This document shows positions 1-64,000 of a DNA stretch of 64,000 nt, one piece after another. A program made the translations under genes and the position numbers. Location: contig JAPLDJ010000010.1 in the NCBI GenBank assembly GCA_026391805.1, forward strand, positions 186,001 to 250,000. The letters run 5' to 3'. The stretch comes from Bacteroidota bacterium (GTDB lineage: Bacteria; Bacteroidota; Bacteroidia; Bacteroidales; FEN-979). A model generated the notes under the pieces. It saw nothing but the letters and a program-made list of their open reading frames with translations. It was not told the origin of the DNA and did no database searches. Numbering within the stretch: the first letter of the stretch is position 1; every line of letters starts with the position of its first letter.

Positions 1-953
1 CGCGAACAGTATTCATGATATTTTTTACTCCGGCTTCCGACACAGTGGATGATCGCAATGTTCCGCGGTTCTTTCCCATAGCGGGTCATTACTTTTCCTG
101 CAGAAAGCATCTCCTCGAATTCCATAGAAGTTACCACATCCGGGAATTTCCCGTAGCCGTATTCCTCGATCTTTGACGGATCAAAGGGTTTCAGACCTGT
201 AGCCGCGATGATGTTGCCGAAGGTCAGCTCAAGCGGATCAGGAACCCCGTTTTCAACAACTGCTTTAAAATTCCCGATATAACCGGTTACATTTTTGATC
301 ACTGATTTTTTGAATACATCGATGTTTGGATGATTTTCAACCCGTTGCAGGATGGGACGGATCATCTGTTTGGCGCTTGAAAGGTGCGGGAAGGTCAGGT
401 CGAAACGGGCGACATGTCCACCAAGATGATCGCTTTTTTCAATCAGGTAAACCTTTTTGCCGGCATTGGCGATTTCCAGCGCTGCCACCATCCCGGAAAT
501 ACCTCCGCCGATGATCAGCGTGGCAGGGTCTACATTAACGGAACGTTTGGCCAGGGGCTCATGATACCGCACACGGTGAATGGCGGCAATCACAAGATCG
601 ATGGCCTTCGCGGTAGCTTCCACCCGGTCGGTGTGGACCCATGAATCCTGTTCACGGATGTTGGCCATCTCAAAGAGGTAGGGATTGATCCCTGCTTTTT
701 CAACCGCAGTCCGGAAAGTCAGCTCGTGGATCCTCGGCGAGCAGGCCGCCACGATGACCCTGTTCAGCCGGTGGCCGCGGATGTCTTTGATGATCAGTTC
801 CTGCCCGGGATCGGAACACATGTACTTGTAGGTTTTGGCGAGGACGACGTTGGGCAGTTTCCCGACTTCCGCCGCAACCGCTTCAACATCCACCATTTTA
901 GCGATGTTCGTACCGCAGTGGCAAATATAAACGCCTATTCTTGGTTCTTCCAT
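1..953 (-). CDS. HdrA-like flavoprotein, partial (C-terminus beyond left edge)
   Basis: Reverse-strand reading from the ATG at 951-953 gives an open frame to position 1 of about 317 residues, so only the N-terminal part is present. It begins MEEPRIGVYICHCGTNIAKM, the HdrA/QmoB-type N-terminus with a CxCG motif. It continues with CSPRIHELTF near residue 90 and an FAD-binding Rossmann motif, LIIGGGISGMVAALEIA, near residue 165. At the left edge it reaches the conserved HCVGSR and YCSR stretches. The family is heterodisulfide reductase subunit A / QmoB, FAD and Fe-S proteins that move electrons between ferredoxin, thiol/disulfide or quinone partners. The gene starts 28 bp after the HdrC-E fusion stop, so it is the third gene of one operon. 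Whether it ends in an MvhD-like domain, as QmoB does, cannot be seen. Confidence 0.85.
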   Translation of the reverse strand, partial: MEEPRIGVYICHCGTNIAKMVDVEAVAAEVGKLPNVVLAKTYKYMCSDPGQELIIKDIRGHRLNRVIVAACSPRIHELTFRTAVEKAGINPYLFEMANIREQDSWVHTDRVEATAKAIDLVIAAIHRVRYHEPLAKRSVNVDPATLIIGGGISGMVAALEIANAGKKVYLIEKSDHLGGHVARFDLTFPHLSSAKQMIRPILQRVENHPNIDVFKKSVIKNVTGYIGNFKAVVENGVPDPLELTFGNIIAATGLKPFDPSKIEEYGYGKFPDVVTSMEFEEMLSAGKVMTRYGKEPRNIAIIHCVGSRSKKYHEYCS

Positions 954-981
954 AAGAACGATTTTTCAAAAGATATTTACT

Positions 982-2112
982 TTATTTGGGAACCGCATAT
1001 TTTTTCAGTTGTGTGAAGTAGACCGCAAAGGGACGGTAGGCGAGGTGTGACCATTTTGAGAAGGGAACCTCGATCAGGATCATCGGAACCAGTACTGACA
1101 TGTGGGCAATGTAGCTGATGTAAGTGGCCATGGGCATTCCGGTAATCCTGAAAATATGGACCAGGATGCCGGTGGTTGCGGTCAGTGTCAGCATCATGAT
1201 GAAAAGCCAGTCGCTGACGTGCGAGAATTGGAATTTTATATCCTTCCGTTGGATACGCCCGACAATGGCCACTCCCAATCCGAAAAGCAATCCTATGGTT
1301 GCATAATACCCGAGGATTCGCTGGGGGTGCCAGATGGGATGGATCTTCTCGGTCTGGAACCAGGGAAGGAAAACCATAATAAGGATGAACATGATGGTAT
1401 AACCCGACATCAGCAGCCAGTGGGAAAGCCAGTAACGCTTGTCATCGCATTTTGAAAATTTGGGCTGAACGGCGAAGTGAAAGATCAGGTTCCAGAATTC
1501 ACGGACGTGAACCCATAGCGAAACTTTTGTCTTACTGTTCTTCCATATGATCTTGTAATACATCCTCAGGATGTTCGAGATCAGCAGGGAGGCTACCACG
1601 AAGGCCATCATCAGGTCGAAGGGCTCAACGATTTTGATCGGGGCAAATGCATTCACCTGAACCCCGCCTTCTGCCGTAAGTTCCCTTGTAAAATGATATC
1701 CCATGGAGGGCAGGATAACCAGGAATGAAATGACGACAAGTGCTGCGAAGACAAGGATGAATCCCAGCTCCCACAATTCGGAGGTGTAAAACTTCTTTGA
1801 AAGGCCCGTCCAGTCATATTTTGACGTCAGGTACCTCCGCAGCGACATCATCAGCTCCCCGGGGTTGGCATCCCGCGGGCAGGTCTTGCTGCAGTCTCCG
1901 CAATAGTAGCACAACCAGGGTTCCACACTGGACTCAAGCTGGTCCTTGAGTCCCATCTGCATCAGGCGGATCTTTTTCCGCGGAAAAAGGAAGCCCTCTT
2001 CCGAAAGGGGACAGATCGAGGTACAGGTGCCGCAGTGATAGCAGGCGTTCCAGTCGCCGATGCCGAATTGGATCAATTCATTTCTTACTTCAGGATGAAG
2101 ACGGACGCTCAT
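982..2112 (-). CDS. QmoC-like HdrC-HdrE fusion, membrane Fe-S/cytochrome b-type subunit
   Basis: 376 residues. The N-terminal HdrC-like part carries two 4Fe-4S motifs: C24, C27, C30, C34 (CYHCGTCTSICPL) and C68, C71, C74, C78 (CYYCGDCSKTCPR). From about residue 115 the protein has roughly six hydrophobic helices, with histidines in several of them (LSHWLLMSGY, VHIFRITG, IAHMSVL) that could ligate heme. This HdrC+HdrE fusion is the architecture of QmoC, the membrane subunit of the quinone-interacting oxidoreductase of sulfate reducers. The likely role is passing electrons between the soluble HdrA-like flavoproteins and menaquinone. It starts 12 bp after the upstream HdrA-like gene and precedes a second HdrA. 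No HdrB-type CCG domain is visible. The direction of electron flow and the soluble partner are unknown. Confidence 0.8.
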   Translation of the reverse strand: MSVRLHPEVRNELIQFGIGDWNACYHCGTCTSICPLSEEGFLFPRKKIRLMQMGLKDQLESSVEPWLCYYCGDCSKTCPRDANPGELMMSLRRYLTSKYDWTGLSKKFYTSELWELGFILVFAALVVISFLVILPSMGYHFTRELTAEGGVQVNAFAPIKIVEPFDLMMAFVVASLLISNILRMYYKIIWKNSKTKVSLWVHVREFWNLIFHFAVQPKFSKCDDKRYWLSHWLLMSGYTIMFILIMVFLPWFQTEKIHPIWHPQRILGYYATIGLLFGLGVAIVGRIQRKDIKFQFSHVSDWLFIMMLTLTATTGILVHIFRITGMPMATYISYIAHMSVLVPMILIEVPFSKWSHLAYRPFAVYFTQLKKYAVPK

Positions 2113-2124
2113 AAATAAACCTCC

Positions 2125-3930
2125 TTATGATTGAATGGGTGTAAGCTCATTGATGCGATGCTCGATGTTTTCCAGCGGGAGGGTGTCGATGTCACCGCCC
2201 ACCTTGCCTTTCAGGATGCTCTGGATCACCCGTGCCGCGGCAGCCGAGCCCTGGGCGACGGTATCCGGGATGTCTTTCGGCCCCTGGCAGGTTCCGGCGA
2301 TCAGGACTCCTCCCTTGATGGTGCCGGTGGGATTCGTATTGTAATTGGACTCTTCCATCCATCCACCCTCGCTCTGCGGAATCCCCAGTATGTTGCAAAG
2401 CTTTTCAGTGTCTTCCGAAGGTTCCAGTCCGACAGATAAAATGACCATATCCACCTGGTTTTCGATGATCGTGGAAAGGAGGATATCTTCGCCCCGGACC
2501 TGGAGTTTCCCGTTCTTCTCTTCAACTTTCGCTGATTTGCCGCGGATGATCGAAACTCCTTCTTCTTTTATCCGTTCATAGAATTCCTCATATCCCTTTC
2601 CGAAAGATCGCATGTCGATAAAATATTCGAAAACCTGCGCATCCGGTAATTTATCCAGGATCAGGTGGGCGAATTTCAGGGAGTACATGCAGCAGACGCG
2701 CGAGCAGTATTTGTTGTAGTTCTTGTCCCGGCTTCCGATGCAATGAATGATGGCGAGGCTTTCCGGCCGTTCGGAGTCGGGACCGAAGATCCAGTTTCCC
2801 TTTTTATCCTGTGTGCGCACGGTGATGTTTCCTCCCGTCGGACCTGATGCATTCAGGAGCCGTTCAAACTCGAGCGATGTAAGCACATTCGGGAATACCC
2901 CGTAACCGAACTGGGGCATTCGTTTGGCGTCAAATACCTTGTATCCCGTGGCAACGATGATATTACCGACCTGGAGCGTGACCTCCTGGTCCTGTTCGTC
3001 GAGGTTGATGCAGTCGGGAACAGGGCAGGCCTTCACGCATGCCTTGCATTTCCCGTTCTTTATGTAGATGCACGATTCGGCATCGATCAGGTATTTATTC
3101 GGCACTGCCTGCGGGAAGGGGATGTAGATAGCTTTCCGCATGGCTGTTCCGGCGTCAAATTCACTGGGCGCCTGTGCAGGGCATTTTTCGGCGCAGGTTC
3201 CGCAGCCGATGCAGGTCGAAACATTGACCTTCCTTGCCTTCTTAAGGACCTTAACGGAAAAGTTTCCCGGTGTGCCGGTAACGTCCAGCACTTCGCAATA
3301 CGACATCAGCTTGATGTTCGGGTTCTGGTTAACTTCGACCATCTTTGGCGTCAGGATGCAGGCGGCGCAGTCGAGGGTGGGGAAGGTCTTGTCGAAGGTG
3401 GCCATTTTCCCGCCGATCGTTCCGCTTTTTTCGACGAGGTAAACAAGGTTGTTGCTGTTCGCAATTTCAAGCGATGCCTGGATGCCGGCAATTCCTCCGC
3501 CGATCACGAGCGTTGCAGGTGATGAAGGGAATTCATCCGGCAGCGCTGCAATCTCATACGGAATATCGCAGATCGCGCAGGCCAGTACTGCCTTTGCCCG
3601 CGGAAGATCGCTGCTTTTGCGGATGCCATGCTCGTTGAAGCTTGCCAGGATCACCTTGTCGGGATCCTTGCCGGCGAGGGAAAGGATCTTCGAAAAGAGG
3701 GTCTTGACAATTCCGGGCACAGCCCCGGCCAGAACCACCCGCTCAATCTGATTCGATTCAATAATGGTACTCAGGCTTCCTTCATTCCATACGAAGTCAT
3801 TGTACTGCCAGACCTGTTTTACAGCAGTGTATTTGAGCGCATAGGCTTCAAGCTCGCTGTAATCGATGGGATCGGGAATGGTATCCTTCGGGTTATAGAA
3901 AAATACACCGGTCGGTTCCTGTTTTTCCAT
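2125..3930 (-). CDS. HdrA/QmoA-like FAD and Fe-S oxidoreductase
   Basis: 601 residues. An unusual N-terminal segment of about 135 residues, retaining an HdrA-like LACAICDIPYE, precedes the FAD-binding motif LVIGGGIAGIQASLEIA (141-157). The HdrA hallmark DCAACILTPKM (187-197) follows. Two ferredoxin-like clusters come next: CIGCGTCAEKCP (240-251) and CKACVKACPVPDC (295-307). The rest is the nucleotide-binding half with HCIGSR and YCSRVCC. The protein is longer than QmoA (about 410 residues) and shorter than QmoB. It is the first gene of the Hdr/Qmo-like operon (then 982-2112 and 1-953), so the order resembles qmoA-qmoC-qmoB. A possible Crp/Fnr operator lies 53-66 bp upstream of the ATG. Substrate is not predictable from sequence. 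Confidence 0.8.
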   Translation of the reverse strand: MEKQEPTGVFFYNPKDTIPDPIDYSELEAYALKYTAVKQVWQYNDFVWNEGSLSTIIESNQIERVVLAGAVPGIVKTLFSKILSLAGKDPDKVILASFNEHGIRKSSDLPRAKAVLACAICDIPYEIAALPDEFPSSPATLVIGGGIAGIQASLEIANSNNLVYLVEKSGTIGGKMATFDKTFPTLDCAACILTPKMVEVNQNPNIKLMSYCEVLDVTGTPGNFSVKVLKKARKVNVSTCIGCGTCAEKCPAQAPSEFDAGTAMRKAIYIPFPQAVPNKYLIDAESCIYIKNGKCKACVKACPVPDCINLDEQDQEVTLQVGNIIVATGYKVFDAKRMPQFGYGVFPNVLTSLEFERLLNASGPTGGNITVRTQDKKGNWIFGPDSERPESLAIIHCIGSRDKNYNKYCSRVCCMYSLKFAHLILDKLPDAQVFEYFIDMRSFGKGYEEFYERIKEEGVSIIRGKSAKVEEKNGKLQVRGEDILLSTIIENQVDMVILSVGLEPSEDTEKLCNILGIPQSEGGWMEESNYNTNPTGTIKGGVLIAGTCQGPKDIPDTVAQGSAAAARVIQSILKGKVGGDIDTLPLENIEHRINELTPIQS

Positions 3931-3982
3931 AGCATTGTTAATTAATTAACAGCTAAAGTAACAAGAACGATCTGCTCAAAAA

Positions 3983-3996
3983 ATGACATTCGTCAT
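3983..3996. promoter_or_regulatory. Candidate Crp/Fnr-family operator
   Basis: ATGACATTCGTCAT is a perfect 5-bp inverted repeat (ATGAC-N4-GTCAT). It has the size and spacing of FNR/HcpR-type sites (TTGAT/TTGAC-N4-mirror). It sits 53-66 bp upstream of the first gene of the Hdr/Qmo-like operon and between that operon and a Crp/Fnr regulator gene. A 16-bp direct repeat, TCATGATTTGAAAAAA, occurs at 3993-4008 (overlapping the operator) and again at 4022-4037. Binding is inferred. Confidence 0.4.
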
Positions 3997-4070
3997 GATT
4001 TGAAAAAAAAGGATAATTTTTTCATGATTTGAAAAAACTCACCAGTTCGAAAAATTGGAAGTTCTTTTTA

Positions 4071-4160
4071 TTACACGAAGAACCACGAAGCCTGTCGGCA
4101 GGCAGGAAGACACGAAGGACCACGAAGAAAAGTTCACCAGTTCACCCGTTCACCAGTTAA
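4071..4160. repeat. Intergenic composite repeat: CACGAAG module, palindrome fragment, octamer array
   Basis: From left to right: CACGAAG-type units (4073-4130) split by CCTGTCGGCAGGCAGG at 4091-4106, a shortened copy of the palindrome seen elsewhere in the window. Then an octamer array follows: AGTTCACC, AGTTCACC, CGTTCACC, AGTTAA (4131-4160). The array ends one base from the stop codon of the Crp/Fnr gene. No coding potential is supported. Confidence 0.75.
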
Positions 4161-4161
4161 T

Positions 4162-4872
4162 TTACCCTGACTGTGTCGCAATTGACTTTAATCCATCCGG
4201 ATTAAGGAGAAAGATCTTCCGGCCCTTTATGGCAATGAGTTCTTCATCCTTAAACTCGGAGAGCAGACGAATGACGGTCTCGGATGCTGTACCGATGATG
4301 TTGGCCAGGTCGAGGCGCGTCAGGTTCAGGTAATCTTTGACATTCTTCTCAGGATGCGGGTAGAAGGAATTAAAAAGGAAAAGAAGCGTTTCGGCCAGTC
4401 GCTCCCTCACCGGCTTGTAGGCCAGCGAGATCATCCTCATTTCGGCCTCTTCCAGCAGTTTGCTGAGGGTCAGGATCAGGGAACGGGTGAATTCCGGGTA
4501 CTTTACCATCAACTGGAAGAAATCCGTTTTGGAGATGAAGCAGATGACTGAATCTTCCAGTGCAGAGGCGGAAACGGAATGATCATTCCCGCTGAGGAGG
4601 GCTTTCAGTCCGAGGAACTCTCCCGGAAGAACGACTCTTGTAATATGCTCTTTCCCTTCCTGGGTGTTTTTGAAAACCTTGATCTTCCCTTCGCGGATGC
4701 AGAAAACCCCGAGCGACTTATGACCTTCTTCATAAATAAGCTGCCCCTTTTTGAAGATCAGCGTATTTTTCTGTTCGTTCAGATACTGGAGGTCGGCATT
4801 GTCAAGCGAATGAAAAAATTTGAGGAATCCTGACTGGCATTCTTCACACAGGATGTCTCTTGCTTTTTTCAT
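4162..4872 (-). CDS. Crp/Fnr-family transcriptional regulator
   Basis: 236 residues. It has a cyclic-nucleotide-binding-like beta-roll (about 25-140; GQLIYEEGHKSLGVFCIREG, LPGEFLGLKALLSG), a dimerisation helix, and a C-terminal winged helix (LTRLDLANIIGTASETVIRLLSEF, about 182-206). C9 and C12 near the N-terminus (CEECQ) are the only clustered cysteines; a four-cysteine FNR cluster is not visible, so Fe-S sensing is uncertain. The gene lies upstream of, and in the same direction as, the Hdr/Qmo-like operon, from which it is separated by a repeat block and a palindromic operator candidate. Redox control of that operon is a reasonable inference. An adenylate cyclase gene is also in the window (57640-59484), but a link is speculative. 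Confidence 0.85.
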   Translation of the reverse strand: MKKARDILCEECQSGFLKFFHSLDNADLQYLNEQKNTLIFKKGQLIYEEGHKSLGVFCIREGKIKVFKNTQEGKEHITRVVLPGEFLGLKALLSGNDHSVSASALEDSVICFISKTDFFQLMVKYPEFTRSLILTLSKLLEEAEMRMISLAYKPVRERLAETLLFLFNSFYPHPEKNVKDYLNLTRLDLANIIGTASETVIRLLSEFKDEELIAIKGRKIFLLNPDGLKSIATQSG

Positions 4873-4974
4873 CTTCCCCTGAATTTTGATTTTCTTTGAA
4901 GGTTAAATTTACAACTATTCTGAAATGAAAATTAAAATAGCGTACTTTTATTCATTGTATTTATTTAACCCTAT

Positions 4975-4995
4975 CCACCATCCAGCATCCAGCAT
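4975..4995. repeat. Heptamer micro-tandem array (CCAGCAT)
   Basis: Three contiguous 7-bp units: CCACCAT, CCAGCAT, CCAGCAT. It lies in the intergenic region between the divergent crp/fnr-like gene and hypF, 40 bp before the hypF ATG. Confidence 0.7.
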
Positions 4996-5035
4996 CTATG
5001 TGTTTCTTGGTAAATAGTAAACAATCTTGTTGCTA

Positions 5036-7312
5036 ATGATCCCGAAGCAAAAAGCCTTCTTCCTCCGCGTCACCGGCCTCGTGCAGGGCGTCGGCTTCCG
5101 GCCGTTCGTCTATCGGATTTCGCAGCAGCACGGGTTATCGGGCTGGGTCAGGAACACCAATGAATGCGTGGAGATCTTCGTGCAGGGAGCTGAGCAATCG
5201 CTTGAGCGATTCTTTCATGATTTGGAATCTCATCCTCCTCCTGCTGCCCGTGTCCGCGATATATTACGGTTTCCGGAAGCTTTGAAGAATGAAACAGGGT
5301 TTATAATCACCCGCAGCGAAAATCAGTCCGACCGGATCACGGAGATCAGTCCCGACATTGCAGTTTGTGAAGAATGTTTGCAAGACATGCAGCATCAGAC
5401 AAATCGGGTGCATTATCCCTTCATCAACTGCACCCATTGCGGACCGCGGTTCACCATCATCAATGATCTTCCGTACGACCGGAAAAACACCAGCATGAAG
5501 CCCTTCCCGATGTGCGATTCCTGCAGGAAGGAATATGAGAATGTGAATGACCGGAGGTTTCATGCACAACCCGTTGCCTGTTCAGTCTGCGGACCACACT
5601 ATTCATTTATCACGAAAAATGACCGCATTGAAAGTGTTGATGCGATCATGGATCGCCTTGCCGGATTGCTTCTGAACGGTGGAATCGTCGCCATCAAGGG
5701 GCTTGGAGGATACCACCTGGCCTGTGATGCCACGAACGAAGCGGCAGTCGGAAATCTGAGGCTGCTGAAGAACCGCGAAGGAAAGCCGCTTGCGGTCATG
5801 TTCCCCGATCCTGCAACGATCCGGAAATATGCTGAAATAAGCGAAGCAGAAGAGAAAAGCCTTTTATCCTGGAAACGCCCGATCGTATTATTAGAATCAA
5901 ACAATAAAAATCATCTTGCATCGGGAGTTAATGTTGGTTTGAACCTGACGGGAGCGATGCTGCCTTATCTTCCGTTCCATTACCTGCTTTTCGACAAGCT
6001 GAAAATTCCTGCCATTGTTCTTACAAGCGGAAATATTTCCGATGAACCGATCCTGATCGATGATGCTGAGGCCATCCGGACCTTTCTTGATACAACCGAT
6101 GGCTTGCTGGTCTATAACCGGAAGATCGAAAACCGTACGGATGATTCCGTGGTCCGCATCATGAGCGATGCTGAAAGGGTTTTCAGGAGGTCGCGGGGGA
6201 TGACGCCTTCTCCGGTGACGCTGCCGTTCAGCACGGAGGGAATTCTTGCAACCGGCGCAGAACTGGTAAATACGTTCTGCATCGGCAAAGGATCCCAGGC
6301 GATCCTGAGCCAGCATATCGGGGATCTTCAGAATACCGAAACAACATCATATTATGAAGAGACCCTGGGGAAATTTCAGCGGTTGTTCAGGATGAAACCG
6401 GAACGGGTTGTTTCGGACCTCCATCCCGATTATTTCACCAGCAGGTTTGCTGCACGGCAGGAGGGATTGGAACATTTTAAGGTCCAGCATCATCATGCGC
6501 ACATTGCATCCTGCATGGCCGAGCACGGACTGGATGAGCATGTCATCGGCGTGGCCATGGACGGGACCGGATACGGAACCGACGGGAACATCTGGGGGGC
6601 AGAATTCCTTTACTGTGATCTTGCGGACTTTGAACGGTTTTCACATTTTGAATACATGCCGCTGCCTGGCGGTGACAGAGGTATTGAAGAACCCTGGCGG
6701 ATGGCCGTTTCATATCTTTTCAGTGTTTATGGTGATGAGATGAAGGATCTCGACCTGCCGTTCGTTAAAGGACTGGATAAGGACAAGCTCAGTTTTATTC
6801 TGAACATGATCAGCAGTGGGACCAATTCTCCGCTGGTTTCCAGCGCCGGAAGGCTGTTTGATGCGGTTGCGGCTCTCCTTGGCCTCTGCGGCGTCGCCAC
6901 CTTCCCGGCAGAAGCGCCGATGCGGCTTGAATCCATAGTTATGGAAAAAGTCACGGAGCAATATCCGTTCATTCTTCAGGATGATATCAGCTTTGAGCCG
7001 ATGATCCGCGCGATCGTGGAAGATTTGGCATCGGAGATTGATCCCGGCATTATTGCTGCGAAATTCCATAATTCGGTTATTTCGGTTATTTTTGAGGTTG
7101 TCAAGAAGATGAAGGTTCAGTATCATTGCAACAAGGTTGTCCTGTCCGGGGGAACCTTTCAGAATAAATACCTCCTGGAAGGCGTGGAAAGGTTGCTTGA
7201 AAGAACAGGATTTGAAGTTTCTTCACACCGGATCATCCCGGCGAATGACGGGGGAATTGCATTGGGACAAATTGCAATAGCAGCAAAAAGAAAGGCTTTA
7301 TCATGTGTTTAG
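5036..7312 (+). CDS. hypF: Carbamoyltransferase HypF (NiFe hydrogenase maturation)
   Basis: 758 residues from the ATG at 5036; a TTG three codons upstream is also in frame but ATG gives the usual HypF N-terminus. Domains in order: acylphosphatase (7-95, VQGVGFRPFVYR), zinc fingers (starting CEEC at 111-114, then CTHCGPRF, CDSC, CSVCGPH), YrdC-like domain (about 200-390, KGLGGYHLACDA), and the Kae1-like carbamoyltransferase domain with HHHAHIASCMAEH and DGTGYGTDGNIWGAEF. HypF uses carbamoyl phosphate and ATP to load the C-terminal cysteine of HypE, the source of the cyanide ligands of the NiFe site. It is the first gene of hypFCDEA and overlaps hypC by 10 bp. The length is normal. Confidence 0.97.
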   Translation: MIPKQKAFFLRVTGLVQGVGFRPFVYRISQQHGLSGWVRNTNECVEIFVQGAEQSLERFFHDLESHPPPAARVRDILRFPEALKNETGFIITRSENQSDRITEISPDIAVCEECLQDMQHQTNRVHYPFINCTHCGPRFTIINDLPYDRKNTSMKPFPMCDSCRKEYENVNDRRFHAQPVACSVCGPHYSFITKNDRIESVDAIMDRLAGLLLNGGIVAIKGLGGYHLACDATNEAAVGNLRLLKNREGKPLAVMFPDPATIRKYAEISEAEEKSLLSWKRPIVLLESNNKNHLASGVNVGLNLTGAMLPYLPFHYLLFDKLKIPAIVLTSGNISDEPILIDDAEAIRTFLDTTDGLLVYNRKIENRTDDSVVRIMSDAERVFRRSRGMTPSPVTLPFSTEGILATGAELVNTFCIGKGSQAILSQHIGDLQNTETTSYYEETLGKFQRLFRMKPERVVSDLHPDYFTSRFAARQEGLEHFKVQHHHAHIASCMAEHGLDEHVIGVAMDGTGYGTDGNIWGAEFLYCDLADFERFSHFEYMPLPGGDRGIEEPWRMAVSYLFSVYGDEMKDLDLPFVKGLDKDKLSFILNMISSGTNSPLVSSAGRLFDAVAALLGLCGVATFPAEAPMRLESIVMEKVTEQYPFILQDDISFEPMIRAIVEDLASEIDPGIIAAKFHNSVISVIFEVVKKMKVQYHCNKVVLSGGTFQNKYLLEGVERLLERTGFEVSSHRIIPANDGGIALGQIAIAAKRKALSCV

Positions 7313-7536
7313 GAGTTCCTGCAAGAATAATTTCTGTTGAAGGAGAAATGGCGACAGTTTCGGTCGGCGGAGTGGAATATTCAGCCAGCCTCCGGCTGTT
7401 GCCGGATGCAGCAGTGAATGATTTTGTGATCATCCACGCAGGATTCGCCATTGAGAAGGTGGATCCGGAAGAGGCGCTTGAAACCATCCGGCTGATCCAT
7501 GAAATTGAAAACGGATCATCTGAAAATAAAGGCTGA
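7303..7536 (+). CDS. hypC: Hydrogenase assembly chaperone HypC
   Basis: 77 residues starting MCLGVPARI. C2 is the essential residue that binds the iron during assembly of the Fe(CN)2CO group. An OB-fold-like GGVEYSASLRLLPDAAVNDFVIIHAGFAIEKVDPEEA segment is typical (short HypC/HupF). It overlaps the hypF end and is 2 bp from hypD, so translation is probably coupled. HypC forms the complex with HypD on which the cofactor is built. Confidence 0.96.
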   Translation: MCLGVPARIISVEGEMATVSVGGVEYSASLRLLPDAAVNDFVIIHAGFAIEKVDPEEALETIRLIHEIENGSSENKG

Positions 7537-7538
7537 GC

Positions 7539-8633
7539 ATGCGGTTCATCGATGAATTCAGGGACAGCGATCTGGTGCTCAACATTGCAGAGGGCATACG
7601 GAAGCGGTCGGCGCGCAACATCGTCCTGATGGAGGTCTGCGGCGGCCATACCATGGCAGTGCATAAGTTTGGCCTGCATGATTTTCTTCCTGAAACTGTC
7701 CGGCTGATCTCAGGCCCGGGATGTCCTGTATGTGTTTCCGGGACAGGATTCATCGATCAGGCTGTCAGACTTGCAGGCATTCCCGGCACTGTTATCACCA
7801 CCTACGGCGACCTGATCCGCGTTCCCGGTTCTGACTCATCGCTCGAACAGGAATCGGCAAAGGGCGCAGATGTCCGGATTGTTTACTCTGTAATGGATGC
7901 GCTGGAAATTGCCCGTCAGAATCCCGATAACATGATTGTTTTCCTGGGAATAGGTTTCGAGACCACCGCCCCGGCAACGGCAGCAGGGATTCTAAAAGCA
8001 AAGGAAGAAGGGATATCAAATTTCAAGGTGCTCTGTTCGCACAAGCTGATGCCGCCCGTGATGACGGCGCTGATCGATGACGGCGTGAAGATCGACGGCT
8101 ACATTGCCCCCGGTCATGTAAGCGCCATCACCGGATCGGAAATGTACCGTCCGATCGTGGAAAAGTACAGGCTTGGCGTGGTGATCTCCGGTTTCGAACC
8201 GGTGGATATCCTGCAGTCGGTTTACATGCTTGTTTCAGCTTTTGAGGATTATGAACCAAAGCTGCAGATCCAGTACACACGGGTGGTCAAGCCGGAAGGA
8301 AACAAGGTTGCACAGGAACTGATGCATGCTGTTTTTGAACCCGGCGATGACTGGTGGCGCGGACTGGGGATGATTCCTGCAAGCGGGATGAAGATCCGCC
8401 CTGAATTCGCAGCATTTGATGCAGAAAAGTATTTTCATCTTGGAGTACCGGAAAACCATGAACCTGCAGGCTGTATCTGCGGGGAAATTTTAAAAGGACT
8501 GAAAATTCCAAAGGATTGCCCGCTGTTCGCAACAGCCTGTACACCGGCGAAACCTATTGGCGCCTGCATGGTCTCTGCCGAAGGGAGCTGTGCCGCATTT
8601 TATAAATACCGTAAAACGGAGAATGATGGCTAA
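7539..8633 (+). CDS. hypD: Hydrogenase formation protein HypD
   Basis: 364 residues, full length. Conserved motifs include CGGHTMAVHKFG (C34), GPGCPVCVSGTGFID (C62, C65), GFETTAPATA, and the C-terminal cysteine-rich part holding the 4Fe-4S cluster (PAGCICGEILKG, CPLFATACTP). HypD is the Fe-S scaffold and redox protein on which the Fe(CN)2CO unit is assembled with HypC. It is the third gene in the operon and overlaps the start of hypE by about 10 bp. Confidence 0.97.
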   Translation: MRFIDEFRDSDLVLNIAEGIRKRSARNIVLMEVCGGHTMAVHKFGLHDFLPETVRLISGPGCPVCVSGTGFIDQAVRLAGIPGTVITTYGDLIRVPGSDSSLEQESAKGADVRIVYSVMDALEIARQNPDNMIVFLGIGFETTAPATAAGILKAKEEGISNFKVLCSHKLMPPVMTALIDDGVKIDGYIAPGHVSAITGSEMYRPIVEKYRLGVVISGFEPVDILQSVYMLVSAFEDYEPKLQIQYTRVVKPEGNKVAQELMHAVFEPGDDWWRGLGMIPASGMKIRPEFAAFDAEKYFHLGVPENHEPAGCICGEILKGLKIPKDCPLFATACTPAKPIGACMVSAEGSCAAFYKYRKTENDG

Positions 8634-9639
8634 GACGATACGGTTGCATCATGGAAGCGGCGGTTTGCTGATGCAGGAGCTGATCCGCGATCTGTTCCTG
8701 CGGTATTTTGACAACCCAGGGCTGCGATCACTGACCGATTCGGCAATCCTGCCACTGAATTCAGCACAGATCGCTTTCACGACCGACAGCTTTGTTGTCG
8801 ATCCTTTATTTTTTCCAGGAGGGGATATCGGTAAACTCGCCGTATGCGGAACGGTCAACGACCTTGCCGTTTCCGGCGCCGTGCCGCTATTCCTATCTGC
8901 AGCCTTCATCATCGAAGAGGGGCTTTCCATGGATGATCTTGAAACCATTGTGAAATCGATGGCAAAGGAAGCATCCAAAGCCGGTGTTTCAATCGTCACA
9001 GGCGATACCAAGGTCGTTCCGAAAGGAAAGGGAGACAAGCTCTTCATCAATACAGCAGGGATCGGGAAGATCGAAAAAAAATACGCTGGGATCAGCCACG
9101 GACTGAAAACGAAACCCGGAGATCTTGTCCTGATCAACGGCACCATCGGGGATCACGGGATGACAGTGATGAATGCCCGCGGAAATTTTCATTTTTCTTC
9201 CTCACTTGAATCCGATTGCGGATCGCTGAATAAATTCATTCAGAAAATCCTGCATAATTCAGAAGGGGTGAGGTTCATGCGCGATGCCACCCGCGGGGGA
9301 CTTGCAGCCGTTCTGTGCGAATTTGCCGAAAAATCAGGATACGGGATCGAGATCGATGAAAGAACTGTTCCGGTGAAAGAGGAGGTGAACGGCATGTGCG
9401 AACTGCTGGGGTTCGATCCCCTGCATGTTGCCAATGAAGGCAAGGTTGTCATGGTTGTCGAAAAAAAATATGTGGAAGAGGTTCTCTGTATCATGAAACG
9501 TCAGAACCAGGGAAAGAAGAGTGCAGTGATCGGGAGGATCGTTGAGGATCATAAAAAGAAGGTAAAGCTGAGAACGGTTTCCGGGGGCAGCCGCTGGATA
9601 GATCTACCGGCGGGGGAGCAGCTGCCGAGGATATGTTAA
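8623..9639 (+). CDS. hypE: Hydrogenase expression/formation protein HypE
   Basis: 338 residues from the ATG at 8623 (a second ATG at 8626 is equally possible). The longer in-frame extension to 8557 lies wholly inside hypD and is not needed. The start, AKTIRLHHGSGGLLMQELI, is the usual HypE N-terminus. The AIRS-type ATP-binding fold is visible (DSFVVDPLFFPGGDIGKLAV, GDTKVV, RDATRGGL). The protein ends in PRIC, the C-terminal cysteine that carries the carbamoyl and then thiocyanate group. HypE dehydrates the carbamoyl group supplied by HypF and donates cyanide to the HypC-HypD scaffold. The stop codon is overlapped by an octamer repeat array. Confidence 0.97.
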   Translation: MMAKTIRLHHGSGGLLMQELIRDLFLRYFDNPGLRSLTDSAILPLNSAQIAFTTDSFVVDPLFFPGGDIGKLAVCGTVNDLAVSGAVPLFLSAAFIIEEGLSMDDLETIVKSMAKEASKAGVSIVTGDTKVVPKGKGDKLFINTAGIGKIEKKYAGISHGLKTKPGDLVLINGTIGDHGMTVMNARGNFHFSSSLESDCGSLNKFIQKILHNSEGVRFMRDATRGGLAAVLCEFAEKSGYGIEIDERTVPVKEEVNGMCELLGFDPLHVANEGKVVMVVEKKYVEEVLCIMKRQNQGKKSAVIGRIVEDHKKKVKLRTVSGGSRWIDLPAGEQLPRIC

Positions 9640-9670
9640 CTGGTGAATTGGTGGACTGGTGAGTTGGTCA
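9639..9670. repeat. Octamer micro-tandem array (ACTGGTGA)
   Basis: Four 8-bp units: ACTGGTGA, ATTGGTGG, ACTGGTGA, GTTGGTCA. The first base is the last base of the hypE stop codon. It lies between hypE and hypA. Confidence 0.75.
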
Positions 9671-9705
9671 AGATATGAACTGAAAATATTTGTAGGCTTA
9701 GATAT

Positions 9706-9948
9706 ATGCATGAGTTGTCGCTGGCGATGAGCCTGATTGAACTGGCAGAAAAAGAAACAGTAGACTCGGGCAATTCCAGGATCCTTTCGGTAAAGGTGAT
9801 CGTGGGCTCAGTGTCGGGCGTCGATCCTGATGCTTTCAGTTTTATGCTGGATCTGGCGAAGAAAAATACAATGCTCGAATTTGCCGTTATAAACCTGGAT
9901 ATTGTCGATGGGGGCGAGCTGAGGGTGGTGTCGATAGAGGTGGAGTAG
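9706..9948 (+). CDS. hypA: HypA-like nickel metallochaperone lacking the zinc domain
   Basis: 80 residues, against about 113 for HypA. The N-terminus MHELSLAMSLIELAEKE keeps the nickel-ligand H2, and the core GSVSGVDPDAFSFMLDLA matches HypA. At residue about 67 the usual two-CxxC zinc domain is missing: INLDIVDG runs straight into GELRVVSIEVE, which looks like the family's normal C-terminal tail after the zinc loop. The protein has no cysteine at all. So the zinc domain seems precisely deleted in frame rather than the gene being truncated. HypA normally hands nickel to HypB or the hydrogenase large subunit; no hypB is in the window. The gene is fifth in hypFCDEA, after a repeat array. Confidence 0.75.
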   Translation: MHELSLAMSLIELAEKETVDSGNSRILSVKVIVGSVSGVDPDAFSFMLDLAKKNTMLEFAVINLDIVDGGELRVVSIEVE

Positions 9949-9954
9949 AAATAG

Positions 9955-9980
9955 TAAGATGGCAAGATGGTAAAATGGTA
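9955..9980. repeat. Octamer micro-tandem array (TAAGATGG)
   Basis: Units TAAGATGG, CAAGATGG, TAAAATGG, then a decayed TAATAT. It begins 7 bp after the hypA stop codon. Confidence 0.7.
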
Positions 9981-9993
9981 ATATTTTTGAACA

Positions 9994-10069
9994 CCGCAGG
10001 GGTGAAATTATTCTAGAAAGATGGCATGACACAGAAATTCATAAACCCCGTAGGGGTGACATTATTCTA
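9994..10069 (+). repeat. Two copies of a 22-bp GGGGTGA repeat with 54-bp period
   Basis: Copies at 9994-10015 and 10048-10069 share CCG(C/T)AGGGGTGA(A/C)ATTATTCTA with two mismatches. A short apparent ORF (10026-10223) is created by the repeat and is not a credible gene. From memory, CCCCGTAGGGGTGA-type units are dispersed in many Bacteroidetes genomes; this should be confirmed. The block sits immediately beyond the 3' end of the subtilase gene. Confidence 0.65.
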
Positions 10070-10096
10070 TGGGTTGGGTTGGGGGATGCCATGTTT

Positions 10097-12919
10097 CTAT
10101 TTCAATGTCATATTCCCGTTGATAGTAAAAATTTTCCCTGAATTGACGATAATGTTTGCATTTTTTTCAATGACCAGGTTATTGCATGCAGCAGGTGGGT
10201 CATTGGCGACAACCGGTAAGTAGGTTCTTGCCGGGATGTAAACATCAACTGATGCGGTGGGAACCAGCAGGTCTCCCCAGTTTGTGGTTGTGTTCCAATC
10301 GGTAAGGTTGCCCAAAGTACCTCCCACCCAATAGCCAGGTACTTTAATTGTTACATTGTCAATGTACCAGTAGTCGTAATTGTACAAATTTCCTGAAATG
10401 ACAAAAGCGATCAAGGTAGATGGTTTGTTCAGGTTGTGCGTGATGGTTGTATTGACCAATGTCGCAGCTACATTTCCTCCTCCTGAATTAAAGGACCAGG
10501 TTTCATCGGTCCAGTTCAGACCATCGCTGCTTGATTGAACTTTCATTGTTGCACCGGCTGCGTAATCATCGAACATATGTCTGAAACTGAGGTTGACCAC
10601 ATTCATTCCGATGCTGTTGAATGGAAGGCAGATCACTCTTGTAATATAACCTGAGCCGACATTGGATGTCAGGCAAGTTGCTTTCATTTCATAAGAAGAG
10701 CCACCTGCGCTGGCCGAATTCGACACGGACCAGTCAATGATGTTGCCGATACCGGAAACCTGCTGGGTCCAGCCACAGGGAATAGAACTCGTGGTGAAGG
10801 ATTCTGTGATCGGCAACGTATTTGTCGCTGTGCATAAGGTTGTCGCAATGCCGTTGAGCCCGCAGGAATAATTTTTTGCTTGTGTAACTGACCAGACCCG
10901 GTAATAATAGGTCGTGGAGGTTGAAAGGGTGGAGTGTAGGAAGCTGTTTCCGCTTCCCGAAAAGATAACAGTTCCTCCACCTGGGATTGTATTTCCTGCA
11001 GAATAGCTGTTTCCGTTCACCGGCATCCCGAAAACGCCTGTTGCCGACCATGCGATTACAACATTATCATTGGCAGCATCCGTCGTCCAGTTCAGTGTGA
11101 TCTCTGCTGAACCCGTAGCATTGGCAGTAAATGGCACCGGGTCGGGAACCGAGGAATAAACTCCTGTAACGATGATGGAAAAAGTCTGTGATCCTCCCGA
11201 AAGGGTTCCTTTATGAGAAACTGTTATCGTATGATTGGCGGCTGAAGGAGCAGCCATACAAACCTGTTCAACATTATCTGTATTATTATCCCCGGTCGTG
11301 GCGGCAGCCGAAGGATTGGAGCGCGTCAGCACCCATGGATAGCTGGTACCGTCAACCCGCAGGTCAAGATCATTGACCAGCATTTTTGCTGACGGGTTCA
11401 GGGATGCTACCGGCGGCGTACCCGCAGGGTCGGTCCAGCAGATCGTGACTTTAAGCGGTTCAGCACCCGTGGCATTGACATTCAGCGTATAGGTGCTGCC
11501 ATTGTTCAGGGTTTGCTCGCTGATGACAGATGAAGCTCCTTTCCGCCTTATAACAGCGGCCGCTTTGGCCATATCAAGCAATCCCCAGCCGTACATGTAA
11601 TCAGGACCGGGATTGGCACCCGCTTCGTCGGCTGTTTCGATCACAAGTCCCTTCAGGGTTGCAGATCTCATATAGGCGCTGTAAAGGGAAAAATAATATT
11701 GCTGAAGCAGGATCAGTGAGCCGCAGGCATTTGGAGTGGCCATGGATGTGCCGCTATAGATATCATAGGTAGTATTACTTGTAGAAACAGAAGAATAAAG
11801 GTAGTCGCCATTTGCAACAATATCGGGTTTGATTCGCCCGTCATCGGCAGGACCTGTACCGCTGAAATAGTCCATTATAACATCAGATGAAGAGCTGTAT
11901 CCATTTACGAGATCAAGCACAGCGCCTACCGTTAAAACATTTTTGCTCATCCCGAAGCCCGAGATGCAATCGTAACCGTTGGAATTCCCGTCCAGGTTTC
12001 TGACGGTGCTGGATAAAACCCAACCGGATCCGTTCCACACATAATGTGAAACCGGCTGAGAAGTCGGCCCTTCGGTCCTGTCATTTCCCGCGGCTTTACA
12101 GACCAGGTAATAAGGGGCTCCTGCAGCAATCTGGTCAACAGTTTGTGCTTGCGATGAATAAAATCCAAAGTTATAATCTTCAGTCTGACTAATACCGGTA
12201 GAACCGTACCAGGTCCATTTTGTTGAAACGACAGTTCCGTATGACCATCCTGTAAGATATCCATATGAATGATTGGAAACAAGTGCCCCCGCAGCAGCCT
12301 CTGATGCCATTTCTGAAAAATCACTGTTCCAGTCGAAAGCCCGGAGCGTAGCCTGATTTGCCATTCCTTTTGCTGCGGCAGATATCCCGGTTCCTATCAT
12401 GGTGCCGGCCACATGCGTTGAATGGTCGCTCAGGCCAGATGGTATATCCACTTGTGTAACCCGCCCCGTAAGTTCCTGGTGGGTATCGAGGACCTTTCCT
12501 CCATCCCATTCCCGGAGAACCATTCCGCTGCCTGTGAGGGATAATCCAAGGCTGCCACCGGGCCAAAGCTTATTCGTGGAAACTGTCTTGGCCGCATTGA
12601 TATTACATGTTGTATAGTAAACAGGTCGTCCGTTCTGATCAAGTTCCTTAAGTTCAACAATACGGCCGTCTTTAAAAGTGTTCTTTACGATCCAGCCGTT
12701 CTGAATTGCAGCCTTCAGTGCGATCGCATGGTTAGTTTCTGACAGAACCCTATGGCTTTCTGAAAGACGCAACAGCTCAAGACTGTTTGTTCTCTGAATG
12801 ATATAATTCAAGCCTAGCTTATCCTGAGATTGTGATTCCTGAGTAAATCCGAAACCTGACAGGAAGAAAAGGAATAGAAGAAGTATCTTTATACTGCATG
12901 TATAATATCGACGATTCAT
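10097..12919 (-). CDS. Secreted subtilisin-like (S8) serine protease with C-terminal adhesion-type domains
   Basis: 940 residues. Signal peptide about 1-26 (IKILLLFLFFLSGFGF). The peptidase S8 domain spans about 125-460, with catalytic D139 (REWDGGKV), H169 (DHSTHVAGT), oxyanion N279 (AAGND) and S392 (YSGTSMATP). A beta-sandwich proprotein-like region (about 470-590), an FN3-like segment (about 600-690) and a MAM/choice-of-anchor J-like segment (about 700-860, ending YWYIDNVTIK) follow. The protein stops at FTINGNMTLK with no recognisable T9SS sorting domain, although its build is that of a T9SS cargo protein. It may be truncated at the 3' end; the stop lies about 30 bp from a dispersed repeat. 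The likely role is extracellular protein degradation. Confidence 0.88.
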   Translation of the reverse strand: MNRRYYTCSIKILLLFLFFLSGFGFTQESQSQDKLGLNYIIQRTNSLELLRLSESHRVLSETNHAIALKAAIQNGWIVKNTFKDGRIVELKELDQNGRPVYYTTCNINAAKTVSTNKLWPGGSLGLSLTGSGMVLREWDGGKVLDTHQELTGRVTQVDIPSGLSDHSTHVAGTMIGTGISAAAKGMANQATLRAFDWNSDFSEMASEAAAGALVSNHSYGYLTGWSYGTVVSTKWTWYGSTGISQTEDYNFGFYSSQAQTVDQIAAGAPYYLVCKAAGNDRTEGPTSQPVSHYVWNGSGWVLSSTVRNLDGNSNGYDCISGFGMSKNVLTVGAVLDLVNGYSSSSDVIMDYFSGTGPADDGRIKPDIVANGDYLYSSVSTSNTTYDIYSGTSMATPNACGSLILLQQYYFSLYSAYMRSATLKGLVIETADEAGANPGPDYMYGWGLLDMAKAAAVIRRKGASSVISEQTLNNGSTYTLNVNATGAEPLKVTICWTDPAGTPPVASLNPSAKMLVNDLDLRVDGTSYPWVLTRSNPSAAATTGDNNTDNVEQVCMAAPSAANHTITVSHKGTLSGGSQTFSIIVTGVYSSVPDPVPFTANATGSAEITLNWTTDAANDNVVIAWSATGVFGMPVNGNSYSAGNTIPGGGTVIFSGSGNSFLHSTLSTSTTYYYRVWSVTQAKNYSCGLNGIATTLCTATNTLPITESFTTSSIPCGWTQQVSGIGNIIDWSVSNSASAGGSSYEMKATCLTSNVGSGYITRVICLPFNSIGMNVVNLSFRHMFDDYAAGATMKVQSSSDGLNWTDETWSFNSGGGNVAATLVNTTITHNLNKPSTLIAFVISGNLYNYDYWYIDNVTIKVPGYWVGGTLGNLTDWNTTTNWGDLLVPTASVDVYIPARTYLPVVANDPPAACNNLVIEKNANIIVNSGKIFTINGNMTLK

Positions 12920-13071
12920 AAAAAAAGGAGTTAATCAAGGTTCTCGTAATATTTCTTTCATTGTTGGTTATAAGAATCCTTTAAAATGATGAAAGACTAT
13001 TTATTTTACAAAGGTACTGCGGGCAGGCATTTTTTGTCACTTCACCTTCGTTAGTTAATCCGATTTTTTAT

Positions 13072-13079
13072 TATTTTTG
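13072..13079 (+). promoter_or_regulatory. -7 box of the tRNA-Gly promoter
   Basis: TATTTTTG matches the Bacteroidetes -7 consensus TAnnTTTG. It ends 18 bp before the tRNA 5' end. No clear TTG -33 element is seen at the ideal distance. Confidence 0.6.
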
Positions 13080-13097
13080 CACTCACAAACAAGTCTC

Positions 13098-13173
13098 GCG
13101 GTAGTAGCTCAGATGGTAGAGCATCAGCTTCCCAAGCTGAGGGTCGTGGGTTCGATCCCCATTTACCGCTCCA
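13098..13173 (+). tRNA. tRNA-Gly (anticodon CCC)
   Basis: 76 nt with encoded CCA. The acceptor stem GCGGTAG pairs with TTACCGC (one G-T pair). The D-arm is AGCTC-AGATGGTA-GAGC. The anticodon stem is TCAGC/GCTGA with loop TTCCCAA, which puts CCC at positions 34-36. The T-arm GTGGG-TTCGATC-CCCAT is slightly irregular (one wobble/mismatch). A TAnnTTTG box lies upstream and a hairpin terminator directly downstream, so the gene is a single unit. Confidence 0.95.
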
Positions 13174-13182
13174 GTAAAATAA

Positions 13183-13213
13183 AGGCTTTCAGTTTATCTG
13201 AAGGTCTTTTTTT
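13183..13213 (+). terminator. Rho-independent terminator after tRNA-Gly
   Basis: A 10-bp stem, AGGCTTTCAG (13183-13192) with CTGAAGGTCT (13198-13207), with two G-U pairs and loop TTTAT. It is followed by a T run to 13213. Confidence 0.8.
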
Positions 13214-13325
13214 ATTATGTGCCTTCAAATGTGCCTACAGGAATTTTATGATAGGTTAATAATCACCAAATAAATCGAGGTGGAACATCGTAAATTGATA
13301 AGTATTTTATGCTTATCTTCGTATC

Positions 13326-13628
13326 ATGTCTGAACAGAGGAAACCGGAATTTAACAAGCGTATCTTTTGGGATGTGAATTTTGAGAAAATGGACCTGGAC
13401 AGCAGGGCTGATTTTGTCATTGAGCGGGTGTTCGAGCGCGGCGATGTTGAAGATATACGACAATGCCGGAGGTATTACGGGGATGTGAAAGTTAACGAGG
13501 CATTATTGAATGCAAAGTATCTTCCTTTGCATACCATCCATTTTGCCAGTGCTATTATTGATAAACCATTGGAAGAATTCAGATGTTACATGTTGAGGCA
13601 GTTGAACCCGGAACTTTATCCTTACTAA
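13326..13628 (+). CDS. DUF6922-type putative antitoxin
   Basis: 100 residues. IFWDVNFEKMDLDSRADFVIERVFERGDVEDI and the ending FRCYMLRQLNPELYPY fit the small DUF6922-like proteins that precede AbiEii-type nucleotidyltransferases in Bacteroidetes. It starts 28 bp after a TATCTTCG stretch (promoter uncertain) and overlaps the next gene by 46 bp, so the two are translationally coupled. The function, neutralising the partner toxin, is inferred from context. The pair sits just downstream of tRNA-Gly. Confidence 0.75.
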   Translation: MSEQRKPEFNKRIFWDVNFEKMDLDSRADFVIERVFERGDVEDIRQCRRYYGDVKVNEALLNAKYLPLHTIHFASAIIDKPLEEFRCYMLRQLNPELYPY

Positions 13629-14209
13629 ATCGGCTAATGGCTTTAAAATCACTTCAGCCATTTTCACTGGTTGGAGGAACAGCTTTGTCATTACGTTATG
13701 GTCATAGGGGTTCTTTGGATCTCGATTTATTCACCCATGAGAAATTTGATCAATCCCAAATAATCCGGGAACTGGATAAAGTGTTTGGGGATAAATTTGT
13801 TTTCACACAAGAACATACCCTTTCAAGCATCTTTTGTTTTATTGATAATATTAAGGTGGATTTTATTCATTATCCTCATTGGCCCTTAGAAGCAATAGAA
13901 ACAGTTGATGGAATAAGACAATACGGCGATGCTGATATCGCTGCCATGAAAATTCAGGCAATTCTGGGTAGAGCAAAGAAAAAGGACTTCTGGGATTTAT
14001 TTGAATTATTGCAGCATTATTCGCTGCAACAGATTATGGACTGGCACAAACAAAAATACCCCAGTCAAATGCTTGCTATCAGTATTCCCCATGCCATCAC
14101 TTACTTTGTTGATGCAGAGGAAACAGAAGAACCGGTAAGTTATAAGAAACAGACCTGGGAGGGAGTTAAAAAGGAAATAAAAAAAGCAGTAAGTGATTTT
14201 CTGAAATAA
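13583..14209 (+). CDS. AbiEii/AbiGii-type nucleotidyltransferase toxin
   Basis: 208 residues. Nucleotidyltransferase signature GGTALSLRYGHRGSLDLDLF (31-50), with putative metal ligands D46 and D48 and a third acidic residue at D93 (KVDFIHYP). The downstream helix DIAAMKIQAILGRAKKKDFWDLFEL (118-142) is the family's second conserved block (type IV / AbiE-like systems). Related toxins modify tRNA or nucleotides under phage stress. The start overlaps the upstream DUF6922 gene by 46 bp. Base composition is more AT-rich than neighbouring housekeeping genes, consistent with mobility. Confidence 0.85.
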   Translation: MLHVEAVEPGTLSLLNRLMALKSLQPFSLVGGTALSLRYGHRGSLDLDLFTHEKFDQSQIIRELDKVFGDKFVFTQEHTLSSIFCFIDNIKVDFIHYPHWPLEAIETVDGIRQYGDADIAAMKIQAILGRAKKKDFWDLFELLQHYSLQQIMDWHKQKYPSQMLAISIPHAITYFVDAEETEEPVSYKKQTWEGVKKEIKKAVSDFLK

Positions 14210-14336
14210 TTGAAATCGGTTTTTCCAGAATAGTTAAGTTACCTTCCCAGTCTGGTCCAAATCATTCTGCTTTTTCAGCTTTTATTATATTTACATCTGA
14301 TTTCGCAGTCTCCTGATATCCCGAAACCCGGCTAAG

Positions 14337-15644
14337 ATGACAGAACTTCATATTTCTTCTTCCCCTGAACCACAGCCAAAACTTCTGAATGAGTACGAAA
14401 AAATAACCCCCCTTCATTACAGGATCCTGTTTATGAGCTGGGCCGGGTGGGTCTTCGACTTTTACGACCTCATGCTGTTCACCTTTTTATTGATTCCCAT
14501 TGCGGCGGAGTACCATTTTACCAACATGCAGATGTCATACGTTGTTGGCGCCACCCTTGGCGCCACGGCAATCGGAGGGGTGATTTTCGGGATGCTGTCC
14601 GATCGTTTCGGACGGAAACCGGTTTTGCAATGGACCATCCTGACCTATTCCATCGGCGCTTTTTTGTCGGGAGTTGCGGGCAGTTTAGGCTTTCTTATGA
14701 TCTTCAGGATCATAACCGGGCTGGGCGTTGGAGGAGAGTGGGGGACAGGCCAGACCTATATCGGCGAAACGTTCCCGGCAAAAGTCAGGGGACGCTATTG
14801 TGCCATTATGCAAACGGGAGCCCCGCTGGGAATCGCCCTTGCATCCGTTGTCGGGGGACTGATAATGCCGCTGATCGGCTGGAGGGCATGCTTTTTTATT
14901 TCGCTGGTTCCTGCCCTGATGGTGCTCTACATAAGGAAACGTCTGCCAGAATCGGATCTCTGGCTCCTCCGCAAAGCAGCTGGAAAAACCCCTCGGAAGA
15001 AATTTCTGAAATTTGAATTTGAAGGTGTAAAACAGTTCATCACGCTTTTCTCTCCGGTTCACCGCAAATATTTTCTTCTCGCGCTCGTGCTGGCCATCTT
15101 AGATATGTCGGCGTACTGGCTTACCTACTCCTGGATGCCGAGTTATCTTCACGTAGAACGAAATTTTTCAATGACCAAATCTGCTTTATGGATTCTGGTT
15201 ACCCAAACCGGTGGATTCCTCGGTTATCTTGGTTTCGGATTTCTGGCGGACCGGTTTGGACGACGCCCGGCATACAGCCTCTATTCAGTCGTTATGGCCT
15301 TTGGGCTGGTTATGGTAACGGTTTTCTGGGACGTAATTGCTGTTTACCCCCCAGTCATTCTCGGGTTTATGTTCATGGTGGGTTTTGGCACGGGGATGTT
15401 CGGTGGCTTCGGCTCACTTTTTTCAGAGCTTTTCCCGACTTCGATCCGGAACACGGCCATGGGGTCCGCATTCAATCTCGCAAGGGGGGTGCAGTTCCTT
15501 ACACCGGTAATGATTTCGGTCATAGCAGTGAATTATGGACTTGGCGGTGGCATATCCCTTGCCGCATTATTTGCTTTGCTCACAGGAGCCTGGATCTGGA
15601 CATTCCCAGAAACGATGGGAAGGAAATTATATACCGGCGATTAA
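14337..15644 (+). CDS. MFS transporter, metabolite:H+ symporter type
   Basis: 435 residues with about 12 hydrophobic helices. The MFS signature GMLSDRFGRKPVLQW lies between TM2 and TM3, and a second copy GFLADRFGRRPAYSL opens the second half. WVFDFYDLMLFTFLL in TM1 (with a conserved Asp) and GVGGEWGTGQTYIGETFPAKVRG fit the sugar-acid/aromatic-acid/metabolite:H+ symporter group (NanT/AAHS-like). The substrate is not deducible. The gene is convergent with the T9SS cargo gene downstream, with only 3 bp between stop codons, and no terminator is visible. Confidence 0.85.
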   Translation: MTELHISSSPEPQPKLLNEYEKITPLHYRILFMSWAGWVFDFYDLMLFTFLLIPIAAEYHFTNMQMSYVVGATLGATAIGGVIFGMLSDRFGRKPVLQWTILTYSIGAFLSGVAGSLGFLMIFRIITGLGVGGEWGTGQTYIGETFPAKVRGRYCAIMQTGAPLGIALASVVGGLIMPLIGWRACFFISLVPALMVLYIRKRLPESDLWLLRKAAGKTPRKKFLKFEFEGVKQFITLFSPVHRKYFLLALVLAILDMSAYWLTYSWMPSYLHVERNFSMTKSALWILVTQTGGFLGYLGFGFLADRFGRRPAYSLYSVVMAFGLVMVTVFWDVIAVYPPVILGFMFMVGFGTGMFGGFGSLFSELFPTSIRNTAMGSAFNLARGVQFLTPVMISVIAVNYGLGGGISLAALFALLTGAWIWTFPETMGRKLYTGD

Positions 15645-15647
15645 GGA

Positions 15648-17048
15648 CTACCTGCTTTTACAAAACTTTGCGGTATAGTGCGATGTTTCTGTGTTTACTT
15701 TTAAGATGTAGATACCCGCAGGATAATCCGGTATAACAATGTTGAATTTATCTCCCGAAGCCTGCGAATACCACATTGTTTTCCCCTGGACATCAAGCAC
15801 TTTTATTTCTTTTGCATGGCCCGGTATTTTTGTAAGGTCGACATTCAAGACGGAAGTCGCAGGATTTGGATAAAGCATCAAGTCCGATCCCTTCTGTTCA
15901 TATACTCCTGCCGGGAAATCGTACTTCATTACGCTCGCTTTATCTGAATTAATATAATCCTGGAACGTCACATAGGGCGTACCGGATGGACTGAAGGCCA
16001 AACCGGTAAAACTGACAAATCCTCCGGTAAAGCCGGATGCTCCCACATCCACCCAGCCGGTTCCGTCAAATTTTTTCACAACAGAATTGGTCAGATAATT
16101 ATCCCAGTAAAAGATATATAGCTGGCCGGCCGGACTGAATGCAAGACGGATCGCGGAAGCATACCCCGTTGAAAATCCAGCAGTGCCGACATTCACCCAG
16201 TTGGTTCCGTCGAACCTGATGACTGTGGCTTTGTATGCATGAATGGTATCCGTGTAGGCCAGGTAAGGCTGACCATCCACCGGACTGACGGCAAGCGATG
16301 GATTCTCGGCTCTTCCTGCAGTACAAAATGAACCTCCCACGCATTCCCAGGCTGTTCCGTTGAATTTCATTACGGTTGCCCGGTGACCAAAAGAATTATT
16401 CCAGTAGGATACATAAGGTTCTCCTGAAGGACTGAAGCCGATGTTCTCCCACCACGCTTCGCCCGCTGAAAAGCCAGGGGTTCCTACAGTTAACCAGTTG
16501 GTTCCGTCAAATTTCATCACGGTTACTTTGTTTGAATTGGCCATATCCAGAAACGCTACCCAGGGTTCCCCGGCGGGACTGAATGCAAGACTTGTATATG
16601 AGGCCTCTCCTTGTGAAAACCCTCCTGTGCCGATCGGTGCCCAGTTAGCTCCGTCAAATTTCAATACCGTAGCTTTATTCGGAGTCGAACAGGTTGCACC
16701 GAAAGCCACACAGGGTTCTCCGGCAGGGGTAAAGGTCAGGCTGGTAAAACCGACATCAAAAGTTGTGAAACCCGCAGCTCCTACATTGACCCAGTCGTTT
16801 CCGTCAAACCGCATTACCGTGGCAGGACCGGTAAACACTGTTCCGGAGGGTCTGTCCACATAGGCCACATATGGCTGTTCGCTCAAAGGGTTCACGGCAA
16901 TGCTGGTATAAATGATGCTCCCGGCTGAAAATCCCCGGTTCCCGACATTCTGCCAGGAACAATCCATCGGGGAATATTTATACGGATCGGTTTGAGGGTA
17001 GCCGGCTGCTGACGCCATTACCAGTAAAATGCAGATGAAGTTCTTCAT
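15648..17048 (-). CDS. T9SS-secreted seven-blade beta-propeller protein
   Basis: 466 residues. Signal peptide about 1-18 (FICILLVMASAAGYPQ). Seven repeats of about 51 residues are built around ATVMKFDGTNWVNVGTAGFS and SLAFSPAGEPYVAF, consistent with a seven-bladed propeller. A T9SS type A sorting domain ends the protein (LMLYPNPATSVLNVDL ... PAGIYILKVNTETSHYTAKF). It is a paralogue of 20734-22119, with the same repeat and a similar sorting domain. It should be exported and attached to or released from the cell surface. Ligand unknown. Confidence 0.85.
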   Translation of the reverse strand: MKNFICILLVMASAAGYPQTDPYKYSPMDCSWQNVGNRGFSAGSIIYTSIAVNPLSEQPYVAYVDRPSGTVFTGPATVMRFDGNDWVNVGAAGFTTFDVGFTSLTFTPAGEPCVAFGATCSTPNKATVLKFDGANWAPIGTGGFSQGEASYTSLAFSPAGEPWVAFLDMANSNKVTVMKFDGTNWLTVGTPGFSAGEAWWENIGFSPSGEPYVSYWNNSFGHRATVMKFNGTAWECVGGSFCTAGRAENPSLAVSPVDGQPYLAYTDTIHAYKATVIRFDGTNWVNVGTAGFSTGYASAIRLAFSPAGQLYIFYWDNYLTNSVVKKFDGTGWVDVGASGFTGGFVSFTGLAFSPSGTPYVTFQDYINSDKASVMKYDFPAGVYEQKGSDLMLYPNPATSVLNVDLTKIPGHAKEIKVLDVQGKTMWYSQASGDKFNIVIPDYPAGIYILKVNTETSHYTAKFCKSR

Positions 17049-17503
17049 AGGATTGCATGTTTGTGTCCGTAATAAACTTTTGTTCTTTCTGAGATAGCTG
17101 ATACCTCCTTAGAGTTACTCAAAAATATAAAAAAAATAATCTCATCATCCCGATACCTCACCAACATATCAGCTCAACGATTTCCGGCCTGGAACTTTAA
17201 ACCATACAACGCTGCAAAAATATCTTGACAAAATTTTAAACTGAATGTATATTTGTTTATCTGCATATGTACCTGTTTAATTGTTAACAGTTGAATTTGA
17301 ATATTCACGCATGCAAACTGCCATTTTCCGTCTGAACATTGAACGGTGATTTTACAATAAAAAGCTCTGCTGATGATAACATTCGATTGAAAACCGTGCA
17401 CAGCAGTCAACCGAAAAAGGAGTGATCTGAAAATCCTTAACAGAGTAGGACAGGGATGCTGAAAACTGATAAGAGTAAGCGACAACTCTAATACGACATA
17501 AGT
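17049..17503. other. Intergenic 455 bp, AT-rich, with a strong plus-strand promoter candidate
   Basis: No convincing gene; the 103-codon reverse frame here has no family features. A -33 TTG (17225-17227) and -7 TATATTTG (17248-17255), 20 bp apart, fit the Bacteroidetes promoter well and point toward the CBM9-like gene. This would give a 5' leader of about 240 nt. No riboswitch structure was recognised. Confidence 0.5.
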
Positions 17504-18988
17504 ATGGTACTTAATTCAAAATGGGCTGGCAATCCGATACAGCTCACGGATACCCTCAATGATCCGGCCTGGCAGGATAGTTATTTTCAAAAACTGCCCG
17601 GCACTGTAAAACCCATCTGGTTATACCTGCGCAATGACGCGCTCAACATGTATCTTGTGATCGATATGCCGGATGAGACAAGTAACAGCAACTCTGCCAA
17701 TGATTATTTCTGGCTTAGTTTTGATGTGAACCACAATCACTCAATCAATCCAAACCTTGATGTAAACTTTTCCTTTGCCGGTGACCACTCGCATCCGGGC
17801 AAGATCGGAAAGCAGTTTTACCTCGGCCCGAATGTATGGACTGGTCTTGGCAGCTACCCGGGCGATTATAGGTTCGCTTTCGAAGCTTCTCCAAAAAACA
17901 GCGCTGCGCACAAGGTCTGGAAACTGAGGATCCCGCTCGCTGAATTCGGAATCAACCTCTCCCTTTTCAGTATCGTTGCCTGGATGGGATTAAGGATCGG
18001 TGTCAGCGGACAGACTTTTGAATTTCCCGCCAACTTCTCAGGCACAGGATTTACGAACATGTCGACATCAGTGCTTGTTTTTGCACGCAATGCATTTATT
18101 GATCCTGCGCTGATGGGTCCGGTGATCGCCGCTGTTGGACTGGTGCCGACCGCACCAAGTGTCATCAATGTTTCCACCGGCCGCGCAACAACGGCTTCAG
18201 GCTATTATGTGAGAGCACTCAATTCAGCATTCGGCGGCATGCTGAACCTTATTTTCAATCACAACACCGTGAACGGGCTGAGGGCAGCGCCAAAACTTGC
18301 AACCAAATACAAAGTGATGTTTGGTCCGGTAGGCGGAACGCAGACAGAACTGCGGAGCGCCTGGTATAATTACAGCTGGGTTGGCAGCGACGTTGTGCTC
18401 GATGCATTCGGACCCGATGCCGGGGGTTTTTATACCTTGCCCGATGCAGCCTCCCAATACAGTATTCAGGACCTCCTCATATCATTCAATTCAGCTCTTT
18501 TACCGAATGGCCTGTATCAGTTTACGGCGGTGTTTTATAATGCCGGTGGTACGGCGGTCGTCTCTCCGCCCCAAACACTGAACCTTTATATCGACAACAC
18601 CGTCCCGGTTGTGTCCATTGACCGCATTGCCCAGGCAAGCCTGCCAGATCATGATCTTGCTGCTTGCGAGTTTGCAACTCTTGGCAAGACAGAAGGGCTG
18701 CTATTCAAGATTACAGTCAGCGACCCCGAGAAGGATATTGACAGTTTCAGCTTCACCTATAATTATGGGAACGGAACTGGCGGGACCATCTATTCTGATG
18801 CTTATGACACAAGCAAACCGGTTGGTTGGCCTACCCCGGGATTGTTATTGCCCGTCGGAGGCACACCATGGATTCCTCCTGTGAAATGCGCTTACGCATT
18901 TACATTGGGCGCTTACTCACGTACTACCAACGGGTACGGCACCATCGGCTATAACAGTGTGATGCGGATGCTGACGATCATTAAATAA
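17504..18988 (+). CDS. CBM9/DOMON-like protein without signal peptide
   Basis: 494 residues. The N-terminal about 190 residues (DTLNDPAWQDSYFQ, LYLRNDALNMYLVIDMPD, NDYFWLSFDVNHNHSINPNLD, WKLRIPLAEFG) resemble a CBM9/DOMON-type carbohydrate- or heme-binding sandwich. The rest is beta-rich, with an Ig-like segment (GLYQFTAVFYNAGGTAVVSPPQTLNLYIDN) near residues 340-370. No signal peptide or sorting domain is visible, and an in-frame TAA lies only five codons upstream of the ATG, so the N-terminus cannot be extended. Proteins of this kind are normally secreted, so it may be a fragment of a larger gene. A promoter about 240 bp upstream and a terminator downstream frame it as a single gene. Function unknown. 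Confidence 0.6.
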   Translation: MVLNSKWAGNPIQLTDTLNDPAWQDSYFQKLPGTVKPIWLYLRNDALNMYLVIDMPDETSNSNSANDYFWLSFDVNHNHSINPNLDVNFSFAGDHSHPGKIGKQFYLGPNVWTGLGSYPGDYRFAFEASPKNSAAHKVWKLRIPLAEFGINLSLFSIVAWMGLRIGVSGQTFEFPANFSGTGFTNMSTSVLVFARNAFIDPALMGPVIAAVGLVPTAPSVINVSTGRATTASGYYVRALNSAFGGMLNLIFNHNTVNGLRAAPKLATKYKVMFGPVGGTQTELRSAWYNYSWVGSDVVLDAFGPDAGGFYTLPDAASQYSIQDLLISFNSALLPNGLYQFTAVFYNAGGTAVVSPPQTLNLYIDNTVPVVSIDRIAQASLPDHDLAACEFATLGKTEGLLFKITVSDPEKDIDSFSFTYNYGNGTGGTIYSDAYDTSKPVGWPTPGLLLPVGGTPWIPPVKCAYAFTLGAYSRTTNGYGTIGYNSVMRMLTIIK

Positions 18989-19008
18989 AAGTCAGGTATC
19001 ACCAGATA

Positions 19009-19047
19009 CAAAAAGCGGCGGACAATTGTTTATGTCTGCCGCTTTTT
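19009..19047 (+). terminator. Rho-independent terminator
   Basis: A 14-bp stem, AAAAGCGGCGGACA (19011-19024) with TGTCTGCCGCTTTT (19033-19046), with one G-U pair and an 8-nt loop. The T run at the end suits the plus-strand gene that ends at 18988. Confidence 0.85.
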
Positions 19048-19168
19048 ATGTCTGAAGAGTAATCGGACTTCTGATTTCCAACCTACGACCTCAGTTAATA
19101 ATTATCCTGAAAAAGGAGCAAGGAATCTGCTATTTAAAGCGGAACATCCCGACGCAAGTTCTCCAGGA

Positions 19169-20389
19169 CTATTTTCTTTTCCCATTCCAATCAACTTTAG
19201 TAGGTTCATCAGAGCAATAGCCCCATTTTACAGATAATTCAGTAAAAGCCTCATTAAATTTCATAATAATTCTCCCCCAGTGGTTTCTATCATAAACATT
19301 TTCACCACAAACTCTATCAGAGCCATTCTCAACCCATTTCCCTTCGATAGTATGTTCATCGGTTAATTTACCTACTATTTCTCCACCGTCATCAGTATAC
19401 CAACCGGCAATTGTTTCTCCATATCTGTAAATGTGTAATTCCCCCCAATCTGTATCCCATATTCCCACAACATCGTTTTTAGCTTGATTTGAATTTGGGA
19501 AAACAATAATTTCTACTCGTCTGTTTTTTTTGCGTCCGTCTTCTGTTTTATTATCTGCAACAGGATTGCTTTCTCCAAATGCGAATGTTTCGATCAAATT
19601 TGCGGCTATATTACAACTGTCTGTAAGAAATTTTTTTATAGACTGAGCTCTTTTTTCAGAAAGAATTATATTACTTTCCGGACTACCCACATTATCAGTA
19701 TAGCCCTCAATTAATGTTAGGCCATTTATTTTTTTAATTTTTTCCGCAATTTTAATTAGTTCTGTTTTATCATTACTCAAAGTTGATTCTCCGGTTTTAA
19801 ACAATACAGAACTATTTAACTGAAAATTTATACTTGAGCCGATAGCTCCAATGGCATCAATGTCAGCCCCAGGCCAATTCCCATCACTCCTTTCTTTCAT
19901 ATCAATTATTTTAACATATCGAAATACATCCGTTTTTTTAACATATTTAGAAATGTCTATTTTTGAGAATCCACCTCCTGTTTTTCCAACAGATATCCAT
20001 TCAATACCATTTTTAGAAATATAAACATCCACAGGTTCAATGGCTGCTCCTATTTCCATAACAATCAAATCATATCCGTCGATATCATAAAGTATGTTGT
20101 CCGTAAATTTTACAACTAACTCCCCACCATATCCCAGACTGGTAGCATTTTTATCATCTCTTTCATCTTTGTAATCAGGGATGTTAAGGGCCTGACTTGG
20201 TATGCCATACCCTGCAATAGGCGCAGGATTGCCTACTTTAAATGAGATCACTTCATCGGCAAAGGAAATATCTCCAAAAGGAAAAAATATTCGTCCACCA
20301 TGCCCATCATCGTAAGTTCTTCCAATTTGAGCAAAAATATTAATAGAGAACAATGAAATAAAGATCATCATGCTTATTAATCTTTTCAT
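19169..20389 (-). CDS. OmpA-family secreted/outer-membrane protein
   Basis: 406 residues. Signal peptide about 1-20 (MMIFISLFSINIFAQ). The N-terminal part (GYDLIVMEIGAAIEPVDVYISKNGIEWISVG, ADIDAIGAI) looks like a discoidin/lectin-like sandwich domain. The OmpA C-like peptidoglycan-binding domain follows (about 196-310: IEGYTDNVGSPESNIILSEKRAQSIKKFL, FGESNPVADNKTEDGRKKNRRVEI). The C-terminal about 80 residues (GIWDTDWGELHIYRYGETIAGWYTDDGG) match a small beta-sheet module often found in Bacteroidetes. Base composition is clearly AT-richer than its neighbours, suggesting recent acquisition. It probably anchors to the cell wall. Confidence 0.8.
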   Translation of the reverse strand: MKRLISMMIFISLFSINIFAQIGRTYDDGHGGRIFFPFGDISFADEVISFKVGNPAPIAGYGIPSQALNIPDYKDERDDKNATSLGYGGELVVKFTDNILYDIDGYDLIVMEIGAAIEPVDVYISKNGIEWISVGKTGGGFSKIDISKYVKKTDVFRYVKIIDMKERSDGNWPGADIDAIGAIGSSINFQLNSSVLFKTGESTLSNDKTELIKIAEKIKKINGLTLIEGYTDNVGSPESNIILSEKRAQSIKKFLTDSCNIAANLIETFAFGESNPVADNKTEDGRKKNRRVEIIVFPNSNQAKNDVVGIWDTDWGELHIYRYGETIAGWYTDDGGEIVGKLTDEHTIEGKWVENGSDRVCGENVYDRNHWGRIIMKFNEAFTELSVKWGYCSDEPTKVDWNGKRK

Positions 20390-20711
20390 ACTATTTCCTC
20401 CTATAATTAGTTAATGTGGGTTCTGAAAATTCACTTGTATTGAGGACTTTTCTAAAAAACATCAAGAACCCATTCTATGTTTTCTATAAATGTGGACCTA
20501 AGATACAATAAAATTTTGGTTTTTAACATTCCCTTGCGAACGTTCTGGAGAAATCAGTGACCTTGACCATAGTTGGCCGGTTTATTTTGACCACCCATGG
20601 CTGGCGTTATATGGCTGTTGTTTAGGTATGTATGCTAATTGTAATCTAACCGGACAAATGTGGTCAAGACGTCCGGTTTTTGAAAATTAGCGCATTGCAG
20701 TTAATTTAACC
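20390..20711. other. Intergenic region with possible IS21-type end remnant
   Basis: No gene seen. Around 20560-20680 the motifs TTGGCCGGTTTATTTTGACCACCC and ATGTGGTCAAGACGTCCGG resemble the repeated GGTCA...CCGG end motifs of IS21-family elements, in inverted arrangement. No transposase is present. The identification is tentative. Confidence 0.3.
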
Positions 20712-20735
20712 CGCCAGTTCGCCAGGTCGCAAGTT
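20712..20735. repeat. Octamer micro-tandem array (CGCCAGTT)
   Basis: Three 8-bp units: CGCCAGTT, CGCCAGGT, CGCAAGTT. The last two bases are part of the stop codon of the gene at 20734-22119. Confidence 0.7.
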
Positions 20736-22119
20736 ACTCTTTTACAAACTTCCCAACTTTAACCGATCTGTTATTCGTCAGCCTGAAAAAATAGATCCCT
20801 GCCGGCAGGTTGCTGATATCCATCATTATTTTTGGATCCGTTATCTGACGGGCGAGGATTTGCTGACCATCCGGGTTCATGATGGTCAGGTTGTATTTTG
20901 CCGGAATTTCTGATGTTTCAATTGTAATCTTATCAGTGGCCGGATTTGGATAAATTAATAACCCTGATTCCTGCGGCGCATTCATCCCGACGGAGACGGA
21001 ATCAAATTTCATTACCGATGCCTTCCCGCCACTCGCGCCATCCAAATATACTACATACGGCTGACCTGAAGGGTTGCAGGCAATCGATGTTCCCTGCGTA
21101 TAGTCTGCCGAAAAACCTGCATCTCCAACAACCACCCAACTGGTCCCGTTGAATTTCATGACGGTTGCCTTATAAAAAAGCAATGTGTCAGAATATGCCA
21201 CATAGGGTTCACCGTCGACCGGGCTGAAGGCAAGGCTTGGCATAAAAGCTTCTCCATCGGTGAATCCGGCTTCTCCGACAAGTATCCAGTTGCTGCCGTC
21301 GAATTTCATGACAGTCGCTTTATAAGAATACGCAGAATCCATAAAAACCAGGTGAGGCTCACCGGCAGGACTGAACGCAAATTTTGACGCACCGGAAGGT
21401 GCTGAGGTAAACCCTGCAGTTCCAACCATTACCCAGTTTGCGCCATCAAATCTCATTACTGTTTCCTTAAAATTATTCCCGTAATCTGAATATGCTACAA
21501 AAGGCTCACCGGCCGGACTAACCGCTAAGTTAACATCGGTTGCAGTACCACCTGAGAAACCTCCCGTCCCCACAACCACCCAGTTGGTGCCGTCAAATTT
21601 CATCGCAGTTACGCCAAAGGAACTCGCATAATCCGTAAAAGCCACATAGGGCTCACCGGTTGGGCTGAACGCAAAACTGATGTTATCCGCTTTCGCAGGC
21701 GTGAACGCTTGCGGACCCACAAACACCCAATTGGTACCGTCAAATTTCATCACGGTAGCTTTGTATGAATTCACAATATCCTGGTATGACACATAGGGCT
21801 GACCATCGGTCGGACTGATGGCAAGGCTGATAATATTGGCCCTCCCGGATGTGAAACCTGCGGATCCGACATAACCCCAACTGGTTCCGTCAAATTTCAT
21901 CACCGATCCTTTATCGGAATTGGCCCCATCCTCATAGGCAACGTAAGGTTCACCTGAAGGACCGAAAGCAATGCTTGTAAATACAGCCAATCCCGCCGAG
22001 AAACCTGTATCTCCGACATACTTCCACGAATAATCGGTGAGGGAAGATTTATACCCGTAATGCTGGGCGAATACAAAAACCGGGAACATGATTAAAAAGA
22101 GACCGAATAACTTTTTCAT
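20734..22119 (-). CDS. T9SS-secreted seven-blade beta-propeller protein (paralogue of 15648-17048)
   Basis: 461 residues. Signal peptide about 1-18 (LFLIMFPVFVFAQ). Seven units of about 51 residues carry VMKFDGTNWVVVGTGGF and LAFSPVDGEPYVAYSD. The first and last units complete each other as in a closed propeller. The T9SS type A domain is LLIYPNPATDKITIET ... DISNLPAGIYFFRLTNNRSVKVGKFVKE. The stop codon overlaps an octamer array. Paralogy with 15648-17048 indicates duplication, now separated by the CBM9-like and OmpA genes. Ligand unknown. Confidence 0.85.
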   Translation of the reverse strand: MKKLFGLFLIMFPVFVFAQHYGYKSSLTDYSWKYVGDTGFSAGLAVFTSIAFGPSGEPYVAYEDGANSDKGSVMKFDGTSWGYVGSAGFTSGRANIISLAISPTDGQPYVSYQDIVNSYKATVMKFDGTNWVFVGPQAFTPAKADNISFAFSPTGEPYVAFTDYASSFGVTAMKFDGTNWVVVGTGGFSGGTATDVNLAVSPAGEPFVAYSDYGNNFKETVMRFDGANWVMVGTAGFTSAPSGASKFAFSPAGEPHLVFMDSAYSYKATVMKFDGSNWILVGEAGFTDGEAFMPSLAFSPVDGEPYVAYSDTLLFYKATVMKFNGTSWVVVGDAGFSADYTQGTSIACNPSGQPYVVYLDGASGGKASVMKFDSVSVGMNAPQESGLLIYPNPATDKITIETSEIPAKYNLTIMNPDGQQILARQITDPKIMMDISNLPAGIYFFRLTNNRSVKVGKFVKE

Positions 22120-22240
22120 AGGACAAGATGTTAAGTTGCGAATTCACTTCTTCCAATTTGAAAGACATTCACAAATTAGCCAGGTTGCCTGAACAATAGT
22201 TCAATAGTAAAAAAAGAAGATCCGGGGTCCATGATCCGAA

Positions 22241-22271
22241 GATGGAAAATGGAGGATGGAGGATGGAAAAT
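22241..22271. repeat. Heptamer array (GGATGGA)
   Basis: GATGGAAAAT, then GGATGGA twice (22254-22267), then a repeat of the first phrase. It lies between the start of 20734-22119 and the small gene at 22338-22568. Confidence 0.6.
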
Positions 22272-22337
22272 TTCTCGCCAACTCATCAGCTTACTCAAAG
22301 AAATTCGCCTGTCAGGCGTCTTATCCTGATCCGGAAT

Positions 22338-22568
22338 TTATGTTTTGGCTTTTTTAACGAAGAAAAACAGCTTATTATCCTTTCGTAACTGATATTTTTC
22401 CCTGGTCTCGGCCTCCTTGCTGATATCGGAAATAAATATCGTGGTCCTGCCACCATCCAGAATGATGGGAATTTTACCGGTAAGCGACCCCGTCAGCAGT
22501 TTTGAATTGTGGATTTTCGACCGGTTATGCTCCATCATCATCCTGTACTCAAGTGTGTCTTTTTTCAT
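22338..22568 (-). CDS. Small hypothetical protein
   Basis: 76 residues, lysine-rich (pI high), no signal peptide or membrane segment. It has a beta-strand-like GKIPIILDGGRTTIFIS core. No family is recognised. It stands alone with separate flanking intergenic regions, in the same direction as the neighbours. Real-gene status is moderate because the codon pattern and start look natural and no larger overlapping frame exists. Confidence 0.5.
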   Translation of the reverse strand: MKKDTLEYRMMMEHNRSKIHNSKLLTGSLTGKIPIILDGGRTTIFISDISKEAETREKYQLRKDNKLFFFVKKAKT

Positions 22569-22787
22569 TCAGGTTTTGTTGTTAGGGGGTTAAAATCCAT
22601 GGAATTTTAACAAGGTACGGATAATTTCCGGACTTGATAAGAATTAATTCTTATCAACAATTGGTCTGTGATGTTCTCAGTCCGGCCAGGCAGCTATTGG
22701 AAGCCTTTTGAACAGATAGTATTACTTAAGGCAGAACATCCCGATAAGGGTATGCCAGGGTTCCAGGTGAGTACCCGAGATCGATCG

Positions 22788-24668
22788 TTATTTGTTCACC
22801 GATACTTTCTCGGTGAAAGAACGATTCCCAATCGTAACTTCCACGATATACAAGCCATTATCCAGGCTTGCTAACGGCAGCAGGATCTTGTTCTCACCAG
22901 CCGGGCAGGATTTCTGGCCTGTGCTGTAAACCGTGTTGCCCAGCAGGTTATGAACCTTGAGGCCTACCATGGATTGTTTGTCGATGGTAAATACAACATT
23001 GGTAAAATCGCTGGTTGGATTGGGATAGATCCTTAGATTATTCACATTATTGTCATCGTTGATACCAACCCAGAAAGCAATGTTGTTTGCGTTTAATATC
23101 CCGCCTGTGGTGTGATCTAAAAGCAACGAAACAAACTTTAATTTTTCAAATACCCAGTTTGTTGGGATATTATAGGTGTACGTATGTGTATAGAAAGGAC
23201 CTGCCAGCGCCGGGGTAGGAATGCTGCCTGCAGTTCCATAAGGAGTATCCAGGATAGCCCTGGCTACATGGTCGTAATGCATTTGTGCAGCAGGAATTGT
23301 GGAAGTCAAACTTTCAAACCCGCACATGGGTCCGTTAGAACCACCTGCATAATAGTTAGCCTGATTATATCCCGAAGTAGTCCCCCATACGCTGTCCTCA
23401 ACGATAACAGCACAAAGTCTCAATTCGTTATATACATCGATACAGAAATTTGCCTGAACATCAAAGGATACGTCCCTTGTGGCCGGGTTCCAGGTGAAAT
23501 TCACAATACCGACTGATCCCGGTGAAATGGACGCGATCTCCTGTAAGTATCCCTGCTCAAAATCCTGGGGATCCCAGTAATCACCTACTCTGTCTATAGT
23601 GCCACTCGGATATCCCGGGAAATTCGGGATGATGTTTGGGATTTCAGCATCATAGGGGGCATCAACCATGGGATCGCCATTGTGAACGGCAACGCCAATC
23701 CATGTATCCGGGTAAGTTTCATCCATGTAATTCATGTAGCAGATACCCCTGACACACCAGCCGCACCATGTACCGGTTGCTTCTTCACAGAATACCTTTT
23801 TCTCGGGCAGCCATGGAACAGCTCCCACATGGGTTGAAGCGGTGTCATTGGCCGGATTGTTATCAATCCCTCCGTTGACATTTGAGATCTTAACATCGAT
23901 CAGGGACGAACCGGGATTATCAAAATGGATCTTGGTAACGTGGGTGAAATCATATGAATTTCCCAATGCCAGATTCAAGCCTGATAAGGAACAGACGACC
24001 GGTAGACCGCCATCAACAGTGTAGGAAACATCGAAAGAGGTTATAGTATTTGCTCCCAGGTTCTTTACTGTGCCTGTCAGGGTTGCTGAATCGCCGACAA
24101 CGACATAAGCAGGTAATTTGATCCCGGTTAGTGCAGCATCTGTCGGATAGGGTGTAAACAGGATGATGTCATCCAGGTATACGTAATCAAGATTGTAGAG
24201 GTTTCCGTTAAGATAAAAACAAAACTGGAAAGTTGACGATCCGACATCGGAATTGCTTATGTTCAAAATAATGGTTACAGGTCCCATATTTCCTGTGGGG
24301 GTAATTTCCCATGCAGTAGTCCATGCTCCTCCGCCATGGCGGGTTGCCACTCTCATTACCGGAGCCGGATTGGCGTACCAGTCGTACATGTAATTAAACA
24401 TGAACGTGACGGTAGTCAGACCGGTAAGGTTGATCTCGGGGGAAATCAGCCGGGTTGTTGTTGTAGTGTTGACATAAGTGAATTTAGCTTCCGGAGGTAA
24501 TCCCCCGGCGCTACTGCTATTGCTGATCCCCCATTGGGCCTGTTGATTTTCAATTGTCCAGCCTGCAGGAGGCATCTGCCCGGAGCTGAAGTTTTCCGAA
24601 AGATAGGTCTGCGCGAAAACAGGAGCCGCCAGTCCTAAAAGACAAATAAGAATGTAGATTTTTTTCAT
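22788..24668 (-). CDS. T9SS-secreted Omp28-related protein
   Basis: 626 residues. Signal peptide about 1-19 (YILICLLGLAAPVFAQ). A choice-of-anchor J/MAM-like domain is at about 23-175 (YLSENFSSGQMPPAGW ... LDYVYLDDIILF), then a CARDB-like domain. An Omp28-type domain (about 290-530) follows with EATGTWCGWCVRGICYMNYM, which carries a thioredoxin-like CGWC motif. A T9SS type A sorting domain ends the protein (LRIYPNPTSDFTNVVF ... DNGLYIVEVTIGNRSFTEKVSV). The CGWC motif suggests possible disulfide/redox activity, not proven. The J-type domain is shared with the subtilase at 10097-12919. Confidence 0.85.
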   Translation of the reverse strand: MKKIYILICLLGLAAPVFAQTYLSENFSSGQMPPAGWTIENQQAQWGISNSSSAGGLPPEAKFTYVNTTTTTRLISPEINLTGLTTVTFMFNYMYDWYANPAPVMRVATRHGGGAWTTAWEITPTGNMGPVTIILNISNSDVGSSTFQFCFYLNGNLYNLDYVYLDDIILFTPYPTDAALTGIKLPAYVVVGDSATLTGTVKNLGANTITSFDVSYTVDGGLPVVCSLSGLNLALGNSYDFTHVTKIHFDNPGSSLIDVKISNVNGGIDNNPANDTASTHVGAVPWLPEKKVFCEEATGTWCGWCVRGICYMNYMDETYPDTWIGVAVHNGDPMVDAPYDAEIPNIIPNFPGYPSGTIDRVGDYWDPQDFEQGYLQEIASISPGSVGIVNFTWNPATRDVSFDVQANFCIDVYNELRLCAVIVEDSVWGTTSGYNQANYYAGGSNGPMCGFESLTSTIPAAQMHYDHVARAILDTPYGTAGSIPTPALAGPFYTHTYTYNIPTNWVFEKLKFVSLLLDHTTGGILNANNIAFWVGINDDNNVNNLRIYPNPTSDFTNVVFTIDKQSMVGLKVHNLLGNTVYSTGQKSCPAGENKILLPLASLDNGLYIVEVTIGNRSFTEKVSVNK

Positions 24669-24898
24669 GGTATTGGCTTTTTGAAGATTGTTGACCAGAA
24701 ATTAATTCTTCCTGCCGTTAAATACGCCTGATAAAGGTCTCTGCCTGTGTGGGAAGATAGCAACAGCAAAGGTGCAGATGGCACTATATCATAAAGTCGA
24801 TGATATTAACCCCTATCAGAAGGGAAATTTACGAAAAGAAATCAATTCTGTTAATTTTTTTTTAAATATTTTTTCAATCGAAGGCTTTTTCGCAGGAT

Positions 24899-27049
24899 CT
24901 ATTGCTTAATGAATTTTCCTGCCTCCACCGTCGTGTCATTGTACAGTCTTACAAAATAAATCCCACCTGGCAGGTTACTGATGTCTATTAATGTCCTGCG
25001 TTCAGACACCTGACGTGTAATCAGCTCCTGACCAGTCATATTGATGATGGATAACCGGCCATTGGAACGGAGTGAGGTTGTTTCGATGGTGATCAGATGA
25101 TTTGACGGATTAGGATAAATGGTCAGAGCCGCAGCCGGTGGACGCGACTCCTTTACCGATACTATACCTCCGCCATTGGTTGTTTTAAAGATCGTTCCAT
25201 CAGTGCCAACAACTATGCCTGATGTGTCGTTGGTAAAGAAAATAGATTCGAGATTATTGACAGGAGTACTCGATAATGTTGTCCAGGTGAGACCTCCATC
25301 CATTGTTTTTAAGATTGAACTGGCAGCGATCTGGGAATTCGTCCCGACAATATAACCGGTATTTTCATCTGTGAAGAAAACTGAATTTAACAGCATTGGC
25401 ATTCCGATCGACAGATCGGTCCAGGTTGTACCTCCGTCGGTTGTTTTAAAAACCACACCATTATTCGTCAATTCATCAAAACCCGCAGCATACCCGGTAT
25501 TTGCATCAGGAAAGTGAACCGACATAAACCCGGTTGCCGTCATGACCGTTGAATCAGCCCAGGTTATGCCTCCGTCAGTGGTTCTGAGAATTTCAGCATA
25601 GCCAAAGCTCAGGGTGTTCCTTGTCCCGCCAACGATGTGCCCTGACATCACGCTGGTGAAGTAAATGGAAAACAGACCATAGGGTAATCCGCTTTTTATA
25701 ACATTCCATGTTGCACCTCCATCCGGTGTTTTTAAAATGATCCCGTTCAGGTTGTTGTTATCATTACCTACGGCAAAGCCTGTGCTGGCATCGGTAAAGA
25801 AAACAGAGTATAGGCGAATGGTGGTTCCGCTTACCAGTGGAATCCAGTTTGTGCCGCCATTGGTTGTTTTCAGGATGGTTCCGCTGTCGCCCACGGCGTA
25901 ACCTGTCTGGACGTCCGTAAAATAAACTGAAAATAACATAACGTTCTTTCCGCTCGATTGGGCAGTCCATGTTGAGCCTCCGTCTGTGGTCTTTACAATT
26001 GCTCCTTCATGAACAGGATAATTAAGACCCACGGCATACCCGGTGCTGGCATCGGGAAAATGAACTGAATACAATGAGTTATGTGTTATGGCACTCGTTA
26101 AATCATTCCATGTTGCGCCTCCGTCAACGGTTTTCAGGATGGTTCCATAAAACCCTGCTGCATACCCGGTCATGCTCCCGGTAAAGCAGACTGCAAAAAG
26201 GTTGAAGGCAGTTCCGCTTGAAAGCGTCGTCCAGGTCGATCCTCCATCTGTGGTTTTTATAAGGGTCCCTTCACTTCCTGCAACATACCCGGTAAGAGGA
26301 TCCGTAAAGTAAACGGATCTGAACTCATGGGGAATGCCGGTCGGGATGACAGTCCAGGATACGCCTCCGTCAGTTGTTTTAACTACTGTTCCCTCGGTGG
26401 TGCCATTGTAATCAGTTCCGACTGCATAGCCGATATTTGCGTTGACAAAGTAAAGTGATTCCAGGCCAATGGTTGTTCCGCTTGTTATTGTATTCCAGGT
26501 AGTGCCTCCGTTGGTGGTTCTCAGGATGGTACCGCTGGTTCCGACAGCAATGCCTGTATTATCATCGGTAAACCAGATTGCATTCAGCAGCGAAAATATT
26601 CCGGTTGGCTGAGTGATCCATGTCAATCCGCCATCGGTGGTTTTAAAGATGTCCGGGAACCCCGCAACCCAGCCGGTATCGGCATTGACGAAATAAACAG
26701 CATGCAGATCATCGCCGGTAAAGTTTGGTATTTTAGTCCAGCTGGCGCCTGCATCCGTGGTTTTTATTATGTTCGGGCCATCCCCCACGGCATACCCTGT
26801 ATTGGCATCGGGGAAATGAAATTCATAAATATACCCGGTCATTCCGGTCGGCAGTTCCGTCCAGGTTACGCCGGCATCAGTGGTTTTAATAATGGTTCCG
26901 TAATACCCCAGTGCATATCCCGTGTCTGCGCTGGTGAATTGCATACGTAATAAGAAACTGCCCTGGGGTAATGGGTTCTGCCAGGTCCATTGTGAATTGG
27001 CAATCGCCGTGATCAGCAGAAAGCAACTCAGGAAGAGATATTTTTTCAT
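24899..27049 (-). CDS. T9SS-secreted YCF48/BNR-type protein with 14 repeats
   Basis: 716 residues. Signal peptide about 1-19 (FLSCFLLITAIANSQ). Fourteen repeats of about 45 residues carry IIKTTDGGTTWTxxxSG and VYFTDANTGYAVG; fourteen equals two seven-bladed propellers. A T9SS type A domain ends the protein (LTIYPNPSNHLITIET ... DISNLPGGIYFVRLYNDTTVEAGKF). The repeat is that of the YCF48/photosystem II assembly-like BNR family, common in secreted Bacteroidetes proteins and unrelated to photosynthesis here. The function is likely adhesion or glycan binding; the ligand is unknown. Confidence 0.85.
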   Translation of the reverse strand: MKKYLFLSCFLLITAIANSQWTWQNPLPQGSFLLRMQFTSADTGYALGYYGTIIKTTDAGVTWTELPTGMTGYIYEFHFPDANTGYAVGDGPNIIKTTDAGASWTKIPNFTGDDLHAVYFVNADTGWVAGFPDIFKTTDGGLTWITQPTGIFSLLNAIWFTDDNTGIAVGTSGTILRTTNGGTTWNTITSGTTIGLESLYFVNANIGYAVGTDYNGTTEGTVVKTTDGGVSWTVIPTGIPHEFRSVYFTDPLTGYVAGSEGTLIKTTDGGSTWTTLSSGTAFNLFAVCFTGSMTGYAAGFYGTILKTVDGGATWNDLTSAITHNSLYSVHFPDASTGYAVGLNYPVHEGAIVKTTDGGSTWTAQSSGKNVMLFSVYFTDVQTGYAVGDSGTILKTTNGGTNWIPLVSGTTIRLYSVFFTDASTGFAVGNDNNNLNGIILKTPDGGATWNVIKSGLPYGLFSIYFTSVMSGHIVGGTRNTLSFGYAEILRTTDGGITWADSTVMTATGFMSVHFPDANTGYAAGFDELTNNGVVFKTTDGGTTWTDLSIGMPMLLNSVFFTDENTGYIVGTNSQIAASSILKTMDGGLTWTTLSSTPVNNLESIFFTNDTSGIVVGTDGTIFKTTNGGGIVSVKESRPPAAALTIYPNPSNHLITIETTSLRSNGRLSIINMTGQELITRQVSERRTLIDISNLPGGIYFVRLYNDTTVEAGKFIKQ

Positions 27050-27104
27050 GGTATATAGGGTTTATAGGGTCGAAGATTTCATCTTCTGAGATCAGTCAAT
27101 AGAA

Positions 27105-28706
27105 TCAGAGGGTAAATTTTCCAGAATAGAGAACCTGTTTGTTTGTCAGAACACGATAAAAATAGATTCCTTTTGAAAGCCCCGCAGTTGAGATCATCTG
27201 AATGCCTTTTCCAAATGATCTTACTTCAGCTCCCGGCAAATTATAGATCTCAGCAGAAACAATAAAATCATCGGGATCAGGCAGGACAAATTCAACGGAA
27301 TGATCTGACTGCTTTATTTCAAGGCTTTTATTCACCGGAGGATCATGAGAAACATTCGTTGTAATGCACATGACATTCATAAACGGATCTGCGCCTTCCA
27401 CAATCCCCGAATCGATCGCAACGTAAGGGGAATTGACCGTATATGAGGCAGTCTGAATATCTGCTCCAGGATTCATGTTTTCTTCCGTATTAATAAAGCC
27501 ATCCTGTTCATTGCATCCGCTCGACAGGTTGAAATCTGCTTTAACCAGGTAAACAGAAATATTGCTGGAATTGTAGTGGTATCCGACCAGGGCAAAAGTT
27601 CCGTCGAATACATGCTTCACATCGAGACCTTTTCCATTATACGGCGTATTAATGTCAGGATAAAACTTCGTGTTTTCCAGTTGTCCGATCCCATCCGTTT
27701 TAATCAATGCAAGATGATCGAAACCCATTGTACCGCCGATGATAAATCCTCCGTCCCTGGTTTTATCAAGGGAAGTTCCGACTCCTTCCCCTGAATTCAG
27801 GTAGTACTTTTTCATCCAGTTTATTGAACCGGTCTGACCGATATCCAGGATGAAATGCTGTGCCGCACCGATCCAGTCTGTACCATCAGAACCTGTGATT
27901 ACGAAATCATTAAAGTAGCCATCAATGATTTTCGTAAAGTATCTTTTGTTCGTTGTGACGGTCGTGTTCAGATTAAAAGTCAGCGATGGATTCTGAACAA
28001 CCCCTGATTCGGAGGCGAAAATCATGAAGGGAATCTGCCCTCCTGCGCCATACCCTGTCGTAGACCCGACAATTATAAAGTCATGCGTGGCCGTTTGCAC
28101 GAGACTGTTCCCGAAATCACGCCCGCTGCCTCCGATTGCTGCAGCCCACTGCAGGTTCCCGCTGTTATCCAGTTCCAGGAAATAAACATCTTCATTCCCG
28201 GCCCCAATTGAGTTCGTATAACCGGCAATGGCATATTTATGATCATACGTCTCGATCACATCATTCGCAACTTCCTTCCTGTTAAGACCGATAACCCTTG
28301 TCCATTGAACGTTTCCGGAACCATTTGTTTTTATAACATAGACGTTTGAACTGTCGGATGAAGCAAACAAATAACTTGAAGTGGAGCCGACAATGATGTA
28401 ACCTCCGTCCGAGGTTTTTTTAATGGAGCGTGGGATTTCTTCTCCTTTTCCACCGATCGTTTTCGCCCAGAGAATGTTACCGCTCAGGTCTGTTCTCATA
28501 AGAAGAACATCATCCTCGCCCTGCCCGGAATAGGAAGCTGTTCCGGCAATTGTAAGCCCGACACTGTCAGCCGCGATTGAATAGCCGATACTTGCATTCA
28601 TTCCGGCATATTCAATTTGAAAAACATTCTGGGCAATGTTGCTCTGTCCGGTAAAAATCAAGATCAGGATGAAAAGGATTTCATAGTAATCTTTTACATG
28701 TTTCAT
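27105..28706 (-). CDS. Secreted beta-propeller-like protein with atypical C-terminal sorting segment
   Basis: 533 residues. Signal peptide about 1-25 (ILFILILIFTGQSNIAQ). Repeats carry DGGYIIVGSTSSY, YAIAGYTNS, HDFIIVGSTTGY and GGFIIGGTMG with a period of about 50-55 residues. The C-terminal about 75 residues (AEIYNLPGAEVRSFGKG ... GLSKGIYFYRVLTNKQVLYSGKFTL) look like a T9SS type A sorting domain but lack the usual YPNP start. The gene ends 56 bp before the gene at 24899-27049 begins, so they may be co-transcribed. Function unknown. Confidence 0.75.
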   Translation of the reverse strand: MKHVKDYYEILFILILIFTGQSNIAQNVFQIEYAGMNASIGYSIAADSVGLTIAGTASYSGQGEDDVLLMRTDLSGNILWAKTIGGKGEEIPRSIKKTSDGGYIIVGSTSSYLFASSDSSNVYVIKTNGSGNVQWTRVIGLNRKEVANDVIETYDHKYAIAGYTNSIGAGNEDVYFLELDNSGNLQWAAAIGGSGRDFGNSLVQTATHDFIIVGSTTGYGAGGQIPFMIFASESGVVQNPSLTFNLNTTVTTNKRYFTKIIDGYFNDFVITGSDGTDWIGAAQHFILDIGQTGSINWMKKYYLNSGEGVGTSLDKTRDGGFIIGGTMGFDHLALIKTDGIGQLENTKFYPDINTPYNGKGLDVKHVFDGTFALVGYHYNSSNISVYLVKADFNLSSGCNEQDGFINTEENMNPGADIQTASYTVNSPYVAIDSGIVEGADPFMNVMCITTNVSHDPPVNKSLEIKQSDHSVEFVLPDPDDFIVSAEIYNLPGAEVRSFGKGIQMISTAGLSKGIYFYRVLTNKQVLYSGKFTL

Positions 28707-28746
28707 TTGTTTCCTTTTGTCTGGAATTATTGATGGCTTGCATTTT

Positions 28747-28896
28747 TTATTACACGAAGGACCACGAAGGTTTCACAAAGAGCCACGAAGAAGATCGTAC
28801 AACCTATTGTGTCCTATTGTGCCTAATGTGGTTAAAAGAGATAACGGAGAATCAAAATTACCTTACCAGTTCCCCAATTCACCAGTTATCCAGCAT
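28747..28896. repeat. Composite repeat: CACGAAG module, CTATTGTG module, octamer array
   Basis: CACGAAG-type units at about 28751-28792. Next come CCTATTGTG / CCTATTGTG / CCTAATGTG units at about 28803-28831. Then an octamer array follows: ACCAGTTC (28865-28872), CCCAATTC, ACCAGTTA, TCCAGCAT (28889-28896). The array ends exactly at the stop codon of the gene at 28897-30360. Confidence 0.75.
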
Positions 28897-30360
28897 CTAC
28901 TCTTTCACAAACTTCCCGATATTGACTGCCTTGTCACTTTTAAGCCTTGCAAAATAAATCCCAACAGGAAGGTTACTGATATCAATCACCTTTGTTTGTT
29001 CAGAAACCTGTTGGGTGATTTGCTCCTGACCGGTCATGTTCAGAATCGATAATAGATAAGGGAAGTCGGTTCCGGATGTTTCTACGATTAGCCTGTCTTT
29101 GGCAGGATTTGGGAACAGACGTAGAGGCCCGTCTGTTTTTTGCTCACCGATCTTCTGGAGAAGAAAATCATTCGAATAAACAGTACCGGTAGTAACTCCG
29201 TTTTTAATATAGCCGATCAGGTATTCATTTACTTCGGTCTCAAAGATTCCCAGCTCGAAAATCACTCTTCCGATCCCGGTGGTAAATTTCTCCTGGTACA
29301 TATAGGCCAGAAAAGAAGGCTCAAGTGTATCTCCTGCACCAAAGCCATAAAGGGGTGCTTCTTCACCTGAGGAATAATAATTCTTTCCCTGGCAGCGTGA
29401 AACTGATTGTCCTGTATCCCTGAAGACTTTCATGATCGATGCATTCGGTCCTGAAACATAGAGCGGGAATACCGGGTTCATGATAAGCTCAAGCGGATTG
29501 AGGTTGCATGAATGGGTTACCGAATCGAGTATCGTGTCGGTGGAGTTGGAATAATAGTGGATAGTGTCGTAGCCATATCCGATAATGTACTCAGTCCAGG
29601 ACATCGTTGAAACAGCGACACCATACAGATAACCTGATGAAGACGAGTCTTTCGAGACGATCGTCTTTTTCGTCAATCCCTCGGTTCCGTAACCGATGCC
29701 GTAATTTATTGACAGAAAACTGTACTGGAATACATCCCCCACATTGTAATTAAAGATCTCCCTGAAACCCGGAACCAGCGTGCCCAGGTTCCTTCCGGCG
29801 ATCCCTTCCAGCAGGTAATAGTAAACTGATCCCATTACAGGAAACCGGAGGATCCCGTGATTCTTGCTTAACCTGATAATCCCGCCATCTGAAAGGCTGA
29901 TGGTCTTTACCGAATCCCATTGCGAGAGCACCTGTTCGTAGGAGAACGCTGTAACCTGCGCATTTATGCTTGCCGATGAATCAAAGACCCATGTGGCATT
30001 CAATCCTGCAAGAGTCCTGATCCAGAACCTGCCAGGATCGGAGAAGAGGTATACTCCTCCTGTTTCCATTATCATTTTCCGCTGCAGGAACTGCGGTTGG
30101 TTGTACAACCGCCAGGATTGATTGGAACAGGCAGGGCAGGGGGTGACGATCCTGTTGAGGTAAAAGACCGAATCGACGCCCTGGATCTTCGCAGAATCCA
30201 CAGTGATCACATTGGTGATATAGGCGGCAGAATCGATCCGGTAATTGAATTTTTCAGTGCTGGAGATGGGTTTCCATTGCTGGGAATGTGCATTCCATGA
30301 CAAAGCTGCGAAAAGAAGCAGAATTATCATTCCGGATTTTACCATACTGTTTGTTTTCAT
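28897..30360 (-). CDS. T9SS-secreted hypothetical protein
   Basis: 487 residues. Signal peptide about 1-27 (GMIILLLFAALSWNAHSQ). A T9SS type A domain ends the protein (LRLFPNPAKDRLIVETS ... DISNLPVGIYFARLKSDKAVNIGKFVKE). The sorting domain is very similar to those of 20734-22119 and 24899-27049. The middle part has a CPACS motif at about residue 74 and no recognised domain. It is the first of the minus-strand secreted-protein block in transcription order. Function unknown. Confidence 0.7.
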   Translation of the reverse strand: MKTNSMVKSGMIILLLFAALSWNAHSQQWKPISSTEKFNYRIDSAAYITNVITVDSAKIQGVDSVFYLNRIVTPCPACSNQSWRLYNQPQFLQRKMIMETGGVYLFSDPGRFWIRTLAGLNATWVFDSSASINAQVTAFSYEQVLSQWDSVKTISLSDGGIIRLSKNHGILRFPVMGSVYYYLLEGIAGRNLGTLVPGFREIFNYNVGDVFQYSFLSINYGIGYGTEGLTKKTIVSKDSSSSGYLYGVAVSTMSWTEYIIGYGYDTIHYYSNSTDTILDSVTHSCNLNPLELIMNPVFPLYVSGPNASIMKVFRDTGQSVSRCQGKNYYSSGEEAPLYGFGAGDTLEPSFLAYMYQEKFTTGIGRVIFELGIFETEVNEYLIGYIKNGVTTGTVYSNDFLLQKIGEQKTDGPLRLFPNPAKDRLIVETSGTDFPYLLSILNMTGQEQITQQVSEQTKVIDISNLPVGIYFARLKSDKAVNIGKFVKE

Positions 30361-30672
30361 TTTGAATATGGATTATTAATGCGGTTTGATGGTTCGGTTT
30401 CTGTTAAAAAGCTGGTCTAACAAATTTAATGATTTTAATATAAAAAGATGAATTGCATGAAAATTATTTCCGACTTCGGATCTCTGACCTCTGACTTCCG
30501 TTTTTAAGTGTACCACAGATTTACGCAGATTTTCACACCTGCCAGCCGCAGGCAGGGATTGATCACAGAAAATATTTTCTGAACTCAGACCTCAGACTTC
30601 AGACCTCTGTTTACAAAGAACTTTATAACTTTGCCACCTAACCTGAAATCTTTCCATTCAAAAATCAAAATC
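30361..30672. other. Intergenic 312 bp: repeats and M13 promoter
   Basis: Heptamer array at 30470-30497 (CCGACTT, CGGATCT, CTGACCT, CTGACTT). Next a TACCACAGATTT module contains the near-palindrome CCTGCCAGCCGCAGGCAGG (30538-30556). A second heptamer array follows (CTGAACT, CAGACCT, CAGACTT, CAGACCT; 30579-30606). A -7 box TAACTTTG at 30626-30633 fits TAnnTTTG and would start transcription near 30640. This rules out the in-frame ATG-like extension at 30631 as the start of the next gene. Confidence 0.7.
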
Positions 30673-32718
30673 ATGCAAAAACATCTCTTTCACTACATTG
30701 TTATCGCTATTGCAGCGATCCTCGCCTCATGTTCAACCGGAAATAAGGACGGCGCCGTTAAAGATGCGCTGGTATCTCACATTGATTCGACCGTCAAGCC
30801 GGGCGATGATTTTTTCCTCTTTGCGAACGGCAAATGGTTCAAAGAAAACCCGATACCGGCTTCAGAGGCCAGCAACGGCATCTTTCAGCTGATCCAGGAT
30901 ACGATCAATGCGCAGGTGCGGAATATTTGCGAATCGAGCGCAAGCCTAAAAGATGAACCCAAAGGCAGTCCGAAGCAGAAGATCGGCGATTTCTTCTTTT
31001 CAGGGATGGACAGCATCACCCTGAATAATAAAGGAATAACCGACCTGAAAGCGGATCTTGACAGGATCGACGGAATCAAGGACATAAACGGAGTTGTAAA
31101 AGAGGCCGCTTATATCCACCTGGTTGCCGGTGCGCCGCTGTTTGGCTTTGGTATTGGGCAGGACGACCGGATCAGCAGCAAATATGCAGTGTTTATCGGC
31201 CAGGGCGGACTCAGTCTTCCCGACAGGAATTATTATTTTGACAAGGATGCACGAACTGTGATGATCCGCGAAAAGTTTGTTGAATATGTTAAGAACATGT
31301 TCATGATCATGGGACAGGACGAACCTATGGCAAAGAAATCTGCCGGACAGCTCATGAAAACCGAAACGGCCATCGCCCAGGTATCCCGCAAGCGTGAAGA
31401 TCTCCGTGATCCCCTGAAAAATTACAACAAGATTGCGTACAAGGCATTCACTGAAACCACACCGAACCTGAACTGGAATCTTTTCACTGAAGATTTAGGG
31501 CTGAAGGGCGTCGATACCGTGATTGTCGGCCAGCCTGAATTTCTGAAAGGGCTCAACGGCTACCTGAAATCCTTCCCGTTGAGCGACTGGAAGAATTACC
31601 TGAAATTTCATCTTGTTCGCGGACTTGCCCGTTACCTCGATGACAAGACCTTCAAGACAACCTTTAACTTTTACAGCACGACTTTACGTGGTGTAAAGGA
31701 ACCAAAGCCGCGCTGGAAAAGGGTTGTGGAGCAGACGGATGGAATGCTCGGAGAGCTGATCGGACAGGTCTACGTGAATGAATATCTTCCGAAAGGAACA
31801 AAGGAGAAGCTGCAGGAGATAGGAAATGCGATAAAGGCGGTTTATGCAGAGCGGATCAGCAACCTCGACTGGATGAGTGCTGTCACAAAAAAGAAAGCCA
31901 TTGCGAAACTCAATACCATAATCATGAAGGTGGGATATCCTGAAAAATGGAAAGATCTTTCCACCCTCACCGTTGACAGATCTTCATACGTGCACAACGT
32001 GATGAACGCCAGCGTGTGGGAAATGCAATACATGATCTCCAAATATGGCAAACCTGTCGACCGGACCGAATGGTTTATGGAACCGCAGAACTACAATGCC
32101 TATTACAACCCGTCAAACAACGAGATCGTGGTACCCGGCTGCAACATTATCGTTCCTGGGTATGAACGTAAACTTGCCGACGACGCCTTGCTTTATTCCA
32201 TTATCGGCGGATCGACCTTCGGGCATGAGATCACGCATGGCTTCGACGACCAGGGCTGCAAATACGATGAGAAAGGGAATCTCAACAACTGGTGGACAAC
32301 GGAAGACAGCACACGGTTCTATGCAAAGACAAAGATGATCGTGAAGCAGTTCAATGATTACGTTGCCGTCGACAGCCTGCACATCAACGGTGAACTGACA
32401 CAGGGCGAGAACATCGCCGACCTCGGCGGTGTTGTGATGGGTTACCAGGCTTTTAAAAAAACAGACCAGTACAAAAACAACGAGATGGTTGCCGGGCTCA
32501 ATCCGAACCAGCGCTTCTTCCTCGGTTATGCACTTGCCTGGATGGTGAATGAACGGCCGGAGAATGTCGCCACGCAGGTCAAGAGCGATGAACACTCACC
32601 GGCAAAGTTCCGCGTGATAGGTCCCTTGTCGAACATACCTGAATTTTATGAGACTTTTGGCGTTAAAAAAGGCGATGCCATGTTCCGTCCCGACAGCCTG
32701 ATCGTGAAGATATGGTAG
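30673..32718 (+). CDS. M13-family (neprilysin/PepO-like) metallopeptidase lipoprotein
   Basis: 681 residues from the ATG at 30673, chosen because the promoter -7 box (30626-30633) lies upstream and this start gives a proper lipoprotein signal (HYIVIAIAAILASCSTG, lipobox LASC). The zinc motif HEITHGFDD lies at about 518-526. The third ligand and the family motif ENIADLGG lie at about 579-586. The full two-domain M13 fold length is present. It is anchored by lipid to the cell envelope, where it would cleave oligopeptides. Near-palindromic repeats in opposite orientation flank the gene (30538-30556 and 32784-32802). Confidence 0.93.
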   Translation: MQKHLFHYIVIAIAAILASCSTGNKDGAVKDALVSHIDSTVKPGDDFFLFANGKWFKENPIPASEASNGIFQLIQDTINAQVRNICESSASLKDEPKGSPKQKIGDFFFSGMDSITLNNKGITDLKADLDRIDGIKDINGVVKEAAYIHLVAGAPLFGFGIGQDDRISSKYAVFIGQGGLSLPDRNYYFDKDARTVMIREKFVEYVKNMFMIMGQDEPMAKKSAGQLMKTETAIAQVSRKREDLRDPLKNYNKIAYKAFTETTPNLNWNLFTEDLGLKGVDTVIVGQPEFLKGLNGYLKSFPLSDWKNYLKFHLVRGLARYLDDKTFKTTFNFYSTTLRGVKEPKPRWKRVVEQTDGMLGELIGQVYVNEYLPKGTKEKLQEIGNAIKAVYAERISNLDWMSAVTKKKAIAKLNTIIMKVGYPEKWKDLSTLTVDRSSYVHNVMNASVWEMQYMISKYGKPVDRTEWFMEPQNYNAYYNPSNNEIVVPGCNIIVPGYERKLADDALLYSIIGGSTFGHEITHGFDDQGCKYDEKGNLNNWWTTEDSTRFYAKTKMIVKQFNDYVAVDSLHINGELTQGENIADLGGVVMGYQAFKKTDQYKNNEMVAGLNPNQRFFLGYALAWMVNERPENVATQVKSDEHSPAKFRVIGPLSNIPEFYETFGVKKGDAMFRPDSLIVKIW

Positions 32719-32743
32719 GTTGTTCAATGCGGGAATGTTTGAA

Positions 32744-32850
32744 TTGATGCTGGATGCTGGAGGCTGGATCTCTGTGACTAATCCCTGCCTGCGGCTGGCA
32801 GGTGTGTAAATCCCTGCCTGCCGGCAGGCAGGTGTGTAATCTGTGGTGAA
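32744..32850. repeat. Heptamer array followed by two palindromes inside an AATCTGTGG module
   Basis: Heptamers TTGATGC, TGGATGC, TGGAGGC, TGGATCT (32744-32771). Then an AATCC...GTGTAAATC module carries CCTGCCTGCGGCTGGCAGG (32784-32802), followed by a second module copy with the perfect palindrome CCTGCCTGCCGGCAGGCAGG (32813-32832). The first palindrome is the exact reverse complement of that at 30538-30556. Confidence 0.8.
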
Positions 32851-32880
32851 TAAAAAGAATCGTAAATCTAGTTGATCCCT

Positions 32881-33969
32881 ATGAAAAAGATCGTTCTGTT
32901 CATGCTTGTGCTGGCGCTCGCATTAACTTCTCAGGCAAAGATCCTCATGCAGCCTTACCTTCAGGCAGTGACCACCAATTCGGTGTATGTGCTGGTTGAA
33001 TGCGACAGCAAGGATACGGTCAGGGTGGATTATGGAAGAACGGCTGCATACGGCCGTACTGCGCTGGCATCGATCGTTGCAGTGACGAATGCCAAGGTGC
33101 CTACCTATGTTCATAAGATCAAGCTTATGGGGCTGAAGGAGAACACTGCCTACTATTACCAGGCGCGCCAGGGAGAATCGCACAGCGACGGATTTATTTT
33201 TCACACGGCCGTTGAAGCCGGAACCTCTTTCCGCCTGCTCTGGATGGCCGACTTCCGCACGAATACTTCCATTCACGACAAGATCGCGAAGCTGGCAGCC
33301 GCCACCTACCCGCAGGTGGCCCTGTATGGAGGCGACCTGTGCGTGAACGGTGAGTATACATCATGGAAAAAAGAATTCTTCCGTTCCCCCGAGCTGGACC
33401 TCATCTCAAAGGTTCCATTCTTCAACACAACGGGAAACCATGAAGGAGAGGGCCCGAATACGGTTGCGTTTCTTCAGAATCCCGAATCTGCTTCAAAATC
33501 GCAGCAATACTATTCCTTTGATTATGGAGATCTTCATGTTCTCGTATTAAACACGCAGATGGATATGAAACCGGGCAGTCCGCAGTATGAATTCGCAAAA
33601 GCTGACCTTGCTGCGGCCGAAACTTCCTGGAAGATCGTGGCAGCGCATTCACATGCATACTGCGCTGGCGGTCACGGGGAAGATACCAGCCTGGTGAGGA
33701 TGACGAAAGAAATCTTTGAACCCAATAACGTCAGCATGGTTCTTTCAGGACATTCCCATTTCTATGAACATAACCTGGTAAACGGAATTCACCACATGAT
33801 CATCGGATCAGCAGGGGCACCACTCTATGACCCGGGAAAAGCATCCTATACCCTTGTAGCCATAAAAGATTACAACTGGGCCGTGCTTGATGTAAAATAT
33901 AGCCTGCTGAACCTCACGGTGTATAATGCAAAGGGAGAGAAACTCGACGCAGTGACATTGAAAAAATGA
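32881..33969 (+). CDS. Secreted purple-acid-phosphatase-like metallophosphoesterase
   Basis: 362 residues from the ATG at 32881 (MKKIVLFMLVLALALTSQAK, a good signal peptide; the upstream in-frame ATG adds three residues). An N-terminal FN3-like segment (about 20-110; ILMQPYLQAVTTNSVYVLVE) is the PAP-type N-terminal domain. The metallophosphoesterase domain follows with WMADFRTN, GGDLC, FFNTTGNHE, AAHSHAY and SGHSHFYEHN; these supply metal-binding D, N and H residues. Expected activity is hydrolysis of phosphomonoesters outside the cytoplasm. The gene ends 31 bp from the convergent DUF5916 gene; that spacer is a heptamer array. Confidence 0.88.
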   Translation: MKKIVLFMLVLALALTSQAKILMQPYLQAVTTNSVYVLVECDSKDTVRVDYGRTAAYGRTALASIVAVTNAKVPTYVHKIKLMGLKENTAYYYQARQGESHSDGFIFHTAVEAGTSFRLLWMADFRTNTSIHDKIAKLAAATYPQVALYGGDLCVNGEYTSWKKEFFRSPELDLISKVPFFNTTGNHEGEGPNTVAFLQNPESASKSQQYYSFDYGDLHVLVLNTQMDMKPGSPQYEFAKADLAAAETSWKIVAAHSHAYCAGGHGEDTSLVRMTKEIFEPNNVSMVLSGHSHFYEHNLVNGIHHMIIGSAGAPLYDPGKASYTLVAIKDYNWAVLDVKYSLLNLTVYNAKGEKLDAVTLKK

Positions 33970-33970
33970 T

Positions 33971-33998
33971 GCGCATAGCGCTTAGCGCCCAGCGCCTA
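33971..33998. repeat. Heptamer array (GCGCATA) filling a convergent intergenic spacer
   Basis: Four units: GCGCATA, GCGCTTA, GCGCCCA, GCGCCTA. It begins one base after the phosphatase stop codon and ends two bases before the DUF5916 gene's stop codon, so it accounts for nearly the whole spacer. Confidence 0.8.
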
Positions 33999-34000
33999 GG

Positions 34001-36448
34001 CTATTCGCTACTTCGCTTTTTCTTTAAATACATTGCGTCAATGTAATAAAGTACCCTGATCGAGAAGCTGTTCGACGCCGGTGATCCGACCATTTCGTTG
34101 AAATTATTGTAGTAGCTGTTGTCAACACTGTTGCTGACGGTATTGATGGCATTTTTCCAGACAAGAGAAAGCTGGCTGCCCGGGGCAAAGTTCCAGATGT
34201 AGGTCAGGTCGATGTTGAACAGGTTGTAATCAAGGTCCTGGTTTTGCCGGTAATCGACCGGATCAAGATGTCCGTCGTCGCGCAACCTGTAGAATGAATA
34301 ATAGGGTGTGGTGACCCAGTAGTGACGAAGCCGGAAATCAATGCTCATGCTGCTGCTGAACATGAAATTTGCCGAAAATACATTCGTGATGGTCTTCAGA
34401 TCGCGCCTTCCGAAAAGGATGACTGTGTTGTTCGCAGCGTCCGTCGAATCCAGCACATAACCAACGTCATTGAAAAAATTTTCATAGCCCAGCCTGTAGA
34501 TAAGAAGCAACCTGTCACTGACCCTGTAACGAGGTCCTATCGTAATGCCGATACCTGACGCTTTGTACCCGGTTGAAAGATAGAAGGCAGGGAGCAGGTC
34601 CAGTGCTACCTTTTTCCTGTAATCCGTGGAGATCCAGGGGGAGATGCCATAATCTGCAGGACGAACGTACATGTAACCGGGCACCCGTGGTTCGTAATAG
34701 TCATGGGATTCGACGGGGGTCAGGTTTAACCTGCCTCCGACTGTAAGATGTTTCCATGTCGTAAGGAGAGATTCACTATTGATCGTAAAAGAGGTGTACC
34801 GGAAACCATCATAGAGGCAATTGTATGCAAAGCGGAGGCTGTTCTCTGTTTCGAGGAATTTGCCAAAGGGCTCGTAGATGTTGTAATTCAGGACCAGAAC
34901 ATTGTTGAATTTGTTGTTACGTTCATTGAACCCCATGTCGTTCGGGTCATACCTTTCGGTTTCAAGAAGCTGGTTATAGGTAAACCGGAAATTCCCCGAG
35001 ATCTTGCCGAATGCCAGGCTGTAGTGGTACCCCAGGTCTGTGGCCGCATGGCTGTAATATTTCTGGCTGATGAAGGCATCCCCCATAAAAGCATAGGTGT
35101 AGCTGCGGTTGGCAAGCTTGAAATCGGTGCCGGTCACATTCGCGAAATAACCGCTGTCAGCCAGGTAATAATTCGTATTCAGGAGATCGATGTACGAATT
35201 GTTTTTCAGTGCCTGGTCAAAAACGAGCATGTTGTAGTTCGTGAAGCCCTGGGTAAGGACCTTTCGGCTAACCCCTGTGATGGTGTCCTGAACTTCAGCC
35301 CAGGTATTTCCTGAGATGGCATTAAAGACACCGATCCCAAGACCGCCTTTTGTCCTTCCCGAGACTTTGGTGGCGTTGAGGAGCCGGGTTTGAGCCGGGT
35401 TCTCGATCACCTTTTCGGATGAATCCGGGACCAGGTTGTATCCCTTCGGCTCTCCACCGATCCGGCGCGTATAAAAGATCGCGGTTTTGTTGAAAAGCTC
35501 GGTCCCTTCCGTGAAGAACTGGCGTTTCTCGTTGTACTGGATCTCAAAAGGGGTGAAGTTATAGATCTTGTCATCCGATTGTACCTGCCCGAAATCCGGT
35601 ATCAGTGTCATGTCGAGTGTGAAGCTCTGGTCGATGCCGTATTTCAGGTCGGCTCCGTAATTGTAAGTGAATTGCCAGTCAGGATTTTCCGGGTTTTTCT
35701 CGACATATCCTGAAACATAGGGGGAGATCGACAACCTGAGCGGCGGGCGGATCTCCCTGATCCCTTCCATCAGCCCCGACTGGTTGACATACCCTTCGAT
35801 CTTCGAATCCACGAAATTCCAGGAGCTGTTTTCCCTGTAGCGGCGGATATCACGCTGGCAATTTATGCCCCAATGCTGAATCTCCTGCCTGGGAAACCGG
35901 ATGGCTGAATAGGGGATCTTCATCTCAACCACCCAGCCCTTTTCATTTTTCCGGGCCTTGCTGTGCCATACGGCATCCCAGCTCAGGTCTTCCTCCAGGT
36001 AGGAATCCCCGCCCGGGATCTTGAAATCAGCTTGCACATCCGAAGCATAAACCGCAAAGCAGAAAGCGTTGATGCCGTCATCAAACGGCGAGAGCATCAG
36101 CATAAAATAGTCGGCATTCAGATTCTGCGCATCACGTAGTCCAAGCTGTGTCAGGATGCTGTCGGGCGACGGGTCGTAAAGGGTAGCGCCAACATACAGT
36201 CCTGTGTTATCGTACAAAAATTTTACCTCGGTTTTGAATGTGGCAGGAGCGCCGTTGTAAGGTTTTCGCTGGATGAAATCGCCTGCCAACGGCGCGTTTG
36301 CCCAGGCTTCTTCATCCAGGATGCCGTCAATTTTTAACGGTGTATTTACAGGAACAGCAACAATCGATTTCCTGGCATTCTGTGCCGGAAGTGAAAATTG
36401 CAGGAAGAAGAAAATAAATGTTAGAAAGATTATCCCTAACTTTTTCAT
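34001..36448 (-). CDS. DUF5916 outer-membrane protein with N-terminal CBM9-like domain
   Basis: 815 residues. Signal peptide about 1-22 (GIIFLTFIFFFLQFSLPAQ). The CBM9-like sandwich is at about 35-225 (PLKIDGILDEEAWANAPLAGDF, FLYDNTGLYVGATLYDP, GWVVEMKIPYSAIRF). The rest is DUF5916: long alternating hydrophobic strands with a GLGIGVFNAISGNTWAEV segment, consistent with a beta-barrel. Such proteins are widespread in Bacteroidetes and of unknown function. A -7 box TATATTTG lies at 36466-36473, about 18 bp before the ATG. Confidence 0.8.
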   Translation of the reverse strand: MKKLGIIFLTFIFFFLQFSLPAQNARKSIVAVPVNTPLKIDGILDEEAWANAPLAGDFIQRKPYNGAPATFKTEVKFLYDNTGLYVGATLYDPSPDSILTQLGLRDAQNLNADYFMLMLSPFDDGINAFCFAVYASDVQADFKIPGGDSYLEEDLSWDAVWHSKARKNEKGWVVEMKIPYSAIRFPRQEIQHWGINCQRDIRRYRENSSWNFVDSKIEGYVNQSGLMEGIREIRPPLRLSISPYVSGYVEKNPENPDWQFTYNYGADLKYGIDQSFTLDMTLIPDFGQVQSDDKIYNFTPFEIQYNEKRQFFTEGTELFNKTAIFYTRRIGGEPKGYNLVPDSSEKVIENPAQTRLLNATKVSGRTKGGLGIGVFNAISGNTWAEVQDTITGVSRKVLTQGFTNYNMLVFDQALKNNSYIDLLNTNYYLADSGYFANVTGTDFKLANRSYTYAFMGDAFISQKYYSHAATDLGYHYSLAFGKISGNFRFTYNQLLETERYDPNDMGFNERNNKFNNVLVLNYNIYEPFGKFLETENSLRFAYNCLYDGFRYTSFTINSESLLTTWKHLTVGGRLNLTPVESHDYYEPRVPGYMYVRPADYGISPWISTDYRKKVALDLLPAFYLSTGYKASGIGITIGPRYRVSDRLLLIYRLGYENFFNDVGYVLDSTDAANNTVILFGRRDLKTITNVFSANFMFSSSMSIDFRLRHYWVTTPYYSFYRLRDDGHLDPVDYRQNQDLDYNLFNIDLTYIWNFAPGSQLSLVWKNAINTVSNSVDNSYYNNFNEMVGSPASNSFSIRVLYYIDAMYLKKKRSSE

Positions 36449-36465
36449 TCACATTGATCGTAATG

Positions 36466-36473
36466 CAAATATA
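36466..36473 (-). promoter_or_regulatory. -7 box of the DUF5916 gene
   Basis: TATATTTG on the minus strand fits TAnnTTTG. It lies 17 bp upstream of the ATG at 36446-36448, so the leader would be only about 10 nt. Confidence 0.55.
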
Positions 36474-36533
36474 TAGGAACTTTTTTTTGGTTTGTGAAGA
36501 AAATTTGATTGTATAGTAAAACGGAGATCGGAG

Positions 36534-36720
36534 GTCAGATGTCAGATGTCAGATGTCAGATGTCAGAGGGCGGAAAATCTTTCTGTGACAAATCTGTGTT
36601 AATCCGTGTAAATCTGTGGTGAGAATTTTATTTCACGAAATTCCATGAAGGAGACACGAAGAACTATTGTGACCTAATGTGCCTATTGTGGTGAAAAAAG
36701 CGAAAAGCGAAAAGCGAAAA
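36534..36720. repeat. Composite repeat, empty-palindrome version
   Basis: Heptamer array GTCAGAT x4 plus GTCAGAG (36534-36568). Then the TCTGTG/GTGTAAATCTGTGG module (36582-36621), here without a palindrome (AATCC meets GTGTAAATC at 36605/36606). Next a CACGAA segment (36633-36662) and the CTATTGTG / CCTAATGTG / CCTATTGTG module (36664-36690). Last, heptamers GCGAAAA x3 (36700-36720) end 4 bp before the macro-domain gene's stop codon. Confidence 0.85.
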
Positions 36721-36724
36721 GCCT

Positions 36725-37237
36725 CTAGCTCTGCATCAACTTCCTGTAGATCTCAAGATTACCTTCATCAAAGCAGACGAAGATGACTTTCTCCGGAAGA
36801 TCATTTTTAGCCAGGAATTCCTTCACTTCCCGGAGTGCGATTTCTGCAGCAAGCTTTTTTGGAAAATGGTAGATCCCCGTGCTGATGTTCGGGAAGGCGA
36901 TGGTCCTGCATTGATGTTCAACGGCCAGTTTCAGGCTTTCACGGTAGCAGGAGGCAAGCAATGCTGCTTCATTCATGGTTCCGTCATGCCACACCGGTCC
37001 CACCGTGTGGATGATGTACCTTGCCTGCAGCTTAAATCCTTTCGTGATCCTGGCTTCTCCTGTCGGGCAGCCGCCCAGCAGCCGGCAGACCTCCAGCAAT
37101 CCCGGGCCGGCGGCACGGTGAATGGCGCCGTCAACGCCACCGCCGCCCATCAGTGACTGGTTTGCGGCATTCACAATGGCATCAACATTAAGTTTGGTAA
37201 TGTCGCCCTGAATGAGTTCGATCTTAAAACCGTTCAT
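36725..37237 (-). CDS. Macro-domain ADP-ribose hydrolase/O-acetyl-ADP-ribose deacetylase
   Basis: 170 residues, a single macro domain. [26 protein letters not shown] (19-44) contains the ADP-ribose-binding loop with N26 and D36. [24 protein letters not shown] and the second loop [23 protein letters not shown] are also typical. These enzymes hydrolyse O-acetyl-ADP-ribose or ADP-ribose on proteins and nucleic acids. It lies immediately downstream of the inositol monophosphatase gene in the same direction; an operon is possible although a repeat separates them. Confidence 0.92.
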
Positions 37238-37256
37238 AGATACTTCTTATTTCAGA

Positions 37257-37279
37257 ATTCGTTATTCGATTATTCGATT
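37257..37279. repeat. Short array (ATTCGATT)
   Basis: AATTCGT(T), ATTCGATT, ATTCGATT. It lies between the inositol monophosphatase stop and the macro-domain start, ending 6 bp before the former's stop codon. Confidence 0.55.
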
Positions 37280-37284
37280 GTTCT

Positions 37285-38073
37285 TTATATAAAGTTTTCC
37301 CTGAACCTCGCCAGGAACTCCTCAAATAGATTCGCATTGGTTGCAATGATCTCTTTCCCGAAAATGAAATTGTCGCCATTGCTGAAATCGGAAACCCTTC
37401 CTCCTGCATTCTTTACGAGGATCGTTCCGGCAGCGACATCCCAGGGACTGAGCCCGTATTCATAGAATCCGTCGAAACGACCGCAGGCAACATAGGCGAG
37501 GTCGGCAGCGGCGGAACCCAGCCGGCGGACACCATGACTGTTCTTCATCATAAACCTGAACATGTTCATGTATGGATCCAGCCGTCCGTAATCATAATAG
37601 GGGAAACCGGTGGCGAAGAGGCTGTCAGTGAGCTTACCGGTTTCGGATACAACGATCTCCTTTCCGTTCAGGAAAGATGGCGCGCCTTTCCAGGTATAAA
37701 AACACTCCTTCCGGTTGATCTCGACGATGACCCCGAGGATCACCTCATTTCCGTTCATCAGTGCAATGCTGATCGAATATAGCGGGATGGCATGTATGAA
37801 GTTCGTCGTTCCGTCGAGCGGATCGATCACCCAATTCAGCTCTTTGATCTCCAGGTCAGGACTCTCTTCAGCGATAAAGCCGGTTCCCGGAACGATCTTC
37901 GACAATCCTTCCATCAGGCGTGCTTCAGAAGATTTGTCGACATAAGTGACGAAATTGTGAATACTCTTCACTTCAATGTCAGTTGTACTTAGTTTGTCGA
38001 CTTCTTCCAGAAGGAAATCAGCGGTTTGAAGGCTGAGTTCGCATACCTGGTTTGTGATTTTTTTCAGATCCAT
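37285..38073 (-). CDS. Inositol monophosphatase family protein
   Basis: 262 residues. Metal-binding and catalytic motifs are GFIAEES (E70), WVIDPLDGTTNFIHAIP (D84, D87, T89) and SPWDVAAGTILVKNAGG (D at about 212). The fold and length match SuhB/IMPase. It hydrolyses inositol-1-phosphate or related phosphomonoesters and may act in nucleotide or lipid pathways. No neighbouring gene clarifies the substrate. Confidence 0.93.
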   Translation of the reverse strand: MDLKKITNQVCELSLQTADFLLEEVDKLSTTDIEVKSIHNFVTYVDKSSEARLMEGLSKIVPGTGFIAEESPDLEIKELNWVIDPLDGTTNFIHAIPLYSISIALMNGNEVILGVIVEINRKECFYTWKGAPSFLNGKEIVVSETGKLTDSLFATGFPYYDYGRLDPYMNMFRFMMKNSHGVRRLGSAAADLAYVACGRFDGFYEYGLSPWDVAAGTILVKNAGGRVSDFSNGDNFIFGKEIIATNANLFEEFLARFRENFI

Positions 38074-38079
38074 CTTGTT

Positions 38080-38354
38080 CCATCCTCCATCTTCATTATT
38101 TAACCACAGATTTCACACCTGCCTGCCGCAGGCAGGGATTCCACAGAATCTTCTTTTCTGACCTCCGACCCCTGATCTCCGATTTCTTTTTTCACCACAA
38201 TAGGCACATTAGGTCACAATAGGATTTACCAACTCCTTCGTGGTTCTTCATGGTTCTTCGTGTAATAAAATTCTCACCACAGATTTACACACCTGCCTGC
38301 CGGCAGGCAGGGATTAACACAGATTTGTCACAGATTATATCCATCCTCCATCCT
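38080..38354. repeat. Composite repeat, inverted relative to 36534-36720, with two palindromes
   Basis: CCATCCT, CCATCTT (38080-38093). A CACAGATTT module with CCTGCCTGCCGCAGGCAGG (38118-38136). Heptamers CTGACCT, CCGACCC, CTGATCT, CCGATTT (38158-38185). Then, in reverse orientation, the CTATTGTG, CACGAAG and AATCTGTGG modules, with the perfect palindrome CCTGCCTGCCGGCAGGCAGG at 38292-38311. Finally CCATCCT x2 (38341-38354) ends on the first base of the mtaB stop codon. Confidence 0.85.
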
Positions 38355-39640
38355 CACCACTTCACAACATATTCCAACTTCTCATCCAATTCCTCCAGTC
38401 TGACTTCAACGATTTGATTCACCAACTCAGCATCGAACAACGTCCTGACTTTAATGTAATTCTCCGTAAACCCATGCATGAAACCGCCGCTGTTGTCTCC
38501 TTCAAAAAGAACCCTTGCAAGCGCTCCTTTATTTTTCAGGTAGAAGTCTTTCTTTTTCGTTTCGGATAACTGGTGCAGAAGATGACTCCGCTCCTTTTTG
38601 ATCCTGTCCTGAACCGGTTCCGGCATTTTGGATGCAAGTGTGTTTTCCCGTTTCGAGTAGGAAAAGACATGCATATAGGAAAGATCAAGTCCTTCAAGAT
38701 AATTGTATGTTTCCCTGAAATCAGCATCCGTTTCCCCCGGAAAACCGACGATCACATCGGTTGCGATACAGGCCAGCGGAAGCACTTCACGGATCTTCTT
38801 TATTCTTGAAGCAAAATGAGCAGTGTTGTATTTCCGCTTCATTGATTTCAGAATTGTATCAGAACCCGACTGCAGCGGGATGTGGAAATGGGGCATGAAT
38901 TTCCCTGAAGAAGCGATCAGGTCGATGATTTCATCATTCAGGAGATCAGGTTCGATCGATGAGACCCTGATCCTGGAAACCTCTTCAACCTTATCAAGTG
39001 CTTTTACAAGTCCGGGGAAGGATTCGTTGTTGTGCCTTCCGAAATCACCGATGTTCACTCCTGTTAGTACAATCTCTTTGATGCCGGCCTGAGCCACTTC
39101 CTTTGCATTTTTAATTACATTTTCAATTGTATCGCTGCGGCTGTGGCCGCGGGCAAGCGGGATGGTGCAATAGGAGCAATAATAATCGCATCCGTCCTGG
39201 ATCTTCAGGAATGAACGGGTACGGTCGCCTAACGACCAGGAAGGAACAAAATCATTTGCTGAAGGAAGATGCGGATGCCCGTATTCACCTGGGGTGAACA
39301 GCCTTTCGACCTCTTCGGGAAGCGTAAACTTTGCTGAATGCCCCAGCACGATGCTGACCCCTTCCATTTTCTCCAGTTCGCCGGGAGAAAGTTCAGGGAA
39401 ACAGCCGATCACGGCGATCTTCCCTTCGGGATTCAGCTTGTGGGCCTGGCGGATAGCAGCACGGCATTTCTTCTCGGCGACGGCAGTTACCACGCAGGTG
39501 CTGATCACATAAACGTCAGCAGGTTCATGGAAATTCCGGATCTGGAATCCCCTTTCTTTGAATTGTCTCGAAAGTGCGGATGCTTCTGCAAAATTCACCT
39601 TGCAGCCGAAATGATGAAATGCTATGGTTCGGGGGTTCAT
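38354..39640 (-). CDS. mtaB: tRNA t6A37 methylthiotransferase MtaB
   Basis: 428 residues. N-terminal UPF0004 cysteines C13, C49 and C80 ligate one cluster. The radical-SAM motif CDYYCSYC (C151, C155, C158) ligates the second. A TRAM-like C-terminus follows. The start MNPRTIAFHHFGCKVNFAEA matches MtaB rather than MiaB. It adds a methylthio group to N6-threonylcarbamoyladenosine at tRNA position 37. A -7 box lies only 5-12 bp before the ATG, so the leader is very short or absent. Confidence 0.93.
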   Translation of the reverse strand: MNPRTIAFHHFGCKVNFAEASALSRQFKERGFQIRNFHEPADVYVISTCVVTAVAEKKCRAAIRQAHKLNPEGKIAVIGCFPELSPGELEKMEGVSIVLGHSAKFTLPEEVERLFTPGEYGHPHLPSANDFVPSWSLGDRTRSFLKIQDGCDYYCSYCTIPLARGHSRSDTIENVIKNAKEVAQAGIKEIVLTGVNIGDFGRHNNESFPGLVKALDKVEEVSRIRVSSIEPDLLNDEIIDLIASSGKFMPHFHIPLQSGSDTILKSMKRKYNTAHFASRIKKIREVLPLACIATDVIVGFPGETDADFRETYNYLEGLDLSYMHVFSYSKRENTLASKMPEPVQDRIKKERSHLLHQLSETKKKDFYLKNKGALARVLFEGDNSGGFMHGFTENYIKVRTLFDAELVNQIVEVRLEELDEKLEYVVKW

Positions 39641-39644
39641 GCTG

Positions 39645-39652
39645 CAAAGATA
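39645..39652 (-). promoter_or_regulatory. -7 box of mtaB
   Basis: TATCTTTG on the minus strand fits TAnnTTTG. It ends 4 bp before the mtaB ATG, implying a nearly leaderless transcript. Confidence 0.5.
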
Positions 39653-39684
39653 CGAGTTCGACAGGGAAATGAGATGCGAGATTT

Positions 39685-39714
39685 GGGATCTGGGATTTGG
39701 GATTTGGGATTTGG
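39685..39714. repeat. Heptamer array (GGGATTT)
   Basis: GGGATCT, GGGATTT, GGGATTT, GGGATTT, GG. It ends one base before the stop codon of the DMT transporter gene, and lies about 33-60 bp upstream of the mtaB -7 box. Confidence 0.75.
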
Positions 39715-39715
39715 C

Positions 39716-40615
39716 TCATTTCCTGAGCGCCTGCTGCAACAGGATACCGCCGACGATGAAAGCCAGTCCGATGATGGTGGAAAGAAGGATCGCCTCTCCC
39801 ACAAAAAAACGGATCAGGAGCAGGGAGATGAAAGGGGAGAGGTAGATCAGGTTGGATACCCGGGCAGTGGTGGAAGAGAGTTTCAATGCCATCAGCCAGA
39901 GGACGAACGTGACACCCATTTCGAAAATACCAAGGTATACGGAACCTGCAATGCCCTGCCAAGGGAGGATCGGGAAGCGGCTCCAGTTCAGACCGAACAG
40001 CCTGAGGAGACCGATGGTCAGAAGGATGTACAGAAAACCGAAGCAGAAATTCAGGAAGAGCTTGGAAACCTCTTCCCGTTTGTCTTTCAGGTTGAATATC
40101 CAGTACAGGGCCCAGAACAGGGCACTGCCCAGAGCCAGTGCGACACCCGTCGGGCTTGAAAACCGGAAGCTCAGCGGCTCTCCGTGGGTCGAGATGAGGA
40201 TGATCCCCAGGAAACTGATGAGTATTGCAAAAACGCTCCATGCACTGATCTTCTGTTTCAGCATCGGGATCGACAGCAGCACCAGGGCCAGCGGCCAGAT
40301 GTAGTTCAGGGTGCCGGCTTCCTGCGCCGGTAAGAGGTCATAGGCGCGCAGAAGTACAAGATAGTAAAGGAATGGGTTCAGAAGGCCCAGGAATGCTGAA
40401 TGGATGAGGTTTTTCCTTGTGATGGTTTTCAGTAAAACCAGTTTCCGCTGGAAAAGCAGTGTCAGGAAAAGAACTACGATGGCAACAAATGAGGAGAAGA
40501 GAAGCAGTGTCAGGAAATCGATGTACCGCAATGAGATCTTAAAGGCAGAACCGATGGTCGACCAGCACAGAATGGCAAGGAGCGCATAGACATAAGCCTG
40601 CCTTTGTTGCTTCAT
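39716..40615 (-). CDS. DMT-superfamily (EamA) transporter
   Basis: 299 residues, ten hydrophobic helices in two EamA halves (LLAILCWSTIGSAFKISLRY, IWPLALVLLSIPMLKQKIS, ISLLLIRFFVGEAILLSTIIGLAFIVGGILL). It probably exports metabolites or drugs; the substrate is not identifiable. It lies divergently from arcC and precedes mtaB in the same direction. A second EamA gene is at 43997-44887. Confidence 0.88.
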   Translation of the reverse strand: MKQQRQAYVYALLAILCWSTIGSAFKISLRYIDFLTLLLFSSFVAIVVLFLTLLFQRKLVLLKTITRKNLIHSAFLGLLNPFLYYLVLLRAYDLLPAQEAGTLNYIWPLALVLLSIPMLKQKISAWSVFAILISFLGIILISTHGEPLSFRFSSPTGVALALGSALFWALYWIFNLKDKREEVSKLFLNFCFGFLYILLTIGLLRLFGLNWSRFPILPWQGIAGSVYLGIFEMGVTFVLWLMALKLSSTTARVSNLIYLSPFISLLLIRFFVGEAILLSTIIGLAFIVGGILLQQALRK

Positions 40616-40639
40616 GCAGCAAAATTGAATGTTTTTTTC

Positions 40640-40647
40640 TACATTTG
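40640..40647 (+). promoter_or_regulatory. -7 box of the carbamate kinase gene
   Basis: TACATTTG fits TAnnTTTG and would start transcription near 40654, about 65 nt before the arcC ATG. Confidence 0.5.
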
Positions 40648-40720
40648 CATAAAATTATTGGATTATCAGTTAAAAGGATGTTTATCCTTTTTTTTATCGG
40701 ATTAAACGAACATCATTGAT

Positions 40721-41665
40721 ATGAAAAAACTTGCTGTTGTCGCACTCGGAGGAAATGCCTTATTGCAGAGTGACCAAAAGGGAACCATTGAAGACCAGGA
40801 ATCGAATGCTCTTGCAACTGCTGAGAGTCTGGTGAAGTTGCTGAAACGTGATTACAACTTCGTTGTAACCCACGGAAACGGACCCCAGGTAGGGAACATC
40901 ATGCTGGCCAATTCGGCAGGATTTAAAATGTACGGGCTGCCTGAAATGCCGCTTGACATCTGCGTTGCCTATTCACAGGGATTCATCGGCTACATCATCG
41001 AGCAGCAGTTGAAGAATGTGCTCAATTCCCTTGATATGGAAAGGGATATCATCACCATTGCCACGCAGGTACTGGTGAACAAGCTGGATCCTGCCTTTAA
41101 GAATCCTACAAAACCTGTTGGTCCCTTTTATACAAAGGAGGAGGCCGATAAGTTCATGGCCGAGTCTGGCGCAGTCTTCAAGGAAGATTCCCGCGGCAGG
41201 GGATGGAGGAAAGTTGTGGCATCTCCTAAACCGCTTGTCATTATCAATAAAAAGACCATTGAAAAGATCGCCCGCGAAGGAAATATCGTGATTGCCGTCG
41301 GCGGCGGCGGGATCCCTGTTTTCTATGTTGAGACCAATAAACTCCAGGGCATCGATGCCGTGATCGACAAAGACCTTGCTTCCGCTTTGCTGGCTTCACA
41401 GATCAATGCCGATAAATTCTTTATTCTGACGGATGTGCCGAAAGTCTGCCTTAATTTCAATACACCCGAGGAAACACCCATCGACCGCATGACCATTGCC
41501 GAGGCACAGCAGTACCTTGATGAAGGTCAGTTTGCCGAAGGCAGCATGGGGCCGAAGATCCGGGCCGCCATCCGGTTTGTGGAAAATTCAGGGAAAGATA
41601 CCATTATCACCAAGACCACCATGCTGGGGGTTGATAACGGAGGAACGAGGATCACGCTGGTTTGA
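40721..41665 (+). CDS. arcC: Carbamate kinase
   Basis: 314 residues, full length. MKKLAVVALGGNALLQ begins the amino-acid-kinase fold; THGNGPQVGN, AVGGGGIPVF, DKDLASALLA and GSMGPKIRAA are conserved family motifs. It interconverts carbamoyl phosphate + ADP and carbamate + ATP. In fermenters it produces ATP from carbamoyl phosphate; carbamoyl phosphate is also HypF's substrate, though the genes are 33 kb apart. No arcA or arcB is nearby. The stop codon overlaps a heptamer array. Confidence 0.95.
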   Translation: MKKLAVVALGGNALLQSDQKGTIEDQESNALATAESLVKLLKRDYNFVVTHGNGPQVGNIMLANSAGFKMYGLPEMPLDICVAYSQGFIGYIIEQQLKNVLNSLDMERDIITIATQVLVNKLDPAFKNPTKPVGPFYTKEEADKFMAESGAVFKEDSRGRGWRKVVASPKPLVIINKKTIEKIAREGNIVIAVGGGGIPVFYVETNKLQGIDAVIDKDLASALLASQINADKFFILTDVPKVCLNFNTPEETPIDRMTIAEAQQYLDEGQFAEGSMGPKIRAAIRFVENSGKDTIITKTTMLGVDNGGTRITLV

Positions 41666-41927
41666 TTTACGATTTACGAGTTGTATCAGATACTGGATGC
41701 TTGATTTCTGTGACTAATCTGTGAAAATCCCTGCCTGCCGGCAGGCAGGTGTGTAAATCTGTGGTGAAAAATAATTACACGAAATTCCACGAAGAAGACA
41801 CGAAATTCCACGAAGAAGACACGAAATTCCACGAAGAAGACACGAAATTCCACGAAACCCTATTGTGACCTAATGTGCCTATTGTAGTGAAAAAAATTGT
41901 AGATCGTAAACCGTAAATCGTAATTCG
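41664..41927. repeat. Composite repeat, filled-palindrome version, with 21-bp tandem array
   Basis: GATTTAC x2 (41664-41677) overlaps the arcC stop codon. Then the TCTGTG/AATCC module with CCTGCCTGCCGGCAGGCAGG (41730-41749). Then a 21-bp tandem array, unit CACGAAATTCCACGAAGAAG plus A, 3.8 copies (41778-41856). Then the CTATTGTG / CCTAATGTG / CCTATTGTA module (about 41860-41886). Last, heptamers TAGATCG, TAAACCG, TAAATCG, TAATTCG (41900-41927) end 3 bp before the next gene's stop codon. Confidence 0.85.
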
Positions 41928-41930
41928 GAT

Positions 41931-42194
41931 TTATTCCTGGAATATCATCTTCTTCACTTCCAGTCCTTCAATTTTCAGAAGTTCATTCTCGAGTTTGCTG
42001 AATTCTGCAGTGTCGCCGGTCAGCTCAAGTAGCATCATGCCGGTGGGGGAGGAGAATTCTTCGGTGACGTCGTGAAGTCCCAGGCGGGTGCGGATGCTGC
42101 AACCGAACTTGGTGAGTACAGGTTGTACAAGTGAGGCTTCTTTTACCCTGTCGGATATGTGGATGCCAAGGATCCAGATCTCTTTCTTTTCCAT
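41931..42194 (-). CDS. TM1266-type iron-only hydrogenase system regulator (copy 1)
   Basis: 87 residues, ACT/NikR-C-like beta-alpha-beta fold. WILGIHISDRVKEASLVQPVL, RTRLGLHDV and LEGLEVKKMIF-type C-terminus match the TM1266 family of small putative regulators linked to FeFe hydrogenase. It is a paralogue of the next gene (42204-42461), sharing the ISDR(V/I)KEA, RLG(L/F)H and IEG(L/V)EV(K/Q)KM patterns. No DNA-binding domain is visible, so a regulatory role is only inferred from association. Third gene of the hydG operon. Confidence 0.8.
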   Translation of the reverse strand: MEKKEIWILGIHISDRVKEASLVQPVLTKFGCSIRTRLGLHDVTEEFSSPTGMMLLELTGDTAEFSKLENELLKIEGLEVKKMIFQE

Positions 42195-42203
42195 CTTCTT
42201 TTA

Positions 42204-42461
42204 TTAATACTGGAACGACATTTTCTGAACTTCAACGCCTTCGATCTCGCGAAGGGCATTCTCAAGCAGATCGCACTCTTCCGGTTTTCCCCTCAGCTGC
42301 AACAGCACGACGCCAACCCGGCTGCAGATGTTGTCATTGACCTCATGAAAGCCCAGCCGTGACTTGATCACATGCGCATGGCGGGTAAGGACTTCCTGCG
42401 TTAGTCCCGCTTCTTTTATCCGGTCGGTAATAAGTAGTCCTATTATTCTCAACTCCTGCAT
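42204..42461 (-). CDS. TM1266-type iron-only hydrogenase system regulator (copy 2)
   Basis: 85 residues, same fold as copy 1 (LLITDRIKEAGLTQEVL, RLGFHEV, IEGVEVQKMSFQY). It starts 18 bp after hydG and ends 9 bp before copy 1, so all three are one operon. Tandem duplication suggests the two may form a heteromer. Which ligand they sense is unknown. Confidence 0.8.
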   Translation of the reverse strand: MQELRIIGLLITDRIKEAGLTQEVLTRHAHVIKSRLGFHEVNDNICSRVGVVLLQLRGKPEECDLLENALREIEGVEVQKMSFQY

Positions 42462-42479
42462 GAAATATAGTTTATACGG

Positions 42480-43910
42480 TTAAAAATAAAGATCGCGTTT
42501 GCCTTCTTTAACCAGTTTCAGCTTTTCAACCAGTTTTTCCTTGAACCCATCCTCGTCCATCTCAACAAGTTTTTCGTCCAGGAGCTTGTATCCTTTTTCC
42601 TTTGTTTCCGCTGGTGCATAATCTTCAAGGTATTCAGCAAGTGTCAGCATGGCATTTGGCTGGCAGAAGCGCTTGATGAATCCGGGAACGGAGAATTCCA
42701 TGAAATGTTCGCCGGTCCTTCCGGCACGGTAACAGGAGGTGCAGAATGAAGGTATGTATTTGTGCTGGATAAGTTCATCCATGATCTCATTCAGCGACCG
42801 GTTGTCATTGATCTGGAACTGTTCCAGGTCAATGTCCTGGTGCTCGTTGTCTTTCTTGGCCGAATAGCCGCCAATCTCGATGTTGGTCCCACCGTCGATC
42901 TGCGAAACGCCGAACTGCAGGATCTCATCCCGGATGGCTGAAGTTTCCCGGGCCGTGAGAATAAGTCCCGTATAGGGAACTGCAAGCCGCAGGATCGCCA
43001 CAAGGCGCGTAAATTCAGCATCGCTGACCAGGTGGTCTTTGTTGATGTTCAGCGCCGAGGCATACTGGATACGCGGAAACGATATCGTATGCGGGCCGAC
43101 ATTGTAGCAGGCTTCAAAATGGTTGGTATGCCTTACCAACCCCATCACCTCGAACCGCCAGTCGTACAATCCGAACAATGCGCCGATGCCGACATCATCG
43201 ATACCGGCCTCCTGAGCGCGGTCGAGGGCGGTAAGGCGCCATTCGTAGTTGCGCTTTACCCCACTCAGGTGAACCTTGGCATAGGTCTCTTCATGGTAGG
43301 TTTCCTGGAAGACCTGGTAGGTCCCGATCTTTGCATCTTTTACAGTCCTGAACCCGTCGATGTCGAGCGGGGCGGCATTGATGTTCACCCTCCGGATTTC
43401 TCCGGGGCCGCTTTTGACGCTGTAAACCGTTCGAACCGTATCCGCGATGAATTCTGCGTTGTAGCGGGGATGCTCCCCGTAAACAAGGATAAGGCGCTTC
43501 TGCCCGGTGTCTTCAAGCGCCTTAACCTGTTCTATAAGATCTTCATTTGTCAGGGTAACGCGCTTCATCTTCTTGTTGGAAGCCTGATAGCCGCAGTAAG
43601 CGCAATTGTTGATGCAGAGGTTGCCGACATACAACGGCGCAAACAGGACGATCCGCTGGCCGTATACTTTTTCTTTCAGGGCTTTTGCTCCCTGCTTGAT
43701 CTCTTCCACCAGTTCAGTGTCGCAGGCGTTGATCAGAACGGCGGTTTCTTCAAGGGTAAGACGATGCTTGTCGAGGGATTTTGCAATCACTTCACGTACC
43801 CGTTCCTTCGTGGCCGGGGTCTGATGGATGTATCCCCAGATCTCCCCGGCATCGATGAACGGTTTCATCCGTTGATCTGGTATTCTAAGCTTTTCAGGAT
43901 TGAATTTCAT
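42480..43910 (-). CDS. hydG: FeFe-hydrogenase H-cluster maturase HydG (radical SAM)
   Basis: 476 residues from the ATG at 43908-43910 (MKFNPEKLRIPDQRMKPFID). A longer in-frame start at 43943 is rejected because the promoter -7 box (43941-43948) overlaps it. Radical-SAM cysteines are C99, C103 and C106 (LCINNCAYCGYQ). The C-terminal auxiliary cluster is bound by CTSCYRAGRTGEHF plus a later CQPNAM, as in HydG but not in ThiH. HydG splits tyrosine to give the CO and CN ligands of the H-cluster. No hydE, hydF or hydA is in the window. It is the first gene of an operon with two TM1266-type genes. Confidence 0.93.
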   Translation of the reverse strand: MKFNPEKLRIPDQRMKPFIDAGEIWGYIHQTPATKERVREVIAKSLDKHRLTLEETAVLINACDTELVEEIKQGAKALKEKVYGQRIVLFAPLYVGNLCINNCAYCGYQASNKKMKRVTLTNEDLIEQVKALEDTGQKRLILVYGEHPRYNAEFIADTVRTVYSVKSGPGEIRRVNINAAPLDIDGFRTVKDAKIGTYQVFQETYHEETYAKVHLSGVKRNYEWRLTALDRAQEAGIDDVGIGALFGLYDWRFEVMGLVRHTNHFEACYNVGPHTISFPRIQYASALNINKDHLVSDAEFTRLVAILRLAVPYTGLILTARETSAIRDEILQFGVSQIDGGTNIEIGGYSAKKDNEHQDIDLEQFQINDNRSLNEIMDELIQHKYIPSFCTSCYRAGRTGEHFMEFSVPGFIKRFCQPNAMLTLAEYLEDYAPAETKEKGYKLLDEKLVEMDEDGFKEKLVEKLKLVKEGKRDLYF

Positions 43911-43940
43911 CTTTAATCGTATAGTGCATTCGGGCGGATG

Positions 43941-43948
43941 CAAAATTA
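43941..43948 (-). promoter_or_regulatory. -7 box of the hydG operon
   Basis: TAATTTTG on the minus strand fits TAnnTTTG. The start site would be near 43935, giving a leader of about 25 nt to the ATG at 43910. Confidence 0.55.
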
Positions 43949-43996
43949 CGAAAAAATCAGGCGGGAAGAGAGAAAAAGCGCATGAATTCTTGCGCT

Positions 43997-44887
43997 CTAT
44001 GCTGATTTCCGCCCGTTCATTTCAGAGATGTAAACACCGCCGATCACCATGACCATGCCAGCCAGTTTTTGCAGGGTGAATTGCTCTGAAAGAAGAAAGA
44101 AGGAAAAAACAGCCGTGAATACCGGGATCAGGTTTGAGAAAATGTTAGCCTTGCTGATCCCCAGCATCTGGATGGATTTGGTGTAAAAAACATACGACAG
44201 CGACGAAGCCAGGACCGCGAGTAACAAAAATGATGAAACGATCTCATAATTCAGCCTGACGGCAATGACTGACCTGTAATCATAAAGTAGAAATACCGGC
44301 AAAAAAAGCAGAACCCCGATCAGGTTCTGGTATTTGATGATGGTCAGCGGCTGGTAACGAAAGGTCAGTTTCCTGACCATCACGGAATAGACGAGCGCAG
44401 CCAGCACGGCACCGGCCAGAAAAATAATTCCTTTCTTGTCGACGCTCAGCGAGAGGTCCTTGGTGATCAGCATCAGGACCACCCCGCCAAATGACAAAAA
44501 GAGACCTGCAATATTGAGAAGTGATAATTTTTCACGGAAATAGACGTAGGCCACCACCGGGGAAAAAACAGGAATGGTGGCAATGATCACCGATGCAATG
44601 GTGGATGATGAGTATTTCAACCCGTAATTTTCTCCCAGGAAATAGAGAAAGGGATTAAAAACAGAACTCAGGAAAAAAAGCAGGTAATCGGAACGCCGGA
44701 TCCGTTCCCATTTATTAAAGATTAATGAAACCCCGAAGAGAAACAGCGAGGAGATTACAAGCCGGATGAAAATAATGGAGATGGGCTCGTATGATTTCAG
44801 GAGGATGGAAGACCACACGAACGACATGCCCCAGAAGAGCATGGCGGCAAGCGGGTAGAAATAGACCGGTATGCGAAAACCTTTCAA
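43997..44887 (-). CDS. DMT-superfamily (EamA) transporter
   Basis: 296 residues with ten hydrophobic helices in two EamA repeats (YPLAAMLFWGMSFVWSSILL, SSTIASVIIATIPVFSPVVAYVYFREKL, FLLSEQFTLQKLAGMVMVIGGVYIS). Substrate unknown. It is transcribed divergently from the ECF sigma gene and in the same direction as hydG, but hydG has its own promoter. Only distantly similar to the EamA protein at 39716-40615. Confidence 0.88.
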   Translation of the reverse strand: MKGFRIPVYFYPLAAMLFWGMSFVWSSILLKSYEPISIIFIRLVISSLFLFGVSLIFNKWERIRRSDYLLFFLSSVFNPFLYFLGENYGLKYSSSTIASVIIATIPVFSPVVAYVYFREKLSLLNIAGLFLSFGGVVLMLITKDLSLSVDKKGIIFLAGAVLAALVYSVMVRKLTFRYQPLTIIKYQNLIGVLLFLPVFLLYDYRSVIAVRLNYEIVSSFLLLAVLASSLSYVFYTKSIQMLGISKANIFSNLIPVFTAVFSFFLLSEQFTLQKLAGMVMVIGGVYISEMNGRKSA

Positions 44888-44974
44888 GGCGGCAAAATTA
44901 ATTTTTTTTACAGATTTTTCGGAAAAGTTGTAACTTTTGAAATTCTCTTAAGTCTCTTTGCTAAAATCCTGCTC

Positions 44975-45547
44975 TTGGAAACCGCATATATAAATATTCA
45001 CCAGGATGTTATTGATGCCTGCAAAACGGGCGACCGGAATGCGCAGTTCAGGATCTACAAACTCTATTATAAAGCCATGTACAACACCAGCCTCAGAATC
45101 GTAAACGACACAGCCGAAGCGGAAGACATCATGCAGGAATCCTTCCTGGATGCGTTCCGCCGCATCGACTCGTATACCGGCGAAGGCAGCTTTGGTTCAT
45201 GGCTGAAACGGATCGTCATCAACAACTCGCTCGATGAACTCAGGAAGAAGAAAGAGATGGTTTCCATCGAGGCGAGTGAACTTGAATTTCCGGAGGTGGT
45301 AGAAGAAAACAGGGAGGAAGAGATCCGGTTGCAGGTGACGGAAGTGAAGGAAACCATCGGTGAACTTCCGGAAGAGTACCGCATCGTGATCACGCTTTTC
45401 CTGTTTGAAGGATATGATCATGAAGAGATCAGCGAGATCCTCGGCATCTCGAACAACCTCTCCCGCATCAGGTTCCTGCGGGCGAAGCAGCGGCTGTTAA
45501 AGATCCTGAAAGAAAAGAAACTGAAATCATCGTTTAACTATAACTGA
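44975..45547 (+). CDS. ECF-type RNA polymerase sigma factor
   Basis: 190 residues beginning at TTG (44975); no upstream ATG is available because an in-frame stop lies 15 bp before, and the next ATG would remove region 2. Region 2 is FRIYKLYYKAMYNTSLRIV ... AEDIMQESFLDAFRRIDSY ... FGSWLKRIVINNSLDELRK. Region 4 is LPEEYRIVITLFLFEGYDHEEISEILGIS ... RFLRAKQRLLKILKE. It is separated by one base from the next gene, a putative membrane anti-sigma factor. It is expected to drive its own operon and envelope genes. Confidence 0.92.
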   Translation: METAYINIHQDVIDACKTGDRNAQFRIYKLYYKAMYNTSLRIVNDTAEAEDIMQESFLDAFRRIDSYTGEGSFGSWLKRIVINNSLDELRKKKEMVSIEASELEFPEVVEENREEEIRLQVTEVKETIGELPEEYRIVITLFLFEGYDHEEISEILGISNNLSRIRFLRAKQRLLKILKEKKLKSSFNYN

Positions 45548-45548
45548 T

Positions 45549-46082
45549 ATGGACAAGCTTGAAAAATTCTTTGCCGAAAACCGCGAATCCTTTGATGATG
45601 CGGAACCCGTGGAAGGCCATTTCAGCAGGTTCCAGGAAAAGCTTGACATGGAGCCGGGCAGTGAGAGGTTTGCAAAGAACCGGATGTTCTTACTGAAGAT
45701 CGCTGCCGTTATAATTGTCCTGCTCACCGTATCTGTTTTTGTTTTTGATTTCACCGCCGGCCGTCTGACAAAAGCCTTCAAAGGAGAACAAGCCGGAGCA
45801 GCCATCTCCACCGAGATGCAGGAAGCCATCAATTATTATGACAAGTCTGCCTCTTCAAAGCTCGGACAGATCGATCAGCTTGCCTGCTGCGGACAGGATA
45901 CCCGGAAGATCCACACCATGGCCGGTAAGGAAATGAATGACCTGGATGCAAATTCAGCCGAACTGCAGAAGGCACTGTCGGAAAACCCCGGCAATGAAAG
46001 GATCCAGAACGCCATCATCCGGAACCACCAGATGAAGGACGAGGTGATGAAGCAGGTTGTTAAGCAGATGAAAAGGAAGTAA
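45549..46082 (+). CDS. Putative membrane anti-sigma factor
   Basis: 177 residues, one membrane helix at about 47-67 (MFLLKIAAVIIVLLTVSVFVF). The N-terminal 45 residues are cytoplasmic and charged, and the C-terminal 105 residues are extracytoplasmic and helical, with a CC pair near residue 115. The position right after an ECF sigma gene and the one-TM layout suggest an anti-sigma factor. No RsiW-type zinc motif is seen. The family is not recognised; the role is inferred from context. Confidence 0.65.
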   Translation: MDKLEKFFAENRESFDDAEPVEGHFSRFQEKLDMEPGSERFAKNRMFLLKIAAVIIVLLTVSVFVFDFTAGRLTKAFKGEQAGAAISTEMQEAINYYDKSASSKLGQIDQLACCGQDTRKIHTMAGKEMNDLDANSAELQKALSENPGNERIQNAIIRNHQMKDEVMKQVVKQMKRK

Positions 46083-46128
46083 TTGGTAATTGATAATTGA
46101 TAAATCGTAAATCGTAGATCATAATCCC
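46080..46128. repeat. Heptamer array beginning with the anti-sigma stop codon
   Basis: Seven contiguous 7-bp units: TAATTGG, TAATTGA, TAATTGA, TAAATCG, TAAATCG, TAGATCA, TAATCCC. The first unit begins with the TAA stop codon of the previous gene. It ends 8 bp before the next ATG and replaces a ribosome binding site-like region. Confidence 0.85.
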
Positions 46129-46135
46129 CCCAGCC

Positions 46136-47185
46136 ATGAAAACATTAATAAAGCTCCTCCCGCTCTTAGCCCTGATTTTTATCCTGGTTCCGAGGAATGC
46201 CAGGGCGCATGATGATTACATCAAGGTGATCAAAAAGGAATTCACCATAAACCCGGATGCACAGTTCATCCTCGAAAATAAGTTCGGCCAGGTTCATTGC
46301 AACAATTGGGACAAGAACAGCATTTTGCTGGAGGTCAGGATCACGGTGACGGCCGGCAACCAGGATGCAGCCAATAAACTGTTCGGCCTGGTCAACATCG
46401 TAACCAGCGGCACTCCGTCACAGGTCGAAGCCAGGACGGTGTTCACAGCCGACGGTCCCAAGGGAAATTCTAACATCAGTGTGGACTATATTGTCAGCAT
46501 GCCTGCCACCGTCAACCTTAACCTGACCAACAAGTTCGGGGATGTCTATCTCAATGACCTCTCCGGCAAAGGCAACATTAACCTTGCCTATGGCGATCTC
46601 GACGCCAACCGGCTGCTGAACTCCGATAACGTCATTGACATCAAATTCGGAAAAGCAAATGTTCAGCACATTACCGGCGCCATGTTGACACTGAAGTATT
46701 CAGAAATGAAAGTCGGTTATGCCGGAAGCCTCTTCCTGGACGGAAAATATTCGGATCTCGACGGGGATAAGGTCATTTCCCTTTCGATGGGAATGGAAGG
46801 CGGCAAAGTGAACGTGGAAAATACGTCTGCAGTCACCGGCAAATCAAGGTTCGCCGACCTGAACATCGGCACGCTGGATAAAAAGCTTGACCTGGACATC
46901 CAGTACGGAAATTGTGATGTTGATAATGTGGCAGCAGACTTTTCCCTGATCTCTATACGGAACAAATACGGAGATGTATCGGTGAACATTCCCACGGGAA
47001 CCTCTTATACCCTCGAAGCCGACCTTAAATTCTGCGACCTCGATTTCCCGGAGGATCAGACCAGCTTTACCCAGAAAATCTCCACAAACACCTCTAAAAC
47101 GATTAGGGGAACGGTTGGCAAAAAGCCCGGCCCCGAAGCAAAGGTGATCGTTAAAAGCGAGTTTGGAAATGTTTCTCTGGAATAA
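46136..47185 (+). CDS. Secreted DUF4097-type beta-helix protein
   Basis: 349 residues. Signal peptide about 1-24 (LIKLLPLLALIFILVPRNARA). The body is a series of short beta repeats (NKFGDVYLNDLSGKGNINLAYGDLDA, KYSDLDGDKVISL, NKYGDVSVNIP) of the DUF4097 putative adhesin kind. It is the third gene of the ECF sigma operon and so is probably an envelope protein controlled by that sigma factor. Its precise role is unknown. Confidence 0.8.
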   Translation: MKTLIKLLPLLALIFILVPRNARAHDDYIKVIKKEFTINPDAQFILENKFGQVHCNNWDKNSILLEVRITVTAGNQDAANKLFGLVNIVTSGTPSQVEARTVFTADGPKGNSNISVDYIVSMPATVNLNLTNKFGDVYLNDLSGKGNINLAYGDLDANRLLNSDNVIDIKFGKANVQHITGAMLTLKYSEMKVGYAGSLFLDGKYSDLDGDKVISLSMGMEGGKVNVENTSAVTGKSRFADLNIGTLDKKLDLDIQYGNCDVDNVAADFSLISIRNKYGDVSVNIPTGTSYTLEADLKFCDLDFPEDQTSFTQKISTNTSKTIRGTVGKKPGPEAKVIVKSEFGNVSLE

Positions 47186-47186
47186 A

Positions 47187-47214
47187 TCATACGTCATAAG
47201 TCATACGACATATG
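47187..47214. repeat. Heptamer array (TCATACG)
   Basis: TCATACG, TCATAAG, TCATACG, ACATATG. It begins two bases after the stop codon of 46136-47185. Confidence 0.75.
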
Positions 47215-47252
47215 GAGTAAAACATAGTTAAAAAATGATAGATAACAGGTCA

Positions 47253-47315
47253 GAACACGGAATACACGGAGAAAACGGAAAATCATACTCCGTTCATTCC
47301 GTGTCATCCGTGTTC
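47253..47315. repeat. Long imperfect inverted repeat (CACGGA arms)
   Basis: Arms GAACACGGAATACACGGA (47253-47270) and TCCGTGTCATCCGTGTTC (47298-47315) pair over 18 bp with two mismatches. The loop is 27 nt. No T-tract follows (next bases AATAATAATC), so it is not a clear intrinsic terminator. It may form a hairpin in the mRNA upstream of the DUF2807 gene. Confidence 0.75.
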
Positions 47316-47382
47316 AATAATAATCATTCTGCCAATGGTAATTAATTTTAATCAACTATTCATCCAGTATAATCTTAAGAGT

Positions 47383-48105
47383 ATGAAAACAACCAAAAAA
47401 GAATTCATTTCAGGCCTTTTGCTTCTGGTGTTCCTTGTCATTGCAAGCTGCAACGTGATCGGGGAGGAGGGAAGCGGTAACGTGATCCGCCAGGAGCGTA
47501 AAGTCTCTTCATTCGATGCAATCGATGTTGGGGGCGCATTTGATGTGATCCTGACACAGGGGACCACGCAATCGGTTTTCCTGGAAGCTGACGATAACCT
47601 GCTGGAGCTGATCCGGACGGAGGTCAGGGGCAATACGCTTATGATCGACACTAAAAAGCCCATCTCTCATCCCAAGTGCCTGAAGATTTTTATCACTTTT
47701 ACCGACCTGAAGAAGATCGATGTGAGCGGAGCCGTGGATGTTGAATCACAGGGCAAACTTACAATGCCGGAACTTTCCTTCAGCGGAAGCGGGGCCTCCA
47801 ACACGAGCCTTGATCTTGAGGTTCAGAAGCTCAATATCGATTGCAGCGGCGGGAACAAACTGAGATTATCGGGTTCAGCAAAAGATGTGGATGTGGATGT
47901 TTCCGGTGCGGTTGACCTTTTTGCCTTCGACCTTCCTGCGGATAACTACAGTATCAGCATCAGCGGCGCAGGTAAGGCCGAAATTACTGTTAACAAATCG
48001 CTGAATGTTGACATCTCCGGCGCTGCTTCAGTACGTTATAAAGGCAATCCGGAAAGGAATTTTCAGGATATTTCAGGTTCAGGTTCAGTAAAAAAAGTGG
48101 ATTGA
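47383..48105 (+). CDS. Head-GIN/DUF2807 lipoprotein
   Basis: 240 residues from the ATG at 47383 (MKTTKKEFISGLLLLVFLVIASC); the upstream in-frame ATG adds 16 residues and would spoil the signal. Lipobox VIAS-C. The DUF2807 'head GIN' repeats (SSFDAIDVGGAFDVILTQGT, DVSGAVDVES, IDCSGGNKLRLSGSAKDVDVDVSGAVDL) form a beta-helix. It is the last gene of the ECF sigma group and is convergent with ligA with 8 bp between stop codons. It is anchored to a membrane and probably interacts with surface polymers; the function is unknown. Confidence 0.85.
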   Translation: MKTTKKEFISGLLLLVFLVIASCNVIGEEGSGNVIRQERKVSSFDAIDVGGAFDVILTQGTTQSVFLEADDNLLELIRTEVRGNTLMIDTKKPISHPKCLKIFITFTDLKKIDVSGAVDVESQGKLTMPELSFSGSGASNTSLDLEVQKLNIDCSGGNKLRLSGSAKDVDVDVSGAVDLFAFDLPADNYSISISGAGKAEITVNKSLNVDISGAASVRYKGNPERNFQDISGSGSVKKVD

Positions 48106-48113
48106 TTGTAATG

Positions 48114-50174
<2,061 letters not shown>

Positions 50175-50212
50175 TCAGGATAGAAATTTGACCTCTTTTT
50201 CAAGTATGATTT

Positions 50213-51754
50213 TCAGTCTGTTTTTTTCTCGGGAAAGAAGACCTTGTTCCTGTATATGAAACATTTCCTGGAAACATTGATCGGGTTCAGCCAGTGCACA
50301 AGTTTATCGACTGTTCCCGGCTCAATGGTGGTCTCATAAACGAGGAAAGGAAAGCTTTTCCTTGCCTGTATAATGGTTTCAGGTTTGAGTTCACTTCCTG
50401 TGAAGAGGATGAAACGGGGATGCTCACGCTGCGGCTGTCCGGAGACCCGGCCGATCAGATCGGGGGTTGTTTCATTGCCCTGCAGCTCTTCATAGATGCC
50501 GGGCCATTGCCCGAGATAGAACTCCGGGAAAAGCTCCGGGTTGTTGTCGGAATCCGCTACCATCAGGTATTTGAGATCAGGATACTTCGAAAGGTAGGTC
50601 ATCGTTTCCACCCTGGCACGTTTAGAGTAAACGGTCGAAGCAAAACATAACAACCCAACGTTGATGATCCAGAAGAAGATCCAGCATCCTTTTAGCAAGC
50701 CTTTGCGGTTCTGCCAGAACTTAGAACGGTCGATGAATTCATTCCAGCCGATGACCCCTGAAATGACAATGAACGGAAGGATCGGCAGAATAAACCGTTC
50801 CTGCTTGTTCGGGAAGTAAGAGTGGGCGGCAAAAAACAGGGCTACCGGGATGAAGATGATAAAGAGCCTTTTCCAGTTGCGCAGAAAACCGAAAAAAAGC
50901 ATCAGGCTGACAGGCGGAACAAGGAACCCGAGAACAACCAGGAAATAATTGTACCAGGGCAGCGTAATGTAATCTCCGGCCGATCTGAAATTGACCTTTA
51001 CATATTCTGCTAGTTCCACGAAAGGTTTTCCCCAGATGAAAAAATCAATGCTTCCCTGTATTAGCACATACGGAAGCAGGATTCCGAGAAAAAGGGTGAT
51101 GGATTCTTTCCATTTTCGTTCGATAAGCACCGCCAGGACGAGACCTGCACTGAAGAACAGCGTCTGCGGCCGGATGTTGAAGGCAAGTCCGAGAAACAAC
51201 CCTCCCAGGAAGTAGGCCGCCGTTTGTCCCGGATGATCCCCGCGGCTTATGATGAACCATACGGCAATTACAAGGAACGGAACACTGCTCATCTCCACCA
51301 GGTCGCGTACGCTCATCCATGGCATGAACCAGAAGATGGCCAGCAGAAGTCCGACAAGCCTTGCAGAATGCTTATCGCTCAGCCGCTCGGTGATCTTATA
51401 GCCAAAATAGATCGTGAGCAGCGACCAGCTTGCATTCAGGAACCGGATGATCAGCATTTTCAGCTGGGGATCATCCAGGTGGATCAGCTTGAAAAAGGAG
51501 AAAGCCAGGAAGTGAAGCCCGGGGTAGAAAAAATTGTGCCCGGTTGGACCGGTATTGTGCGGGCTTCCGGGAAGCCATGCGTTATAATCGTAACCATCCA
51601 CCCATGATTGTGCTGATTCAATGACGATGAAATGATCGTCGATCATGCCCCAGCCCTTCGCAAAAATAACAGACAGGAGACGGAAAAGGATGCCGAGTGC
51701 CATGATAACAAGCAAAGGCTTCTCGTCCCAGTATTTCCTGATCAGGGCAGTCAT
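50213..51754 (-). CDS. Membrane glycosyltransferase (ArnT/PMT-like, GT39 type)
   Basis: 513 residues from the ATG at 51752-51754 (MTALIRKYWDEKPLLVIMA). A longer in-frame start at 51904 lies inside the Usp gene and is rejected. About ten hydrophobic helices. AKGWGMIDDHFIVIESAQSW contains the conserved acidic pair of the first loop. The C-terminal soluble part is SDNNPELFPEFYLGQWPG. It likely transfers a sugar from a polyprenyl phosphate donor; acceptor unknown. It is 10 bp downstream of the universal stress gene, so probably co-transcribed. Confidence 0.75.
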   Translation of the reverse strand: MTALIRKYWDEKPLLVIMALGILFRLLSVIFAKGWGMIDDHFIVIESAQSWVDGYDYNAWLPGSPHNTGPTGHNFFYPGLHFLAFSFFKLIHLDDPQLKMLIIRFLNASWSLLTIYFGYKITERLSDKHSARLVGLLLAIFWFMPWMSVRDLVEMSSVPFLVIAVWFIISRGDHPGQTAAYFLGGLFLGLAFNIRPQTLFFSAGLVLAVLIERKWKESITLFLGILLPYVLIQGSIDFFIWGKPFVELAEYVKVNFRSAGDYITLPWYNYFLVVLGFLVPPVSLMLFFGFLRNWKRLFIIFIPVALFFAAHSYFPNKQERFILPILPFIVISGVIGWNEFIDRSKFWQNRKGLLKGCWIFFWIINVGLLCFASTVYSKRARVETMTYLSKYPDLKYLMVADSDNNPELFPEFYLGQWPGIYEELQGNETTPDLIGRVSGQPQREHPRFILFTGSELKPETIIQARKSFPFLVYETTIEPGTVDKLVHWLNPINVSRKCFIYRNKVFFPEKKTD

Positions 51755-51764
51755 GGAATTAATT

Positions 51765-52655
51765 TCACGAGATTGCCAGGGTAAGCCATTCGTAGTAATA
51801 ATTCCCGAGTTCTGTAGGGTTGATGCACATGACGGGGATCTCGGCTTCGTTGAACATGAGTGTTTCAGCCCAGGTGGATACGCTGAACCCGGGAACATCA
51901 ACATGGGGTATGGTCATGAACATGACCAGTTCGGTCCGGCTTTTAACTGCGTAAGCCAGGACCTGGTTTTCAAAATCGCCCGACTTTTCAGCCCTCAAGG
52001 TCTTGTATTGTACCTGCTTTTCATCGAGGATCCTCGTGATATGGTTTGTGATGAAGCCGATCCTCTTATCCTGGTCGGGGTCGTTGTAAAATGCCTGGAA
52101 AAAGGTCACTTTCGAATTGAACAGTTGCGCCATCAGCAGGATCCAATCTATGTTTTGCCGCGTCTCATGCTCATTGGTGATGGGAATCACGATGTCATGG
52201 TAGCCATTGCCGAATGAACGTTTCTGTACCACTACCACCGGGCATGGTGAATCCAGCACCACCCGCAGGGCATAGCTGCCGAAAAGATGCTGCATGCCTT
52301 GCTTCCCATGGGTTCCCAGCACCATAAGGTTGGCCTTAATTTCTGTGGCCACTTCGTTGATCACGCTGAAGATGCTTCCTTCCCTGGCGATAGTTTCAAC
52401 CTTTATCCCGAACTCCTTCTCATGCTCCTCCTTATACTGGTTCAGGCGGTCGTTGATATATTCAAGGGTAAGGTTTTCCTTCTTCAGCATTGATTTTGTC
52501 TGCTTGTTGATGACGTGAAGGATGCAGATGCTGTAGTTCAGGGATTTTGCCAGCCCGGCGCCATGGTGAATGGCGTTGTTGCAGGCTTCCGAGAAGTCGG
52601 TCGGAATCATCACAATGCTGTTGTACTTGATCTTTACTTTGGGTAGATTTTCCAT
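51765..52655 (-). CDS. Universal stress protein, two-domain
   Basis: 296 residues, two Usp-like domains. Domain 1 (about 11-145) is complete with GTHGKQGMQHLFGSYALRVVLDSPCPVVVVQ, the ATP-binding G-2x-G-9x-G(S/T) pattern. Domain 2 (about 155-285) is less conserved (MFMTIPHVDVPG). It probably binds nucleotides and helps the cell survive stress. It is followed 10 bp later by the glycosyltransferase gene. Confidence 0.85.
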   Translation of the reverse strand: MENLPKVKIKYNSIVMIPTDFSEACNNAIHHGAGLAKSLNYSICILHVINKQTKSMLKKENLTLEYINDRLNQYKEEHEKEFGIKVETIAREGSIFSVINEVATEIKANLMVLGTHGKQGMQHLFGSYALRVVLDSPCPVVVVQKRSFGNGYHDIVIPITNEHETRQNIDWILLMAQLFNSKVTFFQAFYNDPDQDKRIGFITNHITRILDEKQVQYKTLRAEKSGDFENQVLAYAVKSRTELVMFMTIPHVDVPGFSVSTWAETLMFNEAEIPVMCINPTELGNYYYEWLTLAIS

Positions 52656-52677
52656 AACCTTTACTGTTATTCGGGAT

Positions 52678-53271
52678 TTACTTTAATCGTTCAAGAATGT
52701 CTGTTATTTCAGCCAGGTTTTTCTTTTTCTGTTCCCGCCTGAGCTCTCTGCCTGAGTGGGTGAAATATTCATGATCACTGAAAAAACAGACTTCGAACCT
52801 GAGCCATTCTTCCAGTGTTGTTTGCCGTATGTTGTTCAGTTTCCATTCCAGCTGGAGCTCGAAGGATTCCTGGAAGAAATCCACGCGTCCCAGTGAATCC
52901 AGGTCGGCATCGCACAGGATCTTCTCGGGAAGTGTATTCGGATTTTGTGGAAGTTTGGTCACCAGGATCAGTTTCGAGATCTCGTCAATATCCTTTTCTG
53001 TATACCGGAAGGCGGGAAGGACTTTCTTTGCAATCTTTACCGACTGGATTTCATGATCCTTGTATGAATGCAGCATGCCGGCATCATGAAAAACAGCTGC
53101 CGTTTCGATAAGCGTCCGTTCGTGTTCATCGGTGAACTGTTCCATGTCCATCAAACGAACCACAGCCCTGTGCATGTCGAGTGTATGATCAACAGTGTGG
53201 TAAGTAAGCGTAGGACTGAGTTCTTTTCTCAGCCGGTCCAGTATGTAATCACGTGCACCAGCGAAATCCAT
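52678..53271 (-). CDS. HD-domain phosphohydrolase
   Basis: 197 residues. HTVDHTLDMHRAVVRLMDMEQ and AAVFHDAGMLHSYKDHEIQSVKIA give the HD metal-binding residues, including the FHDAGM signature. LPEKILCDADLDSLGR supplies a further Asp. Such proteins hydrolyse nucleotides or cyclic dinucleotides; the substrate is not identifiable. It precedes the universal stress gene by 22 bp, so the two may be co-transcribed. Confidence 0.8.
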   Translation of the reverse strand: MDFAGARDYILDRLRKELSPTLTYHTVDHTLDMHRAVVRLMDMEQFTDEHERTLIETAAVFHDAGMLHSYKDHEIQSVKIAKKVLPAFRYTEKDIDEISKLILVTKLPQNPNTLPEKILCDADLDSLGRVDFFQESFELQLEWKLNNIRQTTLEEWLRFEVCFFSDHEYFTHSGRELRREQKKKNLAEITDILERLK

Positions 53272-53382
53272 GACGGAATGTATATGATTCTGTAAAAATA
53301 TGAAAAAATATAGAACGAGAAAACAATTGAAAAAAGTCTGTATATGTATAGAAAAATTCCCCGTTTAAATAAGGTCAGAGGT

Positions 53383-54033
53383 TCAGACCGCTTTCAGGCG
53401 CTGGATGGTGTTTTCCGGGTCGGCTGATGAAAAGATCGTATTGCCTGCAACAAGAACATCGACGCCTGCAGCAATCAGACGGGGAGCATTCTGAAGGTCA
53501 ACGCCGCCGTCGACTTCAATGAGGGCACCCGAACCTGAGGCCGTAATAAGGGATTTCAGCCGTTCGATTTTTGGAATGCTCTGTTCTATGAATTTCTGTC
53601 CCCCGAACCCGGGATTGACGGACATGATCAGCACCAGATCGACGTCGCAGATAATATCTTTCAGCAGTTCCACGGAGGTGTGCGGGTTCAGTACAACGCC
53701 TGCTTTTGCGCCCAGGCTGCGGATCGCATGCAGGGTCCGGTGCAGGTGGTTGCAGGCCTCATAATGAACGCTGATCACATCGGCCCCGGTCTTTCTGAAC
53801 CGCTCGATGAAGCGGTCCGGGTCGGTGATCATCAGGTGAACATCAAGGGGTTTGGCCGCCTTTTTTGCGATCTTTTCAATGACAGGAAAACCGAATGATA
53901 TGTTGGGGACAAAAACCCCGTCCATGACGTCGAGGTGAAACCAGTCGGCCTGGCTGCGGTTCACCATTTCTATCTCCCGCTCCAGATTGAGAAAATCGGC
54001 AGACAAGAGGGAAGGGGCTACAAGATGGTTCAT
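53383..54033 (-). CDS. rpe: Ribulose-phosphate 3-epimerase
   Basis: 216 residues, full length, TIM barrel. APSLLSADFLNLEREI, HLDVMDGVFVPNISFG, HLMITDPDRFI, LVLIMSVNPGFGGQKF and EVDGGV contain the metal-binding H and D residues and the phosphate-binding loop. It interconverts ribulose-5-phosphate and xylulose-5-phosphate in the pentose phosphate pathway. It starts 10 bp after rpoD, so probably same transcript. Confidence 0.97.
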   Translation of the reverse strand: MNHLVAPSLLSADFLNLEREIEMVNRSQADWFHLDVMDGVFVPNISFGFPVIEKIAKKAAKPLDVHLMITDPDRFIERFRKTGADVISVHYEACNHLHRTLHAIRSLGAKAGVVLNPHTSVELLKDIICDVDLVLIMSVNPGFGGQKFIEQSIPKIERLKSLITASGSGALIEVDGGVDLQNAPRLIAAGVDVLVAGNTIFSSADPENTIQRLKAV

Positions 54034-54043
54034 GCCGGACGTT

Positions 54044-54907
54044 TTATCCGAGGTATGTCTTCAGGATCTTGCTTCGTGAAGTATGTTTGAGCCTCCGGAT
54101 TGCTTTTTCTTTGATCTGCCGTACGCGCTCGCGGGTCAGGTCGAATTTTTCCCCGATCTCTTCGAGCGTCATCGGGTGGCTTCCGTTAAGCCCGAAATAG
54201 AGCCGGATGACATCTGCTTCCCGCTGTGTCAGCGTCGAAACAGCACGTTCGATCTCCTTGCGCAGCGATTCGTAAAGAAGCCCGGTATCGGGTGTCGTAT
54301 TCTCTTCGCTTTTCAGGACGTCGTACATCGTGTTGTCCTCATCCTGCACCAGCGGTGCATCCATGGAGACATGACGCCCGGAATTCTTCAGGGATTCCTT
54401 TACCTCGTTTTCAGAAATCTCAAGAAGGGTGGCGATTTCGTCGGCATTGGGTTCCCGCTCGAACTGTTGTTCGAGCTGTGCATAGGCCTTGTTGATCTTG
54501 TTGATGGAACCGATCTTGTTCAGCGGCAGGCGGACAATCCTCGATTGCTCTGCCAGTGCCTGCAGGATCGACTGGCGGATCCACCATACGGCGTAAGAGA
54601 TGAATTTGAATCCGCGTGTTTCATCAAACCGCTGGGCGGCTTTGATCAGACCGAGGTTGCCTTCGTTGATCAGGTCGGGAAGGCTAAGCCCCTGGTTCTG
54701 GTATTGTTTCGAGACAGAAACCACAAACCGGAGATTGGCCTTGGTCAGCTTTTCAAGGGCTGCCTGGTCACCTGCCTTGATACGCTGCGCCAGCGAGACC
54801 TCCTCGTCGGCGGTGATCAGTTCAACTTTACCGATTTCCTGAAGATACTTGTCCAGGGAAGCAGTCTCGCGGTTGGTGACTTGCTTGGTAATCTTTAATT
54901 GCCTCAT
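54044..54907 (-). CDS. rpoD: Primary sigma factor RpoD (short Bacteroidetes type)
   Basis: 287 residues starting [20 protein letters not shown], the conserved Bacteroidetes RpoD N-terminus, which lacks region 1.1. Region 1.2/2 is [20 protein letters not shown] ... [35 protein letters not shown]. Region 3 is [16 protein letters not shown]. Region 4 is [26 protein letters not shown]. This sigma factor recognises the TAnnTTTG promoters seen in this window. Two -7 boxes lie upstream (54915-54922 and 54972-54979). Confidence 0.97.
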
Positions 54908-54914
54908 GCGAAAA

Positions 54915-54922
54915 CAAAATTA
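54915..54922 (-). promoter_or_regulatory. Candidate rpoD -7 box (nearly leaderless)
   Basis: TAATTTTG on the minus strand ends 7 bp before the rpoD ATG (54905-54907), implying a leader of 0-3 nt. A second box, TAACTTTG at 54972-54979, overlaps the pnp stop codon and would give a leader of about 58 nt. The sequence alone does not decide. Confidence 0.4.
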
Positions 54923-54976
54923 ATCTGGGAATATTCCTGGTCGTTTGTACGACAAAAGCCACCACAAGTTACAAAG

Positions 54977-57121
54977 TTACGATTCTTTTTGATGGTTAGA
55001 CTCAGGTTTCGGTAATAAAACTTTCCGCGACAGTTTTATTTTTCCGTTTTTCGGGTCGATGCCGATGAGTTTAACCTGAATGATATCTCCGACCTTCAGG
55101 GCATCTTCCACCTTTTCGAGGCGTGTCCAGTCGATCTCCGAAATGTGAAGAAGCCCGTCCTGGTTGGGGAGGATCTCCACAAAAGCGCCGAACGGCATGA
55201 TGTTCTTGACCTTGCCGGTGTAAACCTCACCGACCTCCGGTGTAGCCGTGATTCCCTTGATCTTTGCAATGACGGCATCCCTTGCTTCAACATTATCGGC
55301 AACAATATCCACAACACCATATTCGCCGATCTCTTCGATAACGATTTTTGTACCGGTTTCACGCTGCATTTCCTGGATGATCTTTCCTCCGGGTCCGATG
55401 ATGGCGCCGATGAATTCCTTCGGAACCTTCATCTGGAAGATACGGGGAACGAAAGGCTTGAAGTCCGGGCGTGGCTCGGAAATGGTTTTTTGAATTTCTC
55501 CGAGGATGTGAAGGCGGCCTCTCTTGGCCTGTTCGAGTGCTTCATGAAGCAGTGCTGCAGAAAGTCCGTCCACCTTGATGTCCATCTGGCAGGCCGTGAT
55601 CCCGTCTTTGGTTCCGCAAACCTTGAAGTCCATATCGCCGAGGTGGTCCTCATCGCCAAGGATGTCGGAAAGAATGGCATATTTACCGCTCTTTGCATCG
55701 GTGATCAATCCCATGGCAATTCCGGAAACCGGCTTTTTGATCTTCACTCCGGCATCCAGCAGCGCCATTGTGCCGGCACATACGGTGGCCATGGAAGAAG
55801 AACCATTTGATTCAAGAATATCGGAAACGATACGAATTGTATAGAGGTTTTCTTCCGCAGAAGGCAGAACGTTCTTAAGTGCACGCAGTGCAAGGTTACC
55901 GTGTCCGATCTCCCTACGGCTTGTGCTGCGGATCGGCTTTACTTCACCAGTTGCGAAAGAAGGGAAGTTGTAATGAAGGATGAAGTTGACTTTGTCTTCA
56001 ATCACAGCGCCGTCGATCACCTGCTCGTCGAGTTTCGAACCGAGCGTGACCGTTGTAAGGGATTGTGTATCCCCGCGGGTAAAGATGGCGGAACCATGGG
56101 CAGCCGGCAGGTAATCCACTTCGCACCAGATCGGGCGGATCTCGTCGAGTTTCCGGCCGTCGACGCGGGTGCGGTTTTCGACTGTGGCATCCCGTACGGC
56201 ATCTTTTTCCACATCATGAAAATAACGGCCGATGAGGACCTTCTTTTCTTCCTGTTCTTCTTCAGAAAGAGTTGCAACGAATTCTTCCTTCACTGCACCG
56301 AAGTTCTCTTTCCTCAGTTTTTTATTCGCGATACCCTGCTTTGCAACGTCGTACAACTTCTGGTAGGTTGCTTTTCTCAGCAGCTCTTTAAAATCGGGAT
56401 CATTTGTTTCGTGTGAGTATTCACGGGGAACAGGAGGTGTTCCCAGCATCTTTACAAGGTCCGTCTGGGCCTGGCACTGGATCTTGATGGCTTCATGCGC
56501 AAACAGGATGGCATCGACCATCACATCTTCGGAAACCTCTTTCATCTCGCCTTCCACCATCATAATGTTGTCCATCGATGCAGCGACCATGATGTCGAGG
56601 TCTGCATTTTCCATATCGGTCATGGAGGGGTTGACCACGAACTTGCCATCGATCCTGCAGACGCGTACCTCTGAGATGGGACCGTTGAACGGAATATCAC
56701 TTACGGCCAGCGCTGCGGAAGCAGCAAGACCGGCGAGGCAATCCGGCAGCATGTTCTTATCGGCAGAGATCAGGGTGACAATGACCTGTGTTTCGGCGTG
56801 GAAATTCTCTGGGAATAAAGGCCTTAAGGCCCTGTCAACGAGGCGTGCGATCAGGACCTCGTAATCTGAAGGCCTGGTTTCACGTTTGAAAAAACCGCCG
56901 GGAAAACGTCCGGCAGCAGCATATTTTTCACGGTATTCAACCGTGAGCGGCATAAAATCGGCATTTTCTTTACCTTCCTGTGCAGCAACAACCGTTGCCA
57001 GCAGCATGGTATCACCCATCTTAACGACAACGGCACCATCGGCCTGTTTGGCCAGCTTCCCGGTTTCGATGGAGATCGTTCTTCCATCGGCCAGGGCAAA
57101 TTCTTTAACAATTTTATTCAT
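54977..57121 (-). CDS. pnp: Polyribonucleotide nucleotidyltransferase
   Basis: 714 residues. Two RNase PH domains ([47 protein letters not shown]-type catalytic region [17 protein letters not shown]), then KH ([16 protein letters not shown]) and S1 ([33 protein letters not shown]) domains. It degrades and polymerises RNA with phosphate. It lies 96 bp downstream of rpsO, the conserved rpsO-pnp order, with an intrinsic terminator between. Confidence 0.97.
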
Positions 57122-57161
57122 CTTCTATCTTTTTTCTAACTATTCATTATCAATGGATATG

Positions 57162-57187
57162 AAAAAAGGCAATCGGTTGAATTGCCT
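57162..57187 (-). terminator. Rho-independent terminator between rpsO and pnp
   Basis: Minus strand: AGGCAAT (57181-57187), loop of 7 nt, ATTGCCT (57167-57173), then a T run (A run at 57162-57167 on plus). A 7-bp perfect stem. It lies 30 bp past the rpsO stop; pnp may be expressed by readthrough as no clear promoter was found. Confidence 0.8.
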
Positions 57188-57217
57188 CTTTCTACGTTAA
57201 AACAGGGAACAAATTTC

Positions 57218-57487
57218 TTACTTACGGATCTTCAGCTTCTTGATGATCGCCCTGTAACGTTCAATGTCTTTTTCTTTGAGATAACCCAGCAGTTTCCTGC
57301 GCTTTCCTACCATCATGACGAGCGAGCGCTCGGTAGCCATGTCTTTCTTGAATTCTTTCAGGTGCTCGGTAAGATGCTGGATCTTCTTGGTAAACAATGC
57401 AACCTGTGCTTCAACTGAACCGGAATCAAATTCCGACTTGCCAAATTCCTTAAATGCCTTTTTCTTTTCTTCTGGTGCGATATTCAT
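57218..57487 (-). CDS. rpsO: 30S ribosomal protein S15
   Basis: 89 residues, full length. KKAFKEFGKSEFDSGSVEAQVALFTKKIQHLTEHLKEFKKDMATERSLVMMVGKRRKLLGYL is the S15 signature. It binds 16S rRNA helices 20-22. A -7 box TACCTTTG lies upstream at 57542-57549. Confidence 0.98.
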   Translation of the reverse strand: MNIAPEEKKKAFKEFGKSEFDSGSVEAQVALFTKKIQHLTEHLKEFKKDMATERSLVMMVGKRRKLLGYLKEKDIERYRAIIKKLKIRK

Positions 57488-57541
57488 ACTGAACTTCTTG
57501 TGATTGATTAGGTTATTGCCTTATTTAGGTTTAATGGGGTG

Positions 57542-57549
57542 CAAAGGTA
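57542..57549 (-). promoter_or_regulatory. rpsO -7 box
   Basis: TACCTTTG on the minus strand fits TAnnTTTG, 54 bp before the rpsO ATG. It is divergent from the cyclase promoter at 57600-57607. Confidence 0.6.
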
Positions 57550-57599
57550 AGAATTTCTTTTCTTGATAACAAAAAAAATAATGCAGAATTCAAAATGAT

Positions 57600-57607
57600 T
57601 ATATTTG
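57600..57607 (+). promoter_or_regulatory. -7 box of the adenylate cyclase gene
   Basis: TATATTTG fits TAnnTTTG. It overlaps the region just after the longer in-frame ATG (57595), so the true start is the ATG at 57640. Confidence 0.6.
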
Positions 57608-57639
57608 CCTCCTTGCATGTGTTCACATATTCCTTTTTC

Positions 57640-59484
57640 ATGAAAAAAAACATTCTTCGTTGGATCATTGTGCTGATCTGTCTGGTTATGGCCGGAACTG
57701 CCGGTTATTCGGCGAAGCAGGGCAAGGAAAAGGTTGATTCGCTGCTTAAGATGCTGGCAAAGCATACTGCGGGTGACACGATAAAGATAGCCCTGTACCG
57801 TGAAATTGCGTTTGAATATTACGGCATCGATCCGAAAATCGGGATCGGATACGGAGAAAAGGGGATTGACCTTGCTACAAAACTTGAATACCGCAAAGGG
57901 CTTATTTACTGCCTGATCTCTACCGGCGTATGTTACTGGGCTTCTTCAAACCTTCCGAAGGCGCTGGAGTTGCTTTTAAAGGCCCTGAAAATCTCCGAAG
58001 AGGATGGCAATAAAACCGGGATTTCAAAGGCCTCAGCGAACCTCGGTTCGGTTTACGCTGATATGGAGAATTATCCGAAAGCCCTCGAATACTATTTCAA
58101 GGCGCTGAAAATCTCCCAGGAAATGGGAGATAAACGCGGAGTGGCGCGGAAACTTGGAAACATAGGAACCATTTATAAAGAGCAAAAAAAACCGGATTAT
58201 CAGAAGGCGCTTGAATATTTTTTTAAAGCGCTGAATTATTATGAAGAACTTGGTGAGAAACGCGGTATCATCGTTATGAAGGAAAACATCGGCTGGGTGC
58301 TTTCCGACCAGGGGCAATACCAGCAGGCCATCCAGCTTCTGAACAAGGCGCTTCCGGTCGTTGAAGAGATCGGCGAGCCGCGCTGGAAAATGTATTATTA
58401 CGGAACGCTCGGCGAAGCCCATTATAAAATGGCGACCGACTCTTCAAAAAAGAACAGGGAATCCCTGAACCAGCTCTCGCGGAGCGACAAGGAAAAATAC
58501 CTGAACCGGGCCCTCGGATACCTGTCGAAAGCCGTCGAAACCGGGAAGGAGATCAAGGCGCCGAAACAGATGATCAACTGGTACACCGACATCTCTTATG
58601 TATACAAGGCCCTGGGGAACTGGGAAGGGGCTTATGCCTACTTAAACCTGAGTCATCACCTGAATGATTCCGTATTCACCGAGGAGAGCAAGATCAAAAT
58701 TGCCAACCTTGATGCAAAGCGTGAAACTGAAGTAAAACAGAAAGAGATCGAGCTGCAGAATGTGCGCCTGGAAAAGGCCACTACACAAAGGATCGCACTG
58801 GCGGGTGCATTGATCGGGCTCGCCGTTATCCTGATCCTCATCTACCGGTCGCGGAGAAAGTCTGAACTTCTGCTGAGAAGCATGCTGCCTGCCAAGATCG
58901 CGCGCAGGCTGAAGAAAAAGGAAAAACCCATTGCCGACCTGTTTGAAAATGCAGCGGTTGTTTTCGTAGATATTGTCGATTTTACAGGTTTTTCCAAGGA
59001 CCAGGATCCGCGGATGGTCGTGGAGGTGCTCACCGATTTCTTCCGCAGCATGGACGCCCTTGCCGATAAGTTCGGGATGGAGAAGATCAAGACCATCGGG
59101 GATTGTTACATGGCCGTGAGCGGTTTGCCCGAACCGACCCCCGACAGCATTGAGAAAGCCGCACGGTTCGCGCTCGAATGCCGCGAAATGATGAAGGATT
59201 ACAAAACCCGCTACGGTCAGCCCATCCGGGTCCGGATCGGGATCGACGCCGGAAAGGTGATCGCGGGGGTGATCGGCGAGATCAGGTTCAGCTATGACCT
59301 CTGGGGCGATATCGTGAATACCGCGTCCCGCATGGAATCCATGGGGGTTGTCGGGGAAGTGCAGGTAACGGAAAGCGTCATCAACCGGCTGCATGGAATG
59401 TTTGCAACGAAAGAACGCGGCGAGATTGAAGTAAAGGGCAAAGGGAAAATGAAAACCTGGCTGCTTCTTGGAAATGATCTCTGA
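57640..59484 (+). CDS. TPR-linked membrane class III adenylate cyclase
   Basis: 614 residues from the ATG at 57640 (MKKNILRWIIVLICLVMAG). The signal/TM is at about 6-24. TPR repeats span about 80-340 (ALEYYFKALKISQEMGDKRGV and relatives). A coiled coil and a TM segment (LAGALIGLAVILILIYRS) precede a class III cyclase domain. In the domain VVFVDIVDFTGFS gives metal D residues, and KTIGDCYMAVSG and LWGDIVNTASRMES give the adenine-specific K and D. It makes cAMP, apparently with TPRs outside the membrane and the cyclase inside. A Crp/Fnr protein lies at 4162-4872. Confidence 0.9.
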   Translation: MKKNILRWIIVLICLVMAGTAGYSAKQGKEKVDSLLKMLAKHTAGDTIKIALYREIAFEYYGIDPKIGIGYGEKGIDLATKLEYRKGLIYCLISTGVCYWASSNLPKALELLLKALKISEEDGNKTGISKASANLGSVYADMENYPKALEYYFKALKISQEMGDKRGVARKLGNIGTIYKEQKKPDYQKALEYFFKALNYYEELGEKRGIIVMKENIGWVLSDQGQYQQAIQLLNKALPVVEEIGEPRWKMYYYGTLGEAHYKMATDSSKKNRESLNQLSRSDKEKYLNRALGYLSKAVETGKEIKAPKQMINWYTDISYVYKALGNWEGAYAYLNLSHHLNDSVFTEESKIKIANLDAKRETEVKQKEIELQNVRLEKATTQRIALAGALIGLAVILILIYRSRRKSELLLRSMLPAKIARRLKKKEKPIADLFENAAVVFVDIVDFTGFSKDQDPRMVVEVLTDFFRSMDALADKFGMEKIKTIGDCYMAVSGLPEPTPDSIEKAARFALECREMMKDYKTRYGQPIRVRIGIDAGKVIAGVIGEIRFSYDLWGDIVNTASRMESMGVVGEVQVTESVINRLHGMFATKERGEIEVKGKGKMKTWLLLGNDL

Positions 59485-59611
59485 CCTTTCACTGTTCACT
59501 AATATTCTTGACAAAATCTCCCGGATTGAGTACCTTTATCAGGGAATAGATTTTCGAAACCAGAAACCCACAATCATCCTTTGATGTTGTATCAAAAGGT
59601 TAAAAATCGTT

Positions 59612-59709
59612 CACGCAAAGTACGCAAAGATGAAACGCGAAGTTCGCAAAGGGTTTAATTCCTGATATATACACTACCGTCCTTTGCGAAAGTCTTTGCG
59701 TTCTCTGCG
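59612..59709. repeat. GCAAAG inverted repeat block
   Basis: Left: CACGCAAAG, TACGCAAAG, a diverged unit, TTCGCAAAGG (59612-59651). Right: CCTTTGCGAAAGTCTTTGCG and TTCTCTGCG (59681-59709). The arms are imperfect inverted repeats, the left with a 10-bp insertion. No T-tract. Rest of the 295-bp gap (59485-59779) shows nothing recognisable. Confidence 0.65.
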
Positions 59710-59779
59710 AGAAACCAACTTTTGAGACAACCTCCGGCGGTGAGTTTATTGAATCAAATCGTCATTAAAATAAATTCAG

Positions 59780-60064
59780 ATGGAAAATTTCAAGGAAGAA
59801 TTTAAAGTCAAGAGTGAAGAAGTGATTGAGAAGGTAAAGGAACTTCTTCATGAAGGGAACGTCAGGAAGCTGATCATAAAGGATGAAGACGGGAAGACCT
59901 ACCTCGAGATACCGGTTACATTCGGGATCATCGGGGCAATCCTTGCCCCGGCCCTCGCTGCCGTCGGCGCCGTTGCAGCCATGGTAGCCAACCTGAAGAT
60001 CGAAGTGATACGGACAGAGGAGCCTGAACCGCCGAAACCACCCGAAGAAAAAAAGGAGAACTGA
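59780..60064 (+). CDS. DUF4342 family protein
   Basis: 94 residues. VEKVKELLHEGNVRKLIIKDEDGKTYLEIPVTFGIIGAILAPALAAVGAVAAMVANLKIEV matches DUF4342 with a hydrophobic helix around 52-76. The C-terminal tail is Pro/Glu/Lys-rich. It is probably a membrane-associated small protein of unknown function. Convergent with aroE by 11 bp. Confidence 0.8.
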   Translation: MENFKEEFKVKSEEVIEKVKELLHEGNVRKLIIKDEDGKTYLEIPVTFGIIGAILAPALAAVGAVAAMVANLKIEVIRTEEPEPPKPPEEKKEN

Positions 60065-60075
60065 TCGAGCTCCGG

Positions 60076-60813
60076 CTATTCATTCCATATCCGGAACGAC
60101 AATTCTGCCTGGTTTTCCAGCATGCTAAGTCCGTTCTGGGTTCGGGCGCTGGCCAGCGATCCCTTGGCGAGAAAATGCGTTACGGGAGGATTGTAAACGA
60201 GGTCATAAAGAAAATGCCCTTTTGAAAGCCATTTATAGGGAATGGGGGGAATTTCATTAACCGCCGGAAACGTTCCCAGAGGGGTGGCATTCACAATCAG
60301 TGTGTGCTTAATAAAGATGGTTTCCGTAATATCGTCATAAGAGATCGTTCCCGGCCCTTTCTGTGATCTCGAAACAAAGAGAACAGAAATGCCGATGGAC
60401 TCCAGGGCGAAAGCAACTGCTTTTGCCGCTCCGCCTTTCCCCAGCACCAGCGCATGCTGATGGCCTGAAAAATCGGCGGAATTCAGAAATCCCGGAACAT
60501 CCGTGTTGAACCCTTTCAGGCTTGCCTTACCGTCGTTCCTTGAGATCCGGATGGTATTCACTGCACCGACCTTTGCAGCCAGTTCATCAATTTCATCCAG
60601 GAACGGAATGATCTTCTCCTTGTAGGGAATGGTGACATTCAATCCTGCAAGGTCGGGCTGATCACGGATCAGGGCAGGGAATTCATCCAGCGAGGCAAGC
60701 GGAAAATCAAGGTAAACATGATCACGGATGTGCTCATCCCTGAATTTGGCATAGAACCACGATGCCGACCAGGAGTGTGACAGGGGATTCCCGATCAGTC
60801 CGTAAGTGATCAT
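60076..60813 (-). CDS. aroE: Shikimate dehydrogenase
   Basis: 245 residues. GLIGNPLSHSWSASWFYAKF (shikimate-binding SHS), LNVTIPYKEKIIPFL (catalytic K), NTD and VLGKGGAAKAVAFAL (NADP-binding). It reduces 3-dehydroshikimate with NADPH in aromatic amino acid synthesis. It starts 6 bp after the ComA-like gene, so is the last gene of a TPR-comA-aroE operon. Confidence 0.95.
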   Translation of the reverse strand: MITYGLIGNPLSHSWSASWFYAKFRDEHIRDHVYLDFPLASLDEFPALIRDQPDLAGLNVTIPYKEKIIPFLDEIDELAAKVGAVNTIRISRNDGKASLKGFNTDVPGFLNSADFSGHQHALVLGKGGAAKAVAFALESIGISVLFVSRSQKGPGTISYDDITETIFIKHTLIVNATPLGTFPAVNEIPPIPYKWLSKGHFLYDLVYNPPVTHFLAKGSLASARTQNGLSMLENQAELSFRIWNE

Positions 60814-60819
60814 AGATTG

Positions 60820-61608
60820 TTACTCTAATTTGAATTTTTTGAATTCTTCCGGAAGGAACCTGAAAAAGGTGTCGCCCCTGAGTCCCAGGCGCAAGGTTTC
60901 CAGCGGAATGATGTCGTTGGGTGCGATGTTGCCCAGGTTCACATTGGCACCGAAATGCTGGATGAACCATGCCTGCTGTGATTTCAGCGGGGCTTCCCAG
61001 AGGATCTGGTTACTTTCGATCACCGCAAGGATCTTGTTGATCAGTACAGTATGTGCTTTCCCGCTGGGACGGTAGATCCCCACCGTTCCGCTTTCACGGG
61101 CTTCTGCGATCACCTTGAAAGCACCGGCTTCAAGTTCGGTCTTCATCATTTCGATCCAGCGTCCCGGGGCGATCAGGATCCCGGCCTCCTTGGCCCCTAC
61201 CTCGGATAGAACGGTATAATTCCTTGAAAGGTCCTGGATGTATTCACACTTTTTATGGTGTTCGATCACCATCGAGCCGTCAGAGATCTCAACGGAGTCG
61301 ATTCCCAGGTTATCGATGTACCGGCGGTAATCATCATATTTTCCGCGGATCAGGAAGGCTTCGAACAGGGTTCCTCCGACATAAACCTTGATGCCGGCAT
61401 TCTGGTAGATCCTTACTTTTTCTTTCACGCCGGGGGTGACATACGATGTTCCGAAACCAAGCTTGACAAAATCAGTCAGGTCGGCGCAGACAGAAACAAA
61501 ATCTTCTGCTTCCCGGAGGCTGAGACCCTTGTCCATGACCATGGCAATACCGGATTTCCTTGGCTTTTGTGACCGTTCCGGTATCAGGGGGAGTAAGTTT
61601 TTATCCAT
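60820..61608 (-). CDS. Phosphosulfolactate synthase-like (ComA family) protein
   Basis: 262 residues from the ATG at 61606-61608 (MDKNLLPLIPERSQKPRKSGIAM); an upstream in-frame ATG at 61644 adds twelve residues. TIM-barrel motifs include VMDKGLSLREAEDFV, DFVKLGFGTSYVTP, KVYVGGTLFEAFLIRG, VEISDGSMVIEHHKKCEYI, SEVGAKEAGILIAPGRWIEM and GTVGIYRPSGKAHT. In methanogens ComA adds sulfite to phosphoenolpyruvate for coenzyme M; in bacteria homologues may make other sulfonates (sulfolactate or capnine-type). The rest of that pathway is not in the window. Confidence 0.8.
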   Translation of the reverse strand: MDKNLLPLIPERSQKPRKSGIAMVMDKGLSLREAEDFVSVCADLTDFVKLGFGTSYVTPGVKEKVRIYQNAGIKVYVGGTLFEAFLIRGKYDDYRRYIDNLGIDSVEISDGSMVIEHHKKCEYIQDLSRNYTVLSEVGAKEAGILIAPGRWIEMMKTELEAGAFKVIAEARESGTVGIYRPSGKAHTVLINKILAVIESNQILWEAPLKSQQAWFIQHFGANVNLGNIAPNDIIPLETLRLGLRGDTFFRFLPEEFKKFKLE

Positions 61609-61660
61609 ATGTGTAGTTTTGGAAGTTGTTCTTTCAGCAGACAAAAGGATTCACGTTGAA

Positions 61661-63073
61661 TCATTGACCCTTTTCGCGGTATCCTTCAATAATATCAGTG
61701 ATGGTTTGGTTTTCCTTCAGGTCCGGAAAGGCCTTGAACATTTTCCGGTGCCCCTCGTAGTCGATGCCCAGGGCTTTCTCAAGCACTTCGCAGGCATGTT
61801 TTGTCTTCCCCGATTTCAGCAGGTAAATGGAGCTTGCATAGAGGAAATCGGGATTGGCTTCATGCCATTTCGTTCCTTCTTTCAGCGTTTCAAGGGCATG
61901 ATCAAATTCTTTCAGGTCTGCATACACCATCGAGAGTTCCAGCCAGATCTCAGGATCATGGGGATCGAGCTCAATCACCTTCCGGTACGATTCAACTCCG
62001 TCATTGATCCTGTTCAGCTTTACCTGGATATCACCCTTCAGGAACCAGTAATCAGGCACCGTCGGGGCGATGGAAATGGCACGTTCAATGTACGCCAGCG
62101 CCGACTGGTGGTTATTGATGGCATCATAGGCAATTCCTGCGCCCAGCCATGCATCCCCGAATTCCGGATCAAGATCGGTGGCCTTGGTGTAATAATGGAT
62201 GGCAGATTCATACTGTTCCATCTTCTCATAACATTCGGCGATATAATAGAAGGTCAGCGGCTCCGGCTCCTCATAATAACTGGTCTCGAGGTAGGTCTCA
62301 ATGGCCTTGTCGTACTTGTTCAGGTTCGCATAGCAATTCGCTTTGTTGAAGTAAGCCGATGCAAAGGTTTCGTCGATGGCGATGGCATAATCATAAGCCT
62401 CGATCGCCTTTTCGAAAAGCTCAAGGTTGCTGTAGGCGATGCCGAGGTTAAACCAGGCTGCCCGTGAAAAAGGATGTTTTTGAATGTAAGCGGTCAGGAA
62501 GGAGACGGCCTGGTCGGTTTGCCTGGAAATTTCGTAGCAGAAGGAAAGCTCGTACAGCAGCGTGTCATTCCCTGGATTATGCTCAAGCGCCCTGACCAGG
62601 TATTCAATGGTTTTTTCGTATTTCCCCAGGTTTTCGTATTCAAAGGCGATGTTCGAAAGGATCTCGTCCAGGTCGTCGGATTCATGAATGGCAAGGGTAT
62701 ATTCCTCGATGGCTTTCTCCGACTGGTCAAGCTGGCTGTAAAGATGCCCCTTGGCGAGGTGGACCTCGTAATCGTCAAAGCTGTTGCCTTCCAGTTCAGA
62801 AAGGATCTGCATGGCCTTGTCGTTCCGGTTGGTGGAAATAAGGTATTGCACCTTTTTCAGCAGAAGGCTTGTCTCTCCGGGGTATTGTTCAAAGGCAGCC
62901 TCCAGGCAGAAATTTGCGTTGCGGGTTTCGTTGTTGAAGAGGTAATATTCGATCAGTTCTTCGAATTCGTCAAGGTCGAAAAAATAATGCTCTCCTTCCT
63001 TGAGCATCTGCTCAAAGCGGTCAGCAAGCATCCGGATCTCAGGATCCGGGTATAATTCAAAAGGATCTTCCAT
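61661..63073 (-). CDS. TPR-repeat protein
   Basis: 470 residues, at least ten TPRs (AIEAYDYAIAIDETFASAYFNKAN, AIHYYTKATDLDPEFGDAWLGAGIAYD, SYRKVIELDPHDPEIWLELSMVYAD). No signal peptide or catalytic domain. It is a likely scaffold protein. It precedes the ComA-like gene by about 50 bp in the same direction. A -7 box TACTTTTG lies at 63111-63118. Confidence 0.85.
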   Translation of the reverse strand: MEDPFELYPDPEIRMLADRFEQMLKEGEHYFFDLDEFEELIEYYLFNNETRNANFCLEAAFEQYPGETSLLLKKVQYLISTNRNDKAMQILSELEGNSFDDYEVHLAKGHLYSQLDQSEKAIEEYTLAIHESDDLDEILSNIAFEYENLGKYEKTIEYLVRALEHNPGNDTLLYELSFCYEISRQTDQAVSFLTAYIQKHPFSRAAWFNLGIAYSNLELFEKAIEAYDYAIAIDETFASAYFNKANCYANLNKYDKAIETYLETSYYEEPEPLTFYYIAECYEKMEQYESAIHYYTKATDLDPEFGDAWLGAGIAYDAINNHQSALAYIERAISIAPTVPDYWFLKGDIQVKLNRINDGVESYRKVIELDPHDPEIWLELSMVYADLKEFDHALETLKEGTKWHEANPDFLYASSIYLLKSGKTKHACEVLEKALGIDYEGHRKMFKAFPDLKENQTITDIIEGYREKGQ

Positions 63074-63110
63074 TATGGGTCGTACCGCCCGGCTTCATTT
63101 AAAATCGCTG

Positions 63111-63118
63111 CAAAAGTA
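63111..63118 (-). promoter_or_regulatory. -7 box of the TPR-comA-aroE operon
   Basis: TACTTTTG on the minus strand, 37 bp before the ATG (63071-63073). It is divergent from the glmM-like promoter at 63202-63209. Confidence 0.55.
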
Positions 63119-63201
63119 CGAAATTTTTACCCTTGTCACAGCCGGTTCTCCATAGATTTCAATTTTTTTCAACAGGGACTTCCCATCCATTGAAAAAACC
63201 T

Positions 63202-63209
63202 TACTTTTG
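63202..63209 (+). promoter_or_regulatory. -7 box of the phosphoglucosamine mutase gene
   Basis: TACTTTTG fits TAnnTTTG. It lies 14 bp before the ATG at 63224, so the leader is about 8 nt. Confidence 0.5.
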
Positions 63210-63223
63210 CCTCAAAACTGTTT

Positions 63224-64000
63224 ATGAGCCTGATAAAGTCGATATCCGGTATCAGGGGAACCATTGGTGGAAAACCCGGAGAAGGACTGACGCCGCCTGA
63301 TATCGTAAAATACACTGCTGCATTCGCAACATTTATCCGGAGTCAACATCCCGAAGGACGTCTTCTGATCGTGATCGGGAGGGATGCCCGTCCGTCCGGT
63401 GGCATGGTGAGCGACCTCATTTCCGGCACCTTGCTGGCCATGGGCGCTGATGTGCTCGACATCGGGCTGACCACCACGCCGACAACTGAACTCGCAGTAA
63501 CCGATTCAGGCGCACATGGTGGAATCATCATCACAGCCAGCCATAATCCGAAACAATGGAATGCCCTGAAGCTTCTCAATCACCTTGGCGAGTTTCTTTC
63601 AGCTGCCGATGGAGAAGATGTTGAAAAGATATCTGAAACCGCTGATTACAGGTTTGCAGAAGTGGCACAGCTTGGACGGTACAGTTATGATGATTCATAC
63701 CTGTCAATGCACATAGAGAAGATCCTTGACCTGCCGCTGGTTGATACGGATGCCATTAAGAAGGCAAGGTTCAGCATAACGGTGGATGCCGTGAATTCCT
63801 CGGGCGGCATTGCAGTTCCGATGCTGCTGAAAGCGCTTGGAGTAAACAAGATCGATCCCATCAATTGTGAGCCCGATGGCGAATTCGCCCACAACCCCGA
63901 ACCGCTGCCCGAGCACCTGGATGAGATCTGTGCACGCGTGTCCAAGATCAGCGCCGACCTCGGTATCGTCGTCGACCCCGATGTGGACCGGCTGGCCATC
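63224..64000 (+). CDS. glmM: Phosphoglucosamine mutase/phosphomannomutase family protein, partial (C-terminus beyond right edge)
   Basis: The frame from the ATG at 63224 (MSLIKSISGIRGTIGG) runs open to the window end, giving 259 residues. The catalytic phosphoserine motif TASHNP lies at 104-109 (S106). The metal-binding loop DPDVDR lies at 251-256. The early segment SGIRGTIGG with PPDIVKYTAAF resembles the Bacteroidetes GlmM type. It converts glucosamine-6-phosphate to glucosamine-1-phosphate for cell-wall precursors; ManB-like substrate specificity is not excluded. It is divergent from the TPR gene. Confidence 0.85.
   Translation, partial: MSLIKSISGIRGTIGGKPGEGLTPPDIVKYTAAFATFIRSQHPEGRLLIVIGRDARPSGGMVSDLISGTLLAMGADVLDIGLTTTPTTELAVTDSGAHGGIIITASHNPKQWNALKLLNHLGEFLSAADGEDVEKISETADYRFAEVAQLGRYSYDDSYLSMHIEKILDLPLVDTDAIKKARFSITVDAVNSSGGIAVPMLLKALGVNKIDPINCEPDGEFAHNPEPLPEHLDEICARVSKISADLGIVVDPDVDRLAI

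Follow-up and report, generated by a model that had tools for sequence, protein, structure and literature searches.

Short tandem arrays with units of 7 or 8 nucleotides lie flush against the 3' boundaries of genes in a genome of the Bacteroidota (28 contigs, 3.89 Mb) and in other members of its genus, and the purine-rich strand of these arrays is predominantly the sense strand of the adjacent gene. The pattern is real and strong, and it is of a known kind with new, testable regularities. A preliminary description of a 64-kb stretch of this genome (the window, meaning here the whole stretch of DNA analysed) had taken the stop codon to be the anchor of such arrays. We find instead that the arrays are tied to the 3' boundary of genes, translated or not.

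The arrangement can be seen at gene 45549-46082 of the window (+ strand; no Pfam family at E ≤0.001), which has an ECF sigma factor gene (44975-45547) on one side and a DUF4097 gene (46136-47185), followed by a DUF2807 gene, on the other. The gene closes with AAG TAA, and a period-7 array (46079..46120, +) begins inside this stop codon (46080-46082). Read from the TAA on, the sequence consists of one TAATTGG, two TAATTGA and two TAAATCG units, the unit drifting from TAATTGG/TAATTGA to TAAATCG, and the next gene begins at 46136. TRF makes two period-7 calls here (46080-46103 and 46101-46124), and both the sequence and these calls bear out the earlier reading of 46080-46128 as a heptamer array overlapping a stop codon. 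The TAATTGA unit is common to the orthologous gene ends of G000, the genome of the window, and its genus-mates G001, G003 and G004; the G004 frame runs one residue further and closes at the TGA contained in the first unit. The neighbouring DUF4097 gene has a period-7/14 array of the TCATACG family (47182..47212, +) at its stop, and the orthologue of this gene has other repeats at its stop in G001, G003 and G004.

The window contains 14 arrays of period 7, 8 or 14 with a score of at least 10, in agreement with the previous count of at least fourteen sites. Nine sites had been named as stop-linked; a scan at lags 7 and 8 recovers seven of them (4160, 20735, 34000, 38354, 39714, 41664 and 46080), 9639 is called by TRF only, with a low score, and 28896 appears in neither the lag scan nor TRF. 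Around stops, the same scan adds genes 9706-9948, 36725-37237, 37285-38073, 41931-42194 and 46136-47185. At a score of at least 11, the intergenic DNA of the window holds 11 arrays of period 7, 8 or 14, and 50 shuffles of it gave 0-2 each and 4 in total.

Downstream of plus-strand genes, a short period-7 GATTTAC array (41664..41679) lies at the stop of gene 40721-41665, an imperfect period-8 array, AACTGGTG, called by TRF only (9638..9668), at that of gene 8671-9639, and a further period-8 array (9956..9981) 7 nt past that of gene 9706-9948; a period-7 GATGCTG array (32746..32768, +) is 27 nt past a stop. Behind minus-strand genes, period-7 arrays are found 3 nt from the stop of gene 41931-42194 (CGTAAAT, 41905..41927), 1 nt from that of gene 39716-40615 (GATTTGG, 39680..39714) and 2 nt from that of the Macro-domain gene 36725-37237 (AAAAGCG, 36696..36722); the latter two arrays are pyrimidine-rich in the sense of their genes and are exceptions to the strand rule described below. 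A short period-7 array on the same strand (sense GGATGGA, 38340..38355) overlaps the stop of gene 38354-39640. Period-8 arrays on this strand lie 1 nt from the stop of gene 37285-38073 (37262..37283), 3 nt past that of gene 4162-4872 (sense CTGGTGAA, 4131..4158) and, in imperfect form, at that of gene 20734-22119 (sense CTGGCGAA, 20712..20735). One period-7 array (33971..33996) fills a 31-bp gap where two genes converge, leaving 1 nt to one stop and 4 nt to the other. Other period-7 arrays stand away from stops: GTCAGAT (36522..36567) in the intergenic region shared with the 36696..36722 array, CATCCAG (4973..4996) and CTCAGAC (30584..30604) in divergent regions, and GATGGAG (22238..22267) with the nearest stop 70 nt off.

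The window also contains dispersed modules (36521-36720, 38079-38355, 41689-41900 and 32779-32841), several of which have a period of 9-11 nt (AATCTGTG, CACGAAGAA, CCTATTGTG), together with a palindrome, CCTGCCGGCAGGCAGG. These modules occur in both orientations genome-wide and are frequently distal to the 7/8-mer arrays. A perfect 21-bp unit, ACACGAAATTCCACGAAGAAG, is repeated in 3.8 copies at 41777-41856, and positions 17417-17451 match the DUF805b cis-regulatory RNA (Rfam RF02914) with a score above the gathering threshold.

The abundance of the arrays was determined in a sample of the same genome comprising the window and 20 further stretches (464 kb, 12 percent of the genome). Genes were predicted with a simple caller of our own, which in one E. 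coli stretch recovered 43 of 48 annotated stops and called 1 extra. The 312 intergenic regions of this sample (60,023 bases) contain 58 period-7 arrays against 0.17 per dinucleotide shuffle (30 shuffles, maximum 1), 13 period-8 arrays against 0.03 and 8 period-14 arrays against 0.03; periods 4, 9, 10 and 11 are likewise above the shuffles, with 7, 6, 8 and 5 arrays, each against fewer than 0.3 expected. Coding DNA, rescaled to about 60 kb, holds 0.8 period-7 arrays compared with the 58 of intergenic DNA, and three stretches of E. coli K-12 (150 kb, 17,006 intergenic bases) hold no arrays at all. The lag-7/8 excess over shuffled intergenic DNA that had been proposed as a check is thus present in this 12 percent sample. 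The statement that every site has its own unit proved too strong: the 85 period-7/8 arrays comprise 57 distinct units, the commonest of which (CATCCAG/CTGGATG) accounts for 10. Runs of three G or C occur in 5 of the 85 units, with four such runs in only 2 arrays, and 2 of the 85 units are near-palindromic.

Three perfect tandem copies of the unit GATGCTG occur in at least 116 stretches from genome records of many phyla, 80 of which are listed (L108-L187), and in 4 genomes, that of the window included, of a 296-genome phylum draw. Among the 80 listed of at least 116 loci, 73 arrays lie off the locus edge, 23 of them inside ORFs; 14 of the 73 lie outside ORFs with an ORF stop no more than 5 nt away, and 11 of these have GATGCTG in the sense strand; this is a raw count in which 2 of the 14 arrays are sister-genome records. 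A unit lexicon common across phyla was also considered; unit sharing is not a fair test of it because genomes G326-G331 had themselves been selected by GATGCTG.

The position of the arrays relative to genes was compared with uniform random placement, intergenic regions longer than 1500 or 2000 nt being excluded (2 of 95 arrays in the own-genome edge test). The 93 arrays of the window's genome in regions shorter than 2 kb have 99 edges that face a stop, and 35 of these are no more than 3 nt away from it, against 10.3 expected; none of 2000 random placements of the arrays within their own regions reaches 35, so that the proposed excess of period-7/8 arrays near stops holds against controls in the 12 percent sample. 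Start-facing edges are at chance (6 of 87 within 3 nt against 5.0). Flush stop edges number 11 of 52 in G004 (4.1 expected) and 16 of 47 in G001-G003 (6.7 expected), where most of the G001-G003 stretches and some of those from G004 were selected for their match to the window. Farther afield, 3 of 12 edges are flush in the family member G011 (1.0 expected, p 0.05), 3 of 28 in G149 of the same phylum (0.8 expected, p 0.03) and 0 of 2 in G201; of two order-mates, G020 yielded one period-7 array and G026 none. Stretches of G149 and G201 were taken partly at GATGCTG hits, and G326, G328 and G329 were chosen for having this unit. Three genomes selected for carrying GATGCTG, from the Desulfobacterales, Chitinophagaceae and Saprospiraceae, have 7 of 19 (1.9 expected), 4 of 16 (0.8) and 5 of 17 (1.7) stop edges flush, respectively.

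Anchoring is restricted to particular periods. When the genus is pooled, 40 of 147 edges of period-7/14 arrays are flush with a stop (15.3 expected), as are 22 of 51 edges of period-8 arrays (5.8 expected). Arrays of periods 9-12, an internal control from the same DNA, are not anchored (3 of 54 edges against 2.7). The corresponding counts in the other genomes are 15 of 79 against 5.2 for period 7/14, 7 of 16 against 1.1 for period 8 and 1 of 19 against 1.3 for periods 9-12. The boundary is sharp: edges per nucleotide amount to 6.75 at -4 to -1 relative to the stop, 6.5 at 0 to +3, 3.0 at +4 to +7, 0.75 at +8 to +11 and about 1 from +12 to +59. Array density in the window's genome is 0.76 per kb in divergent regions, 1.92 in tandem and 2.19 in convergent ones. 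Under a looser criterion (periods 6-12, at a distance of 4-10 nt), arrays are found on start sides as well: in the window's genome 8 of 230 starts and 26 of 187 stops have one, and in the stretches from sister genomes 14 of 146 starts and 22 of 116 stops. Genes with a weak coding score were excluded from this count, as well as from those of stop usage, stop-base recurrence, tRNA versus protein ends and hairpins.

An array could in principle supply the first stop to an open reading frame and so appear anchored. As a general cause this artefact is ruled out by the match of C-termini, which differ by no more than 3 residues in 28 of 33 ortholog pairs in which one member has an array, compared with 59 of 68 pairs in which neither has one; there are single cases of it, among them the 46082 site in G004. 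Anchoring also holds for arrays that are free of stop codons in every sense frame (18 of 82 edges against 6.5). Among 69 anchored arrays, 24 show the last two stop-codon bases again one unit further along, where random stops would give 10.8, and some arrays therefore seem to include the stop or to have been seeded there rather than pushed to it.

The same seat is found behind genes that are not translated. Among 88 unique tRNA 3' ends from the stretches and loci of the genus (G000-G004), each followed by 40 nt or more of space, 15 have an array starting within 12 nt (0.1 by shuffling), a proportion that equals the 62 of 367 protein ends. The stop codon, named as the anchor in the preliminary description, is not the anchor as such, since tRNA 3' ends bear arrays equally often; the anchored stop-free arrays likewise contradict that claim. 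The two classes differ in offset. Behind tRNA genes, the array begins at a distance of 6-11 nt in 12 cases and of 0-5 nt in 3, with 0-2 per 6-nt bin beyond, and behind protein genes it begins at 0-5 nt in 53 cases; over the remainder of the first 84 nt both classes have few arrays, and their peaks are of similar height (2.27 percent per nt at 6-11 nt for tRNA, 2.41 at 0-5 nt for protein genes). At a stricter limit of 7 nt the counts are 8 of 88 tRNA ends and 58 of 370 protein ends (Fisher p 0.13), in line with the 6-11 nt offset of the tRNA arrays. The 3' flanks of tRNA genes at L089, L266, L281, L285 and L316 contain hairpins with arms made of heptamer arrays (for example ATGAGTA or AAGTGCG), and ATGAGTA is common to tRNA-Ala genes of G001 and G004.

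The orientation of the arrays follows the gene. Stop-anchored arrays have a mean GC skew of +0.37 and are purine-rich in the sense strand in 52 of 62 cases, as are 14 of the 15 arrays at tRNA ends. With all genomes pooled, the ratio of purine-rich to pyrimidine-rich sense at stops is 52:7 in tandem and 23:6 in convergent regions. In convergent regions, arrays at the left edge are purine-rich on the + strand (9 of 12) and those at the right edge on the - strand (11 of 12); the strand therefore goes with the gene and not with replication, and a replication-strand explanation is contradicted. Within 60 nt before starts the sense is pyrimidine-rich in tandem regions (37:16), and strand bias is absent before starts in divergent regions (6:5). 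The rule is strong in G000 (30:6), G004 (12:1), G001-G003 (16:2) and the Saprospiraceae genome (6:0), and weak in the samples from the Desulfobacterales (4:3) and Chitinophagaceae (4:2).

Arrays persist at orthologous gene ends while their units turn over. Both ends of an orthologous pair carry an array in 30 of 112 pairs against 16.9 after permutation (p 0.0005), the pairs falling within at most 49 ortholog groups and not being independent; the comparison with sister genomes that had been suggested thus finds arrays recurring at the same stops, as with TAATTGA at the 46082 end. Array similarity is at least 24 in 11 of the 30 orthologous pairs compared with 14 of 489 other pairs, and other orthologous stops bear differing units or periods in G000 and its sisters. 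Within 49 arrays of at least 6 units, identity between units 1-5 units apart falls from 0.899 through 0.855, 0.835 and 0.804 to 0.773, where lag 1, unlike the other lags, was used in detection; similarity at two units exceeds that at four in 22 arrays and is below it in 9. Such decay along the arrays is as would be expected of local duplication and mutation, and disfavours fixed-template, telomerase-like addition. One array (L005, 15207-15308) shifts through CTGAAGA, CTGAGGA, CGGAAGT and TGGAGGA while holding its 7-nt phase.

Tests for RNA structure gave a mixed picture. An inverted partner (shuffle p ≤0.02) was present at 9 of 15 array-bearing tRNA ends and at 7 of 62 protein ends. Strong local hairpins were not enriched at array ends of protein genes (5 of 58 against 21 of 265 other ends) or of tRNA genes (5 of 15 against 18 of 63), and folding of positions +1 to +60 was not enhanced (z -0.76 at array ends, -0.72 at others). 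TTTT runs behind arrays were found at 6 of 60 protein ends (6.9 expected) and 2 of 14 tRNA ends (4.3 expected). For array pairs in one region, pooled with the other genomes, 32 of 172 are inverted against 5.8 by chance and 23 of 172 are direct; an earlier genus-only count gave 9 inverted and 11 direct among 86 pairs against about 3.9. An inverted-repeat hairpin as the general design is thus only partly borne out, direct pairs being in excess as well and protein ends contributing only 7 of 62. An intrinsic terminator composed of hairpin and T-run was rejected, a crude scan detecting 0 at 30 array ends compared with 8 at 135 others, and T-runs not being enriched. The 3' flank of gene 57218-57487 contains a terminator-like GGCAATTCAACCGATTGCC followed by TTTTTT, conserved in G000, G001, G003 and G004, and ordinary-looking terminators therefore coexist with arrays.

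The arrays belong to a recognizable type. The LSSR class consists of tandem units of 5-11 nt that exceed chance, are phylogenetically scattered and lie mostly in non-coding DNA (Mrazek 2007, as represented in passages of PMC4679880 and PMC4692102); according to the summary in PMC4679880, Mrazek found heptanucleotides to be the most abundant in most genomes and proposed an interaction with DNA polymerase. Here too heptamers are commonest (58 period-7 arrays, followed by 13 of period 8), and non-triplet lengths are kept out of coding DNA (0.8 against 58 per 60 kb). Beyond that class, period 8 is second in number and at least as strongly anchored, and the 3'-end seat, the strand rule and unit turnover are resolved. 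The heptamers GGGAATC and GGGGA(C/T)T of Xanthomonas and Nostoc, which can form G-quadruplexes, are another close parallel. Excerpts of PMC4692102 describe them as intergenic arrays that prefer the 50 bp next to a stop on the sense strand, often very close to the stop or overlapping it, with the G-rich strand in sense downstream of genes and antisense upstream; they are scarcer between divergent genes and are kept between the same genes with varying length and sequence, as is the case here. Xanthomonas transcripts start and stop more frequently at G4-forming repeats than at control repeats, and a function was not identified, according to the same excerpts. The present arrays share the stop seat and the G-rich sense strand (GC skew +0.37), but not the runs of three or four G or the G-quadruplex (5 of 85 units, 2 arrays with four runs), and they add 57 units among 85 arrays, period 8, tRNA ends and a quantified flush edge.

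TAACTGA direct repeats of marine Beggiatoaceae, also present in a few Bacteroidetes, lie near start codons, and one set in F. litoralis lies just past a stop in reverse orientation, the other sets being mostly before starts (MacGregor 2015, passages of PMC4679880). That family has one unit situated mostly just before starts, whereas none of the 85 units here is TAACTGA and start edges are at chance. E. coli REP elements are extragenic and near stops like the present arrays, part of them within 15 nt downstream, where they can stall ribosomes, but they are palindromic rather than short tandem units (PMC12306157, in the portion available). The arrays do not resemble REP/BIME elements in that only 2 of 85 units are near-palindromic, and Y1 transposases, of which G000 has two matches, do not track the arrays over 13 genomes. 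Filamentous cyanobacteria contain STRR, which are intergenic tandem heptamers in fixed unit families such as CCCCAGT. The CCCCAGT unit occurs in 0 of the 85 arrays. The suggestion that stop-linked heptamers were undescribed is, for the kind in general, not supported, given the stop-proximal, sense-strand heptamers of Xanthomonas and Nostoc (in the excerpts of PMC4692102) and the heptamer dominance reported by Mrazek in 2007. At the level of titles and abstract openings, mainly in the open literature, the pattern was not found for Bacteroidota beyond PMC4679880, nor were heptamers at tRNA ends. New here are the large number of units, the presence of period 8 and the arrays at tRNA ends; also new are a sense strand that is rich in purines but not built of G4 units, and arrays that persist across a genus as their units change.

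The explanation that we favour, at about an even chance, is that the arrays are satellites grown by slippage and brought by mutation and selection right up to the 3' end of functional sequence. They would be microsatellites of the LSSR type, with units of 7 or 8 nt, that grow through local self-templated duplication, by slippage or short unequal exchange, combined with point mutation. The data show that they accumulate at this 3' end, right behind protein stops and, at tRNA genes, after a gap of about 6-11 nt, the sense strand being the purine-rich one. Duplications of 7-8 nt would be frequent in these lineages, arrays touching coding or tRNA sequence would be purged, and functionless spacer would be lost over time so as to leave the arrays flush; the strand rule may stem from filtering of transcripts or from a bias that affects transcribed DNA. 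The bulk of the arrays would need no adaptive function, and some, such as the tRNA heptamer hairpins, may have been recruited. Spacer erosion alone leaves unaccounted for the non-flush arrays of periods 9-12 (3 of 54 against 2.7), the sharp edge and the fixed strand. The arrays that seem seeded at the stop (24 of 69 against 10.8) and those found before starts under the looser criterion also speak against it.

There are two rival readings, each of them rather unlikely. The arrays might be a selected RNA element in which a repeated purine-rich tail, in places together with its inverted partner, shapes the transcript end by termination, exonuclease protection or, at protein genes, ribosome stalling. 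The fixed strand at gene ends, the co-occurrence of arrays at orthologous ends, the heptamer hairpins at 9 of 15 tRNA ends and the inverted pairs (32 of 172 against 5.8) are consistent with this, as are the ribosome-stalling REP elements within 15 nt of stops (part of PMC12306157) and the transcript starts and stops at G4-forming repeats in Xanthomonas (part of PMC4692102). We nonetheless regard it as doubtful, given that inverted partners are found at just 7 of 62 protein ends, that local hairpins, folding and T-runs are not enriched, that direct pairs are nearly as common as inverted ones (23 of 172), and that only 62 of 367 spaced protein ends bear an array. Alternatively, transcription might drive expansion: ribosomes in coding regions and the tight tRNA fold would keep nascent RNA off the DNA, and the first free RNA behind a stop or a tRNA, if purine-rich, would form R-loops and provoke slippage there. 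R-loops are linked to repeat instability. Such a process would explain both boundaries with their differing offsets, and the gene-bound strand (9 of 12 on +, 11 of 12 on -) and the poverty of divergent regions (0.76 per kb against 1.92 and 2.19) point the same way; it is rather unlikely all the same, as tandem regions have mostly pyrimidine-rich arrays ahead of starts (37:16), where purine-rich ones would be expected if leaders behaved alike.

Insertion of array-carrying DNA at gene ends, whether mobile or by end-joining (REP-type transposase, Ku), would fit the recurrence of a unit at numerous loci (10 of 85 arrays have CATCCAG; GATGCTG occurs in many phyla among the matches listed) and of differing units and periods at one orthologous stop. 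It is very unlikely in view of the similarity decay along arrays and the array-bearing stretches, which are in large part collinear with G003 contig 86 (an informal breakpoint comparison); in an exploratory search of 13 genomes, a Ku match was absent and Y1 transposases were unlinked to arrays (0 in the array-rich G326, 6 in the array-poor G020). A stop-codon device, in which non-triplet periods supply stops in all frames as read-through insurance, is highly improbable and in its general form is refuted by the tRNA ends and the stop-free anchored arrays (18 of 82 against 6.5). Periods 10 and 11 would serve equally, yet periods 9-12 are unanchored; against this, some units do hold stops (TAATTGA), and TAG is mildly favoured (23 of 59 anchored ends against 58 of 255 array-less ends), a preference that is weaker in a wider set (19 of 69, compared with 160 of all 785 ends). 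That the pattern arises from chance, gene calling or assembly is scarcely credible: the caller is a simple one of our own and the assemblies are fragmented, but the shuffles, the zero count in E. coli, the 43 of 48 stops recovered and the same unit at one gene end in four species all argue otherwise.

For this genus, any account must jointly explain the anchor at the 3' end, the strand tied to the gene, the restriction to periods 7 and 8, and arrays that outlive speciation while their units turn over. A broader rule can be formulated, which we put forward as speculative and probably not correct in this form, whereby across phyla, in bacteria with an abundance of 7/8-nt repeats, the arrays arise where nascent RNA exits the protection of the ribosome or the tRNA fold, with the purine-rich strand in sense. 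If it were true, these repeats would be fossils of DNA instability linked to transcription at the ends of genes, and the size of the heptamer would report on the enzyme involved. The data narrow the question of why heptamers dominate the simple repeats of bacteria and whether they act, and the seat at the 3' end, the fixed strand and the long persistence make this old question testable.
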